Shown here in pieces: positions 1-64,000 of a stretch of DNA of 64,000 nucleotides (its first letter is position 1; every line of letters starts with the position of its first letter). Under the pieces are notes generated by a model. It did not search any database. It was not told the origin of the DNA and saw only the letters and a program-made list of their open reading frames with translations. This DNA is from Sagittula sp. P11 (GTDB lineage: Bacteria; Pseudomonadota; Alphaproteobacteria; Rhodobacterales; Rhodobacteraceae): the NCBI RefSeq assembly GCF_002814095.1, contig NZ_CP021913.1, forward strand, positions 558,001 to 622,000, read 5' to 3'. A program made the translations under genes and the position numbers.

Positions 1-95
1 CGCGGATCGAGGATCAGTTCGAGCCGGGGCGCGTCGCGATCCTGGGCAAAGGCGGGCAAGGCAGTCAGCAGCAACAGGAACAGCCATCTCACCAT
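1..95 (-). CDS. BatD-like protein, N-terminal fragment (cut by window edge)
   Basis: The first 31 codons only: an ATG at 95, a short hydrophobic Leu-rich signal peptide ending in Ala-Phe-Ala-Gln, then the start of a mature domain. The ATG overlaps the stop of the preceding TPR gene, so it is the last visible gene of the MoxR/VWA operon. BatD (oxygen tolerance) proteins normally occupy this slot and begin with a signal peptide, which is the main reason for the call. The rest lies outside the window, so the family assignment rests on position. Confidence 0.55.
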   Translation of the reverse strand, partial: MVRWLFLLLLTALPAFAQDRDAPRLELILDP

Positions 96-736
96 CTCTC
101 GGCCTCCTCCTCGTGGGCCTCGCCCTCGGTCACGCGGCGGTCCATCTCGGCGGCGAGCCGGGCCTTGAGGTAGGCGCCGGGGGCATCTTCGAGCGTGTCG
201 AGCCAGGCGCCATCGGCGGCCGCCGTGCGTTCGCTTTCGACCGGGCGCCTGTTGGACTCGCGCTGCGGATCGACCGCGCGTTTCAGGATCGACTGGTCCG
301 GTGCGTCGGGATCGAAGGGCGCGGTGCCGACGCCGGCCTCCGCCAGCATAGCCTCGATCCGCCCGTGCCCCATGGCCTCGCCGATGACCGGGGGCACCAG
401 GGCGTTCACCGTGTCGCGGTTGTGGCGCGCCTCGGCATCGTAGCGGTCGCCGAACAGCACCGCGTCGAAATAGGCCACCGACAGCGCGTAGTCCCCGGTC
501 GCCGCCAGCGTCAGCCCCCGGTCGTAGGTGGCACTGCGCCCAATGGCTGCAAAGGCCGCATCGGCCTCCGCGAAACGTCCGGCGTCATAGAGCACGGCGG
601 CCCGGGCCTCGGGGTCGCCGATGGCCGGGACCGCCAGCGCCGGAAACCCCGCGCGCCACACGAGCTTGCCCCAGGCCCCGGGACCGGCGGCGAGGGCGCA
701 GGCGATGGCCGCGGCTGTCACGTAGCGCAGCCTCAT
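89..736 (-). CDS. TPR-repeat protein of the MoxR/Bat operon
   Basis: A 215-residue protein with one N-terminal hydrophobic segment (about residues 5-22) and helical Ala-rich TPR-like repeats around residues 45-95, followed by a charged, probably disordered tail. I chose the ATG at 736 because it overlaps the stop of the upstream VWA gene as ATGA, as at most junctions of this operon; a longer reading frame exists upstream but lacks such coupling. In Bat operons a TPR protein accompanies the VWA proteins and is thought to act as a scaffold at the membrane. The specific function is unknown. Confidence 0.75.
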   Translation of the reverse strand: MRLRYVTAAAIACALAAGPGAWGKLVWRAGFPALAVPAIGDPEARAAVLYDAGRFAEADAAFAAIGRSATYDRGLTLAATGDYALSVAYFDAVLFGDRYDAEARHNRDTVNALVPPVIGEAMGHGRIEAMLAEAGVGTAPFDPDAPDQSILKRAVDPQRESNRRPVESERTAAADGAWLDTLEDAPGAYLKARLAAEMDRRVTEGEAHEEEAERW

Positions 737-1662
737 GTCTGCCGCCGCCGGAACAGGAGCGCCAGCGGAACCAGCGCCAGCGCGGCCAGCCACGGCCCGA
801 GATCGCGGTACTGCAGGGCGCGCAGGTCGGGAACATCGCGCTGCGGGTCGCGCCGTTCGGGCAACAGGGTGCCCAGAGCGCTCAGCTCGGTCGCTTCGAC
901 CATCCGCCCCCCGCCCGCCTTTGCAACGGCGGCGAGCGTTCCGGGGGCGGCGGCGGGCATGCCGTAGGGGGCCGCGTCCTGCGGGACGAAGATGGCAGAC
1001 ACACGCACGCGCTCGGCCGCCAACTGGCGGGCGATGTCCACCGCTTCCGGCCCCATGCCGCCACCGTCGGAGACGATGACCACATCGGGCGCCATGGCCC
1101 CGGCGTCCTGCAGGGCGCCCCTCGCCATGATCAGCGCGCGGTCGGGACGGCTGCCGCCCACGGGCATCGTCGCGCTGTCGGCCACCGCGATCAGGCCCCG
1201 CACGACACCGGGGTCCTCGGCGGGAACGCTGGCAAGGAAACTCTCTCCGGCATAGACGATCAGGCCGGTGGGCCGGTCGCCTTCGAGGTCGACGAGGCGG
1301 GCGAGGGCAGCCTGCGCATCGTCGAAGCCGCCGCCCTCGGTCACAGACGGCGACAGGTCGAGCAGGATCATCAGCGTGTTGGTGTTGCGCAGCACGGGCG
1401 CTTGGCTGTCACGGCTGGCCGGCCCCGCCAGCCCGGCGCAGATTAACGCCAAGGCGATCGCCAAAAGCCAGGGGTCGGCGCCGACACGGGGGGCAGAGAC
1501 CCAGCCGCGCCCGCGCATGGCGTCCAGCAGGTCGGCGTCGACCACGGCGCGCCACGCGGCCATCCCATCGGCCCGGCGCGCCATCAGCACCCCGGCGGCC
1601 AGCGCCAGCGGGAGACCGATCAGCCACAGCGGACGGAGCAGGATGAACTCCGGCCCGGTCAC
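733..1662 (-). CDS. VWA-domain membrane protein (second of two)
   Basis: A 309-residue von Willebrand factor A protein. Two hydrophobic stretches precede the VWA domain (about 10-28 and 65-80), the MIDAS motif is D102-L-S-P-S106, and a final membrane segment near the C-terminus is followed by an Arg-rich tail. The start is a GTG at 1662 that overlaps the upstream stop as GTGA; the longer upstream frame has no ribosome site I can see. VWA domains bind a divalent metal and mediate protein contacts; in Bat operons the pair is thought to work with the MoxR AAA ATPase on the assembly or activation of envelope proteins. Confidence 0.82.
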   Translation of the reverse strand: MTGPEFILLRPLWLIGLPLALAAGVLMARRADGMAAWRAVVDADLLDAMRGRGWVSAPRVGADPWLLAIALALICAGLAGPASRDSQAPVLRNTNTLMILLDLSPSVTEGGGFDDAQAALARLVDLEGDRPTGLIVYAGESFLASVPAEDPGVVRGLIAVADSATMPVGGSRPDRALIMARGALQDAGAMAPDVVIVSDGGGMGPEAVDIARQLAAERVRVSAIFVPQDAAPYGMPAAAPGTLAAVAKAGGGRMVEATELSALGTLLPERRDPQRDVPDLRALQYRDLGPWLAALALVPLALLFRRRQT

Positions 1663-2615
1663 GCCGTTTCCCTCGCGTGGAGACCCATGGCGACCCCGAG
1701 GCACAGCGCCGCCAAAGCGGCCAGCCACGGCCAATATGACCGCCACGTTCGCACCGGCGGCATGGCCGCAAGGCTCGGCTCCAGTTGGTCGATGGCGGCG
1801 GTCACGGCCTCCAGATCGTCGGTGGTGCGGACGCGGAAGGTCTCTCCGCCCGCGGCCTCCGCGATGCGGCGCAGGGTTTCGGCGTCCACGGCATCGCGGG
1901 CTTTCGGATCGTCCGCCAGGTCGGCCGGCCCCAAAGCTATGGTGTAGACCCGCATCCCGAGGTTCCGCGCCGCCTGCGCCGCGGCCACCGGATCGACCAT
2001 CCCCGTCGTGTCCTGCCCGTCCGACAGCAGCAGGATCACCCGGCTCCTCGCGTCGCGCTCGCGCAGACGGCGGATGGCGAGGCCCAGACCGTCGGCAATC
2101 GCGGTGGCCTTGCCCGAGACCCCGATCTGCAACCCGTCGATCACCTGGGCCACCGAATTGACGTCATGCGTCGGAGAGGCCGCGACATAGGCCCTGTCCC
2201 CGAAGACGACGAGCCCCACCCGGTCCCCTGCCCGCCCCCGGACGAAGTCCGCGGCGACACCCTGCACCGCTGCCAGCCGTGACACGGTCTGTCCGTTCAT
2301 CGAGAAATCCTCGCGTTCCATCGACCCCGAGAGGTCCAGCGCCAGCAAGATATCGCGTCCTGAGGCGGGGACGATGTCGAGGACCCGCTCCTGCCGCGGA
2401 CCCGCCAGCGCGGCGACCAGAGCGATCCACGCCACACCCAGCGCGATCAGCCGGGCATGGCGGCGCACCGGCGCCGCTTCTGCGGTCTGGAACGCCGCAG
2501 CGATGGCTGGCGGAAGATAGAGCGCCCCGGCCCCCACACGCCGCGGCGGCAGCAGGCGCAACAGCACAAGCGGCAAGGGCAAGAGGATCAGCAGCCACGG
2601 GGCAGCGAGGGTCAT
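1659..2615 (-). CDS. VWA-domain protein, BatA-like
   Basis: A 318-residue protein with two N-terminal membrane helices (about 5-22 and 55-72), a VWA domain with an intact MIDAS motif D94-L-S-G-S98, and a C-terminal membrane helix. This arrangement is that of BatA. The ATG at 2615 overlaps the previous stop by four bases. It sits third from the MoxR ATPase in a run of co-directional, overlapping genes, so it is almost certainly cotranscribed. Substrate is unknown; the aerotolerance role comes from Bacteroides Bat proteins and may not hold here. Confidence 0.87.
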   Translation of the reverse strand: MTLAAPWLLILLPLPLVLLRLLPPRRVGAGALYLPPAIAAAFQTAEAAPVRRHARLIALGVAWIALVAALAGPRQERVLDIVPASGRDILLALDLSGSMEREDFSMNGQTVSRLAAVQGVAADFVRGRAGDRVGLVVFGDRAYVAASPTHDVNSVAQVIDGLQIGVSGKATAIADGLGLAIRRLRERDARSRVILLLSDGQDTTGMVDPVAAAQAARNLGMRVYTIALGPADLADDPKARDAVDAETLRRIAEAAGGETFRVRTTDDLEAVTAAIDQLEPSLAAMPPVRTWRSYWPWLAALAALCLGVAMGLHARETA

Positions 2616-2980
2616 CGGCGGGCCCTCCGGGCGGCGGCCAGAACGGCCTCTTCCAGCGGCGCGGGATCGGTTGTGGCATTCGGGTCGTAAAGCGCGTTGC
2701 TCATCGCGGATGGCACGGTCCCGCCCATGTCCCGCAAGAGCCCGGCAAGTGCGACCATGCGCTCCTGCGGCGGCAGATGCGTCATGGCTGCGATCCGGGC
2801 GCGCACGTCTTCCACGGTGCGGGTGCGTGGCGCCGTCAGTGCGCGCAGCAGCACGGATAGGACAACGCCCGCCAGCAGACCCAGCGCCACGGCGGCCAGC
2901 GGGTCCTGCAGCCCGAAACGGGCGAAGTCCGCCGGGACACGCACCGGAGCCAGACGGGAGACAAGCTCTTCGGGTGTCAT
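2612..2980 (-). CDS. Small membrane protein in the DUF4381 position
   Basis: 122 residues with one clear membrane helix (about residues 26-47) and a charged cytoplasmic part. The gene overlaps both neighbours by four bases (ATGA at each side). In MoxR operons of proteobacteria a small DUF4381 protein usually lies between the DUF58 gene and the first VWA gene, which is exactly this slot; sequence similarity to DUF4381 is weak by eye, so the call rests mostly on position and topology. Confidence 0.6.
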   Translation of the reverse strand: MTPEELVSRLAPVRVPADFARFGLQDPLAAVALGLLAGVVLSVLLRALTAPRTRTVEDVRARIAAMTHLPPQERMVALAGLLRDMGGTVPSAMSNALYDPNATTDPAPLEEAVLAAARRARR

Positions 2981-3828
2981 GCCGGCAGGACCTCGTCCGC
3001 CTCGGCCCGGACGATCCGGGCCGCTATCCCGCGCTCCGACAGGACCGCCGCCGTGGGGGACGCGCCGAAGCGTCCGCGGGACAGGATGTCGCCGGTGCGC
3101 GCGGTGAACCGGCCCGGAGGCGGCGCCGTTTCCACCGCGTCCTGCACCAGCAGGATCTCGAAGCGGATGCGGCGCATCAGGTCCGAGGCGATATCGGCAA
3201 AATCGTGGCCGGGCGTGTCCATCCCAGTGGCCAGCAAGACCGCCGTGCCGGAGGGTACACGTGCGGCAATCTCGATCAGTCCGTCGGACAGCGGCGCCAT
3301 CTCTTCGGGGTGTGCACCCATCGCCGCGTGCGTACGGGCCAGGACCCCGGCGATTTCCAGCATTGCGGCTTCCCTCGGGCGGGCGGGCAGCCGGTCGATA
3401 CCGTCGTCGCGCAGGATCGCCAGACCGACCCGGCCGCCTGCCAGCACGCAGGCCCAGCCTTCCAGCGCAGCCGCCTCCGCCGCGGCGACGGAGCGGAACC
3501 GCCCCCGCGTGCCCCAGAACATCGGCGCGCGGAAATCGACGACCAGCAGCAGGCTGCGCTCGACCTCCTCGTGGCGGCGGCGGAGCTGCGGGCGTCCGCT
3601 GCGCGCGCTGGCGGAGGCGTCGACAAGGCGCGGGTCGTCCCCGTCGATGAATGGCCGCAAATCGTAGAGGTCGCCGCCCTCGCCCCGGCGCGGACCGGAC
3701 AGGCCCGCGACCCGCCCGTGCGACAGGCCCGCCACGGGCGCCGGGCCGACCTGACCCGCCAGCGCCACCAGCCGGTCCAGCGACAGCATGGCGCCCGATC
3801 CCGCCCCCTTGGCCGCAACGTCCCTCAC
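2977..3828 (-). CDS. DUF58 protein
   Basis: 283 residues with the DUF58 hallmark region (a Gly-rich stretch, then D-L-Y-D-L-R-P-F, then D-D-P-R) at about residues 45-65. DUF58 proteins pair with MoxR ATPases and have a VWA-like fold. I take the GTG at 3828, which overlaps the stop of the ATPase gene as GTGA and matches the coupling style of this operon; an ATG 39 bases downstream (3789) is the alternative. No membrane helix is visible at the N-terminus, unlike many DUF58 proteins. Confidence 0.85.
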   Translation of the reverse strand: MRDVAAKGAGSGAMLSLDRLVALAGQVGPAPVAGLSHGRVAGLSGPRRGEGGDLYDLRPFIDGDDPRLVDASASARSGRPQLRRRHEEVERSLLLVVDFRAPMFWGTRGRFRSVAAAEAAALEGWACVLAGGRVGLAILRDDGIDRLPARPREAAMLEIAGVLARTHAAMGAHPEEMAPLSDGLIEIAARVPSGTAVLLATGMDTPGHDFADIASDLMRRIRFEILLVQDAVETAPPPGRFTARTGDILSRGRFGASPTAAVLSERGIAARIVRAEADEVLPA

Positions 3829-4802
3829 AGCGGCTCCACCACGTTCAGGATCTCTGCCATGATGCCGCGCGAGGTCTCGCCCGCGGCGCGGGCGCGCCAT
3901 GTCGGTGCCATGCGGTGGCACAGCACGTCCGGCGCCAAAGCCTTCACGTCCTCGGGCACCGCGTAGTCGCGCCCATGCAGCCAGGCCCGCGCCCGCGCCG
4001 CGGCGGCAAGCCACAGGGTCCCGCGCGGGCTGACCGCGTGCTGGATGCGGTCGGTGACCGACAGGCCATCCGTGCCCGTCCGTGTCGCCATCACCAGTCC
4101 CACGATGTAGCGCCGCAGCGCCGGGGACAGGTGCACCTGCACCACCTCCGCCTTCATCGCGGCAAGCGTCTGAAGGTCGAGGCAGGACACCGCCTGCCCG
4201 GCGGGCGCGCGCAACTCCCCCTCGACCAGATCGAGGATCGCCAGTTCGGTGTCCTCGTCCGGCAGGTCGAGCAGAACGTGGAACAGGAACCGGTCGAGCT
4301 GCGCCTCCGGCAGGGGGAAAGTGCCTTCCTGTTCGAGCGGGTTCTGCGTCGCCACGACCATGAAGGGCTCCGGCAGAGCACGCGCGATGCCGCCGCTGGT
4401 CACCTGCCCCTCCGCCATGGCCTCGAGCAGGGCGGATTGCACCTTGGGCGGGGCGCGGTTGATCTCGTCCACCAGCACGAGCGACTGGAAGACCGGCCCG
4501 GGAAGGAAGACCATCTCGCTGGTTTCCTGCCGCCACGCCTGCGTGCCCGTCACGTCGGAGGGCATCAGGTCGGGGGTGCACTGGATGCGGGAAAAACTGC
4601 CCTCCACCGCCTCCGACAGCCGCCGCACGGACCGCGTCTTGGCCAGCCCCGGCGGCCCCTCGATCAGGATGTGACCGCCGGTCAGCAGGCAGATCACCAG
4701 CCGTTCGACCAGCGTCGACTGTCCGATCAGCCCGGATTCCATGCGCTGCGTCAGACGCCGCGCCGCATCCGTCAGCGTGCCTGCAGGTGCCAGATCTTCC
4801 AT
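3825..4802 (-). CDS. MoxR-family AAA+ ATPase
   Basis: 325 residues; Walker A G49-P-P-G-L-A-K-T56 and Walker B with VDE around residue 111-113, followed by the lid domain typical of MoxR proteins. MoxR ATPases act as chaperones that mature or activate protein complexes, usually together with VWA proteins such as those encoded downstream. The ATG at 4802 is preceded by a strong GGGAGGAG ribosome site, so this is the first gene of the operon. Reading frames extending much further upstream run antisense to the sensor kinase and are not real. It is divergent from the two-component pair. Confidence 0.93.
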   Translation of the reverse strand: MEDLAPAGTLTDAARRLTQRMESGLIGQSTLVERLVICLLTGGHILIEGPPGLAKTRSVRRLSEAVEGSFSRIQCTPDLMPSDVTGTQAWRQETSEMVFLPGPVFQSLVLVDEINRAPPKVQSALLEAMAEGQVTSGGIARALPEPFMVVATQNPLEQEGTFPLPEAQLDRFLFHVLLDLPDEDTELAILDLVEGELRAPAGQAVSCLDLQTLAAMKAEVVQVHLSPALRRYIVGLVMATRTGTDGLSVTDRIQHAVSPRGTLWLAAAARARAWLHGRDYAVPEDVKALAPDVLCHRMAPTWRARAAGETSRGIMAEILNVVEPL

Positions 4803-4955
4803 GCGCTCCTCCCATAGGTGCCCGCGCAGGAAGGCACGAACCCGCGGAAGGACAAAGCTTTTCCGACGGAATCCGGGAATGTCGGGCAATTTGCCCGCGA
4901 CAAGACGGCACGATTGCCCGATCCTCGGGAACGCGGAGATCGGGGAGGACACACC

Positions 4956-6293
4956 ATGAGTCTGAGGCTGCGGCTGGTTCTGACGCTCTGGCTGGTGACG
5001 CTGCTGGCCGGGGCGATCACCATAGGGTTCGCCGCGGCAGGCGCGTACGACGCCGCCGACCGTGCAACCCGAAATACCCTGACCCGCGCGGGCTACGTCC
5101 TCGAACGCAACTACCACATGGAGCCGCGCGCAGGCGATCCGCTCTATGCCGAGATGACGTCGATCAAGCTGCTGGGGCTGATGGCTCCGGGCACCTGCAT
5201 CCGGTTCGAACAGCGTCTGATCTCGGAGCGGCGGCTCTGTTCGAGCTGGCAGATGTTCGGGCCGGTCGCGCCGGATCGGTTCCGCAAGACCGTCACGCGC
5301 ATCTTCGGCGCGATCGAACCGGCGAAGGGCAATGGCAGCGCCTCGCAGGACAGCGTCTTCGGGATCGAGGTGACCTTCGATCCGGTGGCCGCCGCGACGC
5401 TGGCGTGGCAGCGGGTGAAGCTGGCGCTCTGGCAGACGCTTGGGATGGCGGCGGGTGTGCTGTGCCTTGGTACGCTGGCGATCTATTCCCGGCTGGAACC
5501 CGTCGGTCCGATCGTCCGCGGACTGGATCGCCTGAGCGCCGGTGACCTCGACACCCGCGTGCCCCCCTCCGGCGCGCCGGAGTTCCGCAAGATCGCCGAA
5601 GCGGTCAACCGCCTCGCGCAGCAGCTGAAGACCGGCACCGAAGCGCGGCGCCTCCTGACCCGCCGGCTGATCGAGGTCGAGGATGTGGAGCGGCGGCAAC
5701 TTGCCCGCGACCTGCACGACGAGTTCGGCCAGATGCTGACGGCGACCGCGGCGCTGGCCGCCTCCATCAGCCTTGCCGCGCCCCCATCGAACCCGGCGCT
5801 CGCCCGCGATGCCGATGCCATCGGCGCCAACATCCGCGCCATGATGACCTGCCTGCGCGGCGCCTTTGCAAGGCTTCGGCCGCCGGACCTCGACGAGGTA
5901 GGCCTGATCGCCAGCCTGCGCGGCATGCTGGGGGGATGGCAGGCGCAAAGCGGGGCACGGCTGACACTGGACAGCACGCTGGACGAGGACGGACTGAGCG
6001 GCGCCGTGGCGCTGGACCTCTACCGGATCGTGCAGGAGTGCGTCACCAACGCCATGCGGCACGGCGCGCCGTCCCGCGTGGAGGTGGCGCTGCACTCCGG
6101 CGGTGACACCATCGTCCTGACGGTGGCGGACGACGGCGGCGGCGGTATCGACGGGCGCGCGCCTGGCCACGGGTTGATCGGTATGTCGGAGAGGACGGAG
6201 GCGATGGGAGGCACGCTGCGGCTCGAGGATACGGGCAGCGGTGTGCGGATCCGCGTGACCCTCCCGGACACACGGGGGCGCTGCGCGGCATGA
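4956..6293 (+). CDS. NarL-type sensor histidine kinase
   Basis: 445 residues: membrane helix at about 7-29, an extracytoplasmic sensor of about 120 residues, second helix at about 155-177, HAMP linker to about 230, HisKA_3 dimerisation domain with phospho-acceptor His254 in R-D-L-H-D-E, and an HATPase domain with the N-box Asn365. This is the NarX/UhpB-type class, which phosphorylates LuxR-type regulators such as the one immediately downstream (ATGA overlap). The sensor has several Cys residues but no domain I recognise, so the signal is unknown. The ATG at 4956 has a GGGGAGG site seven bases upstream. Confidence 0.92.
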   Translation: MSLRLRLVLTLWLVTLLAGAITIGFAAAGAYDAADRATRNTLTRAGYVLERNYHMEPRAGDPLYAEMTSIKLLGLMAPGTCIRFEQRLISERRLCSSWQMFGPVAPDRFRKTVTRIFGAIEPAKGNGSASQDSVFGIEVTFDPVAAATLAWQRVKLALWQTLGMAAGVLCLGTLAIYSRLEPVGPIVRGLDRLSAGDLDTRVPPSGAPEFRKIAEAVNRLAQQLKTGTEARRLLTRRLIEVEDVERRQLARDLHDEFGQMLTATAALAASISLAAPPSNPALARDADAIGANIRAMMTCLRGAFARLRPPDLDEVGLIASLRGMLGGWQAQSGARLTLDSTLDEDGLSGAVALDLYRIVQECVTNAMRHGAPSRVEVALHSGGDTIVLTVADDGGGGIDGRAPGHGLIGMSERTEAMGGTLRLEDTGSGVRIRVTLPDTRGRCAA

Positions 6294-6931
6294 AGGACTA
6301 CAGCGTCATCATCATCGACGACCACCCGGTCGTGCGCGAGGGCTACCGCCGCCTGATCGACCTGCAGCCGGGGCTGAAGATCGTGGGCGAGGCGGAGGAC
6401 GCCCGCTCTGCCTATGCGGCCTTCCGCGACCTGCGCCCCGACGTCGTGGTCATGGACGTGACCCTGCCCGGGGCCAGCGGGATCGAGGCGATCCGCCACA
6501 TCCGCCAGTACGACGACACCGCGCGCATCGTGGTCTTCACCATGCACCTCAGCGCCGCCTTCGCGCTGAAGGCCATCAAGGCGGGCGCCACCAGCTACAT
6601 CACGAAAAGCAGCGATCCCAAGGTGCTGATCGAGGCGATCTTCGGCGCGCTGCGCGGGCAGACTGTGATCTCGCCCGACGTGATCGAGGCCATCGCCCGC
6701 GACCGCATCTCCGGCGTGGGGACCGGGCTCACCGATCTCAGCCCGCGGCAGACCGAGATCCTATGCCTCCTGGCCCGGGGGTGGTCCGCCGAGCGCATCG
6801 CCGGGGAACTGTCCATCAGCCAGAAGACCGTCCGCAACAATCACTACCAGATCAAGAGCATACTGGGCATGGAGACGGACGCCCAGCTGGTCTGGTTCGC
6901 GCTCGAGACAGGGCTGCTGCAAGCGGTCTGA
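6290..6931 (+). CDS. LuxR/NarL-family response regulator
   Basis: 213 residues: receiver domain with acidic pocket D-D at 11-12, phospho-acceptor Asp56 (in V-M-D-V-T), and a C-terminal LuxR helix-turn-helix at about 150-205 containing the typical S-x-K-T-V-R-N-N recognition region. The start ATG overlaps the kinase stop, so the two form a two-component system. Targets cannot be read from the sequence; the divergent MoxR operon and the exported protein at 7219 are the nearest candidates. Confidence 0.93.
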   Translation: MKDYSVIIIDDHPVVREGYRRLIDLQPGLKIVGEAEDARSAYAAFRDLRPDVVVMDVTLPGASGIEAIRHIRQYDDTARIVVFTMHLSAAFALKAIKAGATSYITKSSDPKVLIEAIFGALRGQTVISPDVIEAIARDRISGVGTGLTDLSPRQTEILCLLARGWSAERIAGELSISQKTVRNNHYQIKSILGMETDAQLVWFALETGLLQAV

Positions 6932-6983
6932 ATTGTCCCGGCCTTCTCGGTACTGATTTCTGTGGGGGCGCCATTTTTGTGGC

Positions 6984-7012
6984 GGTCAGGCGGGTTGGCA
7001 TGTCGCCTGACC
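6984..7012. other. 9-bp inverted repeat downstream of the response regulator
   Basis: GGTCAGGCG (6984-6992) and CGCCTGACC (7004-7012) are a perfect inverted repeat with an 11-base spacer in the 286-base gap between the response regulator and the next gene. No T-run follows on either strand, so it may be a Rho-independent-like pause, a binding site, or chance. Confidence 0.4.
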
Positions 7013-7218
7013 GGGCAGCAGCACATGGCCATCATTGCGGGCTTGGGCCAATCGAATCTCTACCGAAGATGCAGGGATTGGCGCCTTTCGCGTCCGTCAC
7101 GCACGCCGCTTTCGGGGCCGAACAGACACCGGATACGAGGCGCTCCGCCTATGCCCCCGACGGAGGGGAACGACAGGCATGATTGTCGCGTTCACTTACT
7201 AAATGAAAGGCTTCTGAC

Positions 7219-8331
7219 ATGAACAAGTTCTTGATCGGCAGCGCCGTGGCGCTTGCTTTGACGACAACCTCCCTTTCCGCGGCCCCGATCCACGCAAAGG
7301 GCAACGCCGGAGGCTTCACCGTCGCCCAGGGCGAACAGGTCTGGCTCGCCAAGGGACCGCAGGGCAACGGTAACGGCAAAGGCAATGGTGGCGGCAACGC
7401 CAAGTTGCTGAAAAAGGGCAACGGCAACGGCAATGCCGGGAAGGGTAATCCGGGCAACGGGAACGCCCAGGCCGACAACGGCAAGGGCAAGGACAAGCCC
7501 GGCAAGGGCAACGCCCAGGCCAACAACGGCAATGGAAACGGCAAGGGCAAGCCCGAGAATGCCGGCGGCCCGAAGAACAACGGAAACGGTGTCGCGCAAG
7601 CTGCGAACGGCAACGGCAACGGCAAGGCGGGCAAGGGTCGCAAGGCCTACACCGCCGCCGAGCGTGAGGAAGTGGTGAAGCGCATCGTCTCCACCCCGGC
7701 ACCCGCAGGCCGTGACATGACCCGCGTCATCGGGGCCACCGCGCTGGCCCTCGCGACGCCGCAGCTTCTCTGGTCCGACGTGACCGACGATGAACTCATC
7801 ACCTACACCAACTGCCCGCCGGGGCTGGCCAAGAAGGATCCGCCCTGCGTGCCGCCGGGCCTCGCCAAGAAGGGCGTGACCTATGACGAATGGGTGTCCT
7901 ACGACCGCGACCGCTACGAGGAAATCTGGCTTGAGCGCCGCGACGAATGGCTTGGTCGCGGTGTGGACGTCGACCCGGACCCGGACCTGCTGCTCTTGCA
8001 GTCGGACCAGATCGCCGAGCTCTTCAACCTCGCGCCCGCACCGGACGGCCAGCGGTACGCCCTGATCGACGGCCTGCCCGTGCTGCTCGGCGAAGAGGAC
8101 TACACCTCGCTGCTGCTGGTCAACCAGACGGCACAGGCGGCCGACCTGCTGAACGGAGTGCCGATCGCACCGACGGCGGCTTTGACGCAGGAAGAGCTCA
8201 TCAACCTCTACCGCCTGCCGCAGCTTGGCGCGGACGAGAACTATGCCGTGGTGAACGGTCAGCTCGTGCAGTTGAACGACTCGGAATACGAGCTTCTTCA
8301 GATGATCCGCATCGCGCGGGCCGTGCTGTAA
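7219..8331 (+). CDS. Exported protein with Asn/Gly/Lys-rich repeat tract
   Basis: 370 residues. A signal peptide covers about residues 1-26 (cleavage near A-H-A). Residues about 48-140 are low-complexity, built from G-N-G-N-G-K-G-N-like units. The remaining part is folded-looking: a Cys-containing stretch with two copies of P-P-G-L-A-K-K, then two related segments near the C-terminus sharing the pattern Y-A-x-x-(D/N)-G-x-x-V-x-L-x-x-x-(D/E)-Y. This resembles the RcnB/PepSY-like surface proteins of alphaproteobacteria but I cannot name a family. A modest AAAGG site precedes the ATG. A strong terminator follows, so it is likely monocistronic. Confidence 0.75.
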   Translation: MNKFLIGSAVALALTTTSLSAAPIHAKGNAGGFTVAQGEQVWLAKGPQGNGNGKGNGGGNAKLLKKGNGNGNAGKGNPGNGNAQADNGKGKDKPGKGNAQANNGNGNGKGKPENAGGPKNNGNGVAQAANGNGNGKAGKGRKAYTAAEREEVVKRIVSTPAPAGRDMTRVIGATALALATPQLLWSDVTDDELITYTNCPPGLAKKDPPCVPPGLAKKGVTYDEWVSYDRDRYEEIWLERRDEWLGRGVDVDPDPDLLLLQSDQIAELFNLAPAPDGQRYALIDGLPVLLGEEDYTSLLLVNQTAQAADLLNGVPIAPTAALTQEELINLYRLPQLGADENYAVVNGQLVQLNDSEYELLQMIRIARAVL

Positions 8332-8379
8332 ACCATGCGTCGACCCACCCCTACGGTGCGGACGCAACCGGAAATGAAG

Positions 8380-8407
8380 CAGCCGCCGGGTAACCGGCGG
8401 CTGTTTT
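8380..8407 (+). terminator. Rho-independent terminator
   Basis: A perfect 10-bp stem (8380-8389 with 8394-8403), GTAA tetraloop and TTTT run, 48 bases after the stop of the exported protein. Confidence 0.9.
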
Positions 8408-8449
8408 CATGTCGGCGGAGGTTGCTGTCCTTCCGACCCCCGCCCGTCT

Positions 8450-9400
8450 TCAGACCACCGGGGTCAGGACCGGCTCTCCGCGCAGGTGGGCGCGCAGGTT
8501 CTTCACCACGAGGTCGCCCATTGCCGCGCGGGTCTTGTGCGTGGCGCTGCCGATGTGCGGCAGCAAGACGACGTTCTCCTGTGTCCGGAGCGCCTCCGGC
8601 ACATGCGGTTCCTGCGCAAAGACGTCGAGCGCCGCACCCGCGATGGTGCCCTTCGACAGCGCGTCGATCAGCGCCTCTTCGTCCACCAGATCGCCGCGGG
8701 CAACGTTCACCAGCCGCCCGTCGGAGCCCAGTGCCTCCAGCACCTCGGCGCTGACGATGCCGCGCGTCTGCGGCGTGCTGGGAGCGATCACCACCAGCCA
8801 GTCGACGTCCCGCGCCATGGAGACCGGGTCGGCGTAATACTGGTAGGGCTGGTGCGCCTGCTCGGACCGGCCGTGATAGACGACGCGCATGGAGAAGGCC
8901 TGCGCCAGCCGGGCGATGGCCTTGCCGATCCGCCCCAGCCCGATGATCCCCACCGTCGCGCCGGTCAGCTCGGCGGTCAGCGGCATGGCGCCCTCGCTCT
9001 CCCACCGGCCTGCGCGGACGTATTCGTGGCTGTCGGGCACCCGGTGCGCCAGCGCCAGCATCAGGGCAAGCGTCACCTCCGCCACGCAGTCGTTCAGCAC
9101 GTCCGGCGTGTTGGTCACGCGGACGCCGTGCTCCTTCGCCGCCTCGACGTCGACCGCATCGTAACCCACCCCGAAGGAGGAGATGATCTCCAGGTCGGGC
9201 AGCGCCTCGATGATCTCGCGCGAACAGCCCGTGCCGCCGCCGGTGGCAATGAAGCGGACGCCTGCAGGCAAGGCGGCAAGGAAGGCCGCCTTGTCCTCTG
9301 CGTCGCAATAGCGGTGCAGGGTGAAATCCTGGTCGAGCTGGTCGACCACGCGCGGCGTGAGGTTTGCAACAAGGAGAAGATCGGGTTTGGTCATGGTCAT
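8450..9400 (-). CDS. D-isomer-specific 2-hydroxyacid dehydrogenase (glyoxylate/hydroxypyruvate reductase-like)
   Basis: 316 residues. NAD(P)-binding loop G-L-G-R-I-G at 154-159 and the catalytic triad R235, E264 and H282 in their family contexts (V-A-R-G-D, Q-E-P, P-H-I-G-S-A-T). The family reduces 2-oxoacids such as glyoxylate or hydroxypyruvate to D-2-hydroxyacids, or works in reverse. It starts 12 bases after the stop of the Tct large permease, so it is probably the last gene of the transport operon and acts on the imported compound. Two ATGs (9400, 9394) are possible starts; neither has a strong ribosome site. Confidence 0.88.
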   Translation of the reverse strand: MTMTKPDLLLVANLTPRVVDQLDQDFTLHRYCDAEDKAAFLAALPAGVRFIATGGGTGCSREIIEALPDLEIISSFGVGYDAVDVEAAKEHGVRVTNTPDVLNDCVAEVTLALMLALAHRVPDSHEYVRAGRWESEGAMPLTAELTGATVGIIGLGRIGKAIARLAQAFSMRVVYHGRSEQAHQPYQYYADPVSMARDVDWLVVIAPSTPQTRGIVSAEVLEALGSDGRLVNVARGDLVDEEALIDALSKGTIAGAALDVFAQEPHVPEALRTQENVVLLPHIGSATHKTRAAMGDLVVKNLRAHLRGEPVLTPVV

Positions 9401-9412
9401 ATCGGTCTTTGG

Positions 9413-10924
9413 TCAGTTGGATGTGTCGGTGGCCGCCGTCCCGGACCCTTTGCGGCGCAGCAGCATCAAGACAAGCGGCAGCATCCAGACGGCGATGGTG
9501 AACAGCCCCAGCCCGGCAGAGATGGGCCGTTCGAAGAAGGCAAGGAAGCTGCCGTCGGACTTGATCATTGAGGTGACGAAGTTCTGCTCCAGCATCGGTC
9601 CGAGCACCAGCCCGAGGATCGCGGGCGCGATGGGGATGTCGTTCTCCTCCATCAGGAAACCGATGATGCCGAAGACGAACATCAGCCAGATCCCGAAGAC
9701 GGAGTTGTTGATGGCGAAGGACCCAACCATGCAGAACATCAGGATGATCGGCATCAGCACACGCTGCGGGATGGACAACACCTGCCGCGCGCCCTTGATC
9801 GCCAGCCAGCCCAGCGGCAGCATCAACAGGTTGGCGACGAGGAAGACGATGAACACCGCGTAGATCATCTGCGGCTGGGTGATGAAGACCATCGGGCCGG
9901 GGTTGATGCCCTTGATGTAGAGCACGCCGATGACGATGGCGGTGATGGAGTCGCCGGGAATACCGAACACCAGTGCCGGGATCCACGCCCCGGACATGGC
10001 GCCGTTGTTGGCCGATCCGGCCTCTACCAGACCCTCCACGTGGCCCTTGCCGAACTTCTCGGGCGTCTTGGAGAACTTCTTGGACACCGCGTAGCTGATC
10101 CATGCGGCGATGTCGGCCCCTGCACCGGGCAATGCACCGATGGCGGTGCCAAGCGCACTGCCGCGCAGCGCCTGCACCGGGTACTTGCGCATGTTCTTGA
10201 ACTGCTCGCGAAAGATCCCGCGGTTGCCGGTGGCGGGCGGCTTCTCGTCGCTGCCACGGTGGATGAAGGCGCGGATGACCTCCGATACGGCGAACAGGCC
10301 GATCATCGCGGGAATGAACTGTACGCCGCCCATCAGCTCGACGTTGCCGAAGGTGTAGCGCGGCTCGCCGGCCGGGTTCTCCAGCCCCACCGTGGCGGCG
10401 AAGAGCCCGATGAAGAGCGAGATCAGCCCGCGCGCCGGAGAGCCCGGCGAGATGAAGACCGCGCAGGACAGGCCGAGGACGACGAGCCAGAAGTATTCGA
10501 AGGACGAGAACTTCAGCGCGACCTCGGCCAGCACCGGCGATGCGGTGATCAGCACCAGCGTGCCGAAGATGCCGCCCAGCGAGGAAAAGACCAGCGACGC
10601 ACCGAGCGCCGCCTCGGGCCTGCCCTGTTTGGTCAGGGCGTAGGCGTCCTGCACGTAGGCGGCGCTGGCGGGTGTGCCGGGCATCCTGAGCAAGGTGCCC
10701 GGGATGTCGCCTGCAAAGATCGCCATGGCGGTGGCCGTGACGATGGCGGCGATGGCGGGCACCGGCTCCATGAAGAAGGTGACGGGCACAAGGAGCGCCG
10801 TGGCCATGGTGGCCGTGAGCCCCGGGATCGCACCGACGAACATGCCGAAGGCTGCCGCGGCAAGGATGACCAGCAGGACGTATGGCTGAAAGACAAGACC
10901 GGCGGCTTCGGCGACTACGGACAT
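9413..10924 (-). CDS. tctA: Tripartite tricarboxylate transporter, large permease TctA
   Basis: 503 residues, very hydrophobic, about 12 membrane helices. The conserved Tct signatures are visible: F-V-G-A-I-P-G-L-T-A-T near residue 30 and the second P-G-x-G-A-D/P-G-I-P-G-D motifs near residues 260 and 315. TctA forms the translocation path driven by an ion gradient with TctB and the periplasmic TctC. It follows tctB by seven bases. Substrate unknown; the adjoining hydroxyacid dehydrogenase suggests a carboxylate or hydroxyacid. Confidence 0.93.
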   Translation of the reverse strand: MSVVAEAAGLVFQPYVLLVILAAAAFGMFVGAIPGLTATMATALLVPVTFFMEPVPAIAAIVTATAMAIFAGDIPGTLLRMPGTPASAAYVQDAYALTKQGRPEAALGASLVFSSLGGIFGTLVLITASPVLAEVALKFSSFEYFWLVVLGLSCAVFISPGSPARGLISLFIGLFAATVGLENPAGEPRYTFGNVELMGGVQFIPAMIGLFAVSEVIRAFIHRGSDEKPPATGNRGIFREQFKNMRKYPVQALRGSALGTAIGALPGAGADIAAWISYAVSKKFSKTPEKFGKGHVEGLVEAGSANNGAMSGAWIPALVFGIPGDSITAIVIGVLYIKGINPGPMVFITQPQMIYAVFIVFLVANLLMLPLGWLAIKGARQVLSIPQRVLMPIILMFCMVGSFAINNSVFGIWLMFVFGIIGFLMEENDIPIAPAILGLVLGPMLEQNFVTSMIKSDGSFLAFFERPISAGLGLFTIAVWMLPLVLMLLRRKGSGTAATDTSN

Positions 10925-10931
10925 GACGGCC

Positions 10932-11405
10932 TCACCAAAGGAACGGCAGGAAGGGGCTGCGCGGCAGCGGCACCAGCAGCAGCTTGCCGAAGCTCTGCTG
11001 GATCGCCAGGGCGGCGACCAGCGCGACCGGCACGGCGATCACGAGGCGCACGCCCAGAACGAGCATCGCCAGCACCATCACCGCAAGCGCCGTCGGCAGG
11101 AACCCCAGTAGTGGCGACAGCAGGATGTAGGCGAGGATCAGCAGCAGGACGCAGGCCATGCGGATCAGCGAGGCGGTGTTGCCCGTCCATTCCGCCAGCC
11201 GCAGGCCCGGCAGCCGTTCGCCCGCCATGACCGCCTTGACGATCAGGAAGAGCCCGGTCAGCACCGTCACCAGCGCGATGGCGCGCGGCATGGTGCCTGC
11301 GCCGTAGGCCTGTCCGGGGATTGCCTTGAAGTTCCAGGCCGAGATGTAGATCGCGATGCCCCCCAGCAGGGTCAACAGCCCAAGGGTCAGATCGGTGACG
11401 CGCAT
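10932..11405 (-). CDS. tctB: Tripartite tricarboxylate transporter, small permease TctB
   Basis: 157 residues with four predicted membrane helices, the second pair near the C-terminus, matching the size and topology of TctB. It lies between tctC and tctA in the usual order. Its sequence is poorly conserved in the family, so identification relies on topology and position. Confidence 0.88.
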   Translation of the reverse strand: MRVTDLTLGLLTLLGGIAIYISAWNFKAIPGQAYGAGTMPRAIALVTVLTGLFLIVKAVMAGERLPGLRLAEWTGNTASLIRMACVLLLILAYILLSPLLGFLPTALAVMVLAMLVLGVRLVIAVPVALVAALAIQQSFGKLLLVPLPRSPFLPFLW

Positions 11406-11440
11406 TCTGCTGTCCTCGTTGATTGGTCCCGGAAGACGGG

Positions 11441-11476
11441 AAAAGGGCCGGAGGTGATGCCATCATCCCCCGGCCC
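11441..11476 (-). terminator. Hairpin with T-run between tctC and tctB
   Basis: Read on the minus strand: GGGCCGG pairs with CCGGCCC (11470-11476 and 11445-11451) around an inner GATG/CATC pairing, followed by TTTT (11444-11441). It lies in the tctC-tctB gap. Partial termination here would give more binding protein than permease, as is common in such operons. Confidence 0.65.
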
Positions 11477-11493
11477 CCGCTGTCGGTCGGACC

Positions 11494-12465
11494 TTACTCG
11501 GCCGCCAGACCGGCCTTCTTCATGACCTCGCCGAAGGCGGCATCGTCGTCTGCGACGATCTGCGTGGCCTCGTCGCCGCGCGCCCACCGCAGGCCGAAGC
11601 CGCGGTCCTTCATGAACGTCTGGTACTCTTCCGAGTTGTAGGCGGTTTCGATGGCGTCCATCAGCTTGGTCTTCACGTCGTCGGGCAGACCGTCCGGAGC
11701 GGCGACGGAGCGCCACACGGCGACCGTCCAGTCAGACCCGGTGGATTCCGCCAGCGTTGGCACGTCCGGGAAGGCGTTCTGCCGTTCCGCCGACATGGTG
11801 GCCAGTGCCACGACACGGTTCGCGTCGATCATCGAACGGCCCTCGGCCAGCGACGACGGCACGATGTCCACACCGCCCGCGACCATGTCGGTCAGGCCGG
11901 GCGCGGCGCCCTGGCTGGGGACGAAGGTCACGTGGTCGGGGGCCAGCCCCTCGGACAGGAGCCACCCGGCGAGGCCTACGTGCCAGATGCCGCCCTGCCC
12001 GGTGCCGGACGCCTTGTAGGTGCCCGCAGGCTCGCTCTTTATGCTCTCCAGCAGCGCCTCGACGCTGTCGAAGCCCGAGTCGGCCGAAACCATGACGCCG
12101 CCCGGATCGGCGTTGACGATGGCGAGGATGTCGAAGTCCTCGTAGGTCAGCTCGGTCAGGCCCTGCCAGTGCATCATGTCGATCTCGATGGTCATGATGC
12201 CGATGGTGTAGCCGTCGGGCTCGGCGTTCGCGATGGCGCTGTGGCCCACCACGCCCGAGCCGCCGGTGCGGTTCACCACGTTGACCGGCACGCCCAGCTC
12301 CTTCTGGATCTCGGCGCCCAGCAGACGGCCGACGGCATCGGTGCCGCCGCCCGCGCCCCACGGCACGATCAGCTGGATCGGCCGCTCGGGGTACTCTGCC
12401 CAGGCGGCGCCGGTCACGGCGGCAAGCGTCACGGCCGCGGCGGCGGCGGTTTTCATGAAGTTCAT
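11494..12465 (-). CDS. tctC: Tripartite tricarboxylate transporter substrate-binding protein TctC
   Basis: 323 residues with a Sec signal peptide (about 1-23, cleavage after A-W-A) and the Bug/TctC family start Y-P-x-R-P-I-x-L-I-V-P-W-G-A-G-G-G-T-D. These periplasmic proteins trap a carboxylate and deliver it to TctAB. It is the first gene of the tct operon, 242 bases from the divergent LysR regulator. Confidence 0.94.
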   Translation of the reverse strand: MNFMKTAAAAAVTLAAVTGAAWAEYPERPIQLIVPWGAGGGTDAVGRLLGAEIQKELGVPVNVVNRTGGSGVVGHSAIANAEPDGYTIGIMTIEIDMMHWQGLTELTYEDFDILAIVNADPGGVMVSADSGFDSVEALLESIKSEPAGTYKASGTGQGGIWHVGLAGWLLSEGLAPDHVTFVPSQGAAPGLTDMVAGGVDIVPSSLAEGRSMIDANRVVALATMSAERQNAFPDVPTLAESTGSDWTVAVWRSVAAPDGLPDDVKTKLMDAIETAYNSEEYQTFMKDRGFGLRWARGDEATQIVADDDAAFGEVMKKAGLAAE

Positions 12466-12670
12466 GGTAATCCTCCTCTTTTCCCTGTTTCCGGCTGCGG
12501 GTCAAACGCGCCCGCGCCGCGAATCTGCGAGGGGTCGGAAGCGGATCGGCACGCCCGCGGCACATGTCCGCATGGCGCCGATGCTGTCCGTGGTTCCCCC
12601 CGTAGTCTCCTCCACCGTTGACGCTATCCAGCGCAGTGATAACGTTCCAATGAAACAATCCACTTCTGCG

Positions 12671-12685
12671 ATCGCGAAAAGCGAT
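12671..12685. promoter_or_regulatory. Candidate LysR-type operator (T-N11-A palindrome)
   Basis: ATCGC-GAAAA-GCGAT is a perfect 5-bp palindrome with a 5-base centre that also fits the T-N11-A rule for LysR boxes. It sits between tctC and the LysR gene, 22 bases before the proposed start of the regulator, where it could serve both control of tctCBA and autoregulation. Confidence 0.5.
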
Positions 12686-12707
12686 TGCTCTTCCGGGGAG
12701 GCACAGG

Positions 12708-13670
12708 CTGGACAGGGACATCACCGCCAACCTCAAGGTGCGGCATCTTTCGCTGATCGTGGCGCTTGCCGATCACGGCACGACCCACAGCGCGGCGGAC
12801 GCGCTCAACATGACGCAATCGACCGCGTCCAAGATGCTGCGGGACGTCGAGGAGATCTTTCAGGCCTCCCTGTTCGAGCGCAGCCCGCGCGGCATGGTGC
12901 TGACGCCGCTGGGCCAGTTCGCCGTGGACAACGCGCGGGCGCAACTTTCGCGGCTGCAACGGTTTTCCGAGGAGTTCTCCGCCCGGCGTGCCGGCGGTTA
13001 CGGGACGCTGGCCATCGGCGCCATCACCGGGGCGGCGCCGGACCTGGTGGCCCGCGCCGTGGCCGAGATCAAGGCCCGCCGCCCGCAGCTCTCCGTGGCT
13101 CTGCACGGAGAGACCAGCGACGGCATCCTGTCGGAACTGGAGGCCGGGCGGCTCGACCTGGCCGTCGGGCGGTTCAGCGCAGAACGGCACAGGACCGTGT
13201 TCTCCTTCGAACCGCTGGCGGAGGAACGGCTAGTCGTGGTGGCGCGCTCCGGTCACAGGCTGGCCAGCGGCGCGCGGCGGCTCGACGACCTCCAGGACTG
13301 CGCCTGGGCGTTGCAGCCGGAAAGCAACCCCTCACGCCAGGTGCTCGACGCGGCCTTCGACCGGGCGGGCCTGCGGCGTCCGCGGGACACCATCGAATGT
13401 TCGTCGATCCTGCTGATCCTGAACTTGGTGCAGGAGTCCGAGGCCGTGGCCCTGCTGCCCGCAGCGGTGGTTCAGGCGCATGTGAAGGCAGGATTGTTCA
13501 CCGTCCTGGACATACGGCCGGAGATCCGGCTGTCGGGCTTCGGCCTCGTCACGCGCCGCAAGGAACCGCTGGAGCCCGTCGCGCTGGAGTTCTGCGACAT
13601 CCTGCGCGCCCGCGCCCGCGGGGACAGCCCGCGCCGGACGACCGGGCGCGCCGGGTCTTCCCGAACCTAG
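12708..13670 (+). CDS. LysR-family transcriptional regulator (probable CTG start)
   Basis: 320 residues from a CTG at 12708. N-terminal winged HTH (about residues 12-70 with the S-A-A-D-A-L-N-M-T-Q-S-T-A-S-K pattern) and a C-terminal substrate-binding domain. The first GTG in frame (12738) has no ribosome site and would remove residues (L-D-R-D-I-T-A-N-L-K) that LysR proteins of this type normally carry, whereas the CTG has GGGGAGG six bases upstream. It is divergent from tctC and is the likely regulator of the tct/dehydrogenase operon. The CTG start is inferred. Confidence 0.85.
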   Translation: MDRDITANLKVRHLSLIVALADHGTTHSAADALNMTQSTASKMLRDVEEIFQASLFERSPRGMVLTPLGQFAVDNARAQLSRLQRFSEEFSARRAGGYGTLAIGAITGAAPDLVARAVAEIKARRPQLSVALHGETSDGILSELEAGRLDLAVGRFSAERHRTVFSFEPLAEERLVVVARSGHRLASGARRLDDLQDCAWALQPESNPSRQVLDAAFDRAGLRRPRDTIECSSILLILNLVQESEAVALLPAAVVQAHVKAGLFTVLDIRPEIRLSGFGLVTRRKEPLEPVALEFCDILRARARGDSPRRTTGRAGSSRT

Positions 13671-13749
13671 ACGGCAACGCGGTCGGGCATGGCCCTGCCC
13701 CGTCCCCGCTCTGCACAGTCGTCGACCGGATCGGGCAGACCGGGCGCCC

Positions 13750-14628
13750 TCAGCGCGCCTGTTCCAGTTCGGAGAGGGCGTCGCGCAGGGTCTCGACCTC
13801 GTTGAGGTGGTGCAACGCGGCGTCGCCCAGGGCTTCGGCGGTATCGGCGGCCAGCAGGCGCAGAACCGTCATGACGCCCACGTAGCTGTCCAGCGGCAAG
13901 GCGGTCTCCACCGCGCAGGTCAGCGTCCATGTGGCGAAGGCGGGCGCTTCGCGCAGCCCTTTGTCCGCCACCAGGACAAGCCGCGCGCCGCGCCCGGCCA
14001 GCAGCCGCACGAGGTGCCCGAACTGCGCCGGGCGGCGGCGCAGGCCGATCACCACGACCACGTCGCCCGGGCCGACCCCGGCGATGCCTTCTGCCAGCGT
14101 CTGCCCTTCCAGCGCGAGGGGCGCCACATCGGCCCGCAACTGCGCAAGCTGTGCGGTCAGGTAATCCGCGAGGAAACGGCTGTTCCGGAACCCGATAAGG
14201 CGCACCTGACGCGCCTCCGCCAGTGCCCCGGCGATCTCGACCAACATGCGCGGGTCGATCTGGGCCAGCGTCGCCTCGATCACGCCTGCCTCCGCGCGCA
14301 GCAGGTCGGCATGGCTCGACGCCATCTGCATGTCGCCCTTCATGAACAGCGGGGAGCCGGTCTCGCGCAGGGTGCGGGCGTCCTGGCGCGCATCCTCGAA
14401 ACTGCGATAGCCGAGCCGCTGCACGAAGCGGCTGACCGTCGCGTTGGACACCCCCGCCAACCCGGCCAGTTCCGAGGCGGTCCAGACCGGCATCTCGGAG
14501 GGCGCATTCAGGATCGTGTCCGCCACGCGCGTCTCGCGGTCGGGCAGGCTGGCATAGGTCTCGTGGATTCGCCGCAGCAGGGAGCCACGCGCATCGGAAG
14601 GGGCGTCAGCGTTCATGTTCCATGACAT
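13750..14628 (-). CDS. RpiR/MurR-family transcriptional regulator
   Basis: 292 residues: an N-terminal HTH_6 domain (about 20-95, with V-A-D-x-I-L and the G-V-S-N-A-T-V-S-R-F recognition helix) and a C-terminal SIS domain (about 130-270) that in relatives binds phospho-sugars. Here the SIS may bind another ligand. It is divergent from the ABC importer/catabolic operon and is its likely repressor or activator. The ATG at 14628 lies close to an AAGGGG site; an ATG at 14616 is also possible. Confidence 0.9.
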   Translation of the reverse strand: MSWNMNADAPSDARGSLLRRIHETYASLPDRETRVADTILNAPSEMPVWTASELAGLAGVSNATVSRFVQRLGYRSFEDARQDARTLRETGSPLFMKGDMQMASSHADLLRAEAGVIEATLAQIDPRMLVEIAGALAEARQVRLIGFRNSRFLADYLTAQLAQLRADVAPLALEGQTLAEGIAGVGPGDVVVVIGLRRRPAQFGHLVRLLAGRGARLVLVADKGLREAPAFATWTLTCAVETALPLDSYVGVMTVLRLLAADTAEALGDAALHHLNEVETLRDALSELEQAR

Positions 14629-14798
14629 TTACCCCTTTTCATCGACATGCAAACTCATTTTCACCGCCACCTGCTCCGTCATGCCGCCCCCTCTCCCCAT
14701 ATCGAAAACGACCGTTTCCCGGGCGCCGGCACGCCGGGTCTGCCACATTTCCGGGCAAACCGTGGCCGCAATCCTGTTTTCACCATTTTAACTTATAC

Positions 14799-14812
14799 GA
14801 AAATCAGTTTTC
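14799..14812. promoter_or_regulatory. Candidate RpiR operator
   Basis: GAAAA-TCAG-TTTTC is a perfect inverted repeat in the 294-base gap between the RpiR gene and the solute-binding protein. TTTTCA half-sites recur nearby (around 14636, 14657 and 14776). GAAA/TTTC palindromes are typical of RpiR family operators. The same gap must hold both divergent promoters. Confidence 0.45.
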
Positions 14813-14922
14813 ATGCCACCCTCGGCACATGGCCCTTCCCGGCAGGAACCGACCCGCCGGCACGGCCCTGCACAACAAGAATGACAAAGACCCGCCCGAC
14901 AGATCCAACAGAGAGGAAGACC

Positions 14923-15990
14923 ATGCACCGCCGAACCCTCCTTCAATCCGCACTGGCCGGCACCGCGCTTGGCGCCCTGGCCCCCGCCACGCGAGCCTTT
15001 GCCGCCACCGACATCCTCTGGATGACATGGGAGAACCTGGCCAAGGACGAGTACCTCGCGCCCTTCCTGTCCGCCCATGACGTGACGCTCACCAAGACCT
15101 TCATCGGCACCGACGACGAACAGTTCGCCAAACTGCGCGCCGGCGGCGCCTCGTCGGTCGACCTCATCACGCCCGGGCTCGACAAGGTGGAGTTCTACAC
15201 CGCCTCCGACCTGCTTCAGCCGATCGACTTCGAGAAAGTGCCGAACGCCGCCCTGCTTTACGACACGTTCAAGCAGACCCCGCTGGGCAAGGTCGATGGC
15301 GAGACCTACGGCATCCCGTTCTATTGGGGCATCAACCCCATCGTCTACCGCGCCGACCTGATGGACGAGGAACCCGACTGGTCGGTGTTCTTCGAAGGCG
15401 ACAAGTACGACGGCAAGCTCGCCATGCGGGACTACGCGCTCGAAGGCATCATGATCGCGGCCATGTACCTCGGAATCCCGGAGTCCGAGATGTTCGACAT
15501 GGACGACACCCAGCTGGCCGAGATCAAGCGCGTGCTGATGATCCAGAAGTCCAAGCTCAGGACCTACTGGAACTCCATCGGCGACCTGACCAACCTGTTT
15601 GCCACCGGCGAAGTGGTCTGCGCCTTTTCCTGGGTGCCGCCCTACTACGACCTGCGCGCGCAGGGCATCGACATGGGCATGGCAAAGCCCGAGGCCGGCG
15701 TGATCGGCTGGTGCGACACCATTGCCGTGCCGAAGGGCGTCGAGGGCGAGCGGCTGGACGCCACCTTCGCGCTGGTGAACTACCTGCTCGGCCCCGAGTA
15801 CGGCAAGATGCTGGCCACGGGCGGCCCCTATGCGCAATCGACCAGCGCCGCGCGCGACATGCTGAGCCCGGAAGAGCAGTCGAAGATCTTCGTCGACGAC
15901 CTGTCGGTGATGGACAGCTTCGTCTGGAAGAAGAACCCGCCGCGCTACAACGAGTGGGTCGCGCTCTGGAACGAGGTCAAGGCAAGCTGA
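14923..15990 (+). CDS. ABC transporter solute-binding protein (PotD/spermidine-putrescine type)
   Basis: 355 residues. A twin-arginine-like signal (H-R-R-T-L-L with a hydrophobic Ala-rich core) suggests Tat export. The mature part has the PotD-like pattern around residues 60-70 (D-D-E-Q-F-A-K-L-R-A-G) and W-G-I-N-P-I-V-Y. Good GAGAGGAAG ribosome site. It opens the operon of the importer and three catabolic enzymes, so the ligand is probably an amino-acid-like or ureido compound rather than a polyamine, though this is inference. Confidence 0.88.
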   Translation: MHRRTLLQSALAGTALGALAPATRAFAATDILWMTWENLAKDEYLAPFLSAHDVTLTKTFIGTDDEQFAKLRAGGASSVDLITPGLDKVEFYTASDLLQPIDFEKVPNAALLYDTFKQTPLGKVDGETYGIPFYWGINPIVYRADLMDEEPDWSVFFEGDKYDGKLAMRDYALEGIMIAAMYLGIPESEMFDMDDTQLAEIKRVLMIQKSKLRTYWNSIGDLTNLFATGEVVCAFSWVPPYYDLRAQGIDMGMAKPEAGVIGWCDTIAVPKGVEGERLDATFALVNYLLGPEYGKMLATGGPYAQSTSAARDMLSPEEQSKIFVDDLSVMDSFVWKKNPPRYNEWVALWNEVKAS

Positions 15991-17021
15991 TGCCGGCCCT
16001 CCTGGAAGCGTCCGCGCTGACAAAGACCTACGGTCGCGTGACGGCCGTGGCCGGGGTGGATTTCACCCTGGCCGAAAACAGCTACGTGACGCTTCTGGGA
16101 CCCTCCGGCTGCGGCAAGACGTCGATCCTGCGGATGATCGGCGGGTTCGAGGACGTCAGCTCCGGCGCCCTGCGCCTTGACGGCAAGCGGCTGGACCAGG
16201 TGCCGGCCGCAAAGCGCCCGATCAACACCGTCTTCCAGAACTACGCGCTATTCCCGCATCTCACGGTGCTGGAGAACGCGGGCTTCGGTCTGGCCTATGC
16301 GGGCAATTCCCGGGCCGAGATCGCCACCCGCGCCCATGACGTCCTGAAGACCGTGCAGATGGAGGGGTTTGCCGAGCGCCGCCCCTCGCAACTCTCCGGC
16401 GGGCAGCAGCAGCGCGTGGCGCTGGCGCGTGCCATCGTCAACCGGCCGCGCCTGCTGCTGCTGGACGAGCCGCTCTCCGCGCTCGACCGGCGCATGCGCA
16501 AGGACATGCAGATCGAGCTGAAGGATCTGCAAAGGCGGCTCGGCATGACCTTCCTGCATGTGACTCACGACCAGGAGGAGGCCTTCGCCCTCTCCGACAG
16601 CATCGTCGTCATGCGCGATGGCCGCATCGAACAACAGGGCCGCCCGCAGGACATCTACGCCCGTCCGCGCACCGCCTGGGTCGCCGATTTCATCGGTGGC
16701 GCCACCTGCGTGCCCGGCGAGGTCCGCGCCCGGACGGGCGAGACCGCCACCCTGGACACCCCCCTTGGCACCTTCACCTGCCCGGCGGCGGCAGAGGCCA
16801 AGGGCGGCGCGGTACTCTGCCTGCGCCCCGAGCAGGTGGGGCTGGCGGACGAGGGCATCCCCGCGACCGTCACCCACTGCGTCTTCCGCGGCGCGGACTG
16901 GCTGATCGAGTGCAGCGCGGGGAACCTGACCGTGCAGGCGACCCATGCGGGCACCCCTCCCGATCCCGGCGCGACCGTGGCGCTGGCCTTCGATCCGTCC
17001 CGCGCGTGGATCGCCGCATGA
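15990..17021 (+). CDS. ABC transporter ATP-binding protein (PotA-like)
   Basis: 343 residues: Walker A G37-P-S-G-C-G-K-T44, signature L-S-G-G-Q-Q-Q near residue 137, Walker B L-L-L-L-D-E-P, H-loop H-V-T-H-D, and a C-terminal TOBE_2 domain from about residue 240. It energises uptake with the two permeases that follow. Start ATG overlaps the binding-protein stop as TGATG. Confidence 0.93.
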   Translation: MPALLEASALTKTYGRVTAVAGVDFTLAENSYVTLLGPSGCGKTSILRMIGGFEDVSSGALRLDGKRLDQVPAAKRPINTVFQNYALFPHLTVLENAGFGLAYAGNSRAEIATRAHDVLKTVQMEGFAERRPSQLSGGQQQRVALARAIVNRPRLLLLDEPLSALDRRMRKDMQIELKDLQRRLGMTFLHVTHDQEEAFALSDSIVVMRDGRIEQQGRPQDIYARPRTAWVADFIGGATCVPGEVRARTGETATLDTPLGTFTCPAAAEAKGGAVLCLRPEQVGLADEGIPATVTHCVFRGADWLIECSAGNLTVQATHAGTPPDPGATVALAFDPSRAWIAA

Positions 17022-17869
17022 CCCGGCTGGGCACCATATTGGCGAGCCCCGTGGTGGCGGCCCTTCTGGCGCTCTGCCTCGCGCCGCTGGCGATCCTTTT
17101 CGTCTACAGCTTCTACCAGGTGGATTTCGTCGCCATCTCGCGCGAACCGACCCTGGCCAACTACGCCAAGATCGCCGGGTCCGCGACCTATCGCAGCCTG
17201 ATCGCCCGCGCCTTCGGCTCTGCCGCGCTTGTGGTCGTCATCACAGCCGTGATCGCCTACCCGGTGGCGTGGTTCCTGGCCAAGCGGGTGGGCGCGGCGA
17301 AGTCGACGCTGCTCACGCTCCTCCTTGTGCCGCTCTACTCCGGGGACCTTGTCCGCATCTTCGCATGGCGCGTGCTGCTGGGGGCCGAAGGCGTCATCAA
17401 CCGCAGCCTGATGTGGCTCGGCATCATCGAGACACCGCTGCAGAGCCTGCTGTTCAGTCCCCTCGCCACCCATATCGCCCTCGTCTACAACTACCTGCCC
17501 TTCATGGTCATCGGGCTCTGGCTGGCGTTCGAGGCGCTGGACGACGCCTGGCTCGAAGCCGCCGCCGACCTCGGCGCCCCGGCCCGGGACAGGTTCCGCC
17601 GCGTGGTGCTGCCGCTGACCCTGCCCGGGCTGATCGCCGGCGGGCTGATGGTCTTCCTCATGGTGGCGGGCGACTACCTGACGCCGCAACTGCTGGGCGG
17701 CGCGTCTGGCATCACCATCATCTCCGCCATCAACGACCTCTTCGGCACGGCCTTCGACTGGCCGCTCGGGTCGGCCATCGCCTGGACCATGCTCGCGATC
17801 CTGATGATGGCCTTCGCCGCCGGGGCGCTTGCGATCCGCCGGTCGAGCCTCGTGGAGGGCCGCACATGA
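17018..17869 (+). CDS. ABC transporter permease (PotB-like)
   Basis: 283 residues, six membrane helices, with the EAA loop E-A-A-A-D-L-G-A near residue 185 that contacts the ATPase. ATGA overlaps on both sides tie it to the ATPase and second permease genes. Confidence 0.92.
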   Translation: MTRLGTILASPVVAALLALCLAPLAILFVYSFYQVDFVAISREPTLANYAKIAGSATYRSLIARAFGSAALVVVITAVIAYPVAWFLAKRVGAAKSTLLTLLLVPLYSGDLVRIFAWRVLLGAEGVINRSLMWLGIIETPLQSLLFSPLATHIALVYNYLPFMVIGLWLAFEALDDAWLEAAADLGAPARDRFRRVVLPLTLPGLIAGGLMVFLMVAGDYLTPQLLGGASGITIISAINDLFGTAFDWPLGSAIAWTMLAILMMAFAAGALAIRRSSLVEGRT

Positions 17870-18651
17870 CCCGCGCCGCCCAAAGCTGGACCCTGCTGGT
17901 CTTCGGATTCATGTACCTGCCCATCGCGGTGATCCTGATGTTCTCGCTCAACGCGTCGGACATCATGGCCCTGCCGCTGCGCGGCTTCACCATGGAGTGG
18001 TACGACGCCATCCTGCACGACGGGCGCCTGGGGCAAGGCTTCCTGACGACGCTGAAGACCGCCTTCCCCGTCGCCATCCTCGCCACCCTCTTCGGGGCGC
18101 TCGCGGCACTGGCGCTGACGGTCTACCCGATGCGGTTCCGCGGCCTGATGGTGGTCATGCTCCTCCTGCCCTTCCTCGTGCCCAAGCTGATCCTCGCGGT
18201 CAGCCAGTTGATCCTGCTGAAGGAACTCGGGCTCGACCGCGGCCTCTGGACGGTGATCGCCGGACAATCCGTCATCGTGCTGCCGTTCTGCACGATCATC
18301 ATCGCCTCCGTCCTGATCCGCATCGACCTGCGCCTCGTCGAGGCAGCCGAGGACCTCGGCGCCTCCCGTTTCGAGAGCTTTCGCCGCGTGATCCTGCCGT
18401 TGATGCGCAACGGGTTGATGGCCTCCTGGGTGATCGCCTTCGTGCTGTCCTCGGCGGAATACGTGCTCACCGCCTTCCTGGGCGGCCGGGAACAACCGCT
18501 GTCGGTGCTGGTGGCCTCCGACTTCCGCTTCAACCTTTCCCCCAGTCTCAACGCCCTCGCCGTGCTGATCGTGCTGGGCAACATCGCGCTCGTGGTGCTG
18601 GCAGAGTCGATCCGCCGCCGCTCCGGGCGCGCGAACCGAGGACTTTCATGA
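17866..18651 (+). CDS. ABC transporter permease (PotC-like)
   Basis: 261 residues, six membrane helices, EAA loop E-A-A-E-D-L-G-A near residue 160. It completes the importer with the preceding permease. The stop overlaps the start of the ammonia-lyase gene (ATGA), so transport and catabolism are translationally coupled. Confidence 0.92.
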   Translation: MTRAAQSWTLLVFGFMYLPIAVILMFSLNASDIMALPLRGFTMEWYDAILHDGRLGQGFLTTLKTAFPVAILATLFGALAALALTVYPMRFRGLMVVMLLLPFLVPKLILAVSQLILLKELGLDRGLWTVIAGQSVIVLPFCTIIIASVLIRIDLRLVEAAEDLGASRFESFRRVILPLMRNGLMASWVIAFVLSSAEYVLTAFLGGREQPLSVLVASDFRFNLSPSLNALAVLIVLGNIALVVLAESIRRRSGRANRGLS

Positions 18652-19874
18652 AATACGACACGCCTTTCGGGACCTCTGCCGAACTGATCCTGAACCCGCA
18701 TTTCGACGCAGCGGCAGACTATGGCGCCACGCAGCAGGCGGTGCTGAACGACGCGGCCTTCGACACGGCGCGGGCCACGATTTCCGCCTGGCCCGGTTAT
18801 GCGCCGACGCCGCTCCACGCATTGCCGGGACTGGCGGCCGAGGCCGGTGTCGCCGCGATCCACTACAAGGACGAAAGCGCGCGCTTCGGCCTCGGCAGTT
18901 TCAAGGCACTCGGAGGGGCCTATGCCGTGCTGCGACTGCTGGTGCGGACCATCGCCGAGGAAAAGGGGGTGGAAGCCACGGTAGCCGAGATCCTCGCCGG
19001 CGCGCACGACGACGTGGTGAACGGCATCACCGTCTGCTGCGCGACCGACGGCAACCATGGCCGGTCCGTCGCATGGGGGGCGCAGACCTTCGGCTGCCAC
19101 TGCGTCATCTTCATCCACGCCACCGTCTCGGACGGGCGCAAGCAGGCCATCGAGGGCTACGGGGCGGAGGTCCGGCGCTGCGCCGGAAACTACGACGACA
19201 GCGTGCGCGAAGCCGACCGCACCGCCCGCGAAGAGGGCTGGACGGTTGTCTCCGACACCTCCTACCCCGGTTATACCGAGATCCCCAAGGACGTGATGCA
19301 GGGCTACGAACTCATGGCAGCCGAGGCGGCCGAGGCGCTGCCCCGGCCGCCCACACACGTCTTCATCCAGACCGGCGTCGGCGGCGTGGCGGCGGCGGTC
19401 GCGGCGCAGCTCCGGCGGCGGTACGGCACGCAGGCGCCCAAGGTGATCCTCGCCGACCCGGAGAAGTCCGCCTGCTGGCTGGAAACGCTGCGCCACGGCG
19501 AACCGACCCCGGTGCACGGCGATCTCGACACGCTCATGGCCGGGCTGGCCTGCGGCGAGATCTCCCTTCTGGCGTGGGACGTGCTGAAGCCGCTGGCCTT
19601 CGCTGCCGTGTCTGTCGCCGACGAGGATGCCGTGGCCCTGATGCGCCGGCTCGCCGATCCGCACCCGGGCGATCCGGCCATCGTCGCAGGGGAAAGCGCG
19701 GTCGCCGGGCTGTCCGCGCTCATGGCCGCCGACGCCCATGCCCCGGCCCGAACGGCGTTGGGGCTGGACGAAACCGCGCGCGTGCTGGTCTTCGGCACGG
19801 AGGGCGACACCGACCCGGCGCTATACACCGAACTGGTGGGCCGCCCCGCCGATGCCGTCCGGGGCGCCGCATGA
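18648..19874 (+). CDS. Diaminopropionate ammonia-lyase-like PLP enzyme (YgeX/DpaL family)
   Basis: 408 residues, fold-type II PLP enzyme. The Schiff-base Lys86 lies in F-G-L-G-S-F-K-A-L-G-G-A-Y, closely like the YgeX motif, the Asn of D-G-N-H-G (residues 134-138) should contact PLP, and the phosphate-binding G-V-G-G-V-A-A-A loop follows. The known family reaction is 2,3-diaminopropionate plus water to pyruvate and two ammonia. Position between an importer and two carbamoyl/hydantoin hydrolases suggests the substrate arises from a carbamoylated precursor. A different small amino acid substrate is possible. Confidence 0.87.
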   Translation: MKYDTPFGTSAELILNPHFDAAADYGATQQAVLNDAAFDTARATISAWPGYAPTPLHALPGLAAEAGVAAIHYKDESARFGLGSFKALGGAYAVLRLLVRTIAEEKGVEATVAEILAGAHDDVVNGITVCCATDGNHGRSVAWGAQTFGCHCVIFIHATVSDGRKQAIEGYGAEVRRCAGNYDDSVREADRTAREEGWTVVSDTSYPGYTEIPKDVMQGYELMAAEAAEALPRPPTHVFIQTGVGGVAAAVAAQLRRRYGTQAPKVILADPEKSACWLETLRHGEPTPVHGDLDTLMAGLACGEISLLAWDVLKPLAFAAVSVADEDAVALMRRLADPHPGDPAIVAGESAVAGLSALMAADAHAPARTALGLDETARVLVFGTEGDTDPALYTELVGRPADAVRGAA

Positions 19875-21106
19875 TCGACCTCGACCGGCTCCTCGCGCGC
19901 ATCGAACACCTCGGACAGGTCGGCGCCCTCCCCGGCGGAGGGTGCAAGCGGCTCGCGCTCTCGCCCGAGGACGCCGCCGGTCGCGCATTGGTCACCGCAT
20001 GGTTCCGCGACCTGGGGCTCGAGGTGACAACCGACGTGATCGGCAACACCTGGGCCATCCGTCCCGGCCTGCGCGACCTGCCGCCCGTGGTCATGGGATC
20101 GCACATCGACACCGTCGCCACCGGCGGGCTGTATGACGGCACGCTCGGCGTGCTGGCGGGGCTCGAAGTGATCCAAAGCGCCATCGAGGCGGGCATCGAG
20201 ACCGATCACCCGCTCGCCGTCGCCTTCTTCACCAACGAGGAAGGCGCCCGCTTCGCCCCCGACATGATGGGCTCCGGCGTGGCGACGGGGGCGCTGCCGC
20301 TCGACGCGATGCTGGCCAGCCGCGGCATCGACGATGTGACCGTCGGCGACGCACTGACCTCCATCGGTGCCCGCGGCGACGCCCCTGTCGGCGCGCTGTC
20401 CCCGGCGGCCTACCTCGAACTGCACATCGAACAGGGCCCGGTGCTGGAAGCCGAAGGGCTGCAGATCGGTGTGGTGACGGGTGTGCAGGGCATCTCGTGG
20501 ACCGAATTCACCGTAAAGGGCCGCTCGGCGCACGCGGGCACGACCCCCATGCCCATGCGCCGGGATGCGGGCCACGTGGCCGCCGCCATCGCCATGGAGG
20601 CGCGCGCCATCGCCACCGATTTCGCCCCCCCGCAGCTCGCCACCGTGGGCCGCCTGTCGTTCTCTCCGGACCTCGTCAACGTGGTGCCCGAACGCGCCAC
20701 GCTGACCGTCGACCTGCGCAACACCGACGAGAACCGCCTGGCCAAGGCCGAGGCGCGGCTCTTCGCCTTCGCGGAGGCCGCGGCACGCAAGGAGGGCTGC
20801 ACCCTGACCCGCCGCGCGCTGGCCCGCTTCGAACCCGTCGCCTTCGACCCGGCGCTGGTGGACGACATCGCCGCCGAAGCCGACCGACTGGGCTACAGCC
20901 ACCGCCGGATGCCCTCCGGCGCGGGACATGACGCGCAGATGTTCGCGCCGGTCTGCCCCTCTGCCATGATCTTCGTCCCGTCCCGCGACGGCATCAGCCA
21001 CAACACCGAGGAATACACCGCGCCCGAGGACCTGGCACGCGGCGCGCGGCTTCTGGCCCACGTCGCCCTCGCCCGGGCGGGTCAAACGAAAGGACCCCGC
21101 GCATGA
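19871..21106 (+). CDS. M20-family Zn hydrolase, allantoate amidohydrolase/N-carbamoylase type
   Basis: 411 residues. Metal-site motifs: G-S-H78-I-D-T, D89 in Y-D-G, E123/E124 in N-E-E-G, H-I-E-Q-G-P-V-L-E, and the late H of H-D-A-Q-M. This pattern is that of hydantoinase/carbamoylase (L-carbamoylase, beta-ureidopropionase, allantoate amidohydrolase), enzymes that hydrolyse an N-carbamoyl group to CO2 and ammonia. ATGA overlap with the ammonia-lyase gene. The exact substrate is not deducible. Confidence 0.88.
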   Translation: MIDLDRLLARIEHLGQVGALPGGGCKRLALSPEDAAGRALVTAWFRDLGLEVTTDVIGNTWAIRPGLRDLPPVVMGSHIDTVATGGLYDGTLGVLAGLEVIQSAIEAGIETDHPLAVAFFTNEEGARFAPDMMGSGVATGALPLDAMLASRGIDDVTVGDALTSIGARGDAPVGALSPAAYLELHIEQGPVLEAEGLQIGVVTGVQGISWTEFTVKGRSAHAGTTPMPMRRDAGHVAAAIAMEARAIATDFAPPQLATVGRLSFSPDLVNVVPERATLTVDLRNTDENRLAKAEARLFAFAEAAARKEGCTLTRRALARFEPVAFDPALVDDIAAEADRLGYSHRRMPSGAGHDAQMFAPVCPSAMIFVPSRDGISHNTEEYTAPEDLARGARLLAHVALARAGQTKGPRA

Positions 21107-22092
21107 GCCGCAAGATCGTCGCCGCCACCGCCCAGCTTGGCCCCATCGCCCGGGACGAACCGCGCGCCTCTGCCGTCGCCCGCATGATCGCCCTGATGCG
21201 GGAGGCGCATGCCCGCGGCGCGCGTCTTGTGGTGTTCCCTGAACTGGCGCTGACCACCTTCTTCCCGCGCTGGCTGCTGGAAGAGCCGGAGCTCGACCGG
21301 TTCTACGAGACGGAGATGCCCAGCCCCGAAACCATGCCGCTGTTCGAGGCCGCTATGGAGATGGGCATCGGGTTCTACCTGGGCTTTGCCGAACTGCTGT
21401 TCGACGGCGAAAGGGAACGCCGCTTCAACACCTCGATCTTCGTGACGCCCGATGGACGGATCGCGGGCAAGTACCGCAAGGTTCACCTGCCCGGCCACTA
21501 CAACTACGAGGACTGGCGCGCCTTCCAGCACCTCGAAAAGCGGTACTTCGAACACGGCGACCTCGGGTTTCCGGTGTTCGAGGCGATGGGCGGCACCATG
21601 GGCATGTGCCTGTGCAACGACCGCCGCTGGCCCGAGACATTCCGAGTGCTCGGCCTGCGCGGCGCGGAACTCATCATGCTGGGTTACAACACGCCGCAGC
21701 ACTATCCGCAGGCGCCCGAACACGACCATCTGCAGGACTTCCACAACCACCTGTCGATGCAGCACGGCGCCTATGCCAACGGCGCGTGGGTGATCGGCAC
21801 CGCCAAGGCCGGGCTGGAGGAAGGCTGCGAGCTGATCGGCGGCTCCTGCATCATCGCGCCGACCGGAGAGATCATCGCCCGCACCCAAGGCCGGGGCGAC
21901 GAGGTGGCGGTGGCGGAGATCGACCTCGACCGCTGCCGCGAGCTGCGGGAAAACGTGTTCAACTTCACCCTGCACCGCGAACCGGGCGACTACGGACCGA
22001 TCTGCGAGGGGGCAGCCGACCGTGACCGGACGCGGGCCGAGACCACCCGCAACAGCCACTTCACCGGCACGGGACCCGCGACCTCGGAGTGA
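21103..22092 (+). CDS. Nitrilase-superfamily N-carbamoyl-D-amino acid hydrolase-like enzyme
   Basis: 329 residues with the nitrilase triad E47 (F-P-E-L-A), K126 (K-Y-R-K-V-H-L-P-G) and C171 (C-L-C-N-D-R-R-W-P-E). The C-N-D-R-R-W-P-E context and the length match D-carbamoylases, which release CO2, ammonia and a D-amino acid. It is the last gene of the operon, overlapping the M20 hydrolase stop. Having both an M20 and a nitrilase carbamoylase suggests sequential or stereospecific use of ureido substrates. Confidence 0.88.
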   Translation: MSRKIVAATAQLGPIARDEPRASAVARMIALMREAHARGARLVVFPELALTTFFPRWLLEEPELDRFYETEMPSPETMPLFEAAMEMGIGFYLGFAELLFDGERERRFNTSIFVTPDGRIAGKYRKVHLPGHYNYEDWRAFQHLEKRYFEHGDLGFPVFEAMGGTMGMCLCNDRRWPETFRVLGLRGAELIMLGYNTPQHYPQAPEHDHLQDFHNHLSMQHGAYANGAWVIGTAKAGLEEGCELIGGSCIIAPTGEIIARTQGRGDEVAVAEIDLDRCRELRENVFNFTLHREPGDYGPICEGAADRDRTRAETTRNSHFTGTGPATSE

Positions 22093-22184
22093 CCTTTCCG
22101 GGCGGCTCTGCCGGGGTGCGGCGGGACGCCAGCCCCGCCCCGCCCGTCCATTTTGCCACCGTTCGATGTACCGAGGAAAGCAAA

Positions 22185-22208
22185 AGGCCCGTAGCACGTA
22201 CCGGGCCT
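22185..22208. other. Hairpin downstream of the carbamoylase operon
   Basis: AGGCCCG (22185-22191) and CGGGCCT (22202-22208) form a 7-bp stem around a 10-base loop. An AAAA run lies on the left flank, so a T-run follows only on the minus strand, where I see no gene. It may still mark the end of the operon. Confidence 0.35.
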
Positions 22209-22314
22209 CGCGCCTCTGTCGAGATTGACAATTCTCCGGTTTGAGCCACCTGTTGTGCACGTCGAGCCAGAAGCAGAGCCGGTCAGGCCCCGGGAGACGC
22301 CCCATACGCCGGTC

Positions 22315-22608
22315 ATGTCCGCCTGCTCCGAACAGACCGCAAAGGAGCGCGCCATCGAAGCTCAAGTGATCGCCATAATCATCGTGTTGCCGTTCGCCCT
22401 CGCCTTCATCTACGCGGGGGTTCACGAATACATGCGCTTCAAGTCCGATGGCCGGGCCAACTACGGGCTTGTCTACAACGAAGAGACAGGCACCACCCAC
22501 ATCACCGGCATACCCGAGGACGAAGAAGCCTTCGACCCCGACGAATTCGACCCCAACAACTACAGGGATCTGGAACTCCGGCGCGGGTCCGACGACGAGA
22601 GGTCGTGA
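22315..22608 (+). CDS. Small membrane protein, function unknown
   Basis: 97 residues from the ATG at 22315. One strong membrane helix (about residues 17-35, A-Q-V-I-A-I-I-I-V-L-P-F-A-L), then an acidic tail rich in Asp and Glu. The frame extends up to a TTG at 22225, but TTGACA there could equally be a promoter element. The start is uncertain: an AAAGGAG lies at about 22340, inside this call, with no good start codon at the right distance. No family recognised. Confidence 0.5.
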   Translation: MSACSEQTAKERAIEAQVIAIIIVLPFALAFIYAGVHEYMRFKSDGRANYGLVYNEETGTTHITGIPEDEEAFDPDEFDPNNYRDLELRRGSDDERS

Positions 22609-22747
22609 CCCTGTTCCGTCCGGTCGCCTGAACGGGACCCCGGCAGGTCGCAGATGCGCCCCGGTCCCGCGGATCGCCGCCATCTCGGACCGCCGACACA
22701 GCCAGCCAGGCGTGATAGACTGTCGTTGCACGTGGGGCCGGAAGCTC

Positions 22748-24151
22748 ATGGACCTGACACAGATATCGCTTGTCGCAGCCGCGGAGATGATCCGTTCCGC
22801 ACGGATGTCCTGCCGCGAGTTTGTAGAGACGCTGATCCTGCACGCCGAGGAACACGCCGACCTCAATGCCTTCACCCGGTTCGATGCGGAGGAGGTTCGC
22901 CGCGCCGCGCGTGAAGCGGACAGGCGTCAACGGGCCGGCGGTGACTTGGGCGCCTTGCATGGCATGCCCGTGGCCATAAAGGACTGCATCGACATCGCCG
23001 GGATGGCCACGACCGCGGCGACACCGGCCCTGAAGGACCATGTCGTCGGCCGCACCGCATCCGTGGTGCAATCCCTGCAATCGGCCGGCGCCATCGTCTT
23101 CGGCAAGACCAACATGTACGAACTGGCGTTCGGCATCACGGGCAACAACGACCACACCGGCCCGGCCCTGAACCCGCACGACCGGACCCGCTCTGCCGGG
23201 GGAAGCAGCAGCGGATCGGCTGTGGCCGTGGCGGCAGGAATCGTCCCGGCCTCCGTAGGTACGGACACGGCAGGTTCGGTCCGCATTCCGGCGTCGTTCT
23301 GCGGCGTGTTCGGCTTTCGGCCCTCAACCGGCCGTTACGGCAGCGACGGGGTCATGCCGGTGTTTCCGACGCGCGACGTTCCCGGCCTGTTTGCCCGCTC
23401 GGCCGAAGATCTGTTGCTGCTGGATGCCGTCCTGGCCGATGAAAAGGACGTTCCCGACATCCCGCTTAAGGGCGTCAGGCTTGGCCTGCCCGGTGGCTAT
23501 TTCCTGTCCGATCTGGAAAGCGGTGTCGCGGCAGCATTCGAAGAAACCCTTGCACGGCTGGTTTCCTGCGGTGTCGAGATCGTCGATGCGGCGATGCCCG
23601 ACGTCCCGCATTGGCTGAAGGAAATGGCCGGTCCGATCCGCGCGTGGGAGCTGCCGAGAGCGCTGGAGGCCTACCTGAAGGCGTCGGGCGCGCCTGTCGA
23701 CTTCCGTTCATTGATCTCCGGCGTTGCAGGCTCATACGTGCGGGAGGAGTTCGAAGAGGCGATGCTAGGCGCCGATGACGAGGACCTGGGCGAAAGATAC
23801 CGGCACGTGATCTCCGTCGCGCTTCCCGAATACCGGAAAAGGTACGTCGAACACCTCAGGCACAACGGACTGGACGCCATCGTCTTTCCCACGACACCGA
23901 TTGCAGCGACGCCTCTGGGTGAGGAGAGGAACGTCATCATCGATGGTCAGCAGGTCTCCGTCTGGAAGACCTTGCGGAACACCGAACCGGCGACATTCTT
24001 CGGCGCACCCGGGGTGACGATGCCGATGTCACGCAAGGTTCACGGCGTTCCGGTGGGGTTCGAACTCGATGGGCTGCCGGGAGAGGACCGAAGACTGCTG
24101 GCTGTTGCGGCAAGGATTTCAGAAGGGCTTCGAGGGCGCGGCACCGGCTGA
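22748..24151 (+). CDS. Amidase-signature family hydrolase
   Basis: 467 residues. The Ser-cisSer-Lys triad is K78 (A-I-K-D), S153 (G-G-S-S-S-G-S) and S177 (T-D-T-A-G-S-V-R-I). This family hydrolyses amides, for example indoleacetamide, aryl- or fatty-acid amides, or Glu-tRNA amide. No GatB/GatC genes lie nearby, so a catabolic amidase is more likely. It is convergent with the ATPase operon; a link to the carbamoylase operon is possible but not shown. Confidence 0.9.
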   Translation: MDLTQISLVAAAEMIRSARMSCREFVETLILHAEEHADLNAFTRFDAEEVRRAAREADRRQRAGGDLGALHGMPVAIKDCIDIAGMATTAATPALKDHVVGRTASVVQSLQSAGAIVFGKTNMYELAFGITGNNDHTGPALNPHDRTRSAGGSSSGSAVAVAAGIVPASVGTDTAGSVRIPASFCGVFGFRPSTGRYGSDGVMPVFPTRDVPGLFARSAEDLLLLDAVLADEKDVPDIPLKGVRLGLPGGYFLSDLESGVAAAFEETLARLVSCGVEIVDAAMPDVPHWLKEMAGPIRAWELPRALEAYLKASGAPVDFRSLISGVAGSYVREEFEEAMLGADDEDLGERYRHVISVALPEYRKRYVEHLRHNGLDAIVFPTTPIAATPLGEERNVIIDGQQVSVWKTLRNTEPATFFGAPGVTMPMSRKVHGVPVGFELDGLPGEDRRLLAVAARISEGLRGRGTG

Positions 24152-24230
24152 GGGCCACACAGCCTCATTGATCGGCCCTGGCAGGACCGACCTTGTCTCG
24201 CCGCAAGATGCGCAGCAGACAGGCGCCCGG

Positions 24231-25076
24231 TCACGTCCTCGCCCGGCCGGCGGCCAGTTCGGCGATCTCCTCCGTGATCTCGTCCTGCCGCAGCCTCCGT
24301 GATGTGGCGACCAGACTGTCCAGCTTGTCGGCCACGTTCTCGTGTGCGGCCACCATCGCACGCATCCGGGCGATGTTCTCGGCGGCAAAGGCAAGCACGA
24401 CCGCCTCGATGAGTTCGGCGACGATGTACTCCTCGGTCAGGGACGCCAGCAGCCTGTCCGGCGGGAGCGTGATCCGCGGCTCGCCGGATCTGCCGCCGTG
24501 GGCAAAGCGCGCATAGTCGAATGGCACCAGCCGCTTCGTCACGACCTCGAAACCGCCGGCGCTGACAGGGGCGGCGTGGACCACCCGGACCTGTGCCACG
24601 GACGCCTCCGCCAGCATGGCAAAGAGCGCGTCGGTCATCCGTGTGACCAGCGCCACTGCCTGCGCCGGATGCACGATCATCTCTCCGCTCCAGCGCACGT
24701 GCCGATGCGCCTCCGCCGCGAGGATCGCGCCCCTGTGACCCACGAGAAGCAGATCGTTGCCGCCCGACAGCAGCGGGTCCGCCGCTGCGAAGACCTGTTC
24801 GTTGTAGGTCCCGACAAAGCCCTGCTCTGCCGCGATGAGGATGACGGCGCCGCGCTTGTCCTGCGTAGGAGCCGTGTCGGCCTCCGGCACCGGGAACATC
24901 GCCAGCGCCTCGGCAATTGCCTCGCCGATGGTCCCGGCATAGGCGCGGATGGCGGCGGCATGGTCCCGCGCCTCCTGCACCCGGGCGGTGGCGATCCCGC
25001 GCATCGCACCGACGACGGTCCCCAGTTTTTCGACCGAACCGATGCGGCCCTCCAGTTCGGCGAGGCGCCCGGTCAT
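24231..25076 (-). CDS. atpG: N-ATPase gamma subunit
   Basis: 281 residues; long N- and C-terminal helices flank a Rossmann-like middle, as in the gamma rotor shaft of F-type ATPases. The C-terminal helix carries M-R-A-M-x-x-A-x-x-N-A/V pattern of gamma. It is the last gene of the operon, overlapping atpA by four bases. Divergence from housekeeping gamma is strong, as expected for the N-type. Confidence 0.9.
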
Positions 25077-26602
25077 GACGCGCCCGCCTTCCCGTCCATG
25101 TCGCGGACCAGTGCGGCCACCGCCTCAGACAGGACGGCGCGTGTCTGCGCGTCCAGCTGCCGGGTGTCGCGCAGGTTGTCCATCGCGCTGGCTGCATGGC
25201 TGCGCAACCACCCCGGCAGACGCGCCCGGAGCGTGGCCATGCGCTCGGGCGCCATCCCGTCCAGCGCGCCATCGGCGTGGGCCGCAAGAAGCGCCACCTG
25301 CACCGCCATCCCGAGGCCCGCGAACTTCGGCTGGGTCAGCAGCGACCGGATGCGCCGCCCGCGATCCAGTTGCTGCCGCACCCGGTCGTTGGTTACACCG
25401 CCGAAACGGCTGAACATCTCCAGCTCCTGGAACTGCGCGTAGTCCAGCCGCACCCGGCCCGAAACCTGCCGAAGGGCGGGCCATTGCGCCTTGCCGCCGA
25501 CCCGGCTCACCGACAGCCCCACGTCCACCGCGGGCCGGTGGTTCGCCGCGAACAGCGCGGTGTCGAGCACGATCTGCCCGTCGGTGATCGAGATCAGGTT
25601 GGTCGGGATATAGGCCGACAGGCTGCCCGCGTCGGTCTCGGCAATCGGCAGCGCGGTGAGGGACCCGCCCCCCCGTTCCGGCGCCAGCTTCGCCGCCCGC
25701 TCAAGGAGCCGCGCGTGCAGGTAGAAGATGTCGCCCGGATAGGCCTCCCGCCCCGGCGGCTCATGGGTGAGGAGCGCAAGTTCGCGGTGGGTCGCCGCAT
25801 GGCGCGTCAGGTCGTCGATCACGATCAGCGCATGCCGGCCCGCGTCGCGGAAATGCTCAGCCATGGTCATGCCCGCGAAGGGCGCGATCCACTGCAGGCC
25901 CGGGCTGGCAGAAGCGCCGCCGACGACGAAAATGCAGCGCTCCGGCGCGCCGTGGCTGCGCACCGCCTCGATCACCCGCTGGACCGCGGCGGCCGGCTGG
26001 CCCACGGCGACATAGACGCAGATCACGTCGCTGTCCTTCTGGTTGACGATCGCATCCACGGCGAGGGACGTCTTGCCGGTGGCGCGGTCGCCGACGATCA
26101 GCTCCCGCTGGCCGCGCCCCAGAGAGAAGAGGCTGTCCACCACGAGCACGCCCGTCTCCAGCGGTTCCGTCACCTCCGCGCGGTCGATGATGGCGGGGGC
26201 GGGCCGTTCCACCGGCAGCCGCATCTCCGTCTCCGGATCGTCGCCACCGTCGAGCGGACGGCCCAGCGGATCCACCACCCGCCCCAGAAGCGCATCGCCC
26301 ACCGGCACCTCGAGCACGCCGCCGGTGTCCGCCACCCGCTGCCCTGCCCCGATGCGGCTGCCGTCGTCGCAGATCACCACGTCGATCTCCTCCGGCCCGA
26401 GGCTGTGGGCAAAGCCCAGCTCGCCGCCCTCGAACCGCAGGAGCGCCCCCATCGCCGCGTCCGGCAGGCCCGACACCTGCGCGATACCGTCGGCGATCCG
26501 CTCGACCCGCCCGACCGCCAGCGCCTCCGGCGCAAGGCGCGCGCGATCAAGGGCGGCACGGCTGCGGGCCAGCCAGTCGGACGGGGCGTCAGGCGTGGTC
26601 AT
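25073..26602 (-). CDS. atpA: N-ATPase alpha subunit
   Basis: 509 residues. P-loop G171-D-R-A-T-G-K-T178, beta-barrel N-domain, and the alpha-type V-S-R-V-G-G motif with the Arg finger in S-V-S-R-V-G. Alpha forms the catalytic hexamer with beta. The start ATG at 26602 overlaps the atpF end by 14 bases; an in-frame extension upstream lies inside atpF and is discarded. Confidence 0.95.
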
Positions 26603-27329
26603 CGGCTGCGATCCTCTCCGCCATCCCGTCCAGATCGGCGCGGAGCGTATTGCGGACAACGGCGTGCGGCGTGTGCAACTCCAGCCCGGCGATCAGGCTC
26701 TCGTCCGTCTCCACCCGCACGTTCACAGGGTGGCCCAGCACCGCCGCCAGGCGCGCCGCCACCTCCGCCTGCTCCCCCGCTGCAAGGTCGCGCGCCGCGC
26801 GCAGCACCACCGGACCGTCCGTCCCGATCCGCGCCTGCGCCGCGTCGGGCAGCGTCCCCACCGCCTCGGCCAGACCGTCGGCGAAAGCCGCCGCCCGCGC
26901 GTCATCAGGCAAGCGATCAAGCAGCCGTTCCGTCATGTCCACCGCCAGTGCCGCCGCCTCCGCCCGCCAGCGGTGCGCCTCCGCCTTGTGCAGCCGGGCG
27001 AGGTCGGCGCGCGCCTCGGTCTGCATCCTCTCGGCCTCCGCCCTGGCATCGTCCAGCATCTGCCGCTTGCGGGTCCCGGCCTCCGCCTCCGCCGCGGCGA
27101 TCAGATCCGAGCGATCCCGTGCAACCGCGTCCTTGTGGGCCTCTGCCTCCGCCAGCGCCGTTTCTGCCGCCGCGCGCGCTGCCTCGGCCTCGTCCAGCAC
27201 GGCATGCGCCGCCGCCTGCCGCTCGGCGATGATCCGGCTGACCGGGCGGAACAGGAAGCGCGCCAGAAGCCAGACCAGGACGAGCGCGTTCACCGTCTGC
27301 AGGCCGAAGGTCCACCAGTCGAAATCCAA
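26589..27329 (-). CDS. atpF: N-ATPase b subunit with delta-like C-terminus
   Basis: 246 residues, longer than a normal b subunit (about 160). An N-terminal membrane helix (about 8-26, starting D-W-W-T-F), a long charged coiled coil rich in Ala/Glu/Arg (about 30-130), then a C-terminal domain (about 150-246) that resembles the end of the delta subunit (V[12 protein letters not shown]). N-ATPase operons lack a separate atpH, so this subunit probably supplies both the stator stalk and the top of F1. The frame opens at TTG (27329), the likely start. Confidence 0.9.
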
Positions 27330-27341
27330 GGTGCTGTCCGA

Positions 27342-27590
27342 TCAGACGAAGGGGTTGGCAAAGAGCAGAAGCAGCGCGACGACCAGCGTGTAGATCGCCA
27401 TCGTCTCGATCATCGCCAGACCGACAAAGAGCGTCCGGCTCAGCGTGCCTGCCGCTTCGGGCTGGCGGGCGATGGCGTCCATGGCGGCGGCGACGGCGCG
27501 CCCCTCGGCCAGCGCCGGACCGATGGCGCCGAAACTCACGGCGAGCGCCGCCGCGAGGATCGAGACGATTTCGACGAGATTGCCTGTCAT
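27342..27590 (-). CDS. atpE: N-ATPase c subunit (rotor ring)
   Basis: 82 residues, two membrane helices joined by the conserved polar loop A-R-Q-P-E (41-45). Aligned by eye to the Na+ ATPase of Ilyobacter, the ion site has Glu62, Thr63 and Tyr67 on helix 2 and a second carboxylate, Glu29, on helix 1. Two carboxylates are a recognised N-ATPase trait; whether the ion is Na+ or H+ cannot be settled from sequence. ATGA overlap with atpB. Confidence 0.93.
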
Positions 27591-28285
27591 TGCGGAATGT
27601 CCTTCGGGTTGAGGCGGGGTTCGGGGCGGTCCTCACCGACCGCGGCCCCGATGAAGACGGTTGCGAGAACCGCGAAGATGTAGGCCTGCACGGCCCCGGT
27701 CAGCAGGTCGAGCGCCATGAGCGGGATCGGCACGATCAGCCCGGCCAGCGACAGCACGATGCCGACCACGAAGACGCCGCTCATCACGTTGCCGAACAGC
27801 CGGACGACAAGCGAGAAGGTGCGCGTGATCTGCTCGACGATGTTCAGCGGGATCATCACCCAGGACGGTTCCGCGAAGGTGGCGAGATAGCCCTTCACGC
27901 CGCGCCCGCGGATGCCGGACACCACCGTCGCGATCAGCACCACGACCGCCAGCGCCGCGTCCGTTTCGAGATGCGCGGTCGGCGGCTCCACCTCCGGGAT
28001 CAGCGCGGACCAGTTGGCGGTCAGCACGAACAGGAAGAGCGTCCCGATCAGCGCGCGGAACGGCGCCGGGTCGCGGCGCATCGTGTCGCCGACCTGATCG
28101 TCCACGACGCCCACGAACAGCTCCAGCACAGTCTGCGTCCGGTCGGGACGCAAACGGAGCTTGCGGGTGGCGAGGAAGGCAAAGAGGCCAAGCGCCACCA
28201 TGATGCCCCATGTCACCACCACCGGGGCGCTGATGCCCACGGGTCCCAGGTGGAACAGGATGTCGAGGTCGAGCGGGTTCTCCAT
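27587..28285 (-). CDS. atpB: N-ATPase a subunit
   Basis: 232 residues, five or six membrane helices, with the essential Arg in S-L-V-V-R-L-F-G-N near residue 166. It forms the ion half-channels facing the c ring. The frame opens at GTG-ATG (28288/28285); I prefer the ATG because it sits seven bases after AAGGGGGG. One-base overlap with atpR stop. Confidence 0.93.
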
Positions 28286-28572
28286 CACGGCGCCCCCCTT
28301 GTGCGGCGCAGAACGATGGTGCGCCCCGCAAAAAGCCCGAGACTGCCCGCCAGAAGCGGCAGCGCCCCCGCCAGCGCAAGCGCCACGAGCCCGCCCGCCA
28401 GCACCGCGAGCCGCACGAGTTGCAGCGCCAGCGCCCGCAGCGCGTTGTCCGCCGAGAGGTACAACTCCGTGACCCGGCGCAGCGTCGCGAAATGGATCAG
28501 GCCAAGCACCAGTCCCGTCAGGAAGGCTGTGATGGCGACGGGCACGGGGTTGGCGGCGAAGAGGTCGGTCAT
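28285..28572 (-). CDS. atpR: N-ATPase membrane protein AtpR
   Basis: 95 residues with three predicted membrane helices and a basic C-terminus. AtpR is found only in N-ATPase operons, between atpQ and atpB, as here. Its role may be in ring assembly but is not established. ATGA overlap with atpQ. Confidence 0.85.
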   Translation of the reverse strand: MTDLFAANPVPVAITAFLTGLVLGLIHFATLRRVTELYLSADNALRALALQLVRLAVLAGGLVALALAGALPLLAGSLGLFAGRTIVLRRTRGAP

Positions 28573-28842
28573 TGGTGATGCATCCATGTCCAGGCGGAAT
28601 AGAACCCTATCGCGGCACCGATCAGGATCGCGGGGGCGGTGAAGAAGATGCCGGTCTCGAAATGCCGGTCCGCCGCCCGGCCCAGCAGGATGCCCAGCAG
28701 GATCGGCATGAGGATGGCCCATCCGAGGATGCCGATCTGGCCCATGCGCCTGCCGAAGGACGGTTCCGGCACGTCCCGGGCCAGCTTCTCGCGGTCCGCG
28801 GACCGGCGGGCGGCCTCTGCCGTGCGGTCGGGGATGGAGGGG

Positions 28843-28853
<11 letters not shown>
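28569..28853 (-). CDS. atpQ: N-ATPase membrane protein AtpQ
   Basis: 94 residues: a charged N-terminus (about 1-36), then two membrane helices (about 42-60 and 68-88). It resembles AtpI/AtpZ-type assembly proteins and occupies the atpQ slot of N-ATPase operons. I take the ATG at 28853, which has GGAGGG eight bases upstream; it overlaps the atpC end by 11 bases. Confidence 0.83.
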
Positions 28854-30989
<2,136 letters not shown>

Positions 30990-31023
30990 CTATCCTGTCG
31001 GACACCGATGAAAGGAGAGCACG

Positions 31024-31329
31024 ATGTGCCAAGTTTTTGCCGGCCAGGATCCTGCGCGATACACCTCGACGACGCGGCGTTTGCGGCTGAACGGGCAAAG
31101 CACCAGCATCCGGCTTGAAAATGCCTTCTGGGACATTCTCGACCAGATCGCCGAGGCCGACGACATGTCGACACCGGCCTTCGTCTCGCGTCTGCACTCG
31201 GAAGTGCTTGAAACCCGGGGCGAACCCGTCAATTTCACGTCGCTTCTGCGCACTGCATGCCTTGTCTTCGTGGGCCAGTCGGGCAAGACCGCTCACCACG
31301 ACAGAACCACACCGATGGCCGCCGAATAG
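31024..31329 (+). CDS. Ribbon-helix-helix domain protein
   Basis: 101 residues. Residues about 19-65 fit the RHH_4 family: R-x-L-R-L-N-G-Q-x-T-S-I-R-L-E followed by W-D-x-L-D-Q-I-A-E. Such proteins bind DNA as dimers; this one is a candidate local regulator, divergent from the N-ATPase operon. A GGAGAG ribosome site precedes the ATG. Target unknown. Confidence 0.78.
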   Translation: MCQVFAGQDPARYTSTTRRLRLNGQSTSIRLENAFWDILDQIAEADDMSTPAFVSRLHSEVLETRGEPVNFTSLLRTACLVFVGQSGKTAHHDRTTPMAAE

Positions 31330-31348
31330 GCAGTCAGATCACAAAACG

Positions 31349-31377
31349 TGCATGTAGTACGTCCCTACTACCCGCAC
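31349..31377. other. Hairpin after the RHH gene
   Basis: GTAGTA (31354-31359) pairs with TACTAC (31366-31371) and, after a two-base bulge, GTGC with GCAC. No T-run. It may end the RHH transcript or be an operator for the following gene cluster. Confidence 0.35.
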
Positions 31378-31396
31378 GCGCCGAATATCCTTCATC

Positions 31397-31427
31397 CTGA
31401 ATTGGTCAATAATTCGAACCGATTCAG
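31397..31427. promoter_or_regulatory. Inverted repeat abutting the ribosome site of the VOC gene
   Basis: CTGAATTGGT (31397-31406) and ACCGATTCAG (31418-31427) are 10-base arms with one mismatch. The right arm runs into the AGGAGG ribosome site (31426-31431) of the TTG-initiated gene, so it could be an operator or an RNA hairpin that hides the site. Confidence 0.4.
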
Positions 31428-31436
31428 GAGGCCCCG

Positions 31437-31832
31437 TTGGCCAAAGCCATCCACAGCATGATCCGCGTCCTCGACGAGGACCGCTCCGTCACGTTCTACC
31501 GCAAGGCCTTCGGGCTGGAAATCGCCGACCGGCTGGATTTCCCGGAGTTCACGCTCGTCTACCTGAGCAACGACGAAACCGGCTTCGAAGTCGAACTGAC
31601 CGTCAACAAGGGCCGGACGGAGCCCTACGACCTCGGCGACGGCTACGGCCACCTCGCCGTGTCGGTCGACGATCTCGATGCCGAACATGCCCGTTTCGAG
31701 GCCGAGGGCCTCGCCCCCCGCAAGCTTGTCGAATTCGCGCCCGCCGGTGAACTGGTCGGCCGCTTCTTCTTTGTCGCCGATCCCGACGGCTACCAGATCG
31801 AAGTGCTCGAACGCTCGGGGCGCTTCAAGTGA
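31437..31832 (+). CDS. Glyoxalase I-like VOC protein (lactoylglutathione lyase family)
   Basis: 131 residues, the size of bacterial glyoxalase I. The four metal ligands line up with the E. coli enzyme: H6, E53, H72 and E122 (E. coli H5, E56, H74, E122), so it should isomerise a hemithioacetal such as that of methylglyoxal. It is read from TTG at 31437 five bases after a perfect AGGAGG; no ATG suits. It precedes the Tat-exported subunit and GMC oxidoreductase. Confidence 0.85.
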   Translation: MAKAIHSMIRVLDEDRSVTFYRKAFGLEIADRLDFPEFTLVYLSNDETGFEVELTVNKGRTEPYDLGDGYGHLAVSVDDLDAEHARFEAEGLAPRKLVEFAPAGELVGRFFFVADPDGYQIEVLERSGRFK

Positions 31833-31868
31833 CGCACTGACCCAGATTTTTTCAAGGGAGGAGACCAC

Positions 31869-32393
31869 ATGAACACCAACAGCAGCCCCAAGGGGCTCAC
31901 ACGCCGGCAGTTGCTGTCCCGCGCCAGCGCCGCCGGTGCCGCCTTCGTTGCGGGGGCGGGCTTCATCGCCGCGCCGGACGCGGCCTGGGCCTACGAGACA
32001 ACGCATCTCGACTCCCAGGTCTTCGCGACGCTGGTGCAGATGGCGCGCGACATCTACCCGCACGACCGCATCCCCGACGCCAACTACGTCGAGGCGGTGA
32101 AGGGCTATGACATGCCGGAAACCGCGGTGGCGATCACTGCGGGCATCGCGGCGCTGGATGCGGCCGCCCGCGGCAAGGGCTTTGCGTCCTACATCGACAC
32201 CGGCTGGGAACGCGACCGCGTGGATATCCTGCGCGGCATGGAGGAGAGCGCGTTCTTCCAGCAGGTCCGGGGCGGGCTCGTGACCGGGCTCTACAACCAG
32301 AAATCGGTCTGGCCGATCTTTGGCTACGAGGGGGAGAGCTACTCGCAGGGTGGCTACATCGACCGCGGCTTCGACGACATCAACTGGTTGTAA
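31869..32393 (+). CDS. Tat-exported gluconate 2-dehydrogenase subunit 3-like protein
   Basis: 174 residues with a clear twin-arginine signal (T-R-R-Q-L-L-S-R-A) and Ala-rich core. The mature part (about 45-174) matches the small subunit 3 family of membrane GMC dehydrogenases (D-I-Y-P-H-D start, W-P-x-F-G-Y-E-G near the end). It probably carries the GMC flavoprotein to the periplasm by co-export. GGGAGGAG site upstream. Confidence 0.85.
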   Translation: MNTNSSPKGLTRRQLLSRASAAGAAFVAGAGFIAAPDAAWAYETTHLDSQVFATLVQMARDIYPHDRIPDANYVEAVKGYDMPETAVAITAGIAALDAAARGKGFASYIDTGWERDRVDILRGMEESAFFQQVRGGLVTGLYNQKSVWPIFGYEGESYSQGGYIDRGFDDINWL

Positions 32394-32501
32394 TCGGCGG
32401 CCATCCTCCCGCCCCGCCTCTCCCGCCGAACGCCGTGCCAGATGCGCAGGGCCCCTTCGACGGATGCAGAAGCGAGACGAGAGGCCGGCTCCGGGAGGAG
32501 A

Positions 32502-34079
32502 ATGAACATGACTGCACCCTTTGATCTCAACGACGACAGCGTTGTCGTCATCATCGGCACGGGGGCCGGTGGCGGCACGCTGGCCAACGAACTGGCCCAG
32601 AAGGGCATCAGCGTCGTCGCTCTGGAAGCGGGCGGGCGCTACCTGCCCGAGGACTATGTCAACGACGAGTGGGAGAGCTTCGGCCAACTGGCCTGGACCG
32701 ATCCGCGCACCACGTCCGGCGACTGGCGCGTGGCGAAGGACTTCAGCGGCCTGCCCGCGTGGATCGTCAAGGCCGTGGGCGGCACGACGACCCACTGGGC
32801 CGGCGCCTCGCTGCGGTTCCAGGATCACGAGTGGAAGGCCAGGACCACCTACGGCGACGTGACGGGGGCCAACCTGCTCGACTGGCCGATCGACGCCGCC
32901 GAAATGGCGCCGTGGTACGACAAGGCCGAGGAGAAGATGGGCGTGACCCGCACGGGCAACCGCCCCGGCCTGCCCGGCAACAACAACTACAAGGTGTTCG
33001 AGGCGGGCGCCAAGGCGCTTGGCTACACCGAGGTCCACACCGGCCGCATGGCGATCCAGACCCGCGACGACGGCGACCGCATCCCCTGCCAGCAGACCGG
33101 CTTCTGCTTCCAGGGCTGCAAGTGGGGCGCCAAGTGGTCGACCGCCTACACCGAGGTCCCGGCAGGCGAGGACACAGGCAACCTCGAAGTGCGCGAGCGC
33201 GCCCATGTGGCCCGCATCCTGCACGACGACAGCGGCAAGGTGACGGGCGTCGAGTACTTCGACGCGGACGGCAACCTGCAGATGCAGAAGGCACGGATCG
33301 TCTGCGTCGCGGGCAACTCCTTCGAAAGCCCGCGCCTGCTGCTGAACTCCGCCTCGTCGATGTTCCCGGACGGCCTCGCCAACAGCTCGGGCCAGGTGGG
33401 GCGCAACTACATGCGCCACATGACCGGGTCGGTCTATGCGACCTTCGACAAGCCGGTGCGCATGTGGCGCGGCACCACCATGGCGGGCATCGTGCAGGAC
33501 GAGGCGCGGCACGATCCGTCGCGCGGCTTCGTCGGCGGCTACGAGCTGGAAACCCTGTCGCTCGGCATTCCGTTCATGGCCGCCTTCCTCGACCCCGGCG
33601 CCTGGGGGCGGGAGTTCACCTCCGCCCTCGACAGCTACGAGAACATGGCCGGGATGTGGATCGTCGGCGAGGACATGCCGCAGGAGACCAACCGCGTCAC
33701 GCTGAACCACGACGTCACCGACCAGCACGGCCTGCCGGTGGCCAACGTCCACTTCAGCGACCACGCCAACGACAAGGCGATGCGCGCCCATGCCTACAAG
33801 CAGGGCATCGCCATGTACGAGGCGGTGGGCGCGACCCGCGTGTTCCCGACGCCGCCCTACCCGTCCACGCACAACCTCGGCACCAACCGGATGTCCGAGA
33901 ACCCGCGCGACGGCGTGGTGAACAAGCACGGTCAGACCCACGACATCGCGAACCTGTTCATCTCGGACGGCTCGCAGTTCACCACCGGCGCGGCAGAGAA
34001 CCCGACGCTGACGATCGTGGCGCTGGCGATCCGGCAGGCGGATCACATCGCTGCCGAGATGTCGCGCGGTACGCTCTGA
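32502..34079 (+). CDS. GMC-family FAD oxidoreductase (sugar/alcohol dehydrogenase-like)
   Basis: 525 residues. FAD dinucleotide motif G19-T-G-A-G-G24, substrate domain, and the C-terminal GMC motif with A-A-E-N-P-T-L-T-I-V-A-L-A and a probable catalytic His in S-T-H-N-L-G-T-N-R-M near residue 463. It lacks its own signal peptide, as expected if it rides the Tat signal of subunit 3. The usual third subunit, a cytochrome c, is not encoded nearby. ATGs at 32502 and 32508 are both possible. Confidence 0.9.
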   Translation: MNMTAPFDLNDDSVVVIIGTGAGGGTLANELAQKGISVVALEAGGRYLPEDYVNDEWESFGQLAWTDPRTTSGDWRVAKDFSGLPAWIVKAVGGTTTHWAGASLRFQDHEWKARTTYGDVTGANLLDWPIDAAEMAPWYDKAEEKMGVTRTGNRPGLPGNNNYKVFEAGAKALGYTEVHTGRMAIQTRDDGDRIPCQQTGFCFQGCKWGAKWSTAYTEVPAGEDTGNLEVRERAHVARILHDDSGKVTGVEYFDADGNLQMQKARIVCVAGNSFESPRLLLNSASSMFPDGLANSSGQVGRNYMRHMTGSVYATFDKPVRMWRGTTMAGIVQDEARHDPSRGFVGGYELETLSLGIPFMAAFLDPGAWGREFTSALDSYENMAGMWIVGEDMPQETNRVTLNHDVTDQHGLPVANVHFSDHANDKAMRAHAYKQGIAMYEAVGATRVFPTPPYPSTHNLGTNRMSENPRDGVVNKHGQTHDIANLFISDGSQFTTGAAENPTLTIVALAIRQADHIAAEMSRGTL

Positions 34080-34097
34080 CGCGACGCTGATCCCCGG

Positions 34098-34134
34098 ACC
34101 GGGCGCAGCCCTGCTGCGCCCGGTTCTGTTTTTC
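34098..34134 (+). terminator. Rho-independent terminator after the GMC gene
   Basis: An 11-bp perfect stem (34098-34108 with 34114-34124), 5-base loop and a U-rich tail ending in five T. Confidence 0.9.
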
Positions 34135-34227
34135 CGGCCCCGCCCGGATGCCGCCTTCCCCTGCCACCCGCAGAAAATCCGGTCCGGGCGATTGACGCGC
34201 ACCGTGACGGATGCAAGTGTCCCCGCA

Positions 34228-34314
34228 CTAGCGACGGGGGCGCTCGGGAAACCGGGCTGAGACGTACCCTTCGAACCTGAACCGGATAATGCCGGCGGAG
34301 GGAGGCGCAGCGGA
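34228..34314 (+). ncRNA. TPP riboswitch (THI box)
   Basis: The conserved TPP aptamer pieces occur in order: CTGAGA at 34257-34262, ACCC at 34266-34269, GAACCTGA at 34273-34280, CCGGATAATGCCGG at 34282-34295, then the GGAGGGA closing strand. It lies about 65 bases before thiM, so thiamine pyrophosphate should switch off thiM-thiE-thiD-tenA, probably at translation, since I see no terminator between aptamer and start. Confidence 0.95.
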
Positions 34315-34378
34315 ACGTCCGGGCTATGCCCCGTCCTTCGTCCGATGTCTTCCATGCCGTCCGGCAAAGGAGGACACG

Positions 34379-35167
34379 ATGCAGACACCGGACACATACC
34401 TCGACCACATGCGCGCCACCGCACCGCTGGTGCAGAACATCACCAACTTCGTCGCGATGAACGTCATGGCGAACGTCATGCTCGCCGCCGGCGCGTCGCC
34501 CGCCATGGTGCACGCACAGGAGGAGGCGGCCGAATTCGCCGCCATCGCCAGCGCCCTGACCGTCAACATCGGGACACTGTCGCCCGCATGGACAGCCTCC
34601 ATGCAGACCGCCGCCAAGGCCGCCAACGACCGCGGCAAACCTTGGGTGCTCGATCCCGTCGCCGTCGGCGCCACCACCTACCGGCGGGAAGTCGGCGCAA
34701 AGCTCCTCGCCCTGAACCCCACCGTCATCCGCGGCAACGCTTCCGAGATCATCGCCCTCGCCGGTGAGGGCGCCTCCGGCAAGGGGGTGGATGCGGGCGA
34801 CGCGGTCTCGCAGGCCTCGGACGCAGCCGTCCGCCTCGCGCGCCGGACCGGGGGCGTGGTGGCCGTGACCGGGGCTGCGGACCTCGTGACCGACGGCACC
34901 CGCTTTGCCGAGGTCGAGAACGGCCACCCGCTCATGCCGCGCATCACCGCGCTGGGATGTTCCCTGACCGGCATCGTCGGCGCCTTCATCGCCGGTCAGG
35001 ACCCGTTCGAGGCGACGGTCGCCGCGCTGGCCTACTACGGCCTTGCCGGAGAGAGGGCCGGCGAAAAGGCGAAAGGCCCGGGATCGTTCCAGGTGGCCTT
35101 CCTCGACGCGCTCTACACGCTCGACGGGCAGGACCTGGCGCGCGGCGCGCGGATCATCCGGCCATGA
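34379..35167 (+). CDS. thiM: Hydroxyethylthiazole kinase
   Basis: 262 residues. Conserved V-Q-N-I-T-N-F-V at 18-25, the G-N-A-S-E-I phosphate-binding region and the C194 of A-L-G-C-S-L-T-G. ThiM phosphorylates the thiazole alcohol to its phosphate in thiamine salvage. Good AAAGGAGG site. First gene of the riboswitch-controlled operon. Confidence 0.95.
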   Translation: MQTPDTYLDHMRATAPLVQNITNFVAMNVMANVMLAAGASPAMVHAQEEAAEFAAIASALTVNIGTLSPAWTASMQTAAKAANDRGKPWVLDPVAVGATTYRREVGAKLLALNPTVIRGNASEIIALAGEGASGKGVDAGDAVSQASDAAVRLARRTGGVVAVTGAADLVTDGTRFAEVENGHPLMPRITALGCSLTGIVGAFIAGQDPFEATVAALAYYGLAGERAGEKAKGPGSFQVAFLDALYTLDGQDLARGARIIRP

Positions 35168-35775
35168 TACCGCCGCTCTGTTTCGTCACCGACGCGACGG
35201 CCCCTGCCCCGGTTCCAGCGCAGGCAATCGCGGCGGCACAGGGCGGCGCGGGCTGGATCCAGCTCCGCGACAAGACCCGGTCTGACGCCGATCTCCTGCC
35301 GCTCGCCCGTGAGCTGAAGGCTGCGCTCGTGCCCCTCGGTGCCCGGCTGATCGTCAACGACCGGGTGGAGGTCGCCATCGCCGCCGGCGCCCACGGCCTG
35401 CATATCGGTCAGGGCGACGGCGACCCCGCCGCCATCCGGGCGCGCATCGGGCCGGACATGATCCTCGGCCTCTCGGTCGAGCACGCGGACCAGCTGGCGG
35501 CCGTTCCGGAGGGCGTCGATTACCTCGGCGTCGGGCCGGTCTACGCCACCGGGTCGAAGCCCGATCACGCCCCCCCCATCGGCATCGACGGCTTCGCCGA
35601 CATCGCGGCGCGCACCGCGTTGCCCTGCATCGCCATCGGCGGCCTGACCGCCCGAGACGCCGCCGCGCTGAAGGCGGCGGGCGGGCACGGCATGGCCGTC
35701 GTCTCCGCCATATCGCGGGCCGCCGACATGACCGCCGTGGCCCGTGCCCTTTGCGACGCATGGAGGACAACATGA
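35164..35775 (+). CDS. thiE: Thiamine-phosphate synthase
   Basis: 203 residues, TIM barrel. Conserved Q-L-R-D-K near residue 40, V-N-D near 65 and G-P-V-Y-A-T-G-S-K near 125. Joins thiazole phosphate and HMP-PP to thiamine phosphate. ATGA overlap with thiM. Confidence 0.94.
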   Translation: MIPPLCFVTDATAPAPVPAQAIAAAQGGAGWIQLRDKTRSDADLLPLARELKAALVPLGARLIVNDRVEVAIAAGAHGLHIGQGDGDPAAIRARIGPDMILGLSVEHADQLAAVPEGVDYLGVGPVYATGSKPDHAPPIGIDGFADIAARTALPCIAIGGLTARDAAALKAAGGHGMAVVSAISRAADMTAVARALCDAWRTT

Positions 35776-36572
35776 TCCCCAACATCCTCTCCATCGCGGG
35801 CTCCGACCCTTCAGGCGGCGCGGGCATACAGGCCGACATCAAGGCGATCTCCGCCATGGGCGGCTATGCCATGACCGCGATCACCGCGCTGACGGTGCAG
35901 AACACAAGGGGCGTCACCGGCGTCAGCCTCTGCGACACGGGGCTGATCGCCGACCAGATCGCCGCCATCCGCGCGGACATCCATATCCACGCCGTCAAGA
36001 TCGGCATGCTCGGCGACGCCGCCATCATCGAGACGGTGACCCGGGGCATCGACGGGCTCGACTGCCCCGTGGTGCTGGACCCGGTGATGGTCGCCAAGGG
36101 CGGCGACCGGCTGCTGCAGGAACCCGCGGTGAAGGCGCTGTGCGCCATGCTGCCCTGCGCCACGGTCATCACCCCGAACCTGCCGGAAGCCGCCGACCTG
36201 CTCGACTGGCCGGAGGCCACGACCCGCGCGGAGATGGTCGCGCACGCCCGCGCCCTCCTCGACCTCGGACCACGCGCCGTGCTGCTGAAGGGCGGCCACC
36301 TGCCCGGCGACACCAGCCCGGACCTGCTGGCCACGCGCGAGGGCGAGACCTGGTTCGACGCCCCGCGCAGCCCGACCCGCAACACCCACGGCACCGGCTG
36401 CACCTACGCCTCCGCGCTGGCCACGGCGCTTGGCGCGGGCCTGCCGCTCGACCGGGCGGTGGACCGGGCCAAGCGCTACATCGGCGCGGCCATCGCTGCG
36501 GCGGACAGGCTGCGCGTCGGCTCCGGCCACGGGCCGGTCAATCACTTCTACCAGATGGATACCCTGAAATGA
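35772..36572 (+). CDS. thiD: HMP/HMP-phosphate kinase
   Basis: 266 residues, ribokinase fold. N-terminal S-I-A-G-S-D-P-S-G-G-A-G-I-Q-A-D and C-terminal T-H-G-T-G-C-T motifs. It phosphorylates the pyrimidine twice. GGAGG precedes the ATG, which overlaps the thiE stop. With thiM and thiE it makes a salvage set; no thiC or thiG is nearby. Confidence 0.95.
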   Translation: MIPNILSIAGSDPSGGAGIQADIKAISAMGGYAMTAITALTVQNTRGVTGVSLCDTGLIADQIAAIRADIHIHAVKIGMLGDAAIIETVTRGIDGLDCPVVLDPVMVAKGGDRLLQEPAVKALCAMLPCATVITPNLPEAADLLDWPEATTRAEMVAHARALLDLGPRAVLLKGGHLPGDTSPDLLATREGETWFDAPRSPTRNTHGTGCTYASALATALGAGLPLDRAVDRAKRYIGAAIAAADRLRVGSGHGPVNHFYQMDTLK

Positions 36573-37279
36573 CCTTCACAGACGACCTTGCCGCACAGAC
36601 CCTCTCGCTCCGGCAGCAGATCCACGACATGCCCTTCAACACGGAAATGGCGACCGGACACCTGCGCCGGGATGTCTTCCAGGGCTACATCGTGCAGGAC
36701 GCGCTCTACCTCGAAGGGTTCGCCCGGGCGCTGTCGCTTGCCGCCGCCAAGGCGCCCGACTCCGCCGCCGTCGCGCAGCTTGCCGGGTCCGCCGCCGGTG
36801 CCATCGCGGTGGAGCGCGAACTCCACACGCATTACATGGACCGTTTCGGCGTGTCGGAGGCGATGCTGGCCCGGATGGCCCCCTCTGCCGCCTGCGATCA
36901 CTACGTGTCCTTCCTGCTGAGAACCGCGGCCCTCGGCCCCTTTGCGGAGGCGGTGGCCGCCCTCCTGCCCTGCTTCTGGATCTACCGCGACGTGGGCCGC
37001 GACATCGCGACCCGCAGCGCGCCGGACAATCCCTATGCGGCGTGGATCGACACCTATTCGGGCGAAGCCTTCGACGAAAGCGTCGCGCGAATGATGGCCC
37101 TGACCGACCGGCTGGGCGCAGAGGCGGACGCCCCGGCGCGGGCGCGCATGTCGGAGGCTTTCGAACGGGCGTGCTGGCACGAATGGCGGTTCTGGGACAG
37201 CGCCTACCGGATGGACGGCTGGACGCAGCCCGCAGACATGCCCGCATCCGGCCGGAAGGCCGCCGCCCCGACGGCCTGA
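36569..37279 (+). CDS. tenA: Aminopyrimidine aminohydrolase TenA
   Basis: 236 residues, helical. The nucleophilic cysteine is C135 in L-L-P-C-F-W-I-Y, the same number as in Bacillus TenA, and a Glu lies in the C-terminal W-H-E-W. TenA regenerates the hydroxymethylpyrimidine from base-degraded thiamine, which fits a salvage operon. ATGA overlap with thiD. Confidence 0.93.
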   Translation: MTFTDDLAAQTLSLRQQIHDMPFNTEMATGHLRRDVFQGYIVQDALYLEGFARALSLAAAKAPDSAAVAQLAGSAAGAIAVERELHTHYMDRFGVSEAMLARMAPSAACDHYVSFLLRTAALGPFAEAVAALLPCFWIYRDVGRDIATRSAPDNPYAAWIDTYSGEAFDESVARMMALTDRLGAEADAPARARMSEAFERACWHEWRFWDSAYRMDGWTQPADMPASGRKAAAPTA

Positions 37280-37286
37280 ACGCCAC

Positions 37287-37315
37287 GGGGCGGAGCGGTT
37301 CACCCGCTCCGCCCC
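37287..37315 (+). terminator. Strong hairpin after tenA
   Basis: 12-bp perfect GC stem (37287-37298 with 37304-37315) with a 5-base loop, eight bases after the tenA stop. Few T follow, so it may stabilise the 3' end or terminate weakly. Confidence 0.6.
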
Positions 37316-37618
37316 ACCCGGTTTCCACGTGGTGCAGACCGCCACCCCGCGAATCCACGCCTCCGCCACGCAGGTCGACGTGCCGCCGGGCAGCGCCGCA
37401 AGGAACGTCTTCCGCGGCAGCGGGACGACATAATGCCCCGATATGAAAACGAAACATTAATTAACGCATTCACAATAAAGCTGATAACCTTTTCACAAGA
37501 AAAAATCCCGCCTCGCCCCTGCCGAGGCATTTCAGAACAGCCTTGAATTCCGCCTGTTTCCCGCGACCGGGCAACTTGAGCATTTACCCGCACCCTCCAC
37601 CGGAAGGTTCATTTCAGC
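37316..37618 (+). promoter_or_regulatory. AT-rich leader of the RTX gene
   Basis: About 300 bases with no gene. From 37440 to 37505 the sequence turns AT-rich (TTAATTAACG, then AATAAAGC) in otherwise GC-rich surroundings, which suggests the promoter of the RTX protein. I could not fix -35 and -10 boxes. GGAAGG lies about 13 bases before the start codon. Confidence 0.4.
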
Positions 37619-40600
37619 ATGGCGTACACCACCCCCCCGGCCCCGATCGATTTCCAGACCATGCTCGAGGCCGGAACCACCTTCGATACAGTCAACCGGA
37701 TCGGAGACGATGTCTCCCAGGTCGTCGCCGTGAACGACAATGGCGATTTCGTCGTGGCGTGGTCCTACATTTATTCCGCGTCGGATTCCGACGTCGTGTT
37801 CAGGGAATACAACGCCGACGGTACGCCCAAGGGGGTGGCTCATACGGTCGCCGACAGCGCGGATGCCGAAACGGTCACCGACATCGCCTATGCCCCCGAC
37901 GGAACGGTCCTTGTCGTCTACAGCTCGGTGACGAGCGGTATCGAGAACGTCTTCGTCCAGCGGGTCACAACCACCGGCACCCGCATCGGATCCGCGATCC
38001 AGGTGGAAAGCGACGCGGCGACGGTGGCCAACAAGGACCAGTCGAACGGCAAGATCGCGGTATTCGACAACGGCGATTACGCGGTCGTGTATCAGAACGC
38101 GTTCTCCAGCACCGACAAGGATGTCCGCCTGCGCCTGTTCAATGCCGACGACACGGCAAAGGCTGCGTCGCAGTACGTCTCCACGGCTGCGTCCGACCAG
38201 TCTGACCCGGACATCGCCGCGCTCGCCAGCAAGGACACGGGCGACGGCAGCTTTGCCTTCGCGGTGACCCTGACTCAGGAAGAGGTGGACAACACCGGGT
38301 CGCCCAACGATGTCTCGCTCTACCGGTACGATTTCAGCGGGACGCTTCTCGGCAACACGACCGTGAACACCGTCACGAACCGGTCGGAGGGCAACTCTGC
38401 CGTCGCCGTGGACGCGGACGGGCGGATCTACGTGGCCTTCGGCTCCACCGACGGCGCGACCGGAGGTCAGGTCTTCTATCGGCGCTTCGAATCGAACGGG
38501 ACCGCCGTGGACGCAAGCCAGGTCTTCGTCACGTCGACACAACTGCCGCTGCCGAACACCGATATCGACGTCAGTGACGACGGACGCTTCGTCCTCGCCT
38601 TTGACGGTTTCACCACCCAGAACGTCACCGTCAAGATGTATGCGGCCGACGGGACCGCCGATACCACCCGCGGCTTCGACGGCACCGGCAGCGAGCTTGG
38701 CCCGTCGGTCGCCATCACCACCGACGGCGCGCGGACGGTCGTGGCCGCGCTGAGCGACATCGGACTGACGTACCACGAGGCCCGCTTTTCCGTCTACGAG
38801 GGCATAGGCTTCCAGGCCGGCACCGGCGGCAGCGACACGCTGGTCGGCACGGATCTCGGCATAGACCAGAAGGATCACCTCGTCGGGGGAAGCGGCGACG
38901 ACACCCTGACCGGCGGAGAAGGCGCAGACACACTGGACGGCGGCGACGACGACGACAGCGTGGCCGGCGGCGCCGGTGACGACCTGATCATCGGCGGGAC
39001 GGGCTCCGACATGATCGATGGCGGTGCCGACACCGATACGCTCGACTACTCCGCGCTGTCCGGCTCTGTGATCGTGGATGCCAACTCCGGCGAGAGCCAA
39101 CATTCCCTCGGGGATCTGGACAATTTCACAAGCATCGAACGCTTCATCCTGACCGGTTCCGGCGACGTGTTTTTCGGCGATTCCGGCGATATGTTCGTCA
39201 GCGCACTCGGCGGCAACGATCACCTGACGAATGGCCCGGGACGCGACACCCTTCTCGGCGGGTCCGGGAACGACACCATCAGTTTCATATATGGCGACGG
39301 CCAGTCGGGGCAGAGCTTCGATGGCGGTCCGGACTCTGACACGTTGTTCTTCGACGGTAATCTTCCCTACAGCAGCTTCAACCTGCGCGATGACACCGTG
39401 GTCGGCTTCGAAGTCATAACCGTCGATCAGAACTTCGGGTATCCCGGCGCGCCGACCCGCATTTCAATGACGGCAGCGCAGATCAGCACGATCAACACGG
39501 TCGAGGTCCTCAAGATCGGTAGCGATCTCGTCGGCCTCGACCTCCATATCTACATGGAGGACACCACGGCGCTCGATCTCTCGGCCGTCTCGATCTCGAC
39601 CATGTCAGACGCGGACGGCACCGGCTTCTCCATCTTTGGCGATGACGACGCCGAAAGCGTGACCGGGACGGCTCTGGGCGACAACATCCGGACCCAGGGC
39701 GGCGAGGACACGGTCGACGCCCTGGGCGGCGACGACACGATCGAGCTCGGCGGCGGCGGGTCCTATTCGGGCGGAGACGACGACGATCTCTTCATCCTGC
39801 TCGACGGCCTTCCCATCGGTGACGGCGTCGGCGACATCGTCAACGGCGGCCCCGGCAACGACACGCTCGACATGAGCGGCGTCACCGGCACCGGCATGAA
39901 GGTCAACCGGCCCGGTTTCAGCCTCGACACGAACGTGTCGTCCCTCGACGACCCGGCCCAATCCACCGAAATGATCAGGGTAGAACACTACATCGGCACC
40001 GACCAGGGCGACGATTTCCTGATGTACGCCGGAGACGTCTCAATCGAAGGCCGTGGCGGCAACGATACCATCCTGGCTGGCTTCAATTCACAGACGATCA
40101 GCGGCGGCGACGGCGATGACGTGATCGACAGCGACTTCGAGCTGGTGTCCAGCATCAGCGACAATCTGAGCGGTGACGCAGGCAACGACACCCTGAGGGG
40201 CTCGGAGTCCGGTTCGGACACGATCGACGGCGGCGCCGACAACGACGAGATCGACGGCCGGGGCGGTGAGGACCGCCTGATCGGCGGGCTCGGCGACGAC
40301 ACGATAGATGGCGGCGCGGCCACGGATACAGCGGTCTATGCCGGGGCGCGGGGGGATTTCGCGGTGTCGGTGACGCGTGACGGGACCGTGTTCGTCGAGG
40401 ACCTGAACCCCGACGACGGCGACGAAGGTCGCGATGTGCTGCAACGGGTCGAGAGGCTGGAATTCGCAGACGGCATCGTGAACGTCAGCACGCTTGCAAG
40501 CGGCGCCTTCGGCGAGACCGGGACGGTCGTTCTGACCCACCAGAAGACCACCCTGACCCTCCAGCGCACCTACATCGACCCGGTGGTGATCGCCTTCGTC

Positions 40601-42136
40601 GCCTCCGACACCGGCGCGCATGAGGTCAACGCGCGCATCCAGCAGGTCTCCGGCAACACGCTGCGGATGTTCGTGCAGGAGCCCGATTACCTCGACGGGA
40701 TACATCCCACGGGCGAAACGGTGCATTACATGGTGGTCGAAGCCGGAAGCTGGATCCTGCCCGACGGCACGCTCATCGAGGCCGGGACCCTGACCTCCGG
40801 CACCCTCGCGGAGGCTGGCTTCGACCAGGTCGCCTTCGACAGCGAGTTCGACAGCGCGCCGGTGGTCATCTCCCAGGTCCAGACCACCAACGGCCCGGCC
40901 TTTGTCACCACCCGGCAGAACGGCACGAGCGCCGAGGGCTTCGGCGTGAGCATGCAGGAGGAGGAGGCCGCCACAGACGGCGTGCACAACGCCGAGAAGA
41001 TCGGCTGGATCGCCATCGAGGGCGGCAGCGGATCCGTCGCGGGGTTCGCCTGGGAGGCGGGACAGGTCTCCAACGTGCAGGCCTCGAACACCGCGGCACA
41101 GCTCTCGTTCGCGGCGGGCGGTGTGGTCGCGGGGCTGTCGAGCTACGGCGGCAGCGACCCGGCCTGGGCCGGCGGCACCGGTCTGAACGGCACCACCTTC
41201 AACGTCCGGGTCGAGGAGGACAAGAGCGCCGACGGCGAGACGGCGCACGGCCCGGAAACCGTTGATTACTTTGCCTTCTCCGGATCGCAGACGCTGGCCG
41301 CCGCACCGCGTCAGGAGATCCTGGAAACCGGCAGCGCGACCCTCACCCACCAGCAGACGACCCTGACCCTCGGCCGCACCTACGACAACCCGGTGGTGCT
41401 GGCCTACGTCGAGACCGACAACGGCCTGCAAGAGGTCAACGCACGCATCACTCAGGTCACGGGCAACAGCGTGACCCTGCGCGTGCAGGAGCCCGACTAC
41501 CTCGACGGCCTGCATCCTGTGGGCGAGCGGGTGCATTACATGGTGGTCGAGGCGGGCACTTGGGTCCTGCCCGACGGCACGGTGATAGAGGCCGGCACGC
41601 TGAACACCGCCAATCTCACGGCGGACGGGTTCGAGCAGGTCAGCTTCGCCGCCGACTTCGACGCGGCGCCGGTTGTGCTGAGCCAGGTGCAGGGCACCAA
41701 CGGCCCCTCCTTCGTCACCACGCGGCAGCAGGGCTCGACCGTGGACGGCTTCGAGGTGGCGATGCAGGAGGAGGAGGCCTCAACCGACGGCGTGCACAAC
41801 GCAGAGACGATCGGCTGGGTCGCGATCGAGGCGGGCACGGGCCAATTCGGAGGCTTCTCGTGGGAGGCAGGGCGCCTTTCAGGCGTGCAGGGCTCCGTCA
41901 CCGCGGCGCCTTTGTCGCTGGCGGCGGACGGCGTGCTGGCGGGCCTCTCGACCTACGGCGGCAGCGACCCGGCCTGGGCGGGCGGCCCGGGCCTCGACGG
42001 CACGATCTTCAACGTGCGCGTCGAGGAGGACAAGAGCCTCGACAGCGAAACCGCCCACGGCAACGAGACCGTCGACTACTTCGCCTTCGCGGGCAGCGGG
42101 ATCGTCTCTGCCTACGACTACGACCTCTTCGTGTAG
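37619..42136 (+). CDS. Large RTX calcium-binding secreted protein with repeated C-terminal modules
   Basis: 1505 residues, acidic, without a Sec signal. Residues about 15-395 hold five or six blade-like repeats (V-A-V-x-D-x-G-D-F-V-V-A-W pattern), suggesting a beta-propeller. RTX nonapeptide repeats (G-G-x-G-x-D) occur in blocks at about 424-480, 530-557, 685-722, 740-755, 808-836 and 851-910. Residues about 965-1235 and 1235-1505 are two tandem 270-residue copies, each of which splits again into two related halves sharing P-V-V, an Arg, a gap, then Q-E-x and H-x-x-E. The C-terminus ends D-Y-D-L-F-V, like type I secretion signals. It is probably secreted by a type I system not in this window; function is unknown, adhesion or carbohydrate binding is a guess. 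Confidence 0.88.
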   Translation: MAYTTPPAPIDFQTMLEAGTTFDTVNRIGDDVSQVVAVNDNGDFVVAWSYIYSASDSDVVFREYNADGTPKGVAHTVADSADAETVTDIAYAPDGTVLVVYSSVTSGIENVFVQRVTTTGTRIGSAIQVESDAATVANKDQSNGKIAVFDNGDYAVVYQNAFSSTDKDVRLRLFNADDTAKAASQYVSTAASDQSDPDIAALASKDTGDGSFAFAVTLTQEEVDNTGSPNDVSLYRYDFSGTLLGNTTVNTVTNRSEGNSAVAVDADGRIYVAFGSTDGATGGQVFYRRFESNGTAVDASQVFVTSTQLPLPNTDIDVSDDGRFVLAFDGFTTQNVTVKMYAADGTADTTRGFDGTGSELGPSVAITTDGARTVVAALSDIGLTYHEARFSVYEGIGFQAGTGGSDTLVGTDLGIDQKDHLVGGSGDDTLTGGEGADTLDGGDDDDSVAGGAGDDLIIGGTGSDMIDGGADTDTLDYSALSGSVIVDANSGESQHSLGDLDNFTSIERFILTGSGDVFFGDSGDMFVSALGGNDHLTNGPGRDTLLGGSGNDTISFIYGDGQSGQSFDGGPDSDTLFFDGNLPYSSFNLRDDTVVGFEVITVDQNFGYPGAPTRISMTAAQISTINTVEVLKIGSDLVGLDLHIYMEDTTALDLSAVSISTMSDADGTGFSIFGDDDAESVTGTALGDNIRTQGGEDTVDALGGDDTIELGGGGSYSGGDDDDLFILLDGLPIGDGVGDIVNGGPGNDTLDMSGVTGTGMKVNRPGFSLDTNVSSLDDPAQSTEMIRVEHYIGTDQGDDFLMYAGDVSIEGRGGNDTILAGFNSQTISGGDGDDVIDSDFELVSSISDNLSGDAGNDTLRGSESGSDTIDGGADNDEIDGRGGEDRLIGGLGDDTIDGGAATDTAVYAGARGDFAVSVTRDGTVFVEDLNPDDGDEGRDVLQRVERLEFADGIVNVSTLASGAFGETGTVVLTHQKTTLTLQRTYIDPVVIAFVASDTGAHEVNARIQQVSGNTLRMFVQEPDYLDGIHPTGETVHYMVVEAGSWILPDGTLIEAGTLTSGTLAEAGFDQVAFDSEFDSAPVVISQVQTTNGPAFVTTRQNGTSAEGFGVSMQEEEAATDGVHNAEKIGWIAIEGGSGSVAGFAWEAGQVSNVQASNTAAQLSFAAGGVVAGLSSYGGSDPAWAGGTGLNGTTFNVRVEEDKSADGETAHGPETVDYFAFSGSQTLAAAPRQEILETGSATLTHQQTTLTLGRTYDNPVVLAYVETDNGLQEVNARITQVTGNSVTLRVQEPDYLDGLHPVGERVHYMVVEAGTWVLPDGTVIEAGTLNTANLTADGFEQVSFAADFDAAPVVLSQVQGTNGPSFVTTRQQGSTVDGFEVAMQEEEASTDGVHNAETIGWVAIEAGTGQFGGFSWEAGRLSGVQGSVTAAPLSLAADGVLAGLSTYGGSDPAWAGGPGLDGTIFNVRVEEDKSLDSETAHGNETVDYFAFAGSGIVSAYDYDLFV
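40514..42091 (+). repeat. Two tandem 810-bp coding repeats in the RTX gene
   Basis: The codon for Glu966 (40514) and for Glu1236 (41324) start matching modules, exactly 810 bases apart and in frame. Landmarks such as Q-E-P-D-Y-L-D-G and V-E-E-D-K-S recur at the same offset in each. Protein identity is high and the DNA is still visibly similar, so the duplication is fairly recent or under conversion. Confidence 0.85.
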
Positions 42137-42168
42137 GGAGGGCGAGGGGCGGCGGCCCCCGCGCGGCG

Positions 42169-43266
42169 TCAGGTGTTGAAGAGGAAATGCAGCACGTCGC
42201 CGTCCTGCACCACGTAGCCCTTGCCCTCGGCCCGCATCTTGCCGGCCTCTTTCGCCGGACCTTCACCGCCGAGCGCAACGTAATCGTCGTAGGCGATGGT
42301 CTCGGCCCGGATGAAGCCCTTCTCGAAATCGCCGTGGATCACGCCCGCGGCCTGCGGTGCGCCGGTGCCCTTGCGGATCGTCCAGGCGCGCGCCTCCTTC
42401 GGCCCCACGGTAAAGTAGGTCTGCAGGCCCAGAAGCTCGTAGCCCGCCTTGATGAGACGGTCGAGACCGGCCTCTTCCAGACCCAGCTCGCCCAGGAATT
42501 CCTGCGCTTCCTCGGCGTCGAGCTGGCTGATCTCTTCCTCGATCTTGGCCGAGATCACCACCGCCGAATTGCCCTGCGCCGCCGCCATCTCGAAGACCTT
42601 GGCCGACAGGGCGTTGCCTTCCGAGGCGTCGCCCTCGTCGACATTGCAGACGTAGAGCACCGGCTTCGCGGTCAGAAGCTGCATCATCCGCCACGCCTTC
42701 ATGTCCTCGGCGTCGACCTCGACCACGCGCGCGGGCTTGCCCTGCTCCAGCACCTCCAGCGCCATCTTCATCAGGCGCTCCTGCTGGACCGCCTCCTTGT
42801 CGCCGCCGCGCACCTTGCGGACGATGTTCTGCAGGCGCTTCTCCAGCGATTCCATGTCGGCGATGATCAGCTCGGTCTCGATGGTCTCCGCGTCGGACAC
42901 CGGATCGACCCGGCCGTCGACGTGGGTCACGTCATCGTCCTCGAAGCAGCGCAGCACATGCGCGATGGCGTCGACCTCGCGGATGTTGGCAAGGAACTGG
43001 TTGCCCAGGCCCTCCCCCTTCGACGCGCCCTTCACGAGGCCCGCGATGTCCACGAAGGTCATCCGCGTCGGGATGATCTGCTTGGACCCGGCGATCCCGG
43101 CCAGCTTGTCCAGCCGCGGGTCCGGCACCGCCACGTCGCCCACGTTGGGTTCGATCGTGCAGAAGGGAAAGTTCGCCGCCTGCGCCGCGGCGGTCTTCGT
43201 CAACGCGTTGAACAGCGTGGACTTGCCCACGTTCGGCAGTCCAACGATCCCCATCCGAAATCCCAT
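42169..43266 (-). CDS. ychF: Redox-regulated ATPase/GTPase YchF
   Basis: 365 residues. P-loop G9-L-P-N-V-G-K-S16 with the YchF-specific N-x-x-E-like G4 region, central coiled coil, and a C-terminal TGS domain ending H-F-L-F-N. YchF (OLA1) hydrolyses ATP and acts on ribosome and stress functions. ATG at 43266 is chosen as it gives the standard N-terminus M-G-F-R-M-G-I-V-G-L. Confidence 0.95.
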   Translation of the reverse strand: MGFRMGIVGLPNVGKSTLFNALTKTAAAQAANFPFCTIEPNVGDVAVPDPRLDKLAGIAGSKQIIPTRMTFVDIAGLVKGASKGEGLGNQFLANIREVDAIAHVLRCFEDDDVTHVDGRVDPVSDAETIETELIIADMESLEKRLQNIVRKVRGGDKEAVQQERLMKMALEVLEQGKPARVVEVDAEDMKAWRMMQLLTAKPVLYVCNVDEGDASEGNALSAKVFEMAAAQGNSAVVISAKIEEEISQLDAEEAQEFLGELGLEEAGLDRLIKAGYELLGLQTYFTVGPKEARAWTIRKGTGAPQAAGVIHGDFEKGFIRAETIAYDDYVALGGEGPAKEAGKMRAEGKGYVVQDGDVLHFLFNT

Positions 43267-43390
43267 CACATCGCTCCAAGCCAAGGGTCCGGGGCCTTCT
43301 AGGCAGAGCGTCGCCCAAACGCAAGGCGAGGCATTGACCCGGAGGCCCTCCACCGATTACGTTGATATCAAATTAATGAAGGAGACGACC

Positions 43391-43810
43391 ATGCAGATTA
43401 CCCCGTACCTGTTCTTCAAGGGCAACTGCCGCGCGGCCTTTACCCGCTACGCGGAAATCCTCGACCTGCCCGCGCCGCAGATCATGGACTTCTCCCAGTT
43501 GCCGGAGGCGGACAAGGCGAACATGGCCGGTGCGCCCGAGGACGCGGTGATGCACGCCATGCTCATGCTGCCCTCGGGCGCGCTGATGGGCTCCGACGAC
43601 ATCGGTCCGGATGTCCAGCCGATGGCCGGCTGCTCCGTCAACCTGACGGTCGCCACGGCGCAGGAGGCCAACCGCATCTTCGACGCCCTCGCCGAAGGCG
43701 GCGAGATTCGCATGCCGCTGGCCGAGACGTTCTGGACCCCCGCCTTCGGCACGCTCACCGATGCCTTCGGCATCCGCTGGATGGTCATGGCCGAAGCGCC
43801 GCAGGGCTGA
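43391..43810 (+). CDS. PhnB-like VOC family protein
   Basis: 139 residues. N-terminal Q-I-T-P-Y-L-F-F-K-G-N-C-R-A-A-F and C-terminal D-x-F-G-I-R-W-M, the signature of PhnB/YjdN proteins. Fold is glyoxalase-like; activity unknown. GAAGGAGA site upstream. Confidence 0.9.
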   Translation: MQITPYLFFKGNCRAAFTRYAEILDLPAPQIMDFSQLPEADKANMAGAPEDAVMHAMLMLPSGALMGSDDIGPDVQPMAGCSVNLTVATAQEANRIFDALAEGGEIRMPLAETFWTPAFGTLTDAFGIRWMVMAEAPQG

Positions 43811-43819
43811 CGCAGACGC

Positions 43820-43847
43820 AAAAGGCGCGGGACACCTGCCCCGCGCC
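43820..43847 (-). terminator. Terminator between convergent PhnB-like and DUF805 genes
   Basis: GGCGCGGG (43824-43831) pairs with CCCGCGCC (43840-43847); TTTT follows on the minus strand (43823-43820). It ends the DUF805 transcript and may act on both strands. Confidence 0.8.
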
Positions 43848-43871
43848 TCCGGTCATGTCCCTTGAAAGGTC

Positions 43872-44261
43872 TCAGCCGAAACGGTTCGGCGCGTTCTCGG
43901 GTGCCTTGGCGAACCAGACGATCAGGATGATGAAACCGATGAGCGGGATGAACACCAGCAGCTGCCACCAGCCGGACCGGTCGATGTCGTGCAGACGGCG
44001 GGCGCCGATGGCGATCTGCGGCACGATGATGGCCAGCGACCAGAGGCCGCCGAGGATCGGTACGCCGATGATCGCGTCGATGATGTTCGCCACGATCGAC
44101 ACGACGAAGCAGGCCAGCCACGCCTTCCAGAATTCGCCGCGGTTCGAGCGGCCCTCGAAGTTGATGTAATTCTTGAAGAACCGGCTCAGCGCCTCGCCGA
44201 AAGCCACGTCCTCGCGGTAGTTGCCGCCCCCCGCCGGGGCATGCGCCATGGTGGTGTCCAT
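43872..44261 (-). CDS. DUF805 membrane protein
   Basis: 129 residues, three membrane helices and the DUF805 pattern: F-x-G-R-S-N-R-G-E-F-W near residue 38 and R-R-L-H-D-I-D-R-S-G-W-W near 88. Function unknown. ATG at 44261 has AGGAGA eight bases upstream; a TTG just before it is less likely. Confidence 0.92.
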   Translation of the reverse strand: MDTTMAHAPAGGGNYREDVAFGEALSRFFKNYINFEGRSNRGEFWKAWLACFVVSIVANIIDAIIGVPILGGLWSLAIIVPQIAIGARRLHDIDRSGWWQLLVFIPLIGFIILIVWFAKAPENAPNRFG

Positions 44262-44395
44262 CAATCTGTCTCCTGTAAATGCATATTCTTGTAAGTGTTT
44301 CGCGTTTCCGGCGCCCGCGCGGGGGCCTTCCTCCAGTAAATCACCGGCAGGGGTTTTCGATCAATGGTGAAATACCCCCACCCGGGCCTCAGACC

Positions 44396-45760
44396 TCAGA
44401 CCGGCATGGCGATCAGGCCGCGGCCCCGGGTCCAGAAGCGCGTCATCAACAGCACCGCCGCCACCGCCAGCCCGCAGACCAGCCCCAGCCAGACACCCAC
44501 GGCGCCGAGGCCCAGCGAGAAGCCGAAGACCAGGGCGGCGGGCATGCCCACGCCCCAGTAGGCCAGCGTCGCCATGATCATCGGCACGCGCGTGTCGTGC
44601 AGCCCGCGCAGAAGACCCACGTGGATCACCTGCAGCGCGTCCATCAGCTGGAACAGCGCCGCCATCAGCAGCAGCAGGCGGCCCACGCGCAGGATCTCGT
44701 CGCGCAGCGGGGACAGCGGGTCGATGAAGGCGCTCAGCAGCAGGTTCGGCACCGACACGAACAGCAGCACCGACAACGCCACCGCGACCAGCCCCATCCA
44801 CAGCGCCACCTTGGCGCCGCGCATCAGGTGGTCGCTGTCGCCCCGGCCAAGCGCGTTGCCCGCGCGCACCGTCGCGGCGTTCGACAGGCCAAGCTGCACC
44901 ATGAAGGTCGCGGTCGAGATCTGCAGCGCGATGCCATGCGCAGCCAGCGCCACCGCGCCCAGCCAGCCCATAAGCACCGAGGACCCGGCAAACAGCGCCA
45001 CTTCGGCCAGCGTCGTCAGCCCGATGGGCCATCCCAGCGCGAAGACGCGGAAGAACATCTCGCGGTCGGGGCGCCACATCCGCACGAAGAGCGTGTGCTC
45101 CGGCAGCACCCGCACGGCGTAGATCACGATCAGCACCAGCGACAGAATCTGCACGCCGAGCGAGGCGATGGCCGCGCCCGCGATGCCCAGCTCGGGCAGG
45201 CCCCACTTGCCGAAGACCAGTGCATAGTTGGCCACGCCGTTGGCCGCCGCCGCCGCCACCGTGACCCAGAGCACGACACGCGTCCGCTCCAGCCCGGCGA
45301 GGTAGTTCTTCAGCACCATCACGCCAAGCGCCGGCAGCATGCCCCAGCCCGCGATCCGCAGGTAGTCCTGCGCCAGCCGCGCGATCTCCTCCGCCTGCCC
45401 CATCGCCCGCAGCAACGGGTCCGAGAACCACAGGAGCGGCATGACCAGCACGAAGTACATGGTCGAGATCCACAGCGCCATGCGCGTGGACCGGCGGATC
45501 ATCACCTCGTCGCCCTTGGCGGCGAAGGTCGCCACCATCGGCAGGATCGCCCAGGCGAACCCGGCGCCGAACAGGAACAGCGTGAAGAACAGCGAGGTCG
45601 CCAGCGTCAGCGCCGCCAGTTCCGGCACGCCGTACCAGCCCAGCACCACCGTATCGGTCAACCCGATGGCGAATTGCGCAAGGTGCCCGCCGACAAGCGG
45701 CAGGCCAAGGCTCAGCAACGCTTTCGCGTGCTGAGGATATGTCATCACCGTCCGGGTCAT
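44396..45760 (-). CDS. MATE-family multidrug efflux protein
   Basis: 454 residues, 12 membrane helices in two related halves (each starting with a G-L/W-P-x-x-G/T motif). MATE pumps export cationic drugs using Na+ or H+ gradients. The N-terminal ATG is uncertain (45760 or 45745), both with weak ribosome sites. Confidence 0.92.
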   Translation of the reverse strand: MTRTVMTYPQHAKALLSLGLPLVGGHLAQFAIGLTDTVVLGWYGVPELAALTLATSLFFTLFLFGAGFAWAILPMVATFAAKGDEVMIRRSTRMALWISTMYFVLVMPLLWFSDPLLRAMGQAEEIARLAQDYLRIAGWGMLPALGVMVLKNYLAGLERTRVVLWVTVAAAAANGVANYALVFGKWGLPELGIAGAAIASLGVQILSLVLIVIYAVRVLPEHTLFVRMWRPDREMFFRVFALGWPIGLTTLAEVALFAGSSVLMGWLGAVALAAHGIALQISTATFMVQLGLSNAATVRAGNALGRGDSDHLMRGAKVALWMGLVAVALSVLLFVSVPNLLLSAFIDPLSPLRDEILRVGRLLLLMAALFQLMDALQVIHVGLLRGLHDTRVPMIMATLAYWGVGMPAALVFGFSLGLGAVGVWLGLVCGLAVAAVLLMTRFWTRGRGLIAMPV

Positions 45761-45879
45761 GATGTGGCGATTACGTGGGCATTCGTCCCGCCGCAAGCAT
45801 GTGTTTCCGCACGCTTCAGGTGCGGATATGAGAATTGTGTGTTAACGTAGCGGAAATTACTCCTCGCATTGACACCCGA

Positions 45880-46518
45880 ATGGCCGATCCGATTGACCTC
45901 GATCACCTCTTTCAGGATGCACGCGCCTTTCTCGGGGAGCTGGCGCAGTCCAACTCGCGTGAGTGGTTCCAGACCCAGAAAACCCGCTACGACACGGAGC
46001 TGAAGCGCCCCTCCGAGAAGCTGCTGGCCGAAACCGCCACGTGGCTCGAGGCCGAGACCGGGCAGCAGCCCCGCACCAAGCTCTTCCGCCCCTACCGCGA
46101 CGTGCGCTTCTCGCCGGACAAGACGCCCTACCACACGCACCTGCACATGATGTGGTCGATGCGCGACGGGCGGGCGTGGATGCTGGGCATCGCGCCCGAC
46201 TATGCCACCATGGGCGTGGGCATCATGGCCTTCGGCCCGGCGCAGGCCGACCGCTTCCGCACAGCCATTGCCGGCCCCGAAGGCGAGACGCTGGAAGACC
46301 TTCTCGCCCAGGGCTGGCGCATCGATCCCCCGGCGCTGAAACGTGTACCCGCGCCCTACCCCGCCGACCACCCCCGCGCCGATCTTCTGCGGCACAAGGG
46401 GCTGGTGGCCTGGGCCGACGGCCTCGACGACGCGCTGACCGGCGACATAGGCACGGGCGTCCGCGACGTCATGATCCGCGCGCGGCCCATCATGGGCTGG
46501 CTCGCCACCGTCGCCTGA
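45880..46518 (+). CDS. DUF2461 protein
   Basis: 212 residues with the DUF2461 pattern: F-L-x-E-L-x-x-x-N-S-R-E-W-F near 25, K-L-F-R-P-Y-R-D-V-R-F-S near 65, and K-T-P-Y-H-T-H. Function unknown. Divergent from the MATE gene. Confidence 0.92.
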   Translation: MADPIDLDHLFQDARAFLGELAQSNSREWFQTQKTRYDTELKRPSEKLLAETATWLEAETGQQPRTKLFRPYRDVRFSPDKTPYHTHLHMMWSMRDGRAWMLGIAPDYATMGVGIMAFGPAQADRFRTAIAGPEGETLEDLLAQGWRIDPPALKRVPAPYPADHPRADLLRHKGLVAWADGLDDALTGDIGTGVRDVMIRARPIMGWLATVA

Positions 46519-46546
46519 CCGACCGGCCGTCCCGCTCTGACCTCGC

Positions 46547-47440
46547 TCAGACCTCGGTCAGAACGTCCCGCCAGGAATGCGCGGGCTGGTAACCCAGCAT
46601 CTCCTTGGCCTTGCGGTTCGAATAGAAGGTCTCCCGCTCGCCCATCTCGCGCTTGACCGGCACACCCGCATAGAAGCGTTCGCGCACCTCTGCGTTGCTC
46701 AGTGCCACGGACAGATCGTCGTTCGAGACGTTGAAAACCTCGTAGCCCAACCCGTCGGTCTTCAGGCAGCACTCCACCATCTGGCCAAGATCCCGCACGT
46801 CGATATAGGCAAAGATGTTGCGCCGCCGGAGCGACGGGTCCGCCACGAAGGACGGGAACATCTCGGTGTATTCGTGCGGCTCGATCACGTTGTTGATCCT
46901 GAGCCCATAGATGTCGCGGCCCCAGCGCGCGTGAAAGCTGCGCCCCGTCGCCTCGTTGCAGACCTTCGAGCAGGCATAGGCGTCCTGCGGCACGGTGGGA
47001 TGTTCCTCGTCGACCGGCACGTACTCCGGCTTCACCTCGCCATCTGCAAAGCAGACGCCGTAGGTCGTCTCCGACGAGGCAAAGATCACCTTGGGAACGC
47101 CCGCCTTCATCGCCGCCTCCAGCACGTTGTAGGTCGACAGCGTGTTGACCCGGAAGGTCTCGCAGTCGGGCTTGATGAGGATGCGCGGGATCGCCGCGAA
47201 ATGCACCACGGCATCGAAGGACGGCAGCCCGGTGCCGGGTTCCAGTTCGTCGAGGTCGGCATAGCTCTGCATGGCAGAGAACACCTGCCCCGGATCGGTC
47301 AGGTCGCAGATCATGTTATCCACGCCCTCCGCCTCCAGCGGCACGAGGTCGAGGTTCAGAACCCCGTGCCCCTGTTTCACGAGGTAGGGCACCACGTGCC
47401 GCCCCGCCTTGCCCGCTCCGCCGGTGAACAGAATACGCAT
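46547..47440 (-). CDS. NAD-dependent epimerase/dehydratase (extended SDR)
   Basis: 297 residues. NAD motif T-G-G-A-G-K-A-G at 6-13, catalytic Ser122/123, Y155-A-C-S-K159 (the YxxxK pair). Likely acts on a nucleotide sugar or a sugar acid; nothing nearby narrows this. GGGAGG upstream of ATG 47440. Confidence 0.92.
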   Translation of the reverse strand: MRILFTGGAGKAGRHVVPYLVKQGHGVLNLDLVPLEAEGVDNMICDLTDPGQVFSAMQSYADLDELEPGTGLPSFDAVVHFAAIPRILIKPDCETFRVNTLSTYNVLEAAMKAGVPKVIFASSETTYGVCFADGEVKPEYVPVDEEHPTVPQDAYACSKVCNEATGRSFHARWGRDIYGLRINNVIEPHEYTEMFPSFVADPSLRRRNIFAYIDVRDLGQMVECCLKTDGLGYEVFNVSNDDLSVALSNAEVRERFYAGVPVKREMGERETFYSNRKAKEMLGYQPAHSWRDVLTEV

Positions 47441-47533
47441 GTTGCCTCCCTTGCAGTCCTGTCGCGATGGCGGGGCCATTGATTTTCCCCGCCCGTTCCG
47501 GCAACAGACCTAGAACGCTGACCGGAGAGAACC

Positions 47534-48325
47534 ATGACCCGCATCGAATCCAAGTTCGCCCAACTTCGCGAGGAAGGAAAGAAAGCCTTTGTCGCCTACA
47601 TCATGGCGGGCGATCCGGATGTGGACAGCTCGCTGGCGGTGATGAAGGGCCTGCCCGAGGCCGGGGTCGACGTGATCGAGCTGGGCCTGCCCTTCACCGA
47701 CCCCATGGCCGACGGCGAGACCATCCAGCTTGCCGGGCAGCGCGCGCTCGAAGGCGGGATGACGCTGGTGAAGACGCTCGACATGGTGCGCGCCTTCCGC
47801 GCCGGCGACAACACCACGCCGATCGTTCTGATGGGCTACTACAACCCGATCTATTCGCGCGGGGTGGACCGCTTTCTTGCAGAGGCGAAGGAGGCCGGGA
47901 TCGACGGGCTGATCATCGTCGACCTGCCGCCCGAGGAAGACGAGGAGCTCTGCCTGCCCGCGCAGGCGGCGGGCCTGAACTTCATCCGCCTTGCAACGCC
48001 CACCACCGACGACAAGCGCCTGCCGAAGGTCATGCAGAACACCTCCGGCTTCGTCTATTACGTGTCGATCACCGGGATCACCGGCGCCGCCGCCGCCGAG
48101 GCGGGCGACGTGGGCCCCGAGGTCGCCCGCATCAAGGCGGTGAGCGACCTGCCGGTGATCGTGGGCTTCGGCATCCGCACGCCGGAACGCGCCAAGGCCA
48201 TCGCCGAGGTCGCCGACGGCTGCGTGGTCGGCACCGCCATCGTCGGCCAGATCGCCGAGGGCAAGTCCACGGCGGAGGTCCTGTCCTTCGTGAAGACGCT
48301 GGCCGACGGCGCGCACAGCGCCTGA
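47534..48325 (+). CDS. trpA: Tryptophan synthase alpha chain
   Basis: 263 residues, TIM barrel. Catalytic E49 and D60 (L-P-F-T-D-P-M-A-D60-G) fall at the E. coli positions. It splits indole-3-glycerol phosphate to indole, passed to TrpB. The partner trpB is about 13 kb away on the opposite strand, so the subunits are not cotranscribed. GGAGAG site upstream. Confidence 0.97.
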
Positions 48326-48410
48326 CGGTCCGTCCCGGACGGTTCCCGGTTTCGCCACAGGTGTCGTTCCGGCTGCGCCTGGCCGATCCGCCGATTGTCG
48401 TGCTCCGCAC

Positions 48411-48462
48411 GACCGGGGGCGCCGCCCCCGGACCCCCGAGGTATTTTTGCCAAGATGAAGGG
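48411..48462. repeat. Hairpin plus conserved tail, Rhodobacteraceae intergenic repeat
   Basis: A CGGGGGC/GCCCCCG hairpin (48414-48420 and 48424-48430) is followed by CCCCCGAGGTATTTTTGCC and AAGATGAAG. I recall this combination as a frequent intergenic element in Rhodobacteraceae genomes; that is memory, not a search. It lies between convergent trpA and the hybrid kinase and probably works as a terminator. Confidence 0.6.
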
Positions 48463-48542
48463 GGGCAACGTGACGACGGGTCTGATCGGGAAGTAGGACG
48501 GGTCTGGGGAACGGCCTGCGAGGGGGACGGCCGAGCCCGGGG

Positions 48543-49886
48543 TCAGGAGGGGCTGCGCAGGAGGCGGGCCATTTCCTGCACCAGCTCCTCGCGCCGGAAG
48601 GGTTTGCCCACATGGGCGTCGATGCCCTGCGCGGCATAGTCCGAAACCTGATGCGTCATCACGTTGGCGGTGAGCGCCATGATCGGCACGCGCGGCCGGC
48701 CCGCCCCCGCCTCCCACGCGCGGATCTCGGCGGCGGCGGCGAGGCCGTCCATCACCGGCATGTTCACGTCCATCAGCACGAGGTCGAAGGGCCGCGTCCT
48801 GCAGAGCGCCACAGCCTGCGCGCCGTCCGTCACCATCCGCAGGTCGAGGTCGAAGGGCTTCAGCACCAGCCGCAGCACCTTCTGGTTGGTCTGGCTGTCC
48901 TCCGCCACGAGAACCCGCCAGCGCCGGGCGTTCAGGATCTGCTCAGCCTCGTACCCCTCGGACCGGTCGACCCGCCGGTCGGCCACGGGCGCCGCGCCAA
49001 GTGCCACGGTTGCCACGAAGCAGGCGCCGCCGCCGGGGGCGTGTTCGTGCACGAGGTCGCCCCCCAGCAGCCGGCAGAAGCGGCGCGAGATCGCAAGCCC
49101 CAGCCCCGTGCCGCCATGGGTGCGCGACACGCTCGGGTCGCCCTGCGTGAAGGGGTGGAACAGTTTGCGGCGCTGCGCCTCCGACACGCCGGGGCCGCTG
49201 TCGGTCACCCGCATCTCGAGCCGACCGTCCCGCACCGTCAGCCGGGCAGAGACCGCGCCCTCCCGGGTGAACTTGAAGGCGTTCGACAGGAGGTTCGACA
49301 GCACCTGCCGCAGCCGGGTCGGATCGCTGACCACCAGCGCCCTCTCCGCCGTCACCTCCACCGTGAACGCCAGCCCGCGCGAGGCCGCCGTCTCTGCAAA
49401 GAGGGCGCGCTCGTCCGCCGCGAAGGCGCGCAGGTCGAAGGGGCGCATCTCCACCTCCATCCGGCCCGCCTCGATCTTCGACAGGTCGAGCAGGTCGTTC
49501 AGCAGGTCCAGCAGCACCCGGCCCGACGACAGGATCACCTGCGCCATCTCGTGCTGTTCCGGCGGCAGCGCGCTTTCCTCCAGCCCGGCGGCCATGCCGA
49601 GGATCGCGTTCATCGGCGTGCGGATCTCGTGGCTGATGACCGCGAGAAAGCCGCTTTTGGCGTCGTTGGCCGCCTCCGCCTCCGCCCGGGCGCGTTCCAG
49701 TTCCTCCGTCCGGCTGCGGACCGCCTCTTCCAGCGCCTCCGCCTGTTCGCGCAACGCCTTGTTGGCCTCCCACAGGGCGCGGCTCTTCTCTTCCAGCAGG
49801 GCTTCGGCCTCTGCGCGGGCCTTCAGCGCGCGTTCGTAGCGGGCGCGGGACACCATGTCGCCCGGAAGGGATGACGGCTCCCCCAA
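48543..49886 (-). CDS. Hybrid sensor histidine kinase/response regulator (H-NOX partner)
   Basis: 447 residues: N-terminal coiled coil (about 15-90), HisKA with His in S-H-E-I-R-T-P near residue 97, HATPase_c (about 200-315), then a C-terminal receiver with phospho-Asp in L-M-D-V-N-M-P near 385. No membrane helices or own sensor; it follows the H-NOX gene by one base, so NO-bound H-NOX should control it, as known for such pairs. The frame opens at TTG 49886; an ATG at 49856 is the alternative. Confidence 0.9.
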   Translation of the reverse strand: MGEPSSLPGDMVSRARYERALKARAEAEALLEEKSRALWEANKALREQAEALEEAVRSRTEELERARAEAEAANDAKSGFLAVISHEIRTPMNAILGMAAGLEESALPPEQHEMAQVILSSGRVLLDLLNDLLDLSKIEAGRMEVEMRPFDLRAFAADERALFAETAASRGLAFTVEVTAERALVVSDPTRLRQVLSNLLSNAFKFTREGAVSARLTVRDGRLEMRVTDSGPGVSEAQRRKLFHPFTQGDPSVSRTHGGTGLGLAISRRFCRLLGGDLVHEHAPGGGACFVATVALGAAPVADRRVDRSEGYEAEQILNARRWRVLVAEDSQTNQKVLRLVLKPFDLDLRMVTDGAQAVALCRTRPFDLVLMDVNMPVMDGLAAAAEIRAWEAGAGRPRVPIMALTANVMTHQVSDYAAQGIDAHVGKPFRREELVQEMARLLRSPS

Positions 49887-49887
49887 G

Positions 49888-50421
49888 CTACCGCTCCACC
49901 GCCACGTCGAACACCGCCTCGCCGTCCGAGACCCGCGCCACGCCGACCCTGAGCGGTGTGCCGTAATGCGCCCCGCAGGCGTGGATCATCCCCTCGCAGA
50001 AGGCCACCAGCGGGCGCGGCGAGACGTAGCGCATCCGCAGCCCCTCCCCCTGCCACGTGGTTTCGAACCGCGGCAGTTCGGCATCCGGGTAAAGCTTGCG
50101 CACCTCGACGTGCACCTCCGTCTCGACCGACTGAAGCAGGTCCAGCGGACCGTCCTTCGCCGCGAAGACGTCGGGATAAAGCTCCGTGAAGCGGGTGTGC
50201 ATCCACGCCCCGAAACGCCGTTGCAGGTCTTCCGCCGCAAGACCCGTCCGCCCCGACAGCGCCGTGACGATCGCCAGAAGCTCCGAACAGGGGTAGTTGC
50301 CCACGCGGCTGTAGGCACCGCCCGATGCGAGCGCCAGATCGTCAAGAACCTCGTCCACCGCCGCCTCTCCGACGACGCCCTCTGCCATGGCCAGCAGCTC
50401 CGTGAACACGATCCCCTTCAT
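49888..50421 (-). CDS. Heme NO-binding (H-NOX) sensor protein
   Basis: 177 residues, alone without an attached output domain. The proximal heme ligand is H104 (E-V-H-V-E-V) and the heme-propionate motif is Y132-x-S134-x-R136. Stand-alone H-NOX proteins bind NO and regulate a neighbouring kinase or cyclase; here a hybrid kinase follows directly. The signal would adjust processes such as biofilm or motility, as in other bacteria. Confidence 0.92.
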   Translation of the reverse strand: MKGIVFTELLAMAEGVVGEAAVDEVLDDLALASGGAYSRVGNYPCSELLAIVTALSGRTGLAAEDLQRRFGAWMHTRFTELYPDVFAAKDGPLDLLQSVETEVHVEVRKLYPDAELPRFETTWQGEGLRMRYVSPRPLVAFCEGMIHACGAHYGTPLRVGVARVSDGEAVFDVAVER

Positions 50422-50547
50422 CCGATCCTCCCGGCATCACGCGGGCGGAGCCTAGCTGCGGCCGGTGAAGACGGGCTTAAGCCCCTTGCCACGCAATTCC
50501 CCGATTGGTAACCAACTCTTACCAAAATCAGCGGAAAAGAGGTCCCC

Positions 50548-51711
50548 ATGCCCGTCATCACCAACATCGAGGACCTCAAGCGCGTCTACCGCCGCCGCGT
50601 GCCGAAGATGTTCTATGACTACTGCGAATCCGGGTCGTGGTCGGAACAGACCTTCCGCGAGAACGTCTCGGACTTCGACGACATCTACCTGCGCCAGCGC
50701 GTCGCCATCGACATGGCCAACCGTTCGACGAAGACGCAGATGATCGGGCAGGACGTGGCAATGCCCGTGGCGCTCGCCCCGGTCGGGCTGACCGGCATGC
50801 AGAACGCCGACGGCGAGATCAAGGCGGCCCGCGCCGCCGAGGCCTTCGGGGTGCCCTACTGCCTGTCCACCATGTCGATCTGTTCCATCGAGGACGTGGC
50901 CTCGCACACCTCGAAACCCTTCTGGATGCAGGTCTACACCCTGAAGGACGACGACTACATGCAGCGGCTCTTCGACCGGGCGAAGGCGGCGAAATGTTCG
51001 GCCGCCGTCATCACCGTCGACCTGCAGCTTCTGGGCCAGCGCCACAAGGACCTGAAGAACGGCCTCTCGGCCCCGCCGAAGCTGACGCCGAAGTCCGTGG
51101 CCAACATGATGACCAAGGTGCCGTGGGGGCTGGAAATGCTCCAGACCAAGCGCCGCTTCTTCGGCAACATCGTGGGCCATGCCAAGGGGGTCACCGATCC
51201 CTCGTCGCTGACCACCTGGACCGCCGAAAGCTTCGACCAGTCGCTGAACTGGGACCGTATCCGCGAATTCCGCAAGATGTGGGACGGGCCGCTCATCATC
51301 AAGGGCATCATCGACCCGCGCGATGCGCTGGAGGCCTGCAACGTCGGTGCCGACGCCATCGTGGTGTCGAACCACGGCGGCCGGCAGCTTGACGGCGCGC
51401 TGTCATCCATCCGCGCGCTGGAACCGATCCTCGACGCCGTGGGCGACCGGATCGAGGTGCATCTCGATTCAGGTGTCCGCTCCGGTCAGGACGTGCTGAA
51501 GGCGGTGGCCATGGGCGCCAAGGGCTGCTGGATCGGCCGCGCCTACGTCTACGGGCTGGGCGCCATGGGCCAGGCCGGCGTCACCAAGGCGCTGGAGGTC
51601 ATCCACAAGGAACTCGACACCTCCATGGCGCTCTGCGGGCACCGCGACATCAACACCGTCGACCGCGACATCCTCATGGTCCCGCGCGGCTTCTCCGGCG
51701 ACTGGGCCTGA
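50548..51711 (+). CDS. lldD: FMN-dependent alpha-hydroxyacid dehydrogenase (L-lactate dehydrogenase family)
   Basis: 387 residues, TIM barrel. The catalytic His276 sits in V-S-N-H-G-G-R-Q-L-D-G, and the N-terminal R-R-x-P-K-M-F-Y-D-Y motif matches LldD. It oxidises L-lactate or a similar 2-hydroxyacid to the 2-oxoacid. No lactate permease is adjacent. Exact substrate uncertain. Confidence 0.9.
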   Translation: MPVITNIEDLKRVYRRRVPKMFYDYCESGSWSEQTFRENVSDFDDIYLRQRVAIDMANRSTKTQMIGQDVAMPVALAPVGLTGMQNADGEIKAARAAEAFGVPYCLSTMSICSIEDVASHTSKPFWMQVYTLKDDDYMQRLFDRAKAAKCSAAVITVDLQLLGQRHKDLKNGLSAPPKLTPKSVANMMTKVPWGLEMLQTKRRFFGNIVGHAKGVTDPSSLTTWTAESFDQSLNWDRIREFRKMWDGPLIIKGIIDPRDALEACNVGADAIVVSNHGGRQLDGALSSIRALEPILDAVGDRIEVHLDSGVRSGQDVLKAVAMGAKGCWIGRAYVYGLGAMGQAGVTKALEVIHKELDTSMALCGHRDINTVDRDILMVPRGFSGDWA

Positions 51712-51726
51712 CATCCGGGCTGCGGC

Positions 51727-51751
51727 GGCGGCGCGTTACGGGCGCGCCGCC
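51727..51751 (+). terminator. GC hairpin after lldD
   Basis: GGCGGCGCG (51727-51735) pairs with CGCGCCGCC (51743-51751) around a 7-base loop, 16 bases past the stop. No T-run, so termination may be weak. Confidence 0.55.
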
Positions 51752-51968
51752 CCGGCCATTGTTTCCCGCCTCACACCAGTCCCGCGGCGGAACATCGTTA
51801 ACCGCCGAAGTTGGCATCGAAACAATCCGTTTCCAAATGCGCCGCCTTGGTTTTGCCTCAATCTGACGTAATTGCCGAATTGCTGCCGTATTCTCCCCTG
51901 CGCGAGCCGCATCTAGCCGCGCTTTCGCCAAAATGTGCCCATTCCGGCCATATTTCAGGGAGACTTCA

Positions 51969-52868
51969 ATGCCAGACCCCAAGGTATTCAACTACACGAT
52001 GGACGGGCTGTCCTATTCGGTCACCGTCTACGAAGAGGACGGAAAGATCCTCGCCGACATCGAGATGCTCGAAGGCTCGATGGACGTGAACGCCGTCTAC
52101 TTCGGTGACGACGACTATTCCGGCTCCAGCACATCGCTTGGCGGCCCGCTCAACATGAACGGCGCGCAGTACGACGGCGAGAAGGTGCAATGGGACGGCG
52201 CCTCCTACGTCAGCGACCCCGGCCTCGGGCCCGACGCCGACGAGAAGGAAAGCTACATCCACGCCGGTGACACGCTGACCCTCGAACTCGACGCCGACAG
52301 CCTCGACGACATCGACATCTTCGGCATCCGCGCCACCTCCACCACGACCGACGCCGGCTCCATCAAGGCCGTCTCCGGCGATCCCGAGGAACCGGAAGAG
52401 CCCGAGGACCCCGATGAGCCGACCTTCGACAAGGTCCTCTTCGGCACCGAGGTGGACGAAGCCGGCAACGTGATCGACGGCGTCACCCTCACCGCGCTCG
52501 ACGATCCGGCCTACGGCATCCAGCTCCCCGAGGGGACCGAGCCCACCTTCGACAACTACCTCGCCTTCTTCGACGAGGAGGTCGAGGGCTACGACGTGGA
52601 GTCCCTCGAAACCATCCGCTTCTTCACCACCAGCCCCGAAGGCTGGGCGGTCCAGATCGGAGAGCTCCCCGCCCCCGAGGACGGCTGGACCAGCGTCGAC
52701 GACGTGCTCGAGGACTACGACGCCCTGGTCGATTCCGGCGCCTTCGATACCGAAGACCCCGGCGCCGAGGGCCTGAGCCTGATCGCCGCGCTCAGCACCG
52801 GCGACGAGGAAGAGGACGCCCCCGTCGAAGAAGAGCCCGAACCCGAAGCGGAGATGGACCTCGTCTGA
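51969..52868 (+). CDS. Highly acidic protein, function unknown
   Basis: 299 residues, very rich in Asp and Glu, with Glu-Pro repeats at about 150-165 and near the end. No signal peptide or membrane helix. The N-terminal third (about 1-130) looks beta-rich; the end is acidic then M-D-L-V, which recalls type I secretion substrates but without RTX repeats. AGGGAGA precedes the ATG. No family recognised. Confidence 0.7.
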   Translation: MPDPKVFNYTMDGLSYSVTVYEEDGKILADIEMLEGSMDVNAVYFGDDDYSGSSTSLGGPLNMNGAQYDGEKVQWDGASYVSDPGLGPDADEKESYIHAGDTLTLELDADSLDDIDIFGIRATSTTTDAGSIKAVSGDPEEPEEPEDPDEPTFDKVLFGTEVDEAGNVIDGVTLTALDDPAYGIQLPEGTEPTFDNYLAFFDEEVEGYDVESLETIRFFTTSPEGWAVQIGELPAPEDGWTSVDDVLEDYDALVDSGAFDTEDPGAEGLSLIAALSTGDEEEDAPVEEEPEPEAEMDLV

Positions 52869-52925
52869 CCGCCGCGCGGCCCGGGGCGGCGCAACACCCC
52901 CGCCCCCAACACGGACCCGCAAACG

Positions 52926-52963
52926 AAAAAACCCCGGCCAGCGCCGCAACGCTCCGGCCGGGG
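52926..52963 (-). terminator. Rho-independent terminator for the cspA operon
   Basis: CCCCGGCC (52932-52939) pairs with GGCCGGGG (52956-52963), with an inner AGCG/CGCT pair, and TTTTTT follows on the minus strand (52931-52926). Confidence 0.88.
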
Positions 52964-53006
52964 CACGTGCACCCTGACGCATCCGCCCGCAGACGCGGGC
53001 CCCGGA

Positions 53007-53258
53007 TCAGCCCTTGCCGCCCGTGCCGTCCGTTCCGCCATCGCTCTCCTGGGCGAGGCGCGCGGCCCGCAGCGCGGCGGTCTTCTCGTCCCGCTTCCGC
53101 GTCTCCGTGTCGATCAGCTCCTTGGCGACCTCCGAGGTCTTCTCCATCGCGGTCTTCGGATGCGGCTTCACCGCCTTGAACGCCGATTCAAGACGTGTGC
53201 GGCGCGCGTCGGCCGTTTCCGCGCGCGCCTTCATCATGTCTCCGAACGTCGGCTTCAC
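53007..53258 (-). CDS. Small charged protein coupled to cspA
   Basis: 83 residues, rich in Lys, Arg, Glu and Ala, predicted mostly helical, with a Gly/Asp tail. It begins at GTG 53258, overlapping the cspA stop as GTGA, so the two are coupled. No family recognised; the tight coupling to a cold-shock protein hints at an RNA-related role. Confidence 0.75.
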   Translation of the reverse strand: MKPTFGDMMKARAETADARRTRLESAFKAVKPHPKTAMEKTSEVAKELIDTETRKRDEKTAALRAARLAQESDGGTDGTGGKG

Positions 53259-53461
53259 GCCAGTTCCACGTCCTTGGCGGATTCGCGACCGTCGCGACCC
53301 TCCTCGATCTCGAACGTCAGAGCCTGGCCGTCTTCCACGGTCCGCAGCCCCGCCCGTTCGAGCGCCGAGATGTGCAGGAACACGTCCTTGCTCCCGCCCT
53401 CAGGCTGGATGAAGCCGAAGCCCTTGTTTGCATTGAACCATTTCACGGTGCCTTTGGCCAT
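53255..53461 (-). CDS. Cold-shock protein, CspA family
   Basis: 68 residues, single CSD with RNP1 K-G-F-G-F-I (13-18) and RNP2 V-F-L-H-I (27-31). It binds single-stranded RNA/DNA and melts RNA structure. First gene of a two-gene operon. Confidence 0.95.
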   Translation of the reverse strand: MAKGTVKWFNANKGFGFIQPEGGSKDVFLHISALERAGLRTVEDGQALTFEIEEGRDGRESAKDVELA

Positions 53462-53577
53462 CGTGGGTCTCCCTCATGTGTGCTGCCCGCAGAATGCGAC
53501 AGCCCGGCCGGTCAGATCGAGAAGCAGACTGAGGCCGGTGAAGGAGACAGGTGCGGTCGGAATAACGTAGCCTTCTA

Positions 53578-53588
53578 CAGATAAGCCT
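53578..53588 (+). repeat. Left copy of 11-base direct repeat
   Basis: CAGATAAGCCT, flanking the low-GC ATPase gene on its left. The partner is at 55767-55777; wider context (CTACAG/CTCCAG before, CG/TG after) keeps 14 of 16 bases alike. Confidence 0.45.
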
Positions 53589-53605
53589 CGGAGGCGGGTT
53601 TGCAA

Positions 53606-53621
53606 GGGGGGGGGGGGGGGG
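53606..53621 (+). repeat. 16-base poly-G tract
   Basis: An unbroken run of 16 G between cspA and the low-GC gene. Such runs are prone to slippage and to assembly error. Confidence 0.9.
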
Positions 53622-53800
53622 CGTGAAGACAATTGTCGGCACGACTACAACCATCTGTCGATTGAAAACCACCAACGAGACAAGAAAGTCAACCAATCCA
53701 ATTTATACCGGACAGTCCCACTGGCGCCCCGGATCGTCGATAAAAGTTGCGAGATTCTTCAAAATTCGCTTATCTTTCAAGTGAAACGGAGGGCGCCACC

Positions 53801-55600
53801 TTGCATGATCTGAAGATAATCGACGCATACCTTTCCATTCCAGCGGGAATTGAGTTTAAAGTTCCCAAATTTACAGTCATAATTGGGCAAAACGGTAGCG
53901 GAAAATCTCACCTTTTACAAGCACTATCAGGATTACACAGCCGATCAAAAAACACAGGCAACCCTCGAGCAGTTCAAATTCGTTTAGGCGCCCTGACTAA
54001 ATTCGGGAACAGACCTTATGATGTCGCAAGAATTTTTGAAGACCTCAAGAGACAGTCATCCTGGATCAAGATAGCCCTCAAGACATTCGCACTCGACGAC
54101 ATCGGAAGCATGGAAGAGAGATTGAAAGAAACCGAATTCGAAAGAGGTCAATACCTAGACGAAAGGGGCGCGATAGAATTCCTTATCAAAGCGCATGAAT
54201 TAGGATTTGATCTGTCAAAACCGACACCTTATATAGCAGGGTTACTCACGCCAATTTCCAAGCTATCAGAAACATCCCTATTGAACCTGAAAGACGTGGA
54301 CCTAAAGTCATTGTTTTTTGAATACAAAACAAGACAAAGTCACAACGATTTTGTCGCCTATCAGTTTCAGAGCGGAAAGAATCCATTCAAACCGCTTTCG
54401 GAAATCGAATTTAAAGAATTCTTTGGGCCCTCGCCTTGGGAGTCCCTTAATGACACGCTTGAGCAATTAGGCCTGCCCTATGAATTTCAAGAGCCACCCG
54501 ACCCGTTGGATTTCGATGACTACAAAATAGAACTACTTCACAAAAGCAAAGGAATTGGTGTTGAACCATCATCCCTATCATCTGGGGAACTAACACTCCT
54601 TTCGATCTCCACTCTTATGAATATCTTGCCCGCCACTGGAAATAAAGATCTTATCCTGCTTTTTGATGAACCCGACGCCAGCCTGCATCCATCAAATTGC
54701 AAAACTCTCGTAAAATTAATCCGCGAGTCTTTAGTAGGGAAGCACGGATACTCAGCCATTGTAACCACTCACTCCCCAACAACTGTGGCAATTTGCCCTG
54801 AAGACTCAATATATGAAATGAATGCTTTAAGCAGGACACCTGAAAAAATAGAACAACAAAAGGCGCTAGATGTGCTGACCGAAGGCGTTGACGAGTTCCG
54901 AATTTCTACAAAAAACATCCGCCAGATTTACACTGAGGGAGCCGATCCTGAAATCTACCAACAGCTATTTTTTTGCCTCAACAGAGCGAAGCCCTTCAAC
55001 TACCGGGCCGTGTTCCCCCAGACCGGAGGAAGAGCGAACCGAGAGACGGTCGTCAACATTGTTAAACTATTGAACGACGCCGGGAACGATTTAGCGAAAG
55101 GAGTCACAGACTGGGACACAGTTGAAACAAGACTAATTGCACCAAACGTTGAAATCCTTGGAGGCAATAGGTACTCCTTGGAAAACTACATCCTTGATCC
55201 GATTTACGTAGCCTTGGCGACACGCGCGCCAAACTCAAACAGGCCTTTCTCTAATTTAGATTTAAATTGGGAGATCGGGCTTTCAGAGATTTTCGCAATG
55301 AAGGGGAAAGACCTTCAAGCGCTTTCCGATTCGGTTCTACAAAGATGCGAGATCGATCCAGAACATGAAACTGAATGCTTGCTGGAAAACGGAGAAAGCG
55401 TCAAACTCCCAAATAAATTTTTAAAACTAAAAGGCCACACATGGTCTCATGCATTAGTAAAGCACTTTGGCAACGAACTAAAACGGTTCACTAATAGCGA
55501 TCCTCATTACGACAAGCTGATGCCTCTACTGATGAAGACAATCCGCGATTTTCCCGCATTCTTATCGGTCGACATTCGTTACACGTTTGACAAATTTTAA
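53801..55600 (+). CDS. ABC-type ATPase fused to TOPRIM/DUF4435-like nuclease domain (candidate defence protein)
   Basis: 599 residues, AT-rich (about 40-45% GC in sampled lines), unlike every neighbour. ATPase half: Walker A G29-x-N-G-S-G-K-S36, signature S-S-G-E at 260-263, Walker B L-L-F-D289-E290, H-loop H324. C-terminal half: E379 in T-E-G-A-D, D437-W-D439, and R-Y-S-L-E461-N-Y, which together fit a TOPRIM/DUF4435 nuclease (Glu, then DxD). OLD nucleases and fused AriA-AriB of PARIS share this build. I take TTG 53801, seven bases after GGAGGG; an upstream TTG (53747) has no such site. No partner gene is adjacent; it sits alone between cspA and rplY. Anti-phage action is inference. Confidence 0.82.
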   Translation: MHDLKIIDAYLSIPAGIEFKVPKFTVIIGQNGSGKSHLLQALSGLHSRSKNTGNPRAVQIRLGALTKFGNRPYDVARIFEDLKRQSSWIKIALKTFALDDIGSMEERLKETEFERGQYLDERGAIEFLIKAHELGFDLSKPTPYIAGLLTPISKLSETSLLNLKDVDLKSLFFEYKTRQSHNDFVAYQFQSGKNPFKPLSEIEFKEFFGPSPWESLNDTLEQLGLPYEFQEPPDPLDFDDYKIELLHKSKGIGVEPSSLSSGELTLLSISTLMNILPATGNKDLILLFDEPDASLHPSNCKTLVKLIRESLVGKHGYSAIVTTHSPTTVAICPEDSIYEMNALSRTPEKIEQQKALDVLTEGVDEFRISTKNIRQIYTEGADPEIYQQLFFCLNRAKPFNYRAVFPQTGGRANRETVVNIVKLLNDAGNDLAKGVTDWDTVETRLIAPNVEILGGNRYSLENYILDPIYVALATRAPNSNRPFSNLDLNWEIGLSEIFAMKGKDLQALSDSVLQRCEIDPEHETECLLENGESVKLPNKFLKLKGHTWSHALVKHFGNELKRFTNSDPHYDKLMPLLMKTIRDFPAFLSVDIRYTFDKF

Positions 55601-55704
55601 AAATCCCCGTCGGCCGGCCCGCACGCACAGCGTGTTGGGCCGCGGTCCAAAAACCAAACGTAGCAATGAGCGCACAATATGCCATTAACCCATTGTTAAC
55701 AAAA

Positions 55705-55727
55705 GGAGGTTTCGCCGCGAAACCTCC
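55705..55727. other. Hairpin in the rplY leader
   Basis: GGAGGTTTC (55705-55713) pairs with GAAACCTCC (55719-55727) over a 5-base loop, in the 265-base gap before rplY. It may end the ATPase transcript or form part of the rplY leader. Confidence 0.45.
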
Positions 55728-55766
55728 CTCCCGGCACCGAGCCTTCATCCGGGGCCCCGTGGGCTC

Positions 55767-55777
55767 CAGATAAGCCT
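55767..55777 (+). repeat. Right copy of 11-base direct repeat
   Basis: CAGATAAGCCT, the match to 53578-53588; together they bracket 2.2 kb that includes the low-GC gene. Confidence 0.45.
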
Positions 55778-55865
55778 TGCCAAATCCCCCGATCCGCGCT
55801 ACCCGCACGACCTCACGCGGGGTGACAGCCTTGGAGGCACCCCGCCCTAACTTATGGAGAAACAA

Positions 55866-56495
55866 ATGGCTGGTGAGATTCCGGATCTTCAGGCCCAGGA
55901 ACGCACGGGGACGGGCAAGGGCGCCGCTCGCGCCGCACGCCGTGACGGCATGGTTCCTGGCATCGTGTTTGGTGGCGACAAAGAGCCCCTGCCGATCAAC
56001 ATCCCCTTCAACGTGCTGCTGAAGCGCCTCAAGCAGGGCCGCTTCAAGTCGACCCTCTTCAACCTGCAGGTCGAAGGCCACGAGGACGTCCGCGTCATCT
56101 GCCGCGACGTGCAGCGCGATATCGTGAAGGACCTTCCGACCCACGTCGACTTCATGCGCCTGCGCCGCACCTCGAAGGTGAACCTCTTCATTCCCGTCGA
56201 ATTCCTCAACGAAGAGACCGCCCCCGGCATTCGCAAGGGCGGCGTCCTGACCGTCGTGCGTCCGGAAGTCGAGCTGGTCGTGACCGCCGGCGAGATCCCG
56301 GAGAAGGTCGTGGTCGACCTCGGCGGCATGCAGATCGGCGACATCGTTCACATCAACGACGTCACCCTCCCCGAGGGCACGAAGGCCACCATCGACCGGA
56401 ACTTCGTCATCGCCAACATCTCGGCACCGTCGGGCCTCAAGGCCTCCGACGACGCGGATGAAGCGGCCGAAGAGACCGAAGAAGCCGAAGCCTGA
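55866..56495 (+). CDS. rplY: 50S ribosomal protein L25/CTC
   Basis: 209 residues: an L25 domain (about 1-95) that binds 5S rRNA plus the CTC/TL5 C-terminal domain and an acidic Glu-rich tail. N-terminus M-A-G-E-I-P-D is typical of the group. I take ATG 55866, six bases after GGAG; an ATG at 55854 is also in frame. Confidence 0.96.
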
Positions 56496-56540
56496 CACCG
56501 GCCCCGCGGCGACCCGTTTCGCCGCGAACCCGAACGCCAG

Positions 56541-56568
56541 AGCCCCCGCCCGCAAGCGGGGGCTTTTT
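56541..56568 (+). terminator. Rho-independent terminator after rplY
   Basis: AGCCCCCGC (56541-56549) pairs with GCGGGGGCT (56556-56564), then TTTT. Confidence 0.92.
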
Positions 56569-56573
56569 CGTGC

Positions 56574-56885
56574 CTATTCCAGCACCTGCACCGCCTCGAA
56601 GATCTCCAGCTCCGGCGGCCCGAGGTACATCCCCGTCGACGCCTTCGCCCCGCCGTGCGCCTTGCGGAAGGCCTCCGACTTCGTCCACGCCACGAAGCTC
56701 GCCTCGTCCTCCCACACCGTGTGCGAGGCATAGAGGACATGGTCCTCCCGCTCCGGCCCCTTCATCAGCGCGAAGCTCCGGAAACCCGGCACCTCCTTCA
56801 GATGGCTGTCGCGGCTGGTCCACATCTCCTCGAAGGCTGCGGCCTGCGCGGGCACGACCTTGAACCGGTTCATCGTCAGATACAT
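56574..56885 (-). CDS. Antibiotic biosynthesis monooxygenase (ABM) domain protein
   Basis: 103 residues, ferredoxin-like ABM fold: N-R-F-K-V near the start, F-x-x-x-W-x-S-R-D-S-H-L, V-P-G-F-R-S-F and W-x-D-E-A-S-F. Related proteins include heme-degrading HmoA-like and quinol monooxygenases. Convergent with rplY. AAGGGG site upstream. Confidence 0.88.
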   Translation of the reverse strand: MYLTMNRFKVVPAQAAAFEEMWTSRDSHLKEVPGFRSFALMKGPEREDHVLYASHTVWEDEASFVAWTKSEAFRKAHGGAKASTGMYLGPPELEIFEAVQVLE

Positions 56886-56956
56886 CGCTCAACCCCTTGG
56901 TAATTCAACGCTCATTGGTCTAGATAGGGTCAGCGAACCAGCCTGCGGAGGGGCAC

Positions 56957-57643
56957 GTGCAGATTTTCGTTGGCCTCGGCAACCCCGGGGCGAAATACGC
57001 CGCCAACCGGCACAACATCGGCTTCATGGCGATGGACCGGATCGCCGAGGACCATGGCTTCGGCCCGTGGAAGTCGAAATTCCAGGGCCAGATCGCCGAA
57101 GGGCGGCTGGGCGGCGACAAGGTGATCCTGCTGAAGCCCGAGACCTTCATGAACCTCTCCGGCCAGTCGGTGGGCGAGGCCATGCGGTTCTACAAGCTGG
57201 AGCCGGGCGACATCACGGTGTTCCACGATGAACTGGACCTCGCCCCTGGTAAATGCCGGGTCAAGATGGCGGGCGGTCATGCCGGGCACAACGGGCTGCG
57301 CTCGATTCACGGCCATATCGGCGAGGCCTACCGCCGCGTCCGGCTGGGCATCGGGCATCCGGGCCGCAAGGAACTGGTGGCGGCCTACGTGCTGCACGAT
57401 TTCCACAAGGCCGATCAGGAGTGGCTGGACGACCTGCTGCGCGGCATCTCGGACGGGGCGCCGCAACTGGCCGATGGCGACGCGGGCAAGTTTCAGAACG
57501 CCGTGGCGCTCAGGACAGCGCCGCCGCGGTCCTCCGGCAGTGCCGCCAAGAAGGATGAAGCGCCCGCCGCAAAGCCCGATCCCGACACGGAAAAACCCGA
57601 CGCGCGCAGCCCCCTGCAGCGGCTGGCCGACAAGTTCCGGTGA
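56957..57643 (+). CDS. pth: Peptidyl-tRNA hydrolase
   Basis: 228 residues. Active-site N9, H19, N66, D91/D94 region and N112 in G-G-H-A-G-H-N-G-L. It frees peptidyl-tRNA after aborted translation. Starts at GTG 56957 after GGAGGGG. The C-terminal 40 residues are a charged extension beyond the E. coli enzyme. Confidence 0.95.
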
Positions 57644-58806
57644 TGCGCCGGCTCATCAGACGCACCGGGCAGATCCTGGCGGTGCTGCTGCTGATCCTCG
57701 CCGCCCTCGCGGCGTGGAAACACGAAGAGATCAAACGTCTGCGCGCGGTCACCACGCTCTTCGACGAGGACAGGATCGTCCATAATTTCAGCCACATGGA
57801 TGCGCTTTTCGAAAGCACCCCCATGCCGGTCCCTGCCCCGCCGGAGCCTCTGCCCCCCGGCCCTGCGCTGAGCATGCCCGCCGACTGGGACGACTGGCTG
57901 GCGCGCCGCGCCGTGACCGGCGTCGTGGTGCTGAAGGACGGCAAACGTGTACACGAGGACTACCGGCTGGGCACGCAGCAGTCGGACCAGCGCATTTCCT
58001 GGTCTGTGGCCAAATCCTATTTGTCCGGGCTTGTCGGCATCCTGCTGGCCGAGGGTCATGTGGACAGCCTGGACGACCTCGTGACGCGCTACGTGCCCGA
58101 ACTGGAGGGCAGCGCCTATGAGGGTGTGACGATCCGCAACGTGTTGCAGATGACCTCCGGCGTGACCTTCGACGAGGATTACCTCGATTTCTGGAGCGAC
58201 ATCAACAAGATGGGGCGCGTCCTTGCGCTTGGCGGCTCGATGGACGATTTTGCCGCCGGGTTGTCGGAGCGCGACGGCCCCGCAGGCGAGCTTTGGCACT
58301 ACGTGTCGATCGACACCCATGTGCTGGGCATGGTGGTGCGCGGCGCGACGGGGCGGTCTCTGCCCGACCTGATGGCGGAAAAGCTGCTGGTGCCGATGGG
58401 GACATATGGCACGCCCTATTACCTGACAGACGGTTACGGCGTGGCCTTCGCGTTGGGTGGCCTGAACGTCACCACGCGCGACTACGCCCGCATGGGCGAG
58501 ATGTTCCGCCTTGGCGGCGTCCTGCAGGGCCGTCAGATCGTGCCGCAGGACTGGGTCGAGGAGAGCACGGCCGCCTCTGCCCCGACCGAGGCAGGCAAGC
58601 TGCGCTACGGCTACCAGTGGTGGATCCCGGCGGACGCACGTAAAGGTGAATTCATTGCGCGTGGCGTTTACGGCCAATACGTCTATGTCGACCGTCAGAG
58701 CCAGACCGTCGTGGCCATCAACGCCGCCGACAGGAATTTTCGCGACGCCGATGCCTTCGACGACGCGCTGGCCATGTTCCGGCAAATCGCGGGAGGGACG
58801 AGATGA
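57643..58806 (+). CDS. Membrane-anchored serine hydrolase (class C beta-lactamase family)
   Basis: 387 residues. N-terminal membrane anchor (about 9-25), Pro-rich linker (about 60-75), then a beta-lactamase domain with S121-V-A-K124 and a Tyr in W-H-Y-V-S near 225. These penicillin-binding-like esterases act on peptides or esters; lactamase activity need not follow. It starts at the pth stop (TGATG), so it is coupled. Confidence 0.88.
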   Translation: MRRLIRRTGQILAVLLLILAALAAWKHEEIKRLRAVTTLFDEDRIVHNFSHMDALFESTPMPVPAPPEPLPPGPALSMPADWDDWLARRAVTGVVVLKDGKRVHEDYRLGTQQSDQRISWSVAKSYLSGLVGILLAEGHVDSLDDLVTRYVPELEGSAYEGVTIRNVLQMTSGVTFDEDYLDFWSDINKMGRVLALGGSMDDFAAGLSERDGPAGELWHYVSIDTHVLGMVVRGATGRSLPDLMAEKLLVPMGTYGTPYYLTDGYGVAFALGGLNVTTRDYARMGEMFRLGGVLQGRQIVPQDWVEESTAASAPTEAGKLRYGYQWWIPADARKGEFIARGVYGQYVYVDRQSQTVVAINAADRNFRDADAFDDALAMFRQIAGGTR

Positions 58807-59192
58807 TTCAGAAAGACAAGGAAATCAACGTACTGGGGGAGCCTCTGGCGGCCTGCTCCAACGAACCGCTGACCGGCTTCTTTCGTGACGGGCACTGCAA
58901 CACCTGCGCGGAGGACCGCGGCAGCCACACCGTCTGCGCCGTGATGACGGCGGAATTCCTCGCCTATTCGAAATACGTGGGCAACGACCTGTCTACCCCG
59001 CGCCCCGAATTCCGCTTTGCGGGCCTGAAGCCCGGCGACGCCTGGTGCCTCTGCGCGGGGCGGTTCTTGCAAGCCCATGACGAGGGTTGCGCGCCGAAGG
59101 TCAACCTGGCCGCCACGCACGCCCGCGCGCTGGACATCGTGCCGCTGGACGTGCTGGAAGCGCACCGCACCGATGGTCCGGAAAAGGGTTGA
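58803..59192 (+). CDS. DUF2237 protein
   Basis: 129 residues, DUF2237 pattern: N-V-L-G-x-P-L-x-x-C near 9-18, G-F-x-R-D-G-x-C near 25-32, and D-x-W-C-L-C near 79-84. Conserved cysteines suggest metal or redox. ATGA overlap with the serine hydrolase. Confidence 0.9.
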   Translation: MIQKDKEINVLGEPLAACSNEPLTGFFRDGHCNTCAEDRGSHTVCAVMTAEFLAYSKYVGNDLSTPRPEFRFAGLKPGDAWCLCAGRFLQAHDEGCAPKVNLAATHARALDIVPLDVLEAHRTDGPEKG

Positions 59193-59209
59193 GGATAACC
59201 TCTCAACCC
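59186..59209 (+). terminator. Hairpin at the end of the pth operon
   Basis: GGGTTGAG (59186-59193) pairs with CTCAACCC (59202-59209), overlapping the DUF2237 stop. No U-run. Confidence 0.45.
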
Positions 59210-59351
59210 CTTGGCATTGCTGTGGGAAGCGTTGGTTTTGACGGGTGTGCCGTGGCGATGACCTGAAGATCTTGCTTTTTTGCGATGTTATAGGGGCCGG
59301 TGAAGTCATTCCCTAGGGCCGTCCTGTCGTATACACGATCAATCCCCAAGG

Positions 59352-59360
59352 TTATCCACA
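59352..59360 (+). other. Perfect DnaA-box sequence
   Basis: TTATCCACA, an exact match to the DnaA box consensus, eight bases before the 3' end of the LuxR gene. A lone box; no second copy was noticed nearby. Confidence 0.35.
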
Positions 59361-59368
59361 GGGAATGG

Positions 59369-59896
59369 TCAGGCGGCTTTCGGTGTCTGTTCCACGAAAA
59401 GCTCCTCGATGAACAGGCTGAGGAGCTGCGCCCTGCCCGACACGGAGGCCTTGCGGTAGATCGCATTGGTCTGCGCCTTTACGGTGCCCTCGGACGTCTG
59501 GCGCATCGCGGCGATTTCCCCGGTCGACAGCCCCTTGATCAGGAACATCGCCACGTCACGCTCTGCCGGGGAGAGCGACCATTCGGTGAAGCGTTCCTCG
59601 ATCACTTCCATGAGCGCGCCCGAGGCCAGCCTGAGCCGCGATTCCGCGTCGGCCTGGCGCAGCATCGCGCTGCGCAGGAGCACACCGCTGGCGATCACCC
59701 CGAGCAGCAGGCCGAGAATGGCGCCGATCTCGATCAGCTCCATCAGCGCCCAGGAGACGGGGTTGTACTGCAGGCCGAGGAGCGAGGCGAGCACGTCCCA
59801 CAGCAGAAAGCTGCCGCAAACGAGTTGCAGCAGCAGGAGCAGAGCGAAGACGGGCCAGACCTTCACGAGGCGCGGAATGCGTGTATGAGCATTCAC
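59369..59896 (-). CDS. Membrane-anchored LuxR-type regulator
   Basis: 175 residues: two membrane helices (about 14-36 and 52-74), then a LuxR HTH at about 105-165 (L-S-P-A-E-R-D-V-A, T-S-E-G-T-V-K-A-Q-T-N-A-I-Y-R-K). A DNA-binding domain tethered to the membrane is unusual for LuxR proteins. The gene overlaps the stop of the PepSY gene upstream (ATGA), so the two probably form a sensing pair. Confidence 0.88.
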   Translation of the reverse strand: MNAHTRIPRLVKVWPVFALLLLLQLVCGSFLLWDVLASLLGLQYNPVSWALMELIEIGAILGLLLGVIASGVLLRSAMLRQADAESRLRLASGALMEVIEERFTEWSLSPAERDVAMFLIKGLSTGEIAAMRQTSEGTVKAQTNAIYRKASVSGRAQLLSLFIEELFVEQTPKAA

Positions 59897-60432
59897 GCAG
59901 TTTGGCGCTTGCTCGTCGAATGGTCGAGAGAAGACTGATCGTCTTTGCCGCCGCCGTTGGATTTGCCGGACGAATTCCCCTTGTCGGACTTGTCCTTGCC
60001 GTTTCCGGACCCGCCAGACGAATTGCCGCCGGAAGAATTCCCGCCGGAGTTGTTGTTGCCGGAAGAGTTGGAGGATTTGCCGGAGCTGTTGCCCGATCCG
60101 CCGCTGGCGGAGGACGAGCTGCCGGCACCCGATGCATTGTTGGCGGCCTGCGGCGTGGTGGTGCGGGACTTCGGCGCGGCGCTGTCTTCGCGGCCGCTGT
60201 GGTAGTCGCGCAGGATCGCCCCGGTGGAGGGGTTCAGCACGATTTCCCGGTCGCCGGACTTGCCGGTGGCGGTCACCCTGATCCGCCCGAGCAGCGTGCG
60301 CTGGACGCGGATTTCCCCGTAGTTCTCGGCGCGCAGGCGCTCGACGATCTGATCGACCGCCGACTGGGCCAGTGCCGCCGTGCCGGACAGGAGCATGGCG
60401 GCGATGAGCGGGGCGAGGACGAGGCGTTTCAC
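59893..60432 (-). CDS. Exported PepSY-like protein with Ser/Gly/Asn-rich tail
   Basis: 179 residues from GTG 60432 (GGAG seven bases upstream). Signal peptide about 1-22, a PepSY-like segment about 25-78 (I-V-L-N-P-S-T-G-A-I-L-R-D near its end), then a low-complexity tail of Ser, Gly, Asn and Lys from about 95 to the end. The globular part resembles inhibitor-like PepSY domains. Translationally coupled to the membrane LuxR gene. Confidence 0.8.
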   Translation of the reverse strand: MKRLVLAPLIAAMLLSGTAALAQSAVDQIVERLRAENYGEIRVQRTLLGRIRVTATGKSGDREIVLNPSTGAILRDYHSGREDSAAPKSRTTTPQAANNASGAGSSSSASGGSGNSSGKSSNSSGNNNSGGNSSGGNSSGGSGNGKDKSDKGNSSGKSNGGGKDDQSSLDHSTSKRQTA

Positions 60433-60665
60433 GAACGGTCTCCAGAAATTGCAGTCCGTGTCGGTACGGACGGACATGTCTGCGCCGACATCGCGGATGT
60501 TCTGAAAGTCGACACGGCGGGGCGCCGCAAACACTGCCATCTTACCGAGCTTGCCGCACGCGGAGCAGGTGTTGGGGACATTACTTCGCGTCACGATAAG
60601 ACAACATGCGCCCCGCCGTATCTGCATCCGACATGGTACAGCGCTGGCGGAATGACAATAAACTC

Positions 60666-60708
60666 CCGGAAAAGCGGCATAAACCTGAGTTTAGCACCGC
60701 TTTTCCGG
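60666..60708 (-). terminator. Large terminator hairpin of trpB
   Basis: CCGGAAAAGCGG (60666-60677) pairs perfectly with CCGCTTTTCCGG (60697-60708), with an inner TAAAC/GTTTA stem (60680-60684, 60689-60693). It is 17 bases beyond the trpB stop. The hairpin contains an internal T-run, and could also act as a cruciform. Confidence 0.75.
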
Positions 60709-60724
60709 AAGGCTTCGCAAAGTG

Positions 60725-61945
60725 TTATCCCATATCAACGCCAAGATGCTTGGCGACGGTGAAGATGTCCTTGTCGCCGCGGCCACAGAGGTTCATGCAG
60801 ATGATGTGATCCTTAGGAAGCTCCGGCGCGATCTTCATCACATGGGCCAAGGCGTGGGACGGTTCGAGCGCGGGGATGATTCCCTCCGTCTCGCAGCACA
60901 GCTGGAACGCCTCCAGCGCCTCCTTGTCGGTGATCGCGACGTATTGCGCGCGGCCGATCTCGTGCAGCCAGGCGTGTTCCGGCCCGATGCCCGGGTAATC
61001 GAGACCCGCGGAGATCGAGAACCCTTCGAGGATCTGCCCGTCGTCGTCCTGAAGCAGGTAGGTGCGGTTGCCGTGCAGAACGCCCGGACGTCCGCCCGTC
61101 AGGGAGGCGCAGTGCTCCATCTTGTCGTTCACGCCCTTGCCGCCGGCCTCGACCCCGATGATCGAGACCTCCTTGTCGTCGAGGAACGGGTAGAACAGCC
61201 CCATGGCGTTGGAGCCGCCGCCGATGGCGGCGATGATGGTGTCGGGCAGACGGCCCTCGGCCTCCATCATCTGTTCCTTGGCTTCCTTGCCGATGATCGC
61301 CTGGAAGTCGCGGACCATCGCCGGATACGGGTGCGGGCCGGCCACGGTGCCGATGCAGTAGAAGGTGTCGCGCACGTTGGTCACCCAGTCGCGCAGCGCG
61401 TCGTTCATCGCGTCCTTCAGCGTGCCGCGGCCGGAGGTCACGGGAATCACCTCGGCGCCCAGCAGCTTCATCCGGAAGACGTTGGGCTGCTGGCGTTCGA
61501 CGTCATGCGCGCCCATGTAGACCACGCATTTCAGGCCGAACTTGGCGCAGACGGTGGCGGTGGCCACGCCGTGCTGCCCTGCCCCGGTTTCCGCGATGAT
61601 CCGGGTCTTGCCCATGCGTCGGGCGAGGATGATCTGGCCCAGCACGTTGTTGATCTTGTGCGCGCCGGTGTGGTTCAGCTCGTCGCGCTTCATGTAGACC
61701 TTGGCGCCACCCAGACGCTCGGTCATCCGTTCCGCGAAGTAGAGAGGCGACGGACGGCCGACGTAATGCTTCCAGAGGAAGTCCATCTCGGACCAGAAGC
61801 TGTCGTCGGTCTTGGCCTTCTCGTACTCTTCCTCAAGCGAGAGGATGAGCGGCATAAGCGTTTCCGACACGAAGCGCCCGCCGAAGATGCCGAAGCGGCC
61901 CTTCTCGTCCGGGCCGGTCATGAAACTGTTAACGAGATCGTCCAT
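60725..61945 (-). CDS. trpB: Tryptophan synthase beta chain
   Basis: 406 residues. PLP Lys97 in H-T-G-A-H-K-I-N-N and E-T-G-A-G-Q-H-G. It condenses indole and serine to tryptophan. ATG 61945 follows GAGGAGAGG. trpA is about 12 kb away on the other strand, trpF is not seen. Confidence 0.97.
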
Positions 61946-62009
61946 AACGCCTCTCCTCATGTGTGTGCATGGGCTGAATAGGGCATTTGGACGGCCTTGG
62001 CGAGAGCGG

Positions 62010-63335
62010 TCAGGCGCGCGCGGCGGCCCTTTCCAGCGCCGGATAGCGCAGTCCGAGGGTCAGCCCGCGAGCGGCAAAGGCCACGAGCAGCGACAGCCAC
62101 AGCCCGTGATTCTCCATCGGCCCGATCAGGAGGAAGACGCTGGCGAAGTAGCATGCCGCCGAGATCACCATCATGTTGCGCATGTCGCCGGTGCGGGTGG
62201 CACCGATGAAGATCCCGTCGAGCATCCATGACGCCAGACCGACCAGCGGCGCGGCGACCATCCACGGCAGGTAGGAACGCGCGGCCTCGCGCACCGCGGA
62301 GTCGGCGGCCATGGCGTCGATGATGAACCCGCCGAGCAGCGCGAAGCCCAGTGCGAAGATGACATTGCAGATCAGCCCCCAGAGGCTGGTCATCAGCGCG
62401 GCGCGGCGGACGCGGTCGATGGCCCGGGCACCCACCGCCTGCCCCACCAGCGCCTCCGCCGCGAAGGCGAAGCCGTCGAGCGCATAGGCCATGATGTGCA
62501 GGAACTGCAGCAGCACCTGGTTTGCGGCAAGCGTCACGTCGCCGAACCGCCCGCCCAGCAGCAGGAAGGAGACGAAGATCGATTCCAGCATCAGCGAGCG
62601 GATCAGGATGTCGGTGTTGACCACCGCCATGCGCTTCAGCTTCACGCGGTCGAAGACGCGGTCCCAGTCGCGCCATGACGGCACGCGGAAGGCGGCACGG
62701 CAGAGGAAAAGTCCCATTGCGAGACCGGACCATTCGGCGATGAAGGTCGCGGTGGCCACGCCGGTGACGCCCCAGCCCAGCGACAGCACGAACCACAGAT
62801 CGAGGGCGACGTTGATGCCGTTCATCCAGAGCTGCAGCAGGAAGACGTCGCGGGTCCGCTCCTGCGCGATCAACCAGCCGTTGATACCGTAAATGGCGAT
62901 GGCGGCGGGCGCGGACCAGATGCGGATGCTCATGTAGTCGCGGGCGAGCGCCTCGACCTCGGCGCTGGCGGGCGAGACGGCGAAGGCCACGCGGTAGACC
63001 AACGCCTGCAGCACGATCAGCGCGAGCCCCCCGGCGAGGCCGATCATCAGGGCGCGGGTCAGGAGGGCGGCGACCTCGGCGCGGTTGCCCTCTCCGGCGG
63101 CCTGCGCGGTCAGCCCGGCGGTGCCCATCCGGAGGAAGCCGAAGAGCCAGTAGATGGCGGTCAGGACGACGCTGCCGACACCCACGGCGGCGATCGGTTC
63201 GGGCGACGGGATCTGCCCGACGACGCCGGTGTCGACCGCGCCCAGCAGCGGCACGGTGACGTTGGCCAGAAGGATCGGCAGGGCAATCTTCAGGACCCGC
63301 CCATTGGTGATCGGTGCAAAAGCGGGTGAGGTCAT
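62010..63335 (-). CDS. MATE-family efflux protein (DinF-like)
   Basis: 441 residues, 12 membrane helices. Differs from the MATE gene at 44396, with the I-A-L-P-I-L-L-A-N start and D-x-x-x-V-G pattern of DinF-like members. AAGGAA precedes ATG 63335. It is upstream of trpB in the same orientation, spaced by 64 bases. Confidence 0.9.
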
Positions 63336-63423
63336 GCCGTTTTCCTTCGGGACTTGCACCGCTGTTTGAAACGATGCCGCCGGGAGGTCAAGGCGGTGGG
63401 GGGCGCGTGCCGGGGCGCGCGGG

Positions 63424-63936
63424 TCAGCCCTGCTGGCCGCGCGGCATCAGGAAATGCGCGGTGGCCTGCGCGAAGGGCCGGTCGCGGTTGTCCTGCCATG
63501 CCTCGGCCTGGACAGAGGCGTAGCGCCGGCCGGAGCGGGTGACGCGGGCGCGGCCGTAGGCGTCGCGCGGCAGGCCCGAGCGCAGGTAATCGACGGTGAA
63601 GTCGATGGTCTTGGGCAGGCGCGGCAACTGACCCGAGGCCATGGCGTCGAGGTCCAGCGCGCCGGATTCGAGGTCGCCCCAGAGCCAGGTCCAGTTGAGC
63701 GTGACCATGGCGGTGACTTCGAGGAAGGCCGCCGTCACGCCGCCGTGGATCGCCTGCAGGAAGGGGTTGCCGATCAGGTCCTCGCGGAAGGGCAGCACGG
63801 CGGTCAGCTCGTCGCCGCGGCGGTCGAATGTGACGCCGAGGTAGGCGATGTAGGGCACGCCGGAGACCAGCGCCGAAAGGGCCGCGTCGCGGCGCTGCTT
63901 GACCACCTGGACGGGTTCGGGGGCGGCACGGTTCAT
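63424..63936 (-). CDS. PaaI-type hotdog thioesterase
   Basis: 170 residues with the hotdog helix motif I-H-G-G-V-T-A-A-F-L-E and N-P-F-L-Q-A. Hydrolyses acyl-CoA; specific substrate unknown. The start overlaps the next upstream gene by four bases. Confidence 0.88.
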   Translation of the reverse strand: MNRAAPEPVQVVKQRRDAALSALVSGVPYIAYLGVTFDRRGDELTAVLPFREDLIGNPFLQAIHGGVTAAFLEVTAMVTLNWTWLWGDLESGALDLDAMASGQLPRLPKTIDFTVDYLRSGLPRDAYGRARVTRSGRRYASVQAEAWQDNRDRPFAQATAHFLMPRGQQG

Positions 63937-64000
63937 GTCATGTCTCCGCGGTCTTTGGTGTTGGGCGCCTGTTCGACGGTGAAGGTCCCCGTGGCGGCGG
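63933..64000 (-). CDS. C-terminal end of an upstream gene (cut by window edge)
   Basis: 22 codons ending at TGA 63933, which overlaps the thioesterase start (ATGA). The visible end A-A-T-G-T-F-T-V-E-Q resembles hotdog thioesterase tails, so this may be a second thioesterase, but too little is present. Confidence 0.45.
   Translation of the reverse strand, partial: AATGTFTVEQAPNTKDRGDMT

Follow-up and report, generated by a model that had tools for sequence, protein, structure and literature searches.

Sagittula sp. P11 encodes a 599-residue protein that is probably a horizontally acquired, single-protein anti-phage system acting by abortive infection through a TOPRIM nuclease. The protein was found in a window of 64,000 nt, the whole stretch of DNA analyzed here (GCF_002814095.1, NZ_CP021913.1, positions 558,001–622,000, forward strand), to which all coordinates below refer. 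At the level of sequence, this proposal draws on an ABC ATPase of the OLD/AriA kind fused to a half that matches the DUF4435/AriB TOPRIM profile, intact conserved residues at both sites, the lack of a recurrent partner gene, membership in a mobile, AT-rich family, and location in a hotspot of defense-type insertions. The protein belongs to a widespread family of one-gene proteins encoded on prophages, plasmids, and chromosomes. This family is apparently unstudied, and the literature surveyed, mostly short of full texts, contained no account that we recognized of it or of the lldD-rplY hotspot. Should the family prove defensive, it would be a further widespread system consisting of one gene, and cloning it would be easy.

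Gene and Domain Architecture

The candidate defense gene (53801..55600, + strand) is an open frame of 599 aa that begins with TTG. An alternative in-frame start, the first TTG at 53747, would yield a 617-aa version (53747–55600, +). TTG 53801 is the better start, given that a Shine-Dalgarno-like GGAGGG (53788..53793, +) lies 7 nt upstream of it and that the best relatives start to align at positions 22–30 in 617-aa numbering; the length of 599 residues given in the original prediction is therefore kept, and residue numbers in this version are those of the 617-aa version minus 18. The GC content of the ORF is 0.439; 582 overlapping stretches of the same length, taken from the remainder of the window, average 0.677 (sd 0.026, minimum 0.626). 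The ORF has a GC3 of 0.45 vs 0.84–0.93 in rplY, lldD, and pth. Within its own genome, the sole match of the ORF is itself.

Residues 1–355 (53801..54865, +) constitute an ABC/AAA_21 ATPase half, supported by an AlphaFold2 model and by Pfam AAA_21 (E 4.7e-22, 79.8 bits vs a cut-off of 27, spanning 42–347 in 617-aa numbering). We take GQNGSGKS with K35 to be the Walker A motif, SSGE 260–263 the signature, D289-E290 Walker B, and H324 the H-loop. These residues had been predicted to be intact, and all are present and 76–100% conserved across 131 full-length sequences (counted without deduplication, in 617 numbering): K53 (K35), D307/E308 (D289/E290), and H342 (H324) each reach 100%, and S278-S279-G280-E281 reaches 100/76/100/100%.

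The C-terminal half (54866..55600, +) is assigned, from profile matches and motifs, to TOPRIM domains of the DUF4435/AriB type, with E379, D437-x-D439, and R457-Y-S-L-E461-N462 as the key residues. In the same 131 sequences, E397 (E379) is conserved at 99%, D455/D457 (D437/D439) at 99/100%, E479 (E461) at 90%, and N480 at 93%; E379, D437, and D439 are invariant in an 80-sequence alignment. The profile search that had been suggested for PARIS, OLD, and DUF4435 gave a divided answer for this fragment alone, which matches the PADLOC AriB profile (E 3.3e-4) but stays under the cut-off of 27 bits for Pfam DUF4435 (13.3 bits, E 0.068) and has no match to the OLD-like TOPRIM PF20469 at E ≤ 1. PF20469 is also absent from the Sagittula genome at E ≤ 1e-6.

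Profile–profile comparison was carried out with hhalign, using as query an alignment of the C-terminal halves of 77 family members and as targets 8 DUF4435 proteins (from 8 of 249 genomes) and 25 loci with OLD-like TOPRIM (31 of 150 genomes matched). The query aligned to the DUF4435 set with a probability of 94% (E 1.5e-7, score 57.6), vs a best score of 19.1 among 40 column-shuffled DUF4435 controls, and the alignment paired E379, D437-x-D439, and RY-x-x-EN with the DUF4435 proteins, so that E379 coincides with the first acidic residue of the DUF4435 motif. A probability of this size is evidence of remote kinship only. The corresponding value against the 25 OLD-like TOPRIM proteins was 2.6%, which discriminates weakly, since even the DUF4435 set scores just 2.9% when compared with the OLD set. 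When the C-terminal profile was run against 33 collected proteins, the single match was one PARIS fusion (E 1e-4). Together with the AriB match, these alignments uphold the TOPRIM/DUF4435 layout that had been proposed for this half.

AlphaFold2 modeled the full protein with a mean pLDDT of 83, with low confidence at approximately residues 70–164, and the C-terminal half with a mean pLDDT of 90. In our reading of the model, E379 comes after the opening strand of the C-terminal fold, and D437/D439 come after a later one, as expected for TOPRIM. Structure prediction of this half, an intended check of its identity, thus gave a confident model, but Foldseek did not link it to any solved TOPRIM: nothing was retrieved at E ≤ 0.001, and AriB and OLD were absent from the best 50 of 995 matches. 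The structural link to AriB is accordingly unproven, and it is profiles and motifs that carry the assignment. Foldseek with the full model against PDB and BFVD mainly recovered the ATPase. The best 50 of 811 matches included SMC heads (ranks 1 and 6), OLD 6p74 (rank 2, 600 columns), retron complexes (Eco8 9lpa at rank 4), GajA (8x5i, rank 16), PtuA, and an AriA-AriB complex chain (8v46, rank 38); with SMC heads at ranks 1 and 6, this ranking is dominated by the ATPase.

Genomic Locus

The gene adjoins a cold-shock domain gene (53255..53461, −; PF00313) and rplY, which encodes ribosomal protein L25 (55854..56495, +; NF004128, TIGR00731). The original placement between cspA and rplY therefore holds for the immediate neighbors; the cold-shock gene is itself variable, however, and the left border shared with relatives is lldD (50548..51711, +), a member of the FMN-dependent L-lactate dehydrogenase family (NF008398, 423.9 bits vs a cut-off of 376). 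Among the regions upstream of rplY that were fetched from 3 congeners and 20 other genomes of the host family (n = 23), 19 carry lldD within 5 kb upstream of rplY, as does the Sagittula genome, and lldD was not seen in the fetched stretch of the other four. The cold-shock gene has no match in any of the 23 stretches. In the nearest congener, G296, the DNA shared with the window ends at 51715 and resumes at 55684. The whole span between is therefore variable, and it takes in the cold-shock gene as well as two ORFs whose GC is normal.

An AT-rich island had been drawn at 53747–55865, and its low GC is confirmed. Its right end is not: from 55684 on, the DNA is 91.5% identical to G296, which indicates that the foreign stretch is over by about 55683 and that 55684..55853 is the native rplY leader, a shared right border containing the inverted repeat GGAGGTTTCGCCGCGAAACCTCC (55705–55727). 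No clear border repeat was found around the foreign stretch, and a 14-nt repeat, CTNCAGATAAGCCT, at 53575 and 55764 was dropped as a target-site duplication, since it contains one mismatch and occurs in a number close to the chance expectation in 2.8 kb by our own estimate. No tRNA genes were found in the window, and terminator-like sites were fewer than in shuffled sequence.

The lldD-rplY interval is a small cargo hotspot with defense-type insertions. A survey of the interval across relatives, proposed earlier as a check, uncovered alternative insertions: apart from the gene described here, clearly low-GC cargo is present in 3 of the 19 relatives' intervals. The cargo of G296 consists of a GmrSD_N gene and a HEPN gene (RiboL-PSP 130.1 bits, MAE_28990 110.6 bits). 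G002 represents a different genus of the host family and likewise carries a GmrSD_N gene and a HEPN gene; the latter scores only 33.5 bits for RiboL-PSP, and this much weaker score suggests an insertion separate from that in G296. In G262, a low-GC gene lacking an assignment accompanies a pentapeptide-repeat gene. No low-GC block of this kind showed up in the other 16 intervals, where some shorter ORFs, mostly overlapping lldD, lie 6–8 points below the local GC. The interval ranges from approximately 120 to 3,500 bp among relatives. Twelve intervals were itemized by ORF, and two contain a confirmed MFS gene. Foreign GC and GC3, together with a variable interval that holds other defense-type cargo, bear out the transfer that composition and position had suggested, and the hotspot can be mined for defense genes in this lineage.

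Distribution of the Family

Scans of genome contigs and viral contigs with the single sequence retrieved no relative, and a five-sequence profile was needed. Searches by tblastn identified four relatives, none of them enterobacterial, in 72,556 plasmid records and none in 50,697 phage records; the four plasmid relatives and the 599-aa protein made up the profile. With it, at least 186 loci encoding relatives were found in genomes, 80 of which were taken, and 62 loci were found in viral contigs, 57 of them above 150 bits. The curated cut-offs that can be checked, those of DUF4435 and OLD-like TOPRIM, miss the protein despite these numbers of loci. A matching ORF was present in 144 of 146 loci (141 above 150 bits), and 130 relatives were long enough to be aligned with the 599-aa protein, the remaining 14 of the 144 being dropped. 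These 130 full-length relatives come from several phyla, prophages, and plasmids, and identity to the 599-aa protein is 23–34% in a 77-row alignment. The loci were not deduplicated, and at least 4 pairs are copies.

Within the host family, 60 of 295 genomes, including that of Sagittula sp. P11, gave a match at E ≤ 0.001. The match is full-length in the Sagittula genome only; those in the other 59 are short, score at most 27.9 bits, and mostly cover the signature/Walker B region, so that none of the 294 other host-family genomes drawn contains a full-length match. Neither a C-terminus outside TOPRIM/DUF4435 nor a host-like gene conserved in all relatives, the two outcomes that would have counted against the original prediction, was observed. 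Low GC is a property of the family: among the 132 loci flanked by 3 kb or more, 129 have a gene poorer in GC than its surroundings (median difference 9.9 points). The gene is more than 5 points under its flanks in 110 of the 132 and never more than 5 points over.

The expectation that the protein lacks a partner gene was sustained by clustering the neighbors at 141 loci (up to 4 ORFs of at least 100 aa per side), which revealed no recurrent partner. The commonest neighbor family occurs in 10 of the 141 loci and two others in 8 each. Among the representatives checked with Pfam, that of a family found at 10 loci is SRAP, and that of a family found at 8 loci is a D12-class DNA methyltransferase. 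Other neighbors look, in our own reading, like lysozyme, tail, and terminase genes. The relative on a Croceicoccus plasmid adjoins type I restriction genes, and that on a Caballeronia plasmid lies between two genes annotated as TIR proteins.

Relationship to Known ATPase-TOPRIM Systems

The original prediction proposed class 1 OLD or the fused AriAB of PARIS as the likely home of the protein, and neither filing is supported. PARIS is also known as a single-gene fusion, for which the accessible part of the source gives thresholds of 32 bits for AAA_15 and 27 bits for AAA_21 (PMC9122126). The 599-aa protein scores 60.5 bits for AAA_15 and exceeds the AAA_21 value as well; its DUF4435 score, as given above, is below the 27 bits used for that domain. 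Its best PADLOC models include AriA (1.2e-23), mad3 (7.6e-22), ATPase-Toprim_I-B (7.8e-18), AbiLi (1.3e-17), and AriAB (4.3e-14).

Two fused-PARIS models gave different answers. The ORF is not among the 15 matches of AriAB-570 (PDLC02982) in the Sagittula genome at E ≤ 10, in a search that scored 18 candidates after a loose first look and possibly did not score the ORF; three ATPase-DUF4435 fusions obtained 634.5, 312.6, and 212.5 bits with the same model. AriAB-694 (PDLC02981) gave the ORF 50.3 bits through a partial match (residues 258–467), within the range of two of the three fusions (74 and 39.6 bits, the third being under the listing limit), and all 77 aligned family members match it at 1e-5 or better. 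The published fused-PARIS profiles were used at 80 and 20 bits (PMC9122126). Across 190 genomes, a search with AriAB-694 proved too unspecific, with matches in 172 of 190 and in 14 of 14 controls.

A quick tree of 69 rows, with 49 family rows (48 relatives and the 599-aa protein), 4 fused PARIS rows, and 12 OLD rows, split off the family, fused PARIS, and OLD each by one branch (SH-aLRT 99); for two-gene PARIS the value was 91. The 599-aa protein, flagged as a long row, has a branch length of 1.91 vs a median of 0.83, and relaxed constraint is possible on this account. Some PARIS and OLD rows are long as well, and it is among the two-gene PARIS rows that long branches come together, so the tree is support and not proof.

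Like the 599-aa protein, fused AriAB combines an ABC ATPase with a following DUF4435-type TOPRIM profile bearing E, D-x-D, and RY-x-x-EN, although the four PARIS fusions found are shorter, at 533–556 aa. The DUF4435 score, the AriAB-570 search, and the separate tree group led us to set aside a filing as fused PARIS, and the AriAB-694 score of 50 bits leaves the question open. OLD class 1 (P2 Old, Thermus OLD 6p74, YbjD) shares the stand-alone gene with ABC ATPase and TOPRIM and the variable neighborhoods, and BLAST places the ATPase half closer to OLD proteins (best 2.7e-6) than to PARIS fusions (best 0.11). The C-terminal half, unlike that of OLD, leaves PF20469 unmatched, and with the low hhalign value and the separate position of the OLD rows this filing was likewise set aside. 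In Gabija (OLD class 2) the ATPase-TOPRIM gene would adjoin the UvrD-like helicase GajB, whereas the neighbors here are the cold-shock gene and rplY. IbfA, reported to be homologous to HEC-04 and to abort phage infection (PMC12111858), also unites ATPase and TOPRIM in one protein; by description, on which the comparison is based, it is 518 aa long and operonic rather than a stand-alone 599 aa. The retron type I-B effector (Eco8) is a further ATPase-TOPRIM fusion, and the PADLOC ATPase-Toprim_I-B profile matches all 77 aligned family members, but no reverse transcriptase was detected in the Sagittula genome. The family may be one of the 11 uncharacterized OLD clades (U1–U11) reported in the accessible part of PMC12796447.

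Proposed Function and Alternative Explanations

PARIS provides a precedent for a mechanism. There, as far as the accessible part of the report goes, a hexamer of AriA holds AriB inactive until a phage protein such as Ocr triggers its release, AriB is a tRNase, and the E26A mutant is inactive (PMC12409363). By analogy, the ATPase half of the 599-aa protein would form an oligomer in which the TOPRIM half is kept inactive. On sensing of a phage protein or of a host complex that has been disturbed, an ATP-dependent conformational change would free or dimerize the TOPRIM half. Cleavage of nucleic acid by this half would then abort infection; its target would most likely be host RNA such as tRNA, the substrate of AriB, or alternatively DNA. 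A sensor and effector in one chain, with RNA as a more likely target than DNA, is suggested by the position of E379 at the first acidic residue of the DUF4435 motif and by the PARIS precedent. One published result stands as a warning for this TOPRIM-effector model: in YbjD, a solo OLD protein, TOPRIM is reported to be dispensable for the phage phenotype (PMC13261556).

A bolder version, which we put forward tentatively as possible, is that these one-gene immune proteins form a class of their own, a tRNA-cutting "PARIS in one chain" whose evolution was separate from that of the known fused PARIS. If so, sensor, restraint, and tRNA-cutting effector would reside in one polypeptide, and release would have to occur by an intramolecular switch and not by shedding of the effector. 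If the family is defensive, it also offers a natural way of testing whether activation of the PARIS type depends on release of the nuclease.

The TOPRIM half might instead nick or degrade phage DNA directly, as in Gabija, which would make the protein a DNA-targeting OLD-like nuclease and leave host RNA untouched. The OLD layout links an ATPase and a TOPRIM within a single protein (described in PMC10568477, as far as accessible), OLD proteins outscore PARIS fusions when the ATPase half is compared by BLAST and by profile (they also score highest when the full-length family profile is run against the 33 collected proteins), and OLD 6p74, Eco8 9lpa, and GajA 8x5i rank above AriA-AriB in Foldseek. 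We nevertheless consider this reading unlikely, as the Foldseek ranking is dominated by the ATPase and the C-terminal half sides with DUF4435 at 94% vs 2.6% for OLD-like TOPRIM. OLD substrates are moreover unsettled, P2 Old being reported to cut host tRNA (cited in the accessible part of PMC13261556). The odds also seem to be against a divergent fused PARIS that belongs within that system, for which the shared domain order, the AriB match, and the AriAB-694 scores of all 77 members speak; the three fusions exceed 200 bits with an AriAB-570 model that does not list the ORF, DUF4435 remains below its cut-off, and the two groups separate in the quick tree.

The remaining alternatives lie outside both systems. 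A retron effector of type I-B whose reverse transcriptase is encoded elsewhere would explain the ATPase-Toprim_I-B matches, but RVT_1 was found neither in the Sagittula genome at E ≤ 1e-5, on which ground this candidate was rejected as scarcely credible, nor in 12 of 28 relatives' genomes searched, and no reverse transcriptase was recognized among the recurrent neighbor families of the 141 loci. A role in housekeeping or chromosome maintenance has a parallel in the archaeal OLD protein Cran1, which is described, in the part of the report available, as essential for the cell cycle and apparently not defensive (PMC12796447). For the 599-aa protein such a role is improbable, considering the foreign composition, the spread through viral contigs and plasmids, and the lack of a full-length match in the 294 other host-family genomes.

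Under the "PARIS in one chain" reading, expression of the gene may also be variable. A run of 16 G (53606..53621, +), a possible slippage (phase-variation) tract, lies in the intergenic region upstream of the ORF, and slippage of this tract may toggle the gene in its Sagittula host. Only one other run of at least 14 G, at C1:3014789, occurs on either strand of the 5.58-Mb genome.

Variable Cargo and Other Features of the lldD–rplY Interval

In genomes of family relatives, the interval between lldD and rplY harbors low-GC gene pairs of two kinds. A GmrSD_N gene paired with a HEPN gene occupies it in one relative (L182:13043–14155 and 14165–14809) and in a second (L187:9095–10237 and 10259–10885), with HEPN scores that differ greatly between the two; both pairs are candidate defense cassettes in their own right. 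In another relative, G262, the interval holds an unassigned 252-aa gene overlapping a pentapeptide-repeat gene (L183:13097–14613). DNA adjoining this cargo (L183:14704–14766) aligns at 76% with window 55687–55758, a segment of the shared rplY leader that encloses an inverted repeat, GGAGGTTTCGCCGCGAAACCTCC (window 55705–55727). The repeat may be a terminator or may mark the insertion point. Between lldD and the cold-shock gene, the window also contains an acidic 311-aa ORF of normal GC content (51933–52868), for which a Pfam search returned no match at E ≤ 0.1.

A G16 Tract Upstream of the Candidate Defense Gene

A run of 16 G residues lies in the intergenic DNA upstream of the candidate defense gene (window 53606–53621); the next-longest homopolymer within the window measures 8. 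A genome-wide homopolymer scan retrieved one other G run of at least 14, itself 14 nt long (C1:3014789; L259:1990–2003), and no C run of at least 14. Among 134 upstream regions from relatives of the gene, one displayed a G/C run of at least 8. The tract is possibly a phase-variation tract, or it may reflect assembly uncertainty.

Neighborhood of the Caballeronia Plasmid Relative

The relative on a Caballeronia plasmid (L033) is flanked on both sides by very long genes (L033:1219–5562 and 8875–13275), each carrying a TIR-protein annotation; in the first, Pfam identifies an nSTAND1 NTPase together with WD40 repeats. The surrounding region looks like a plasmid defense island.
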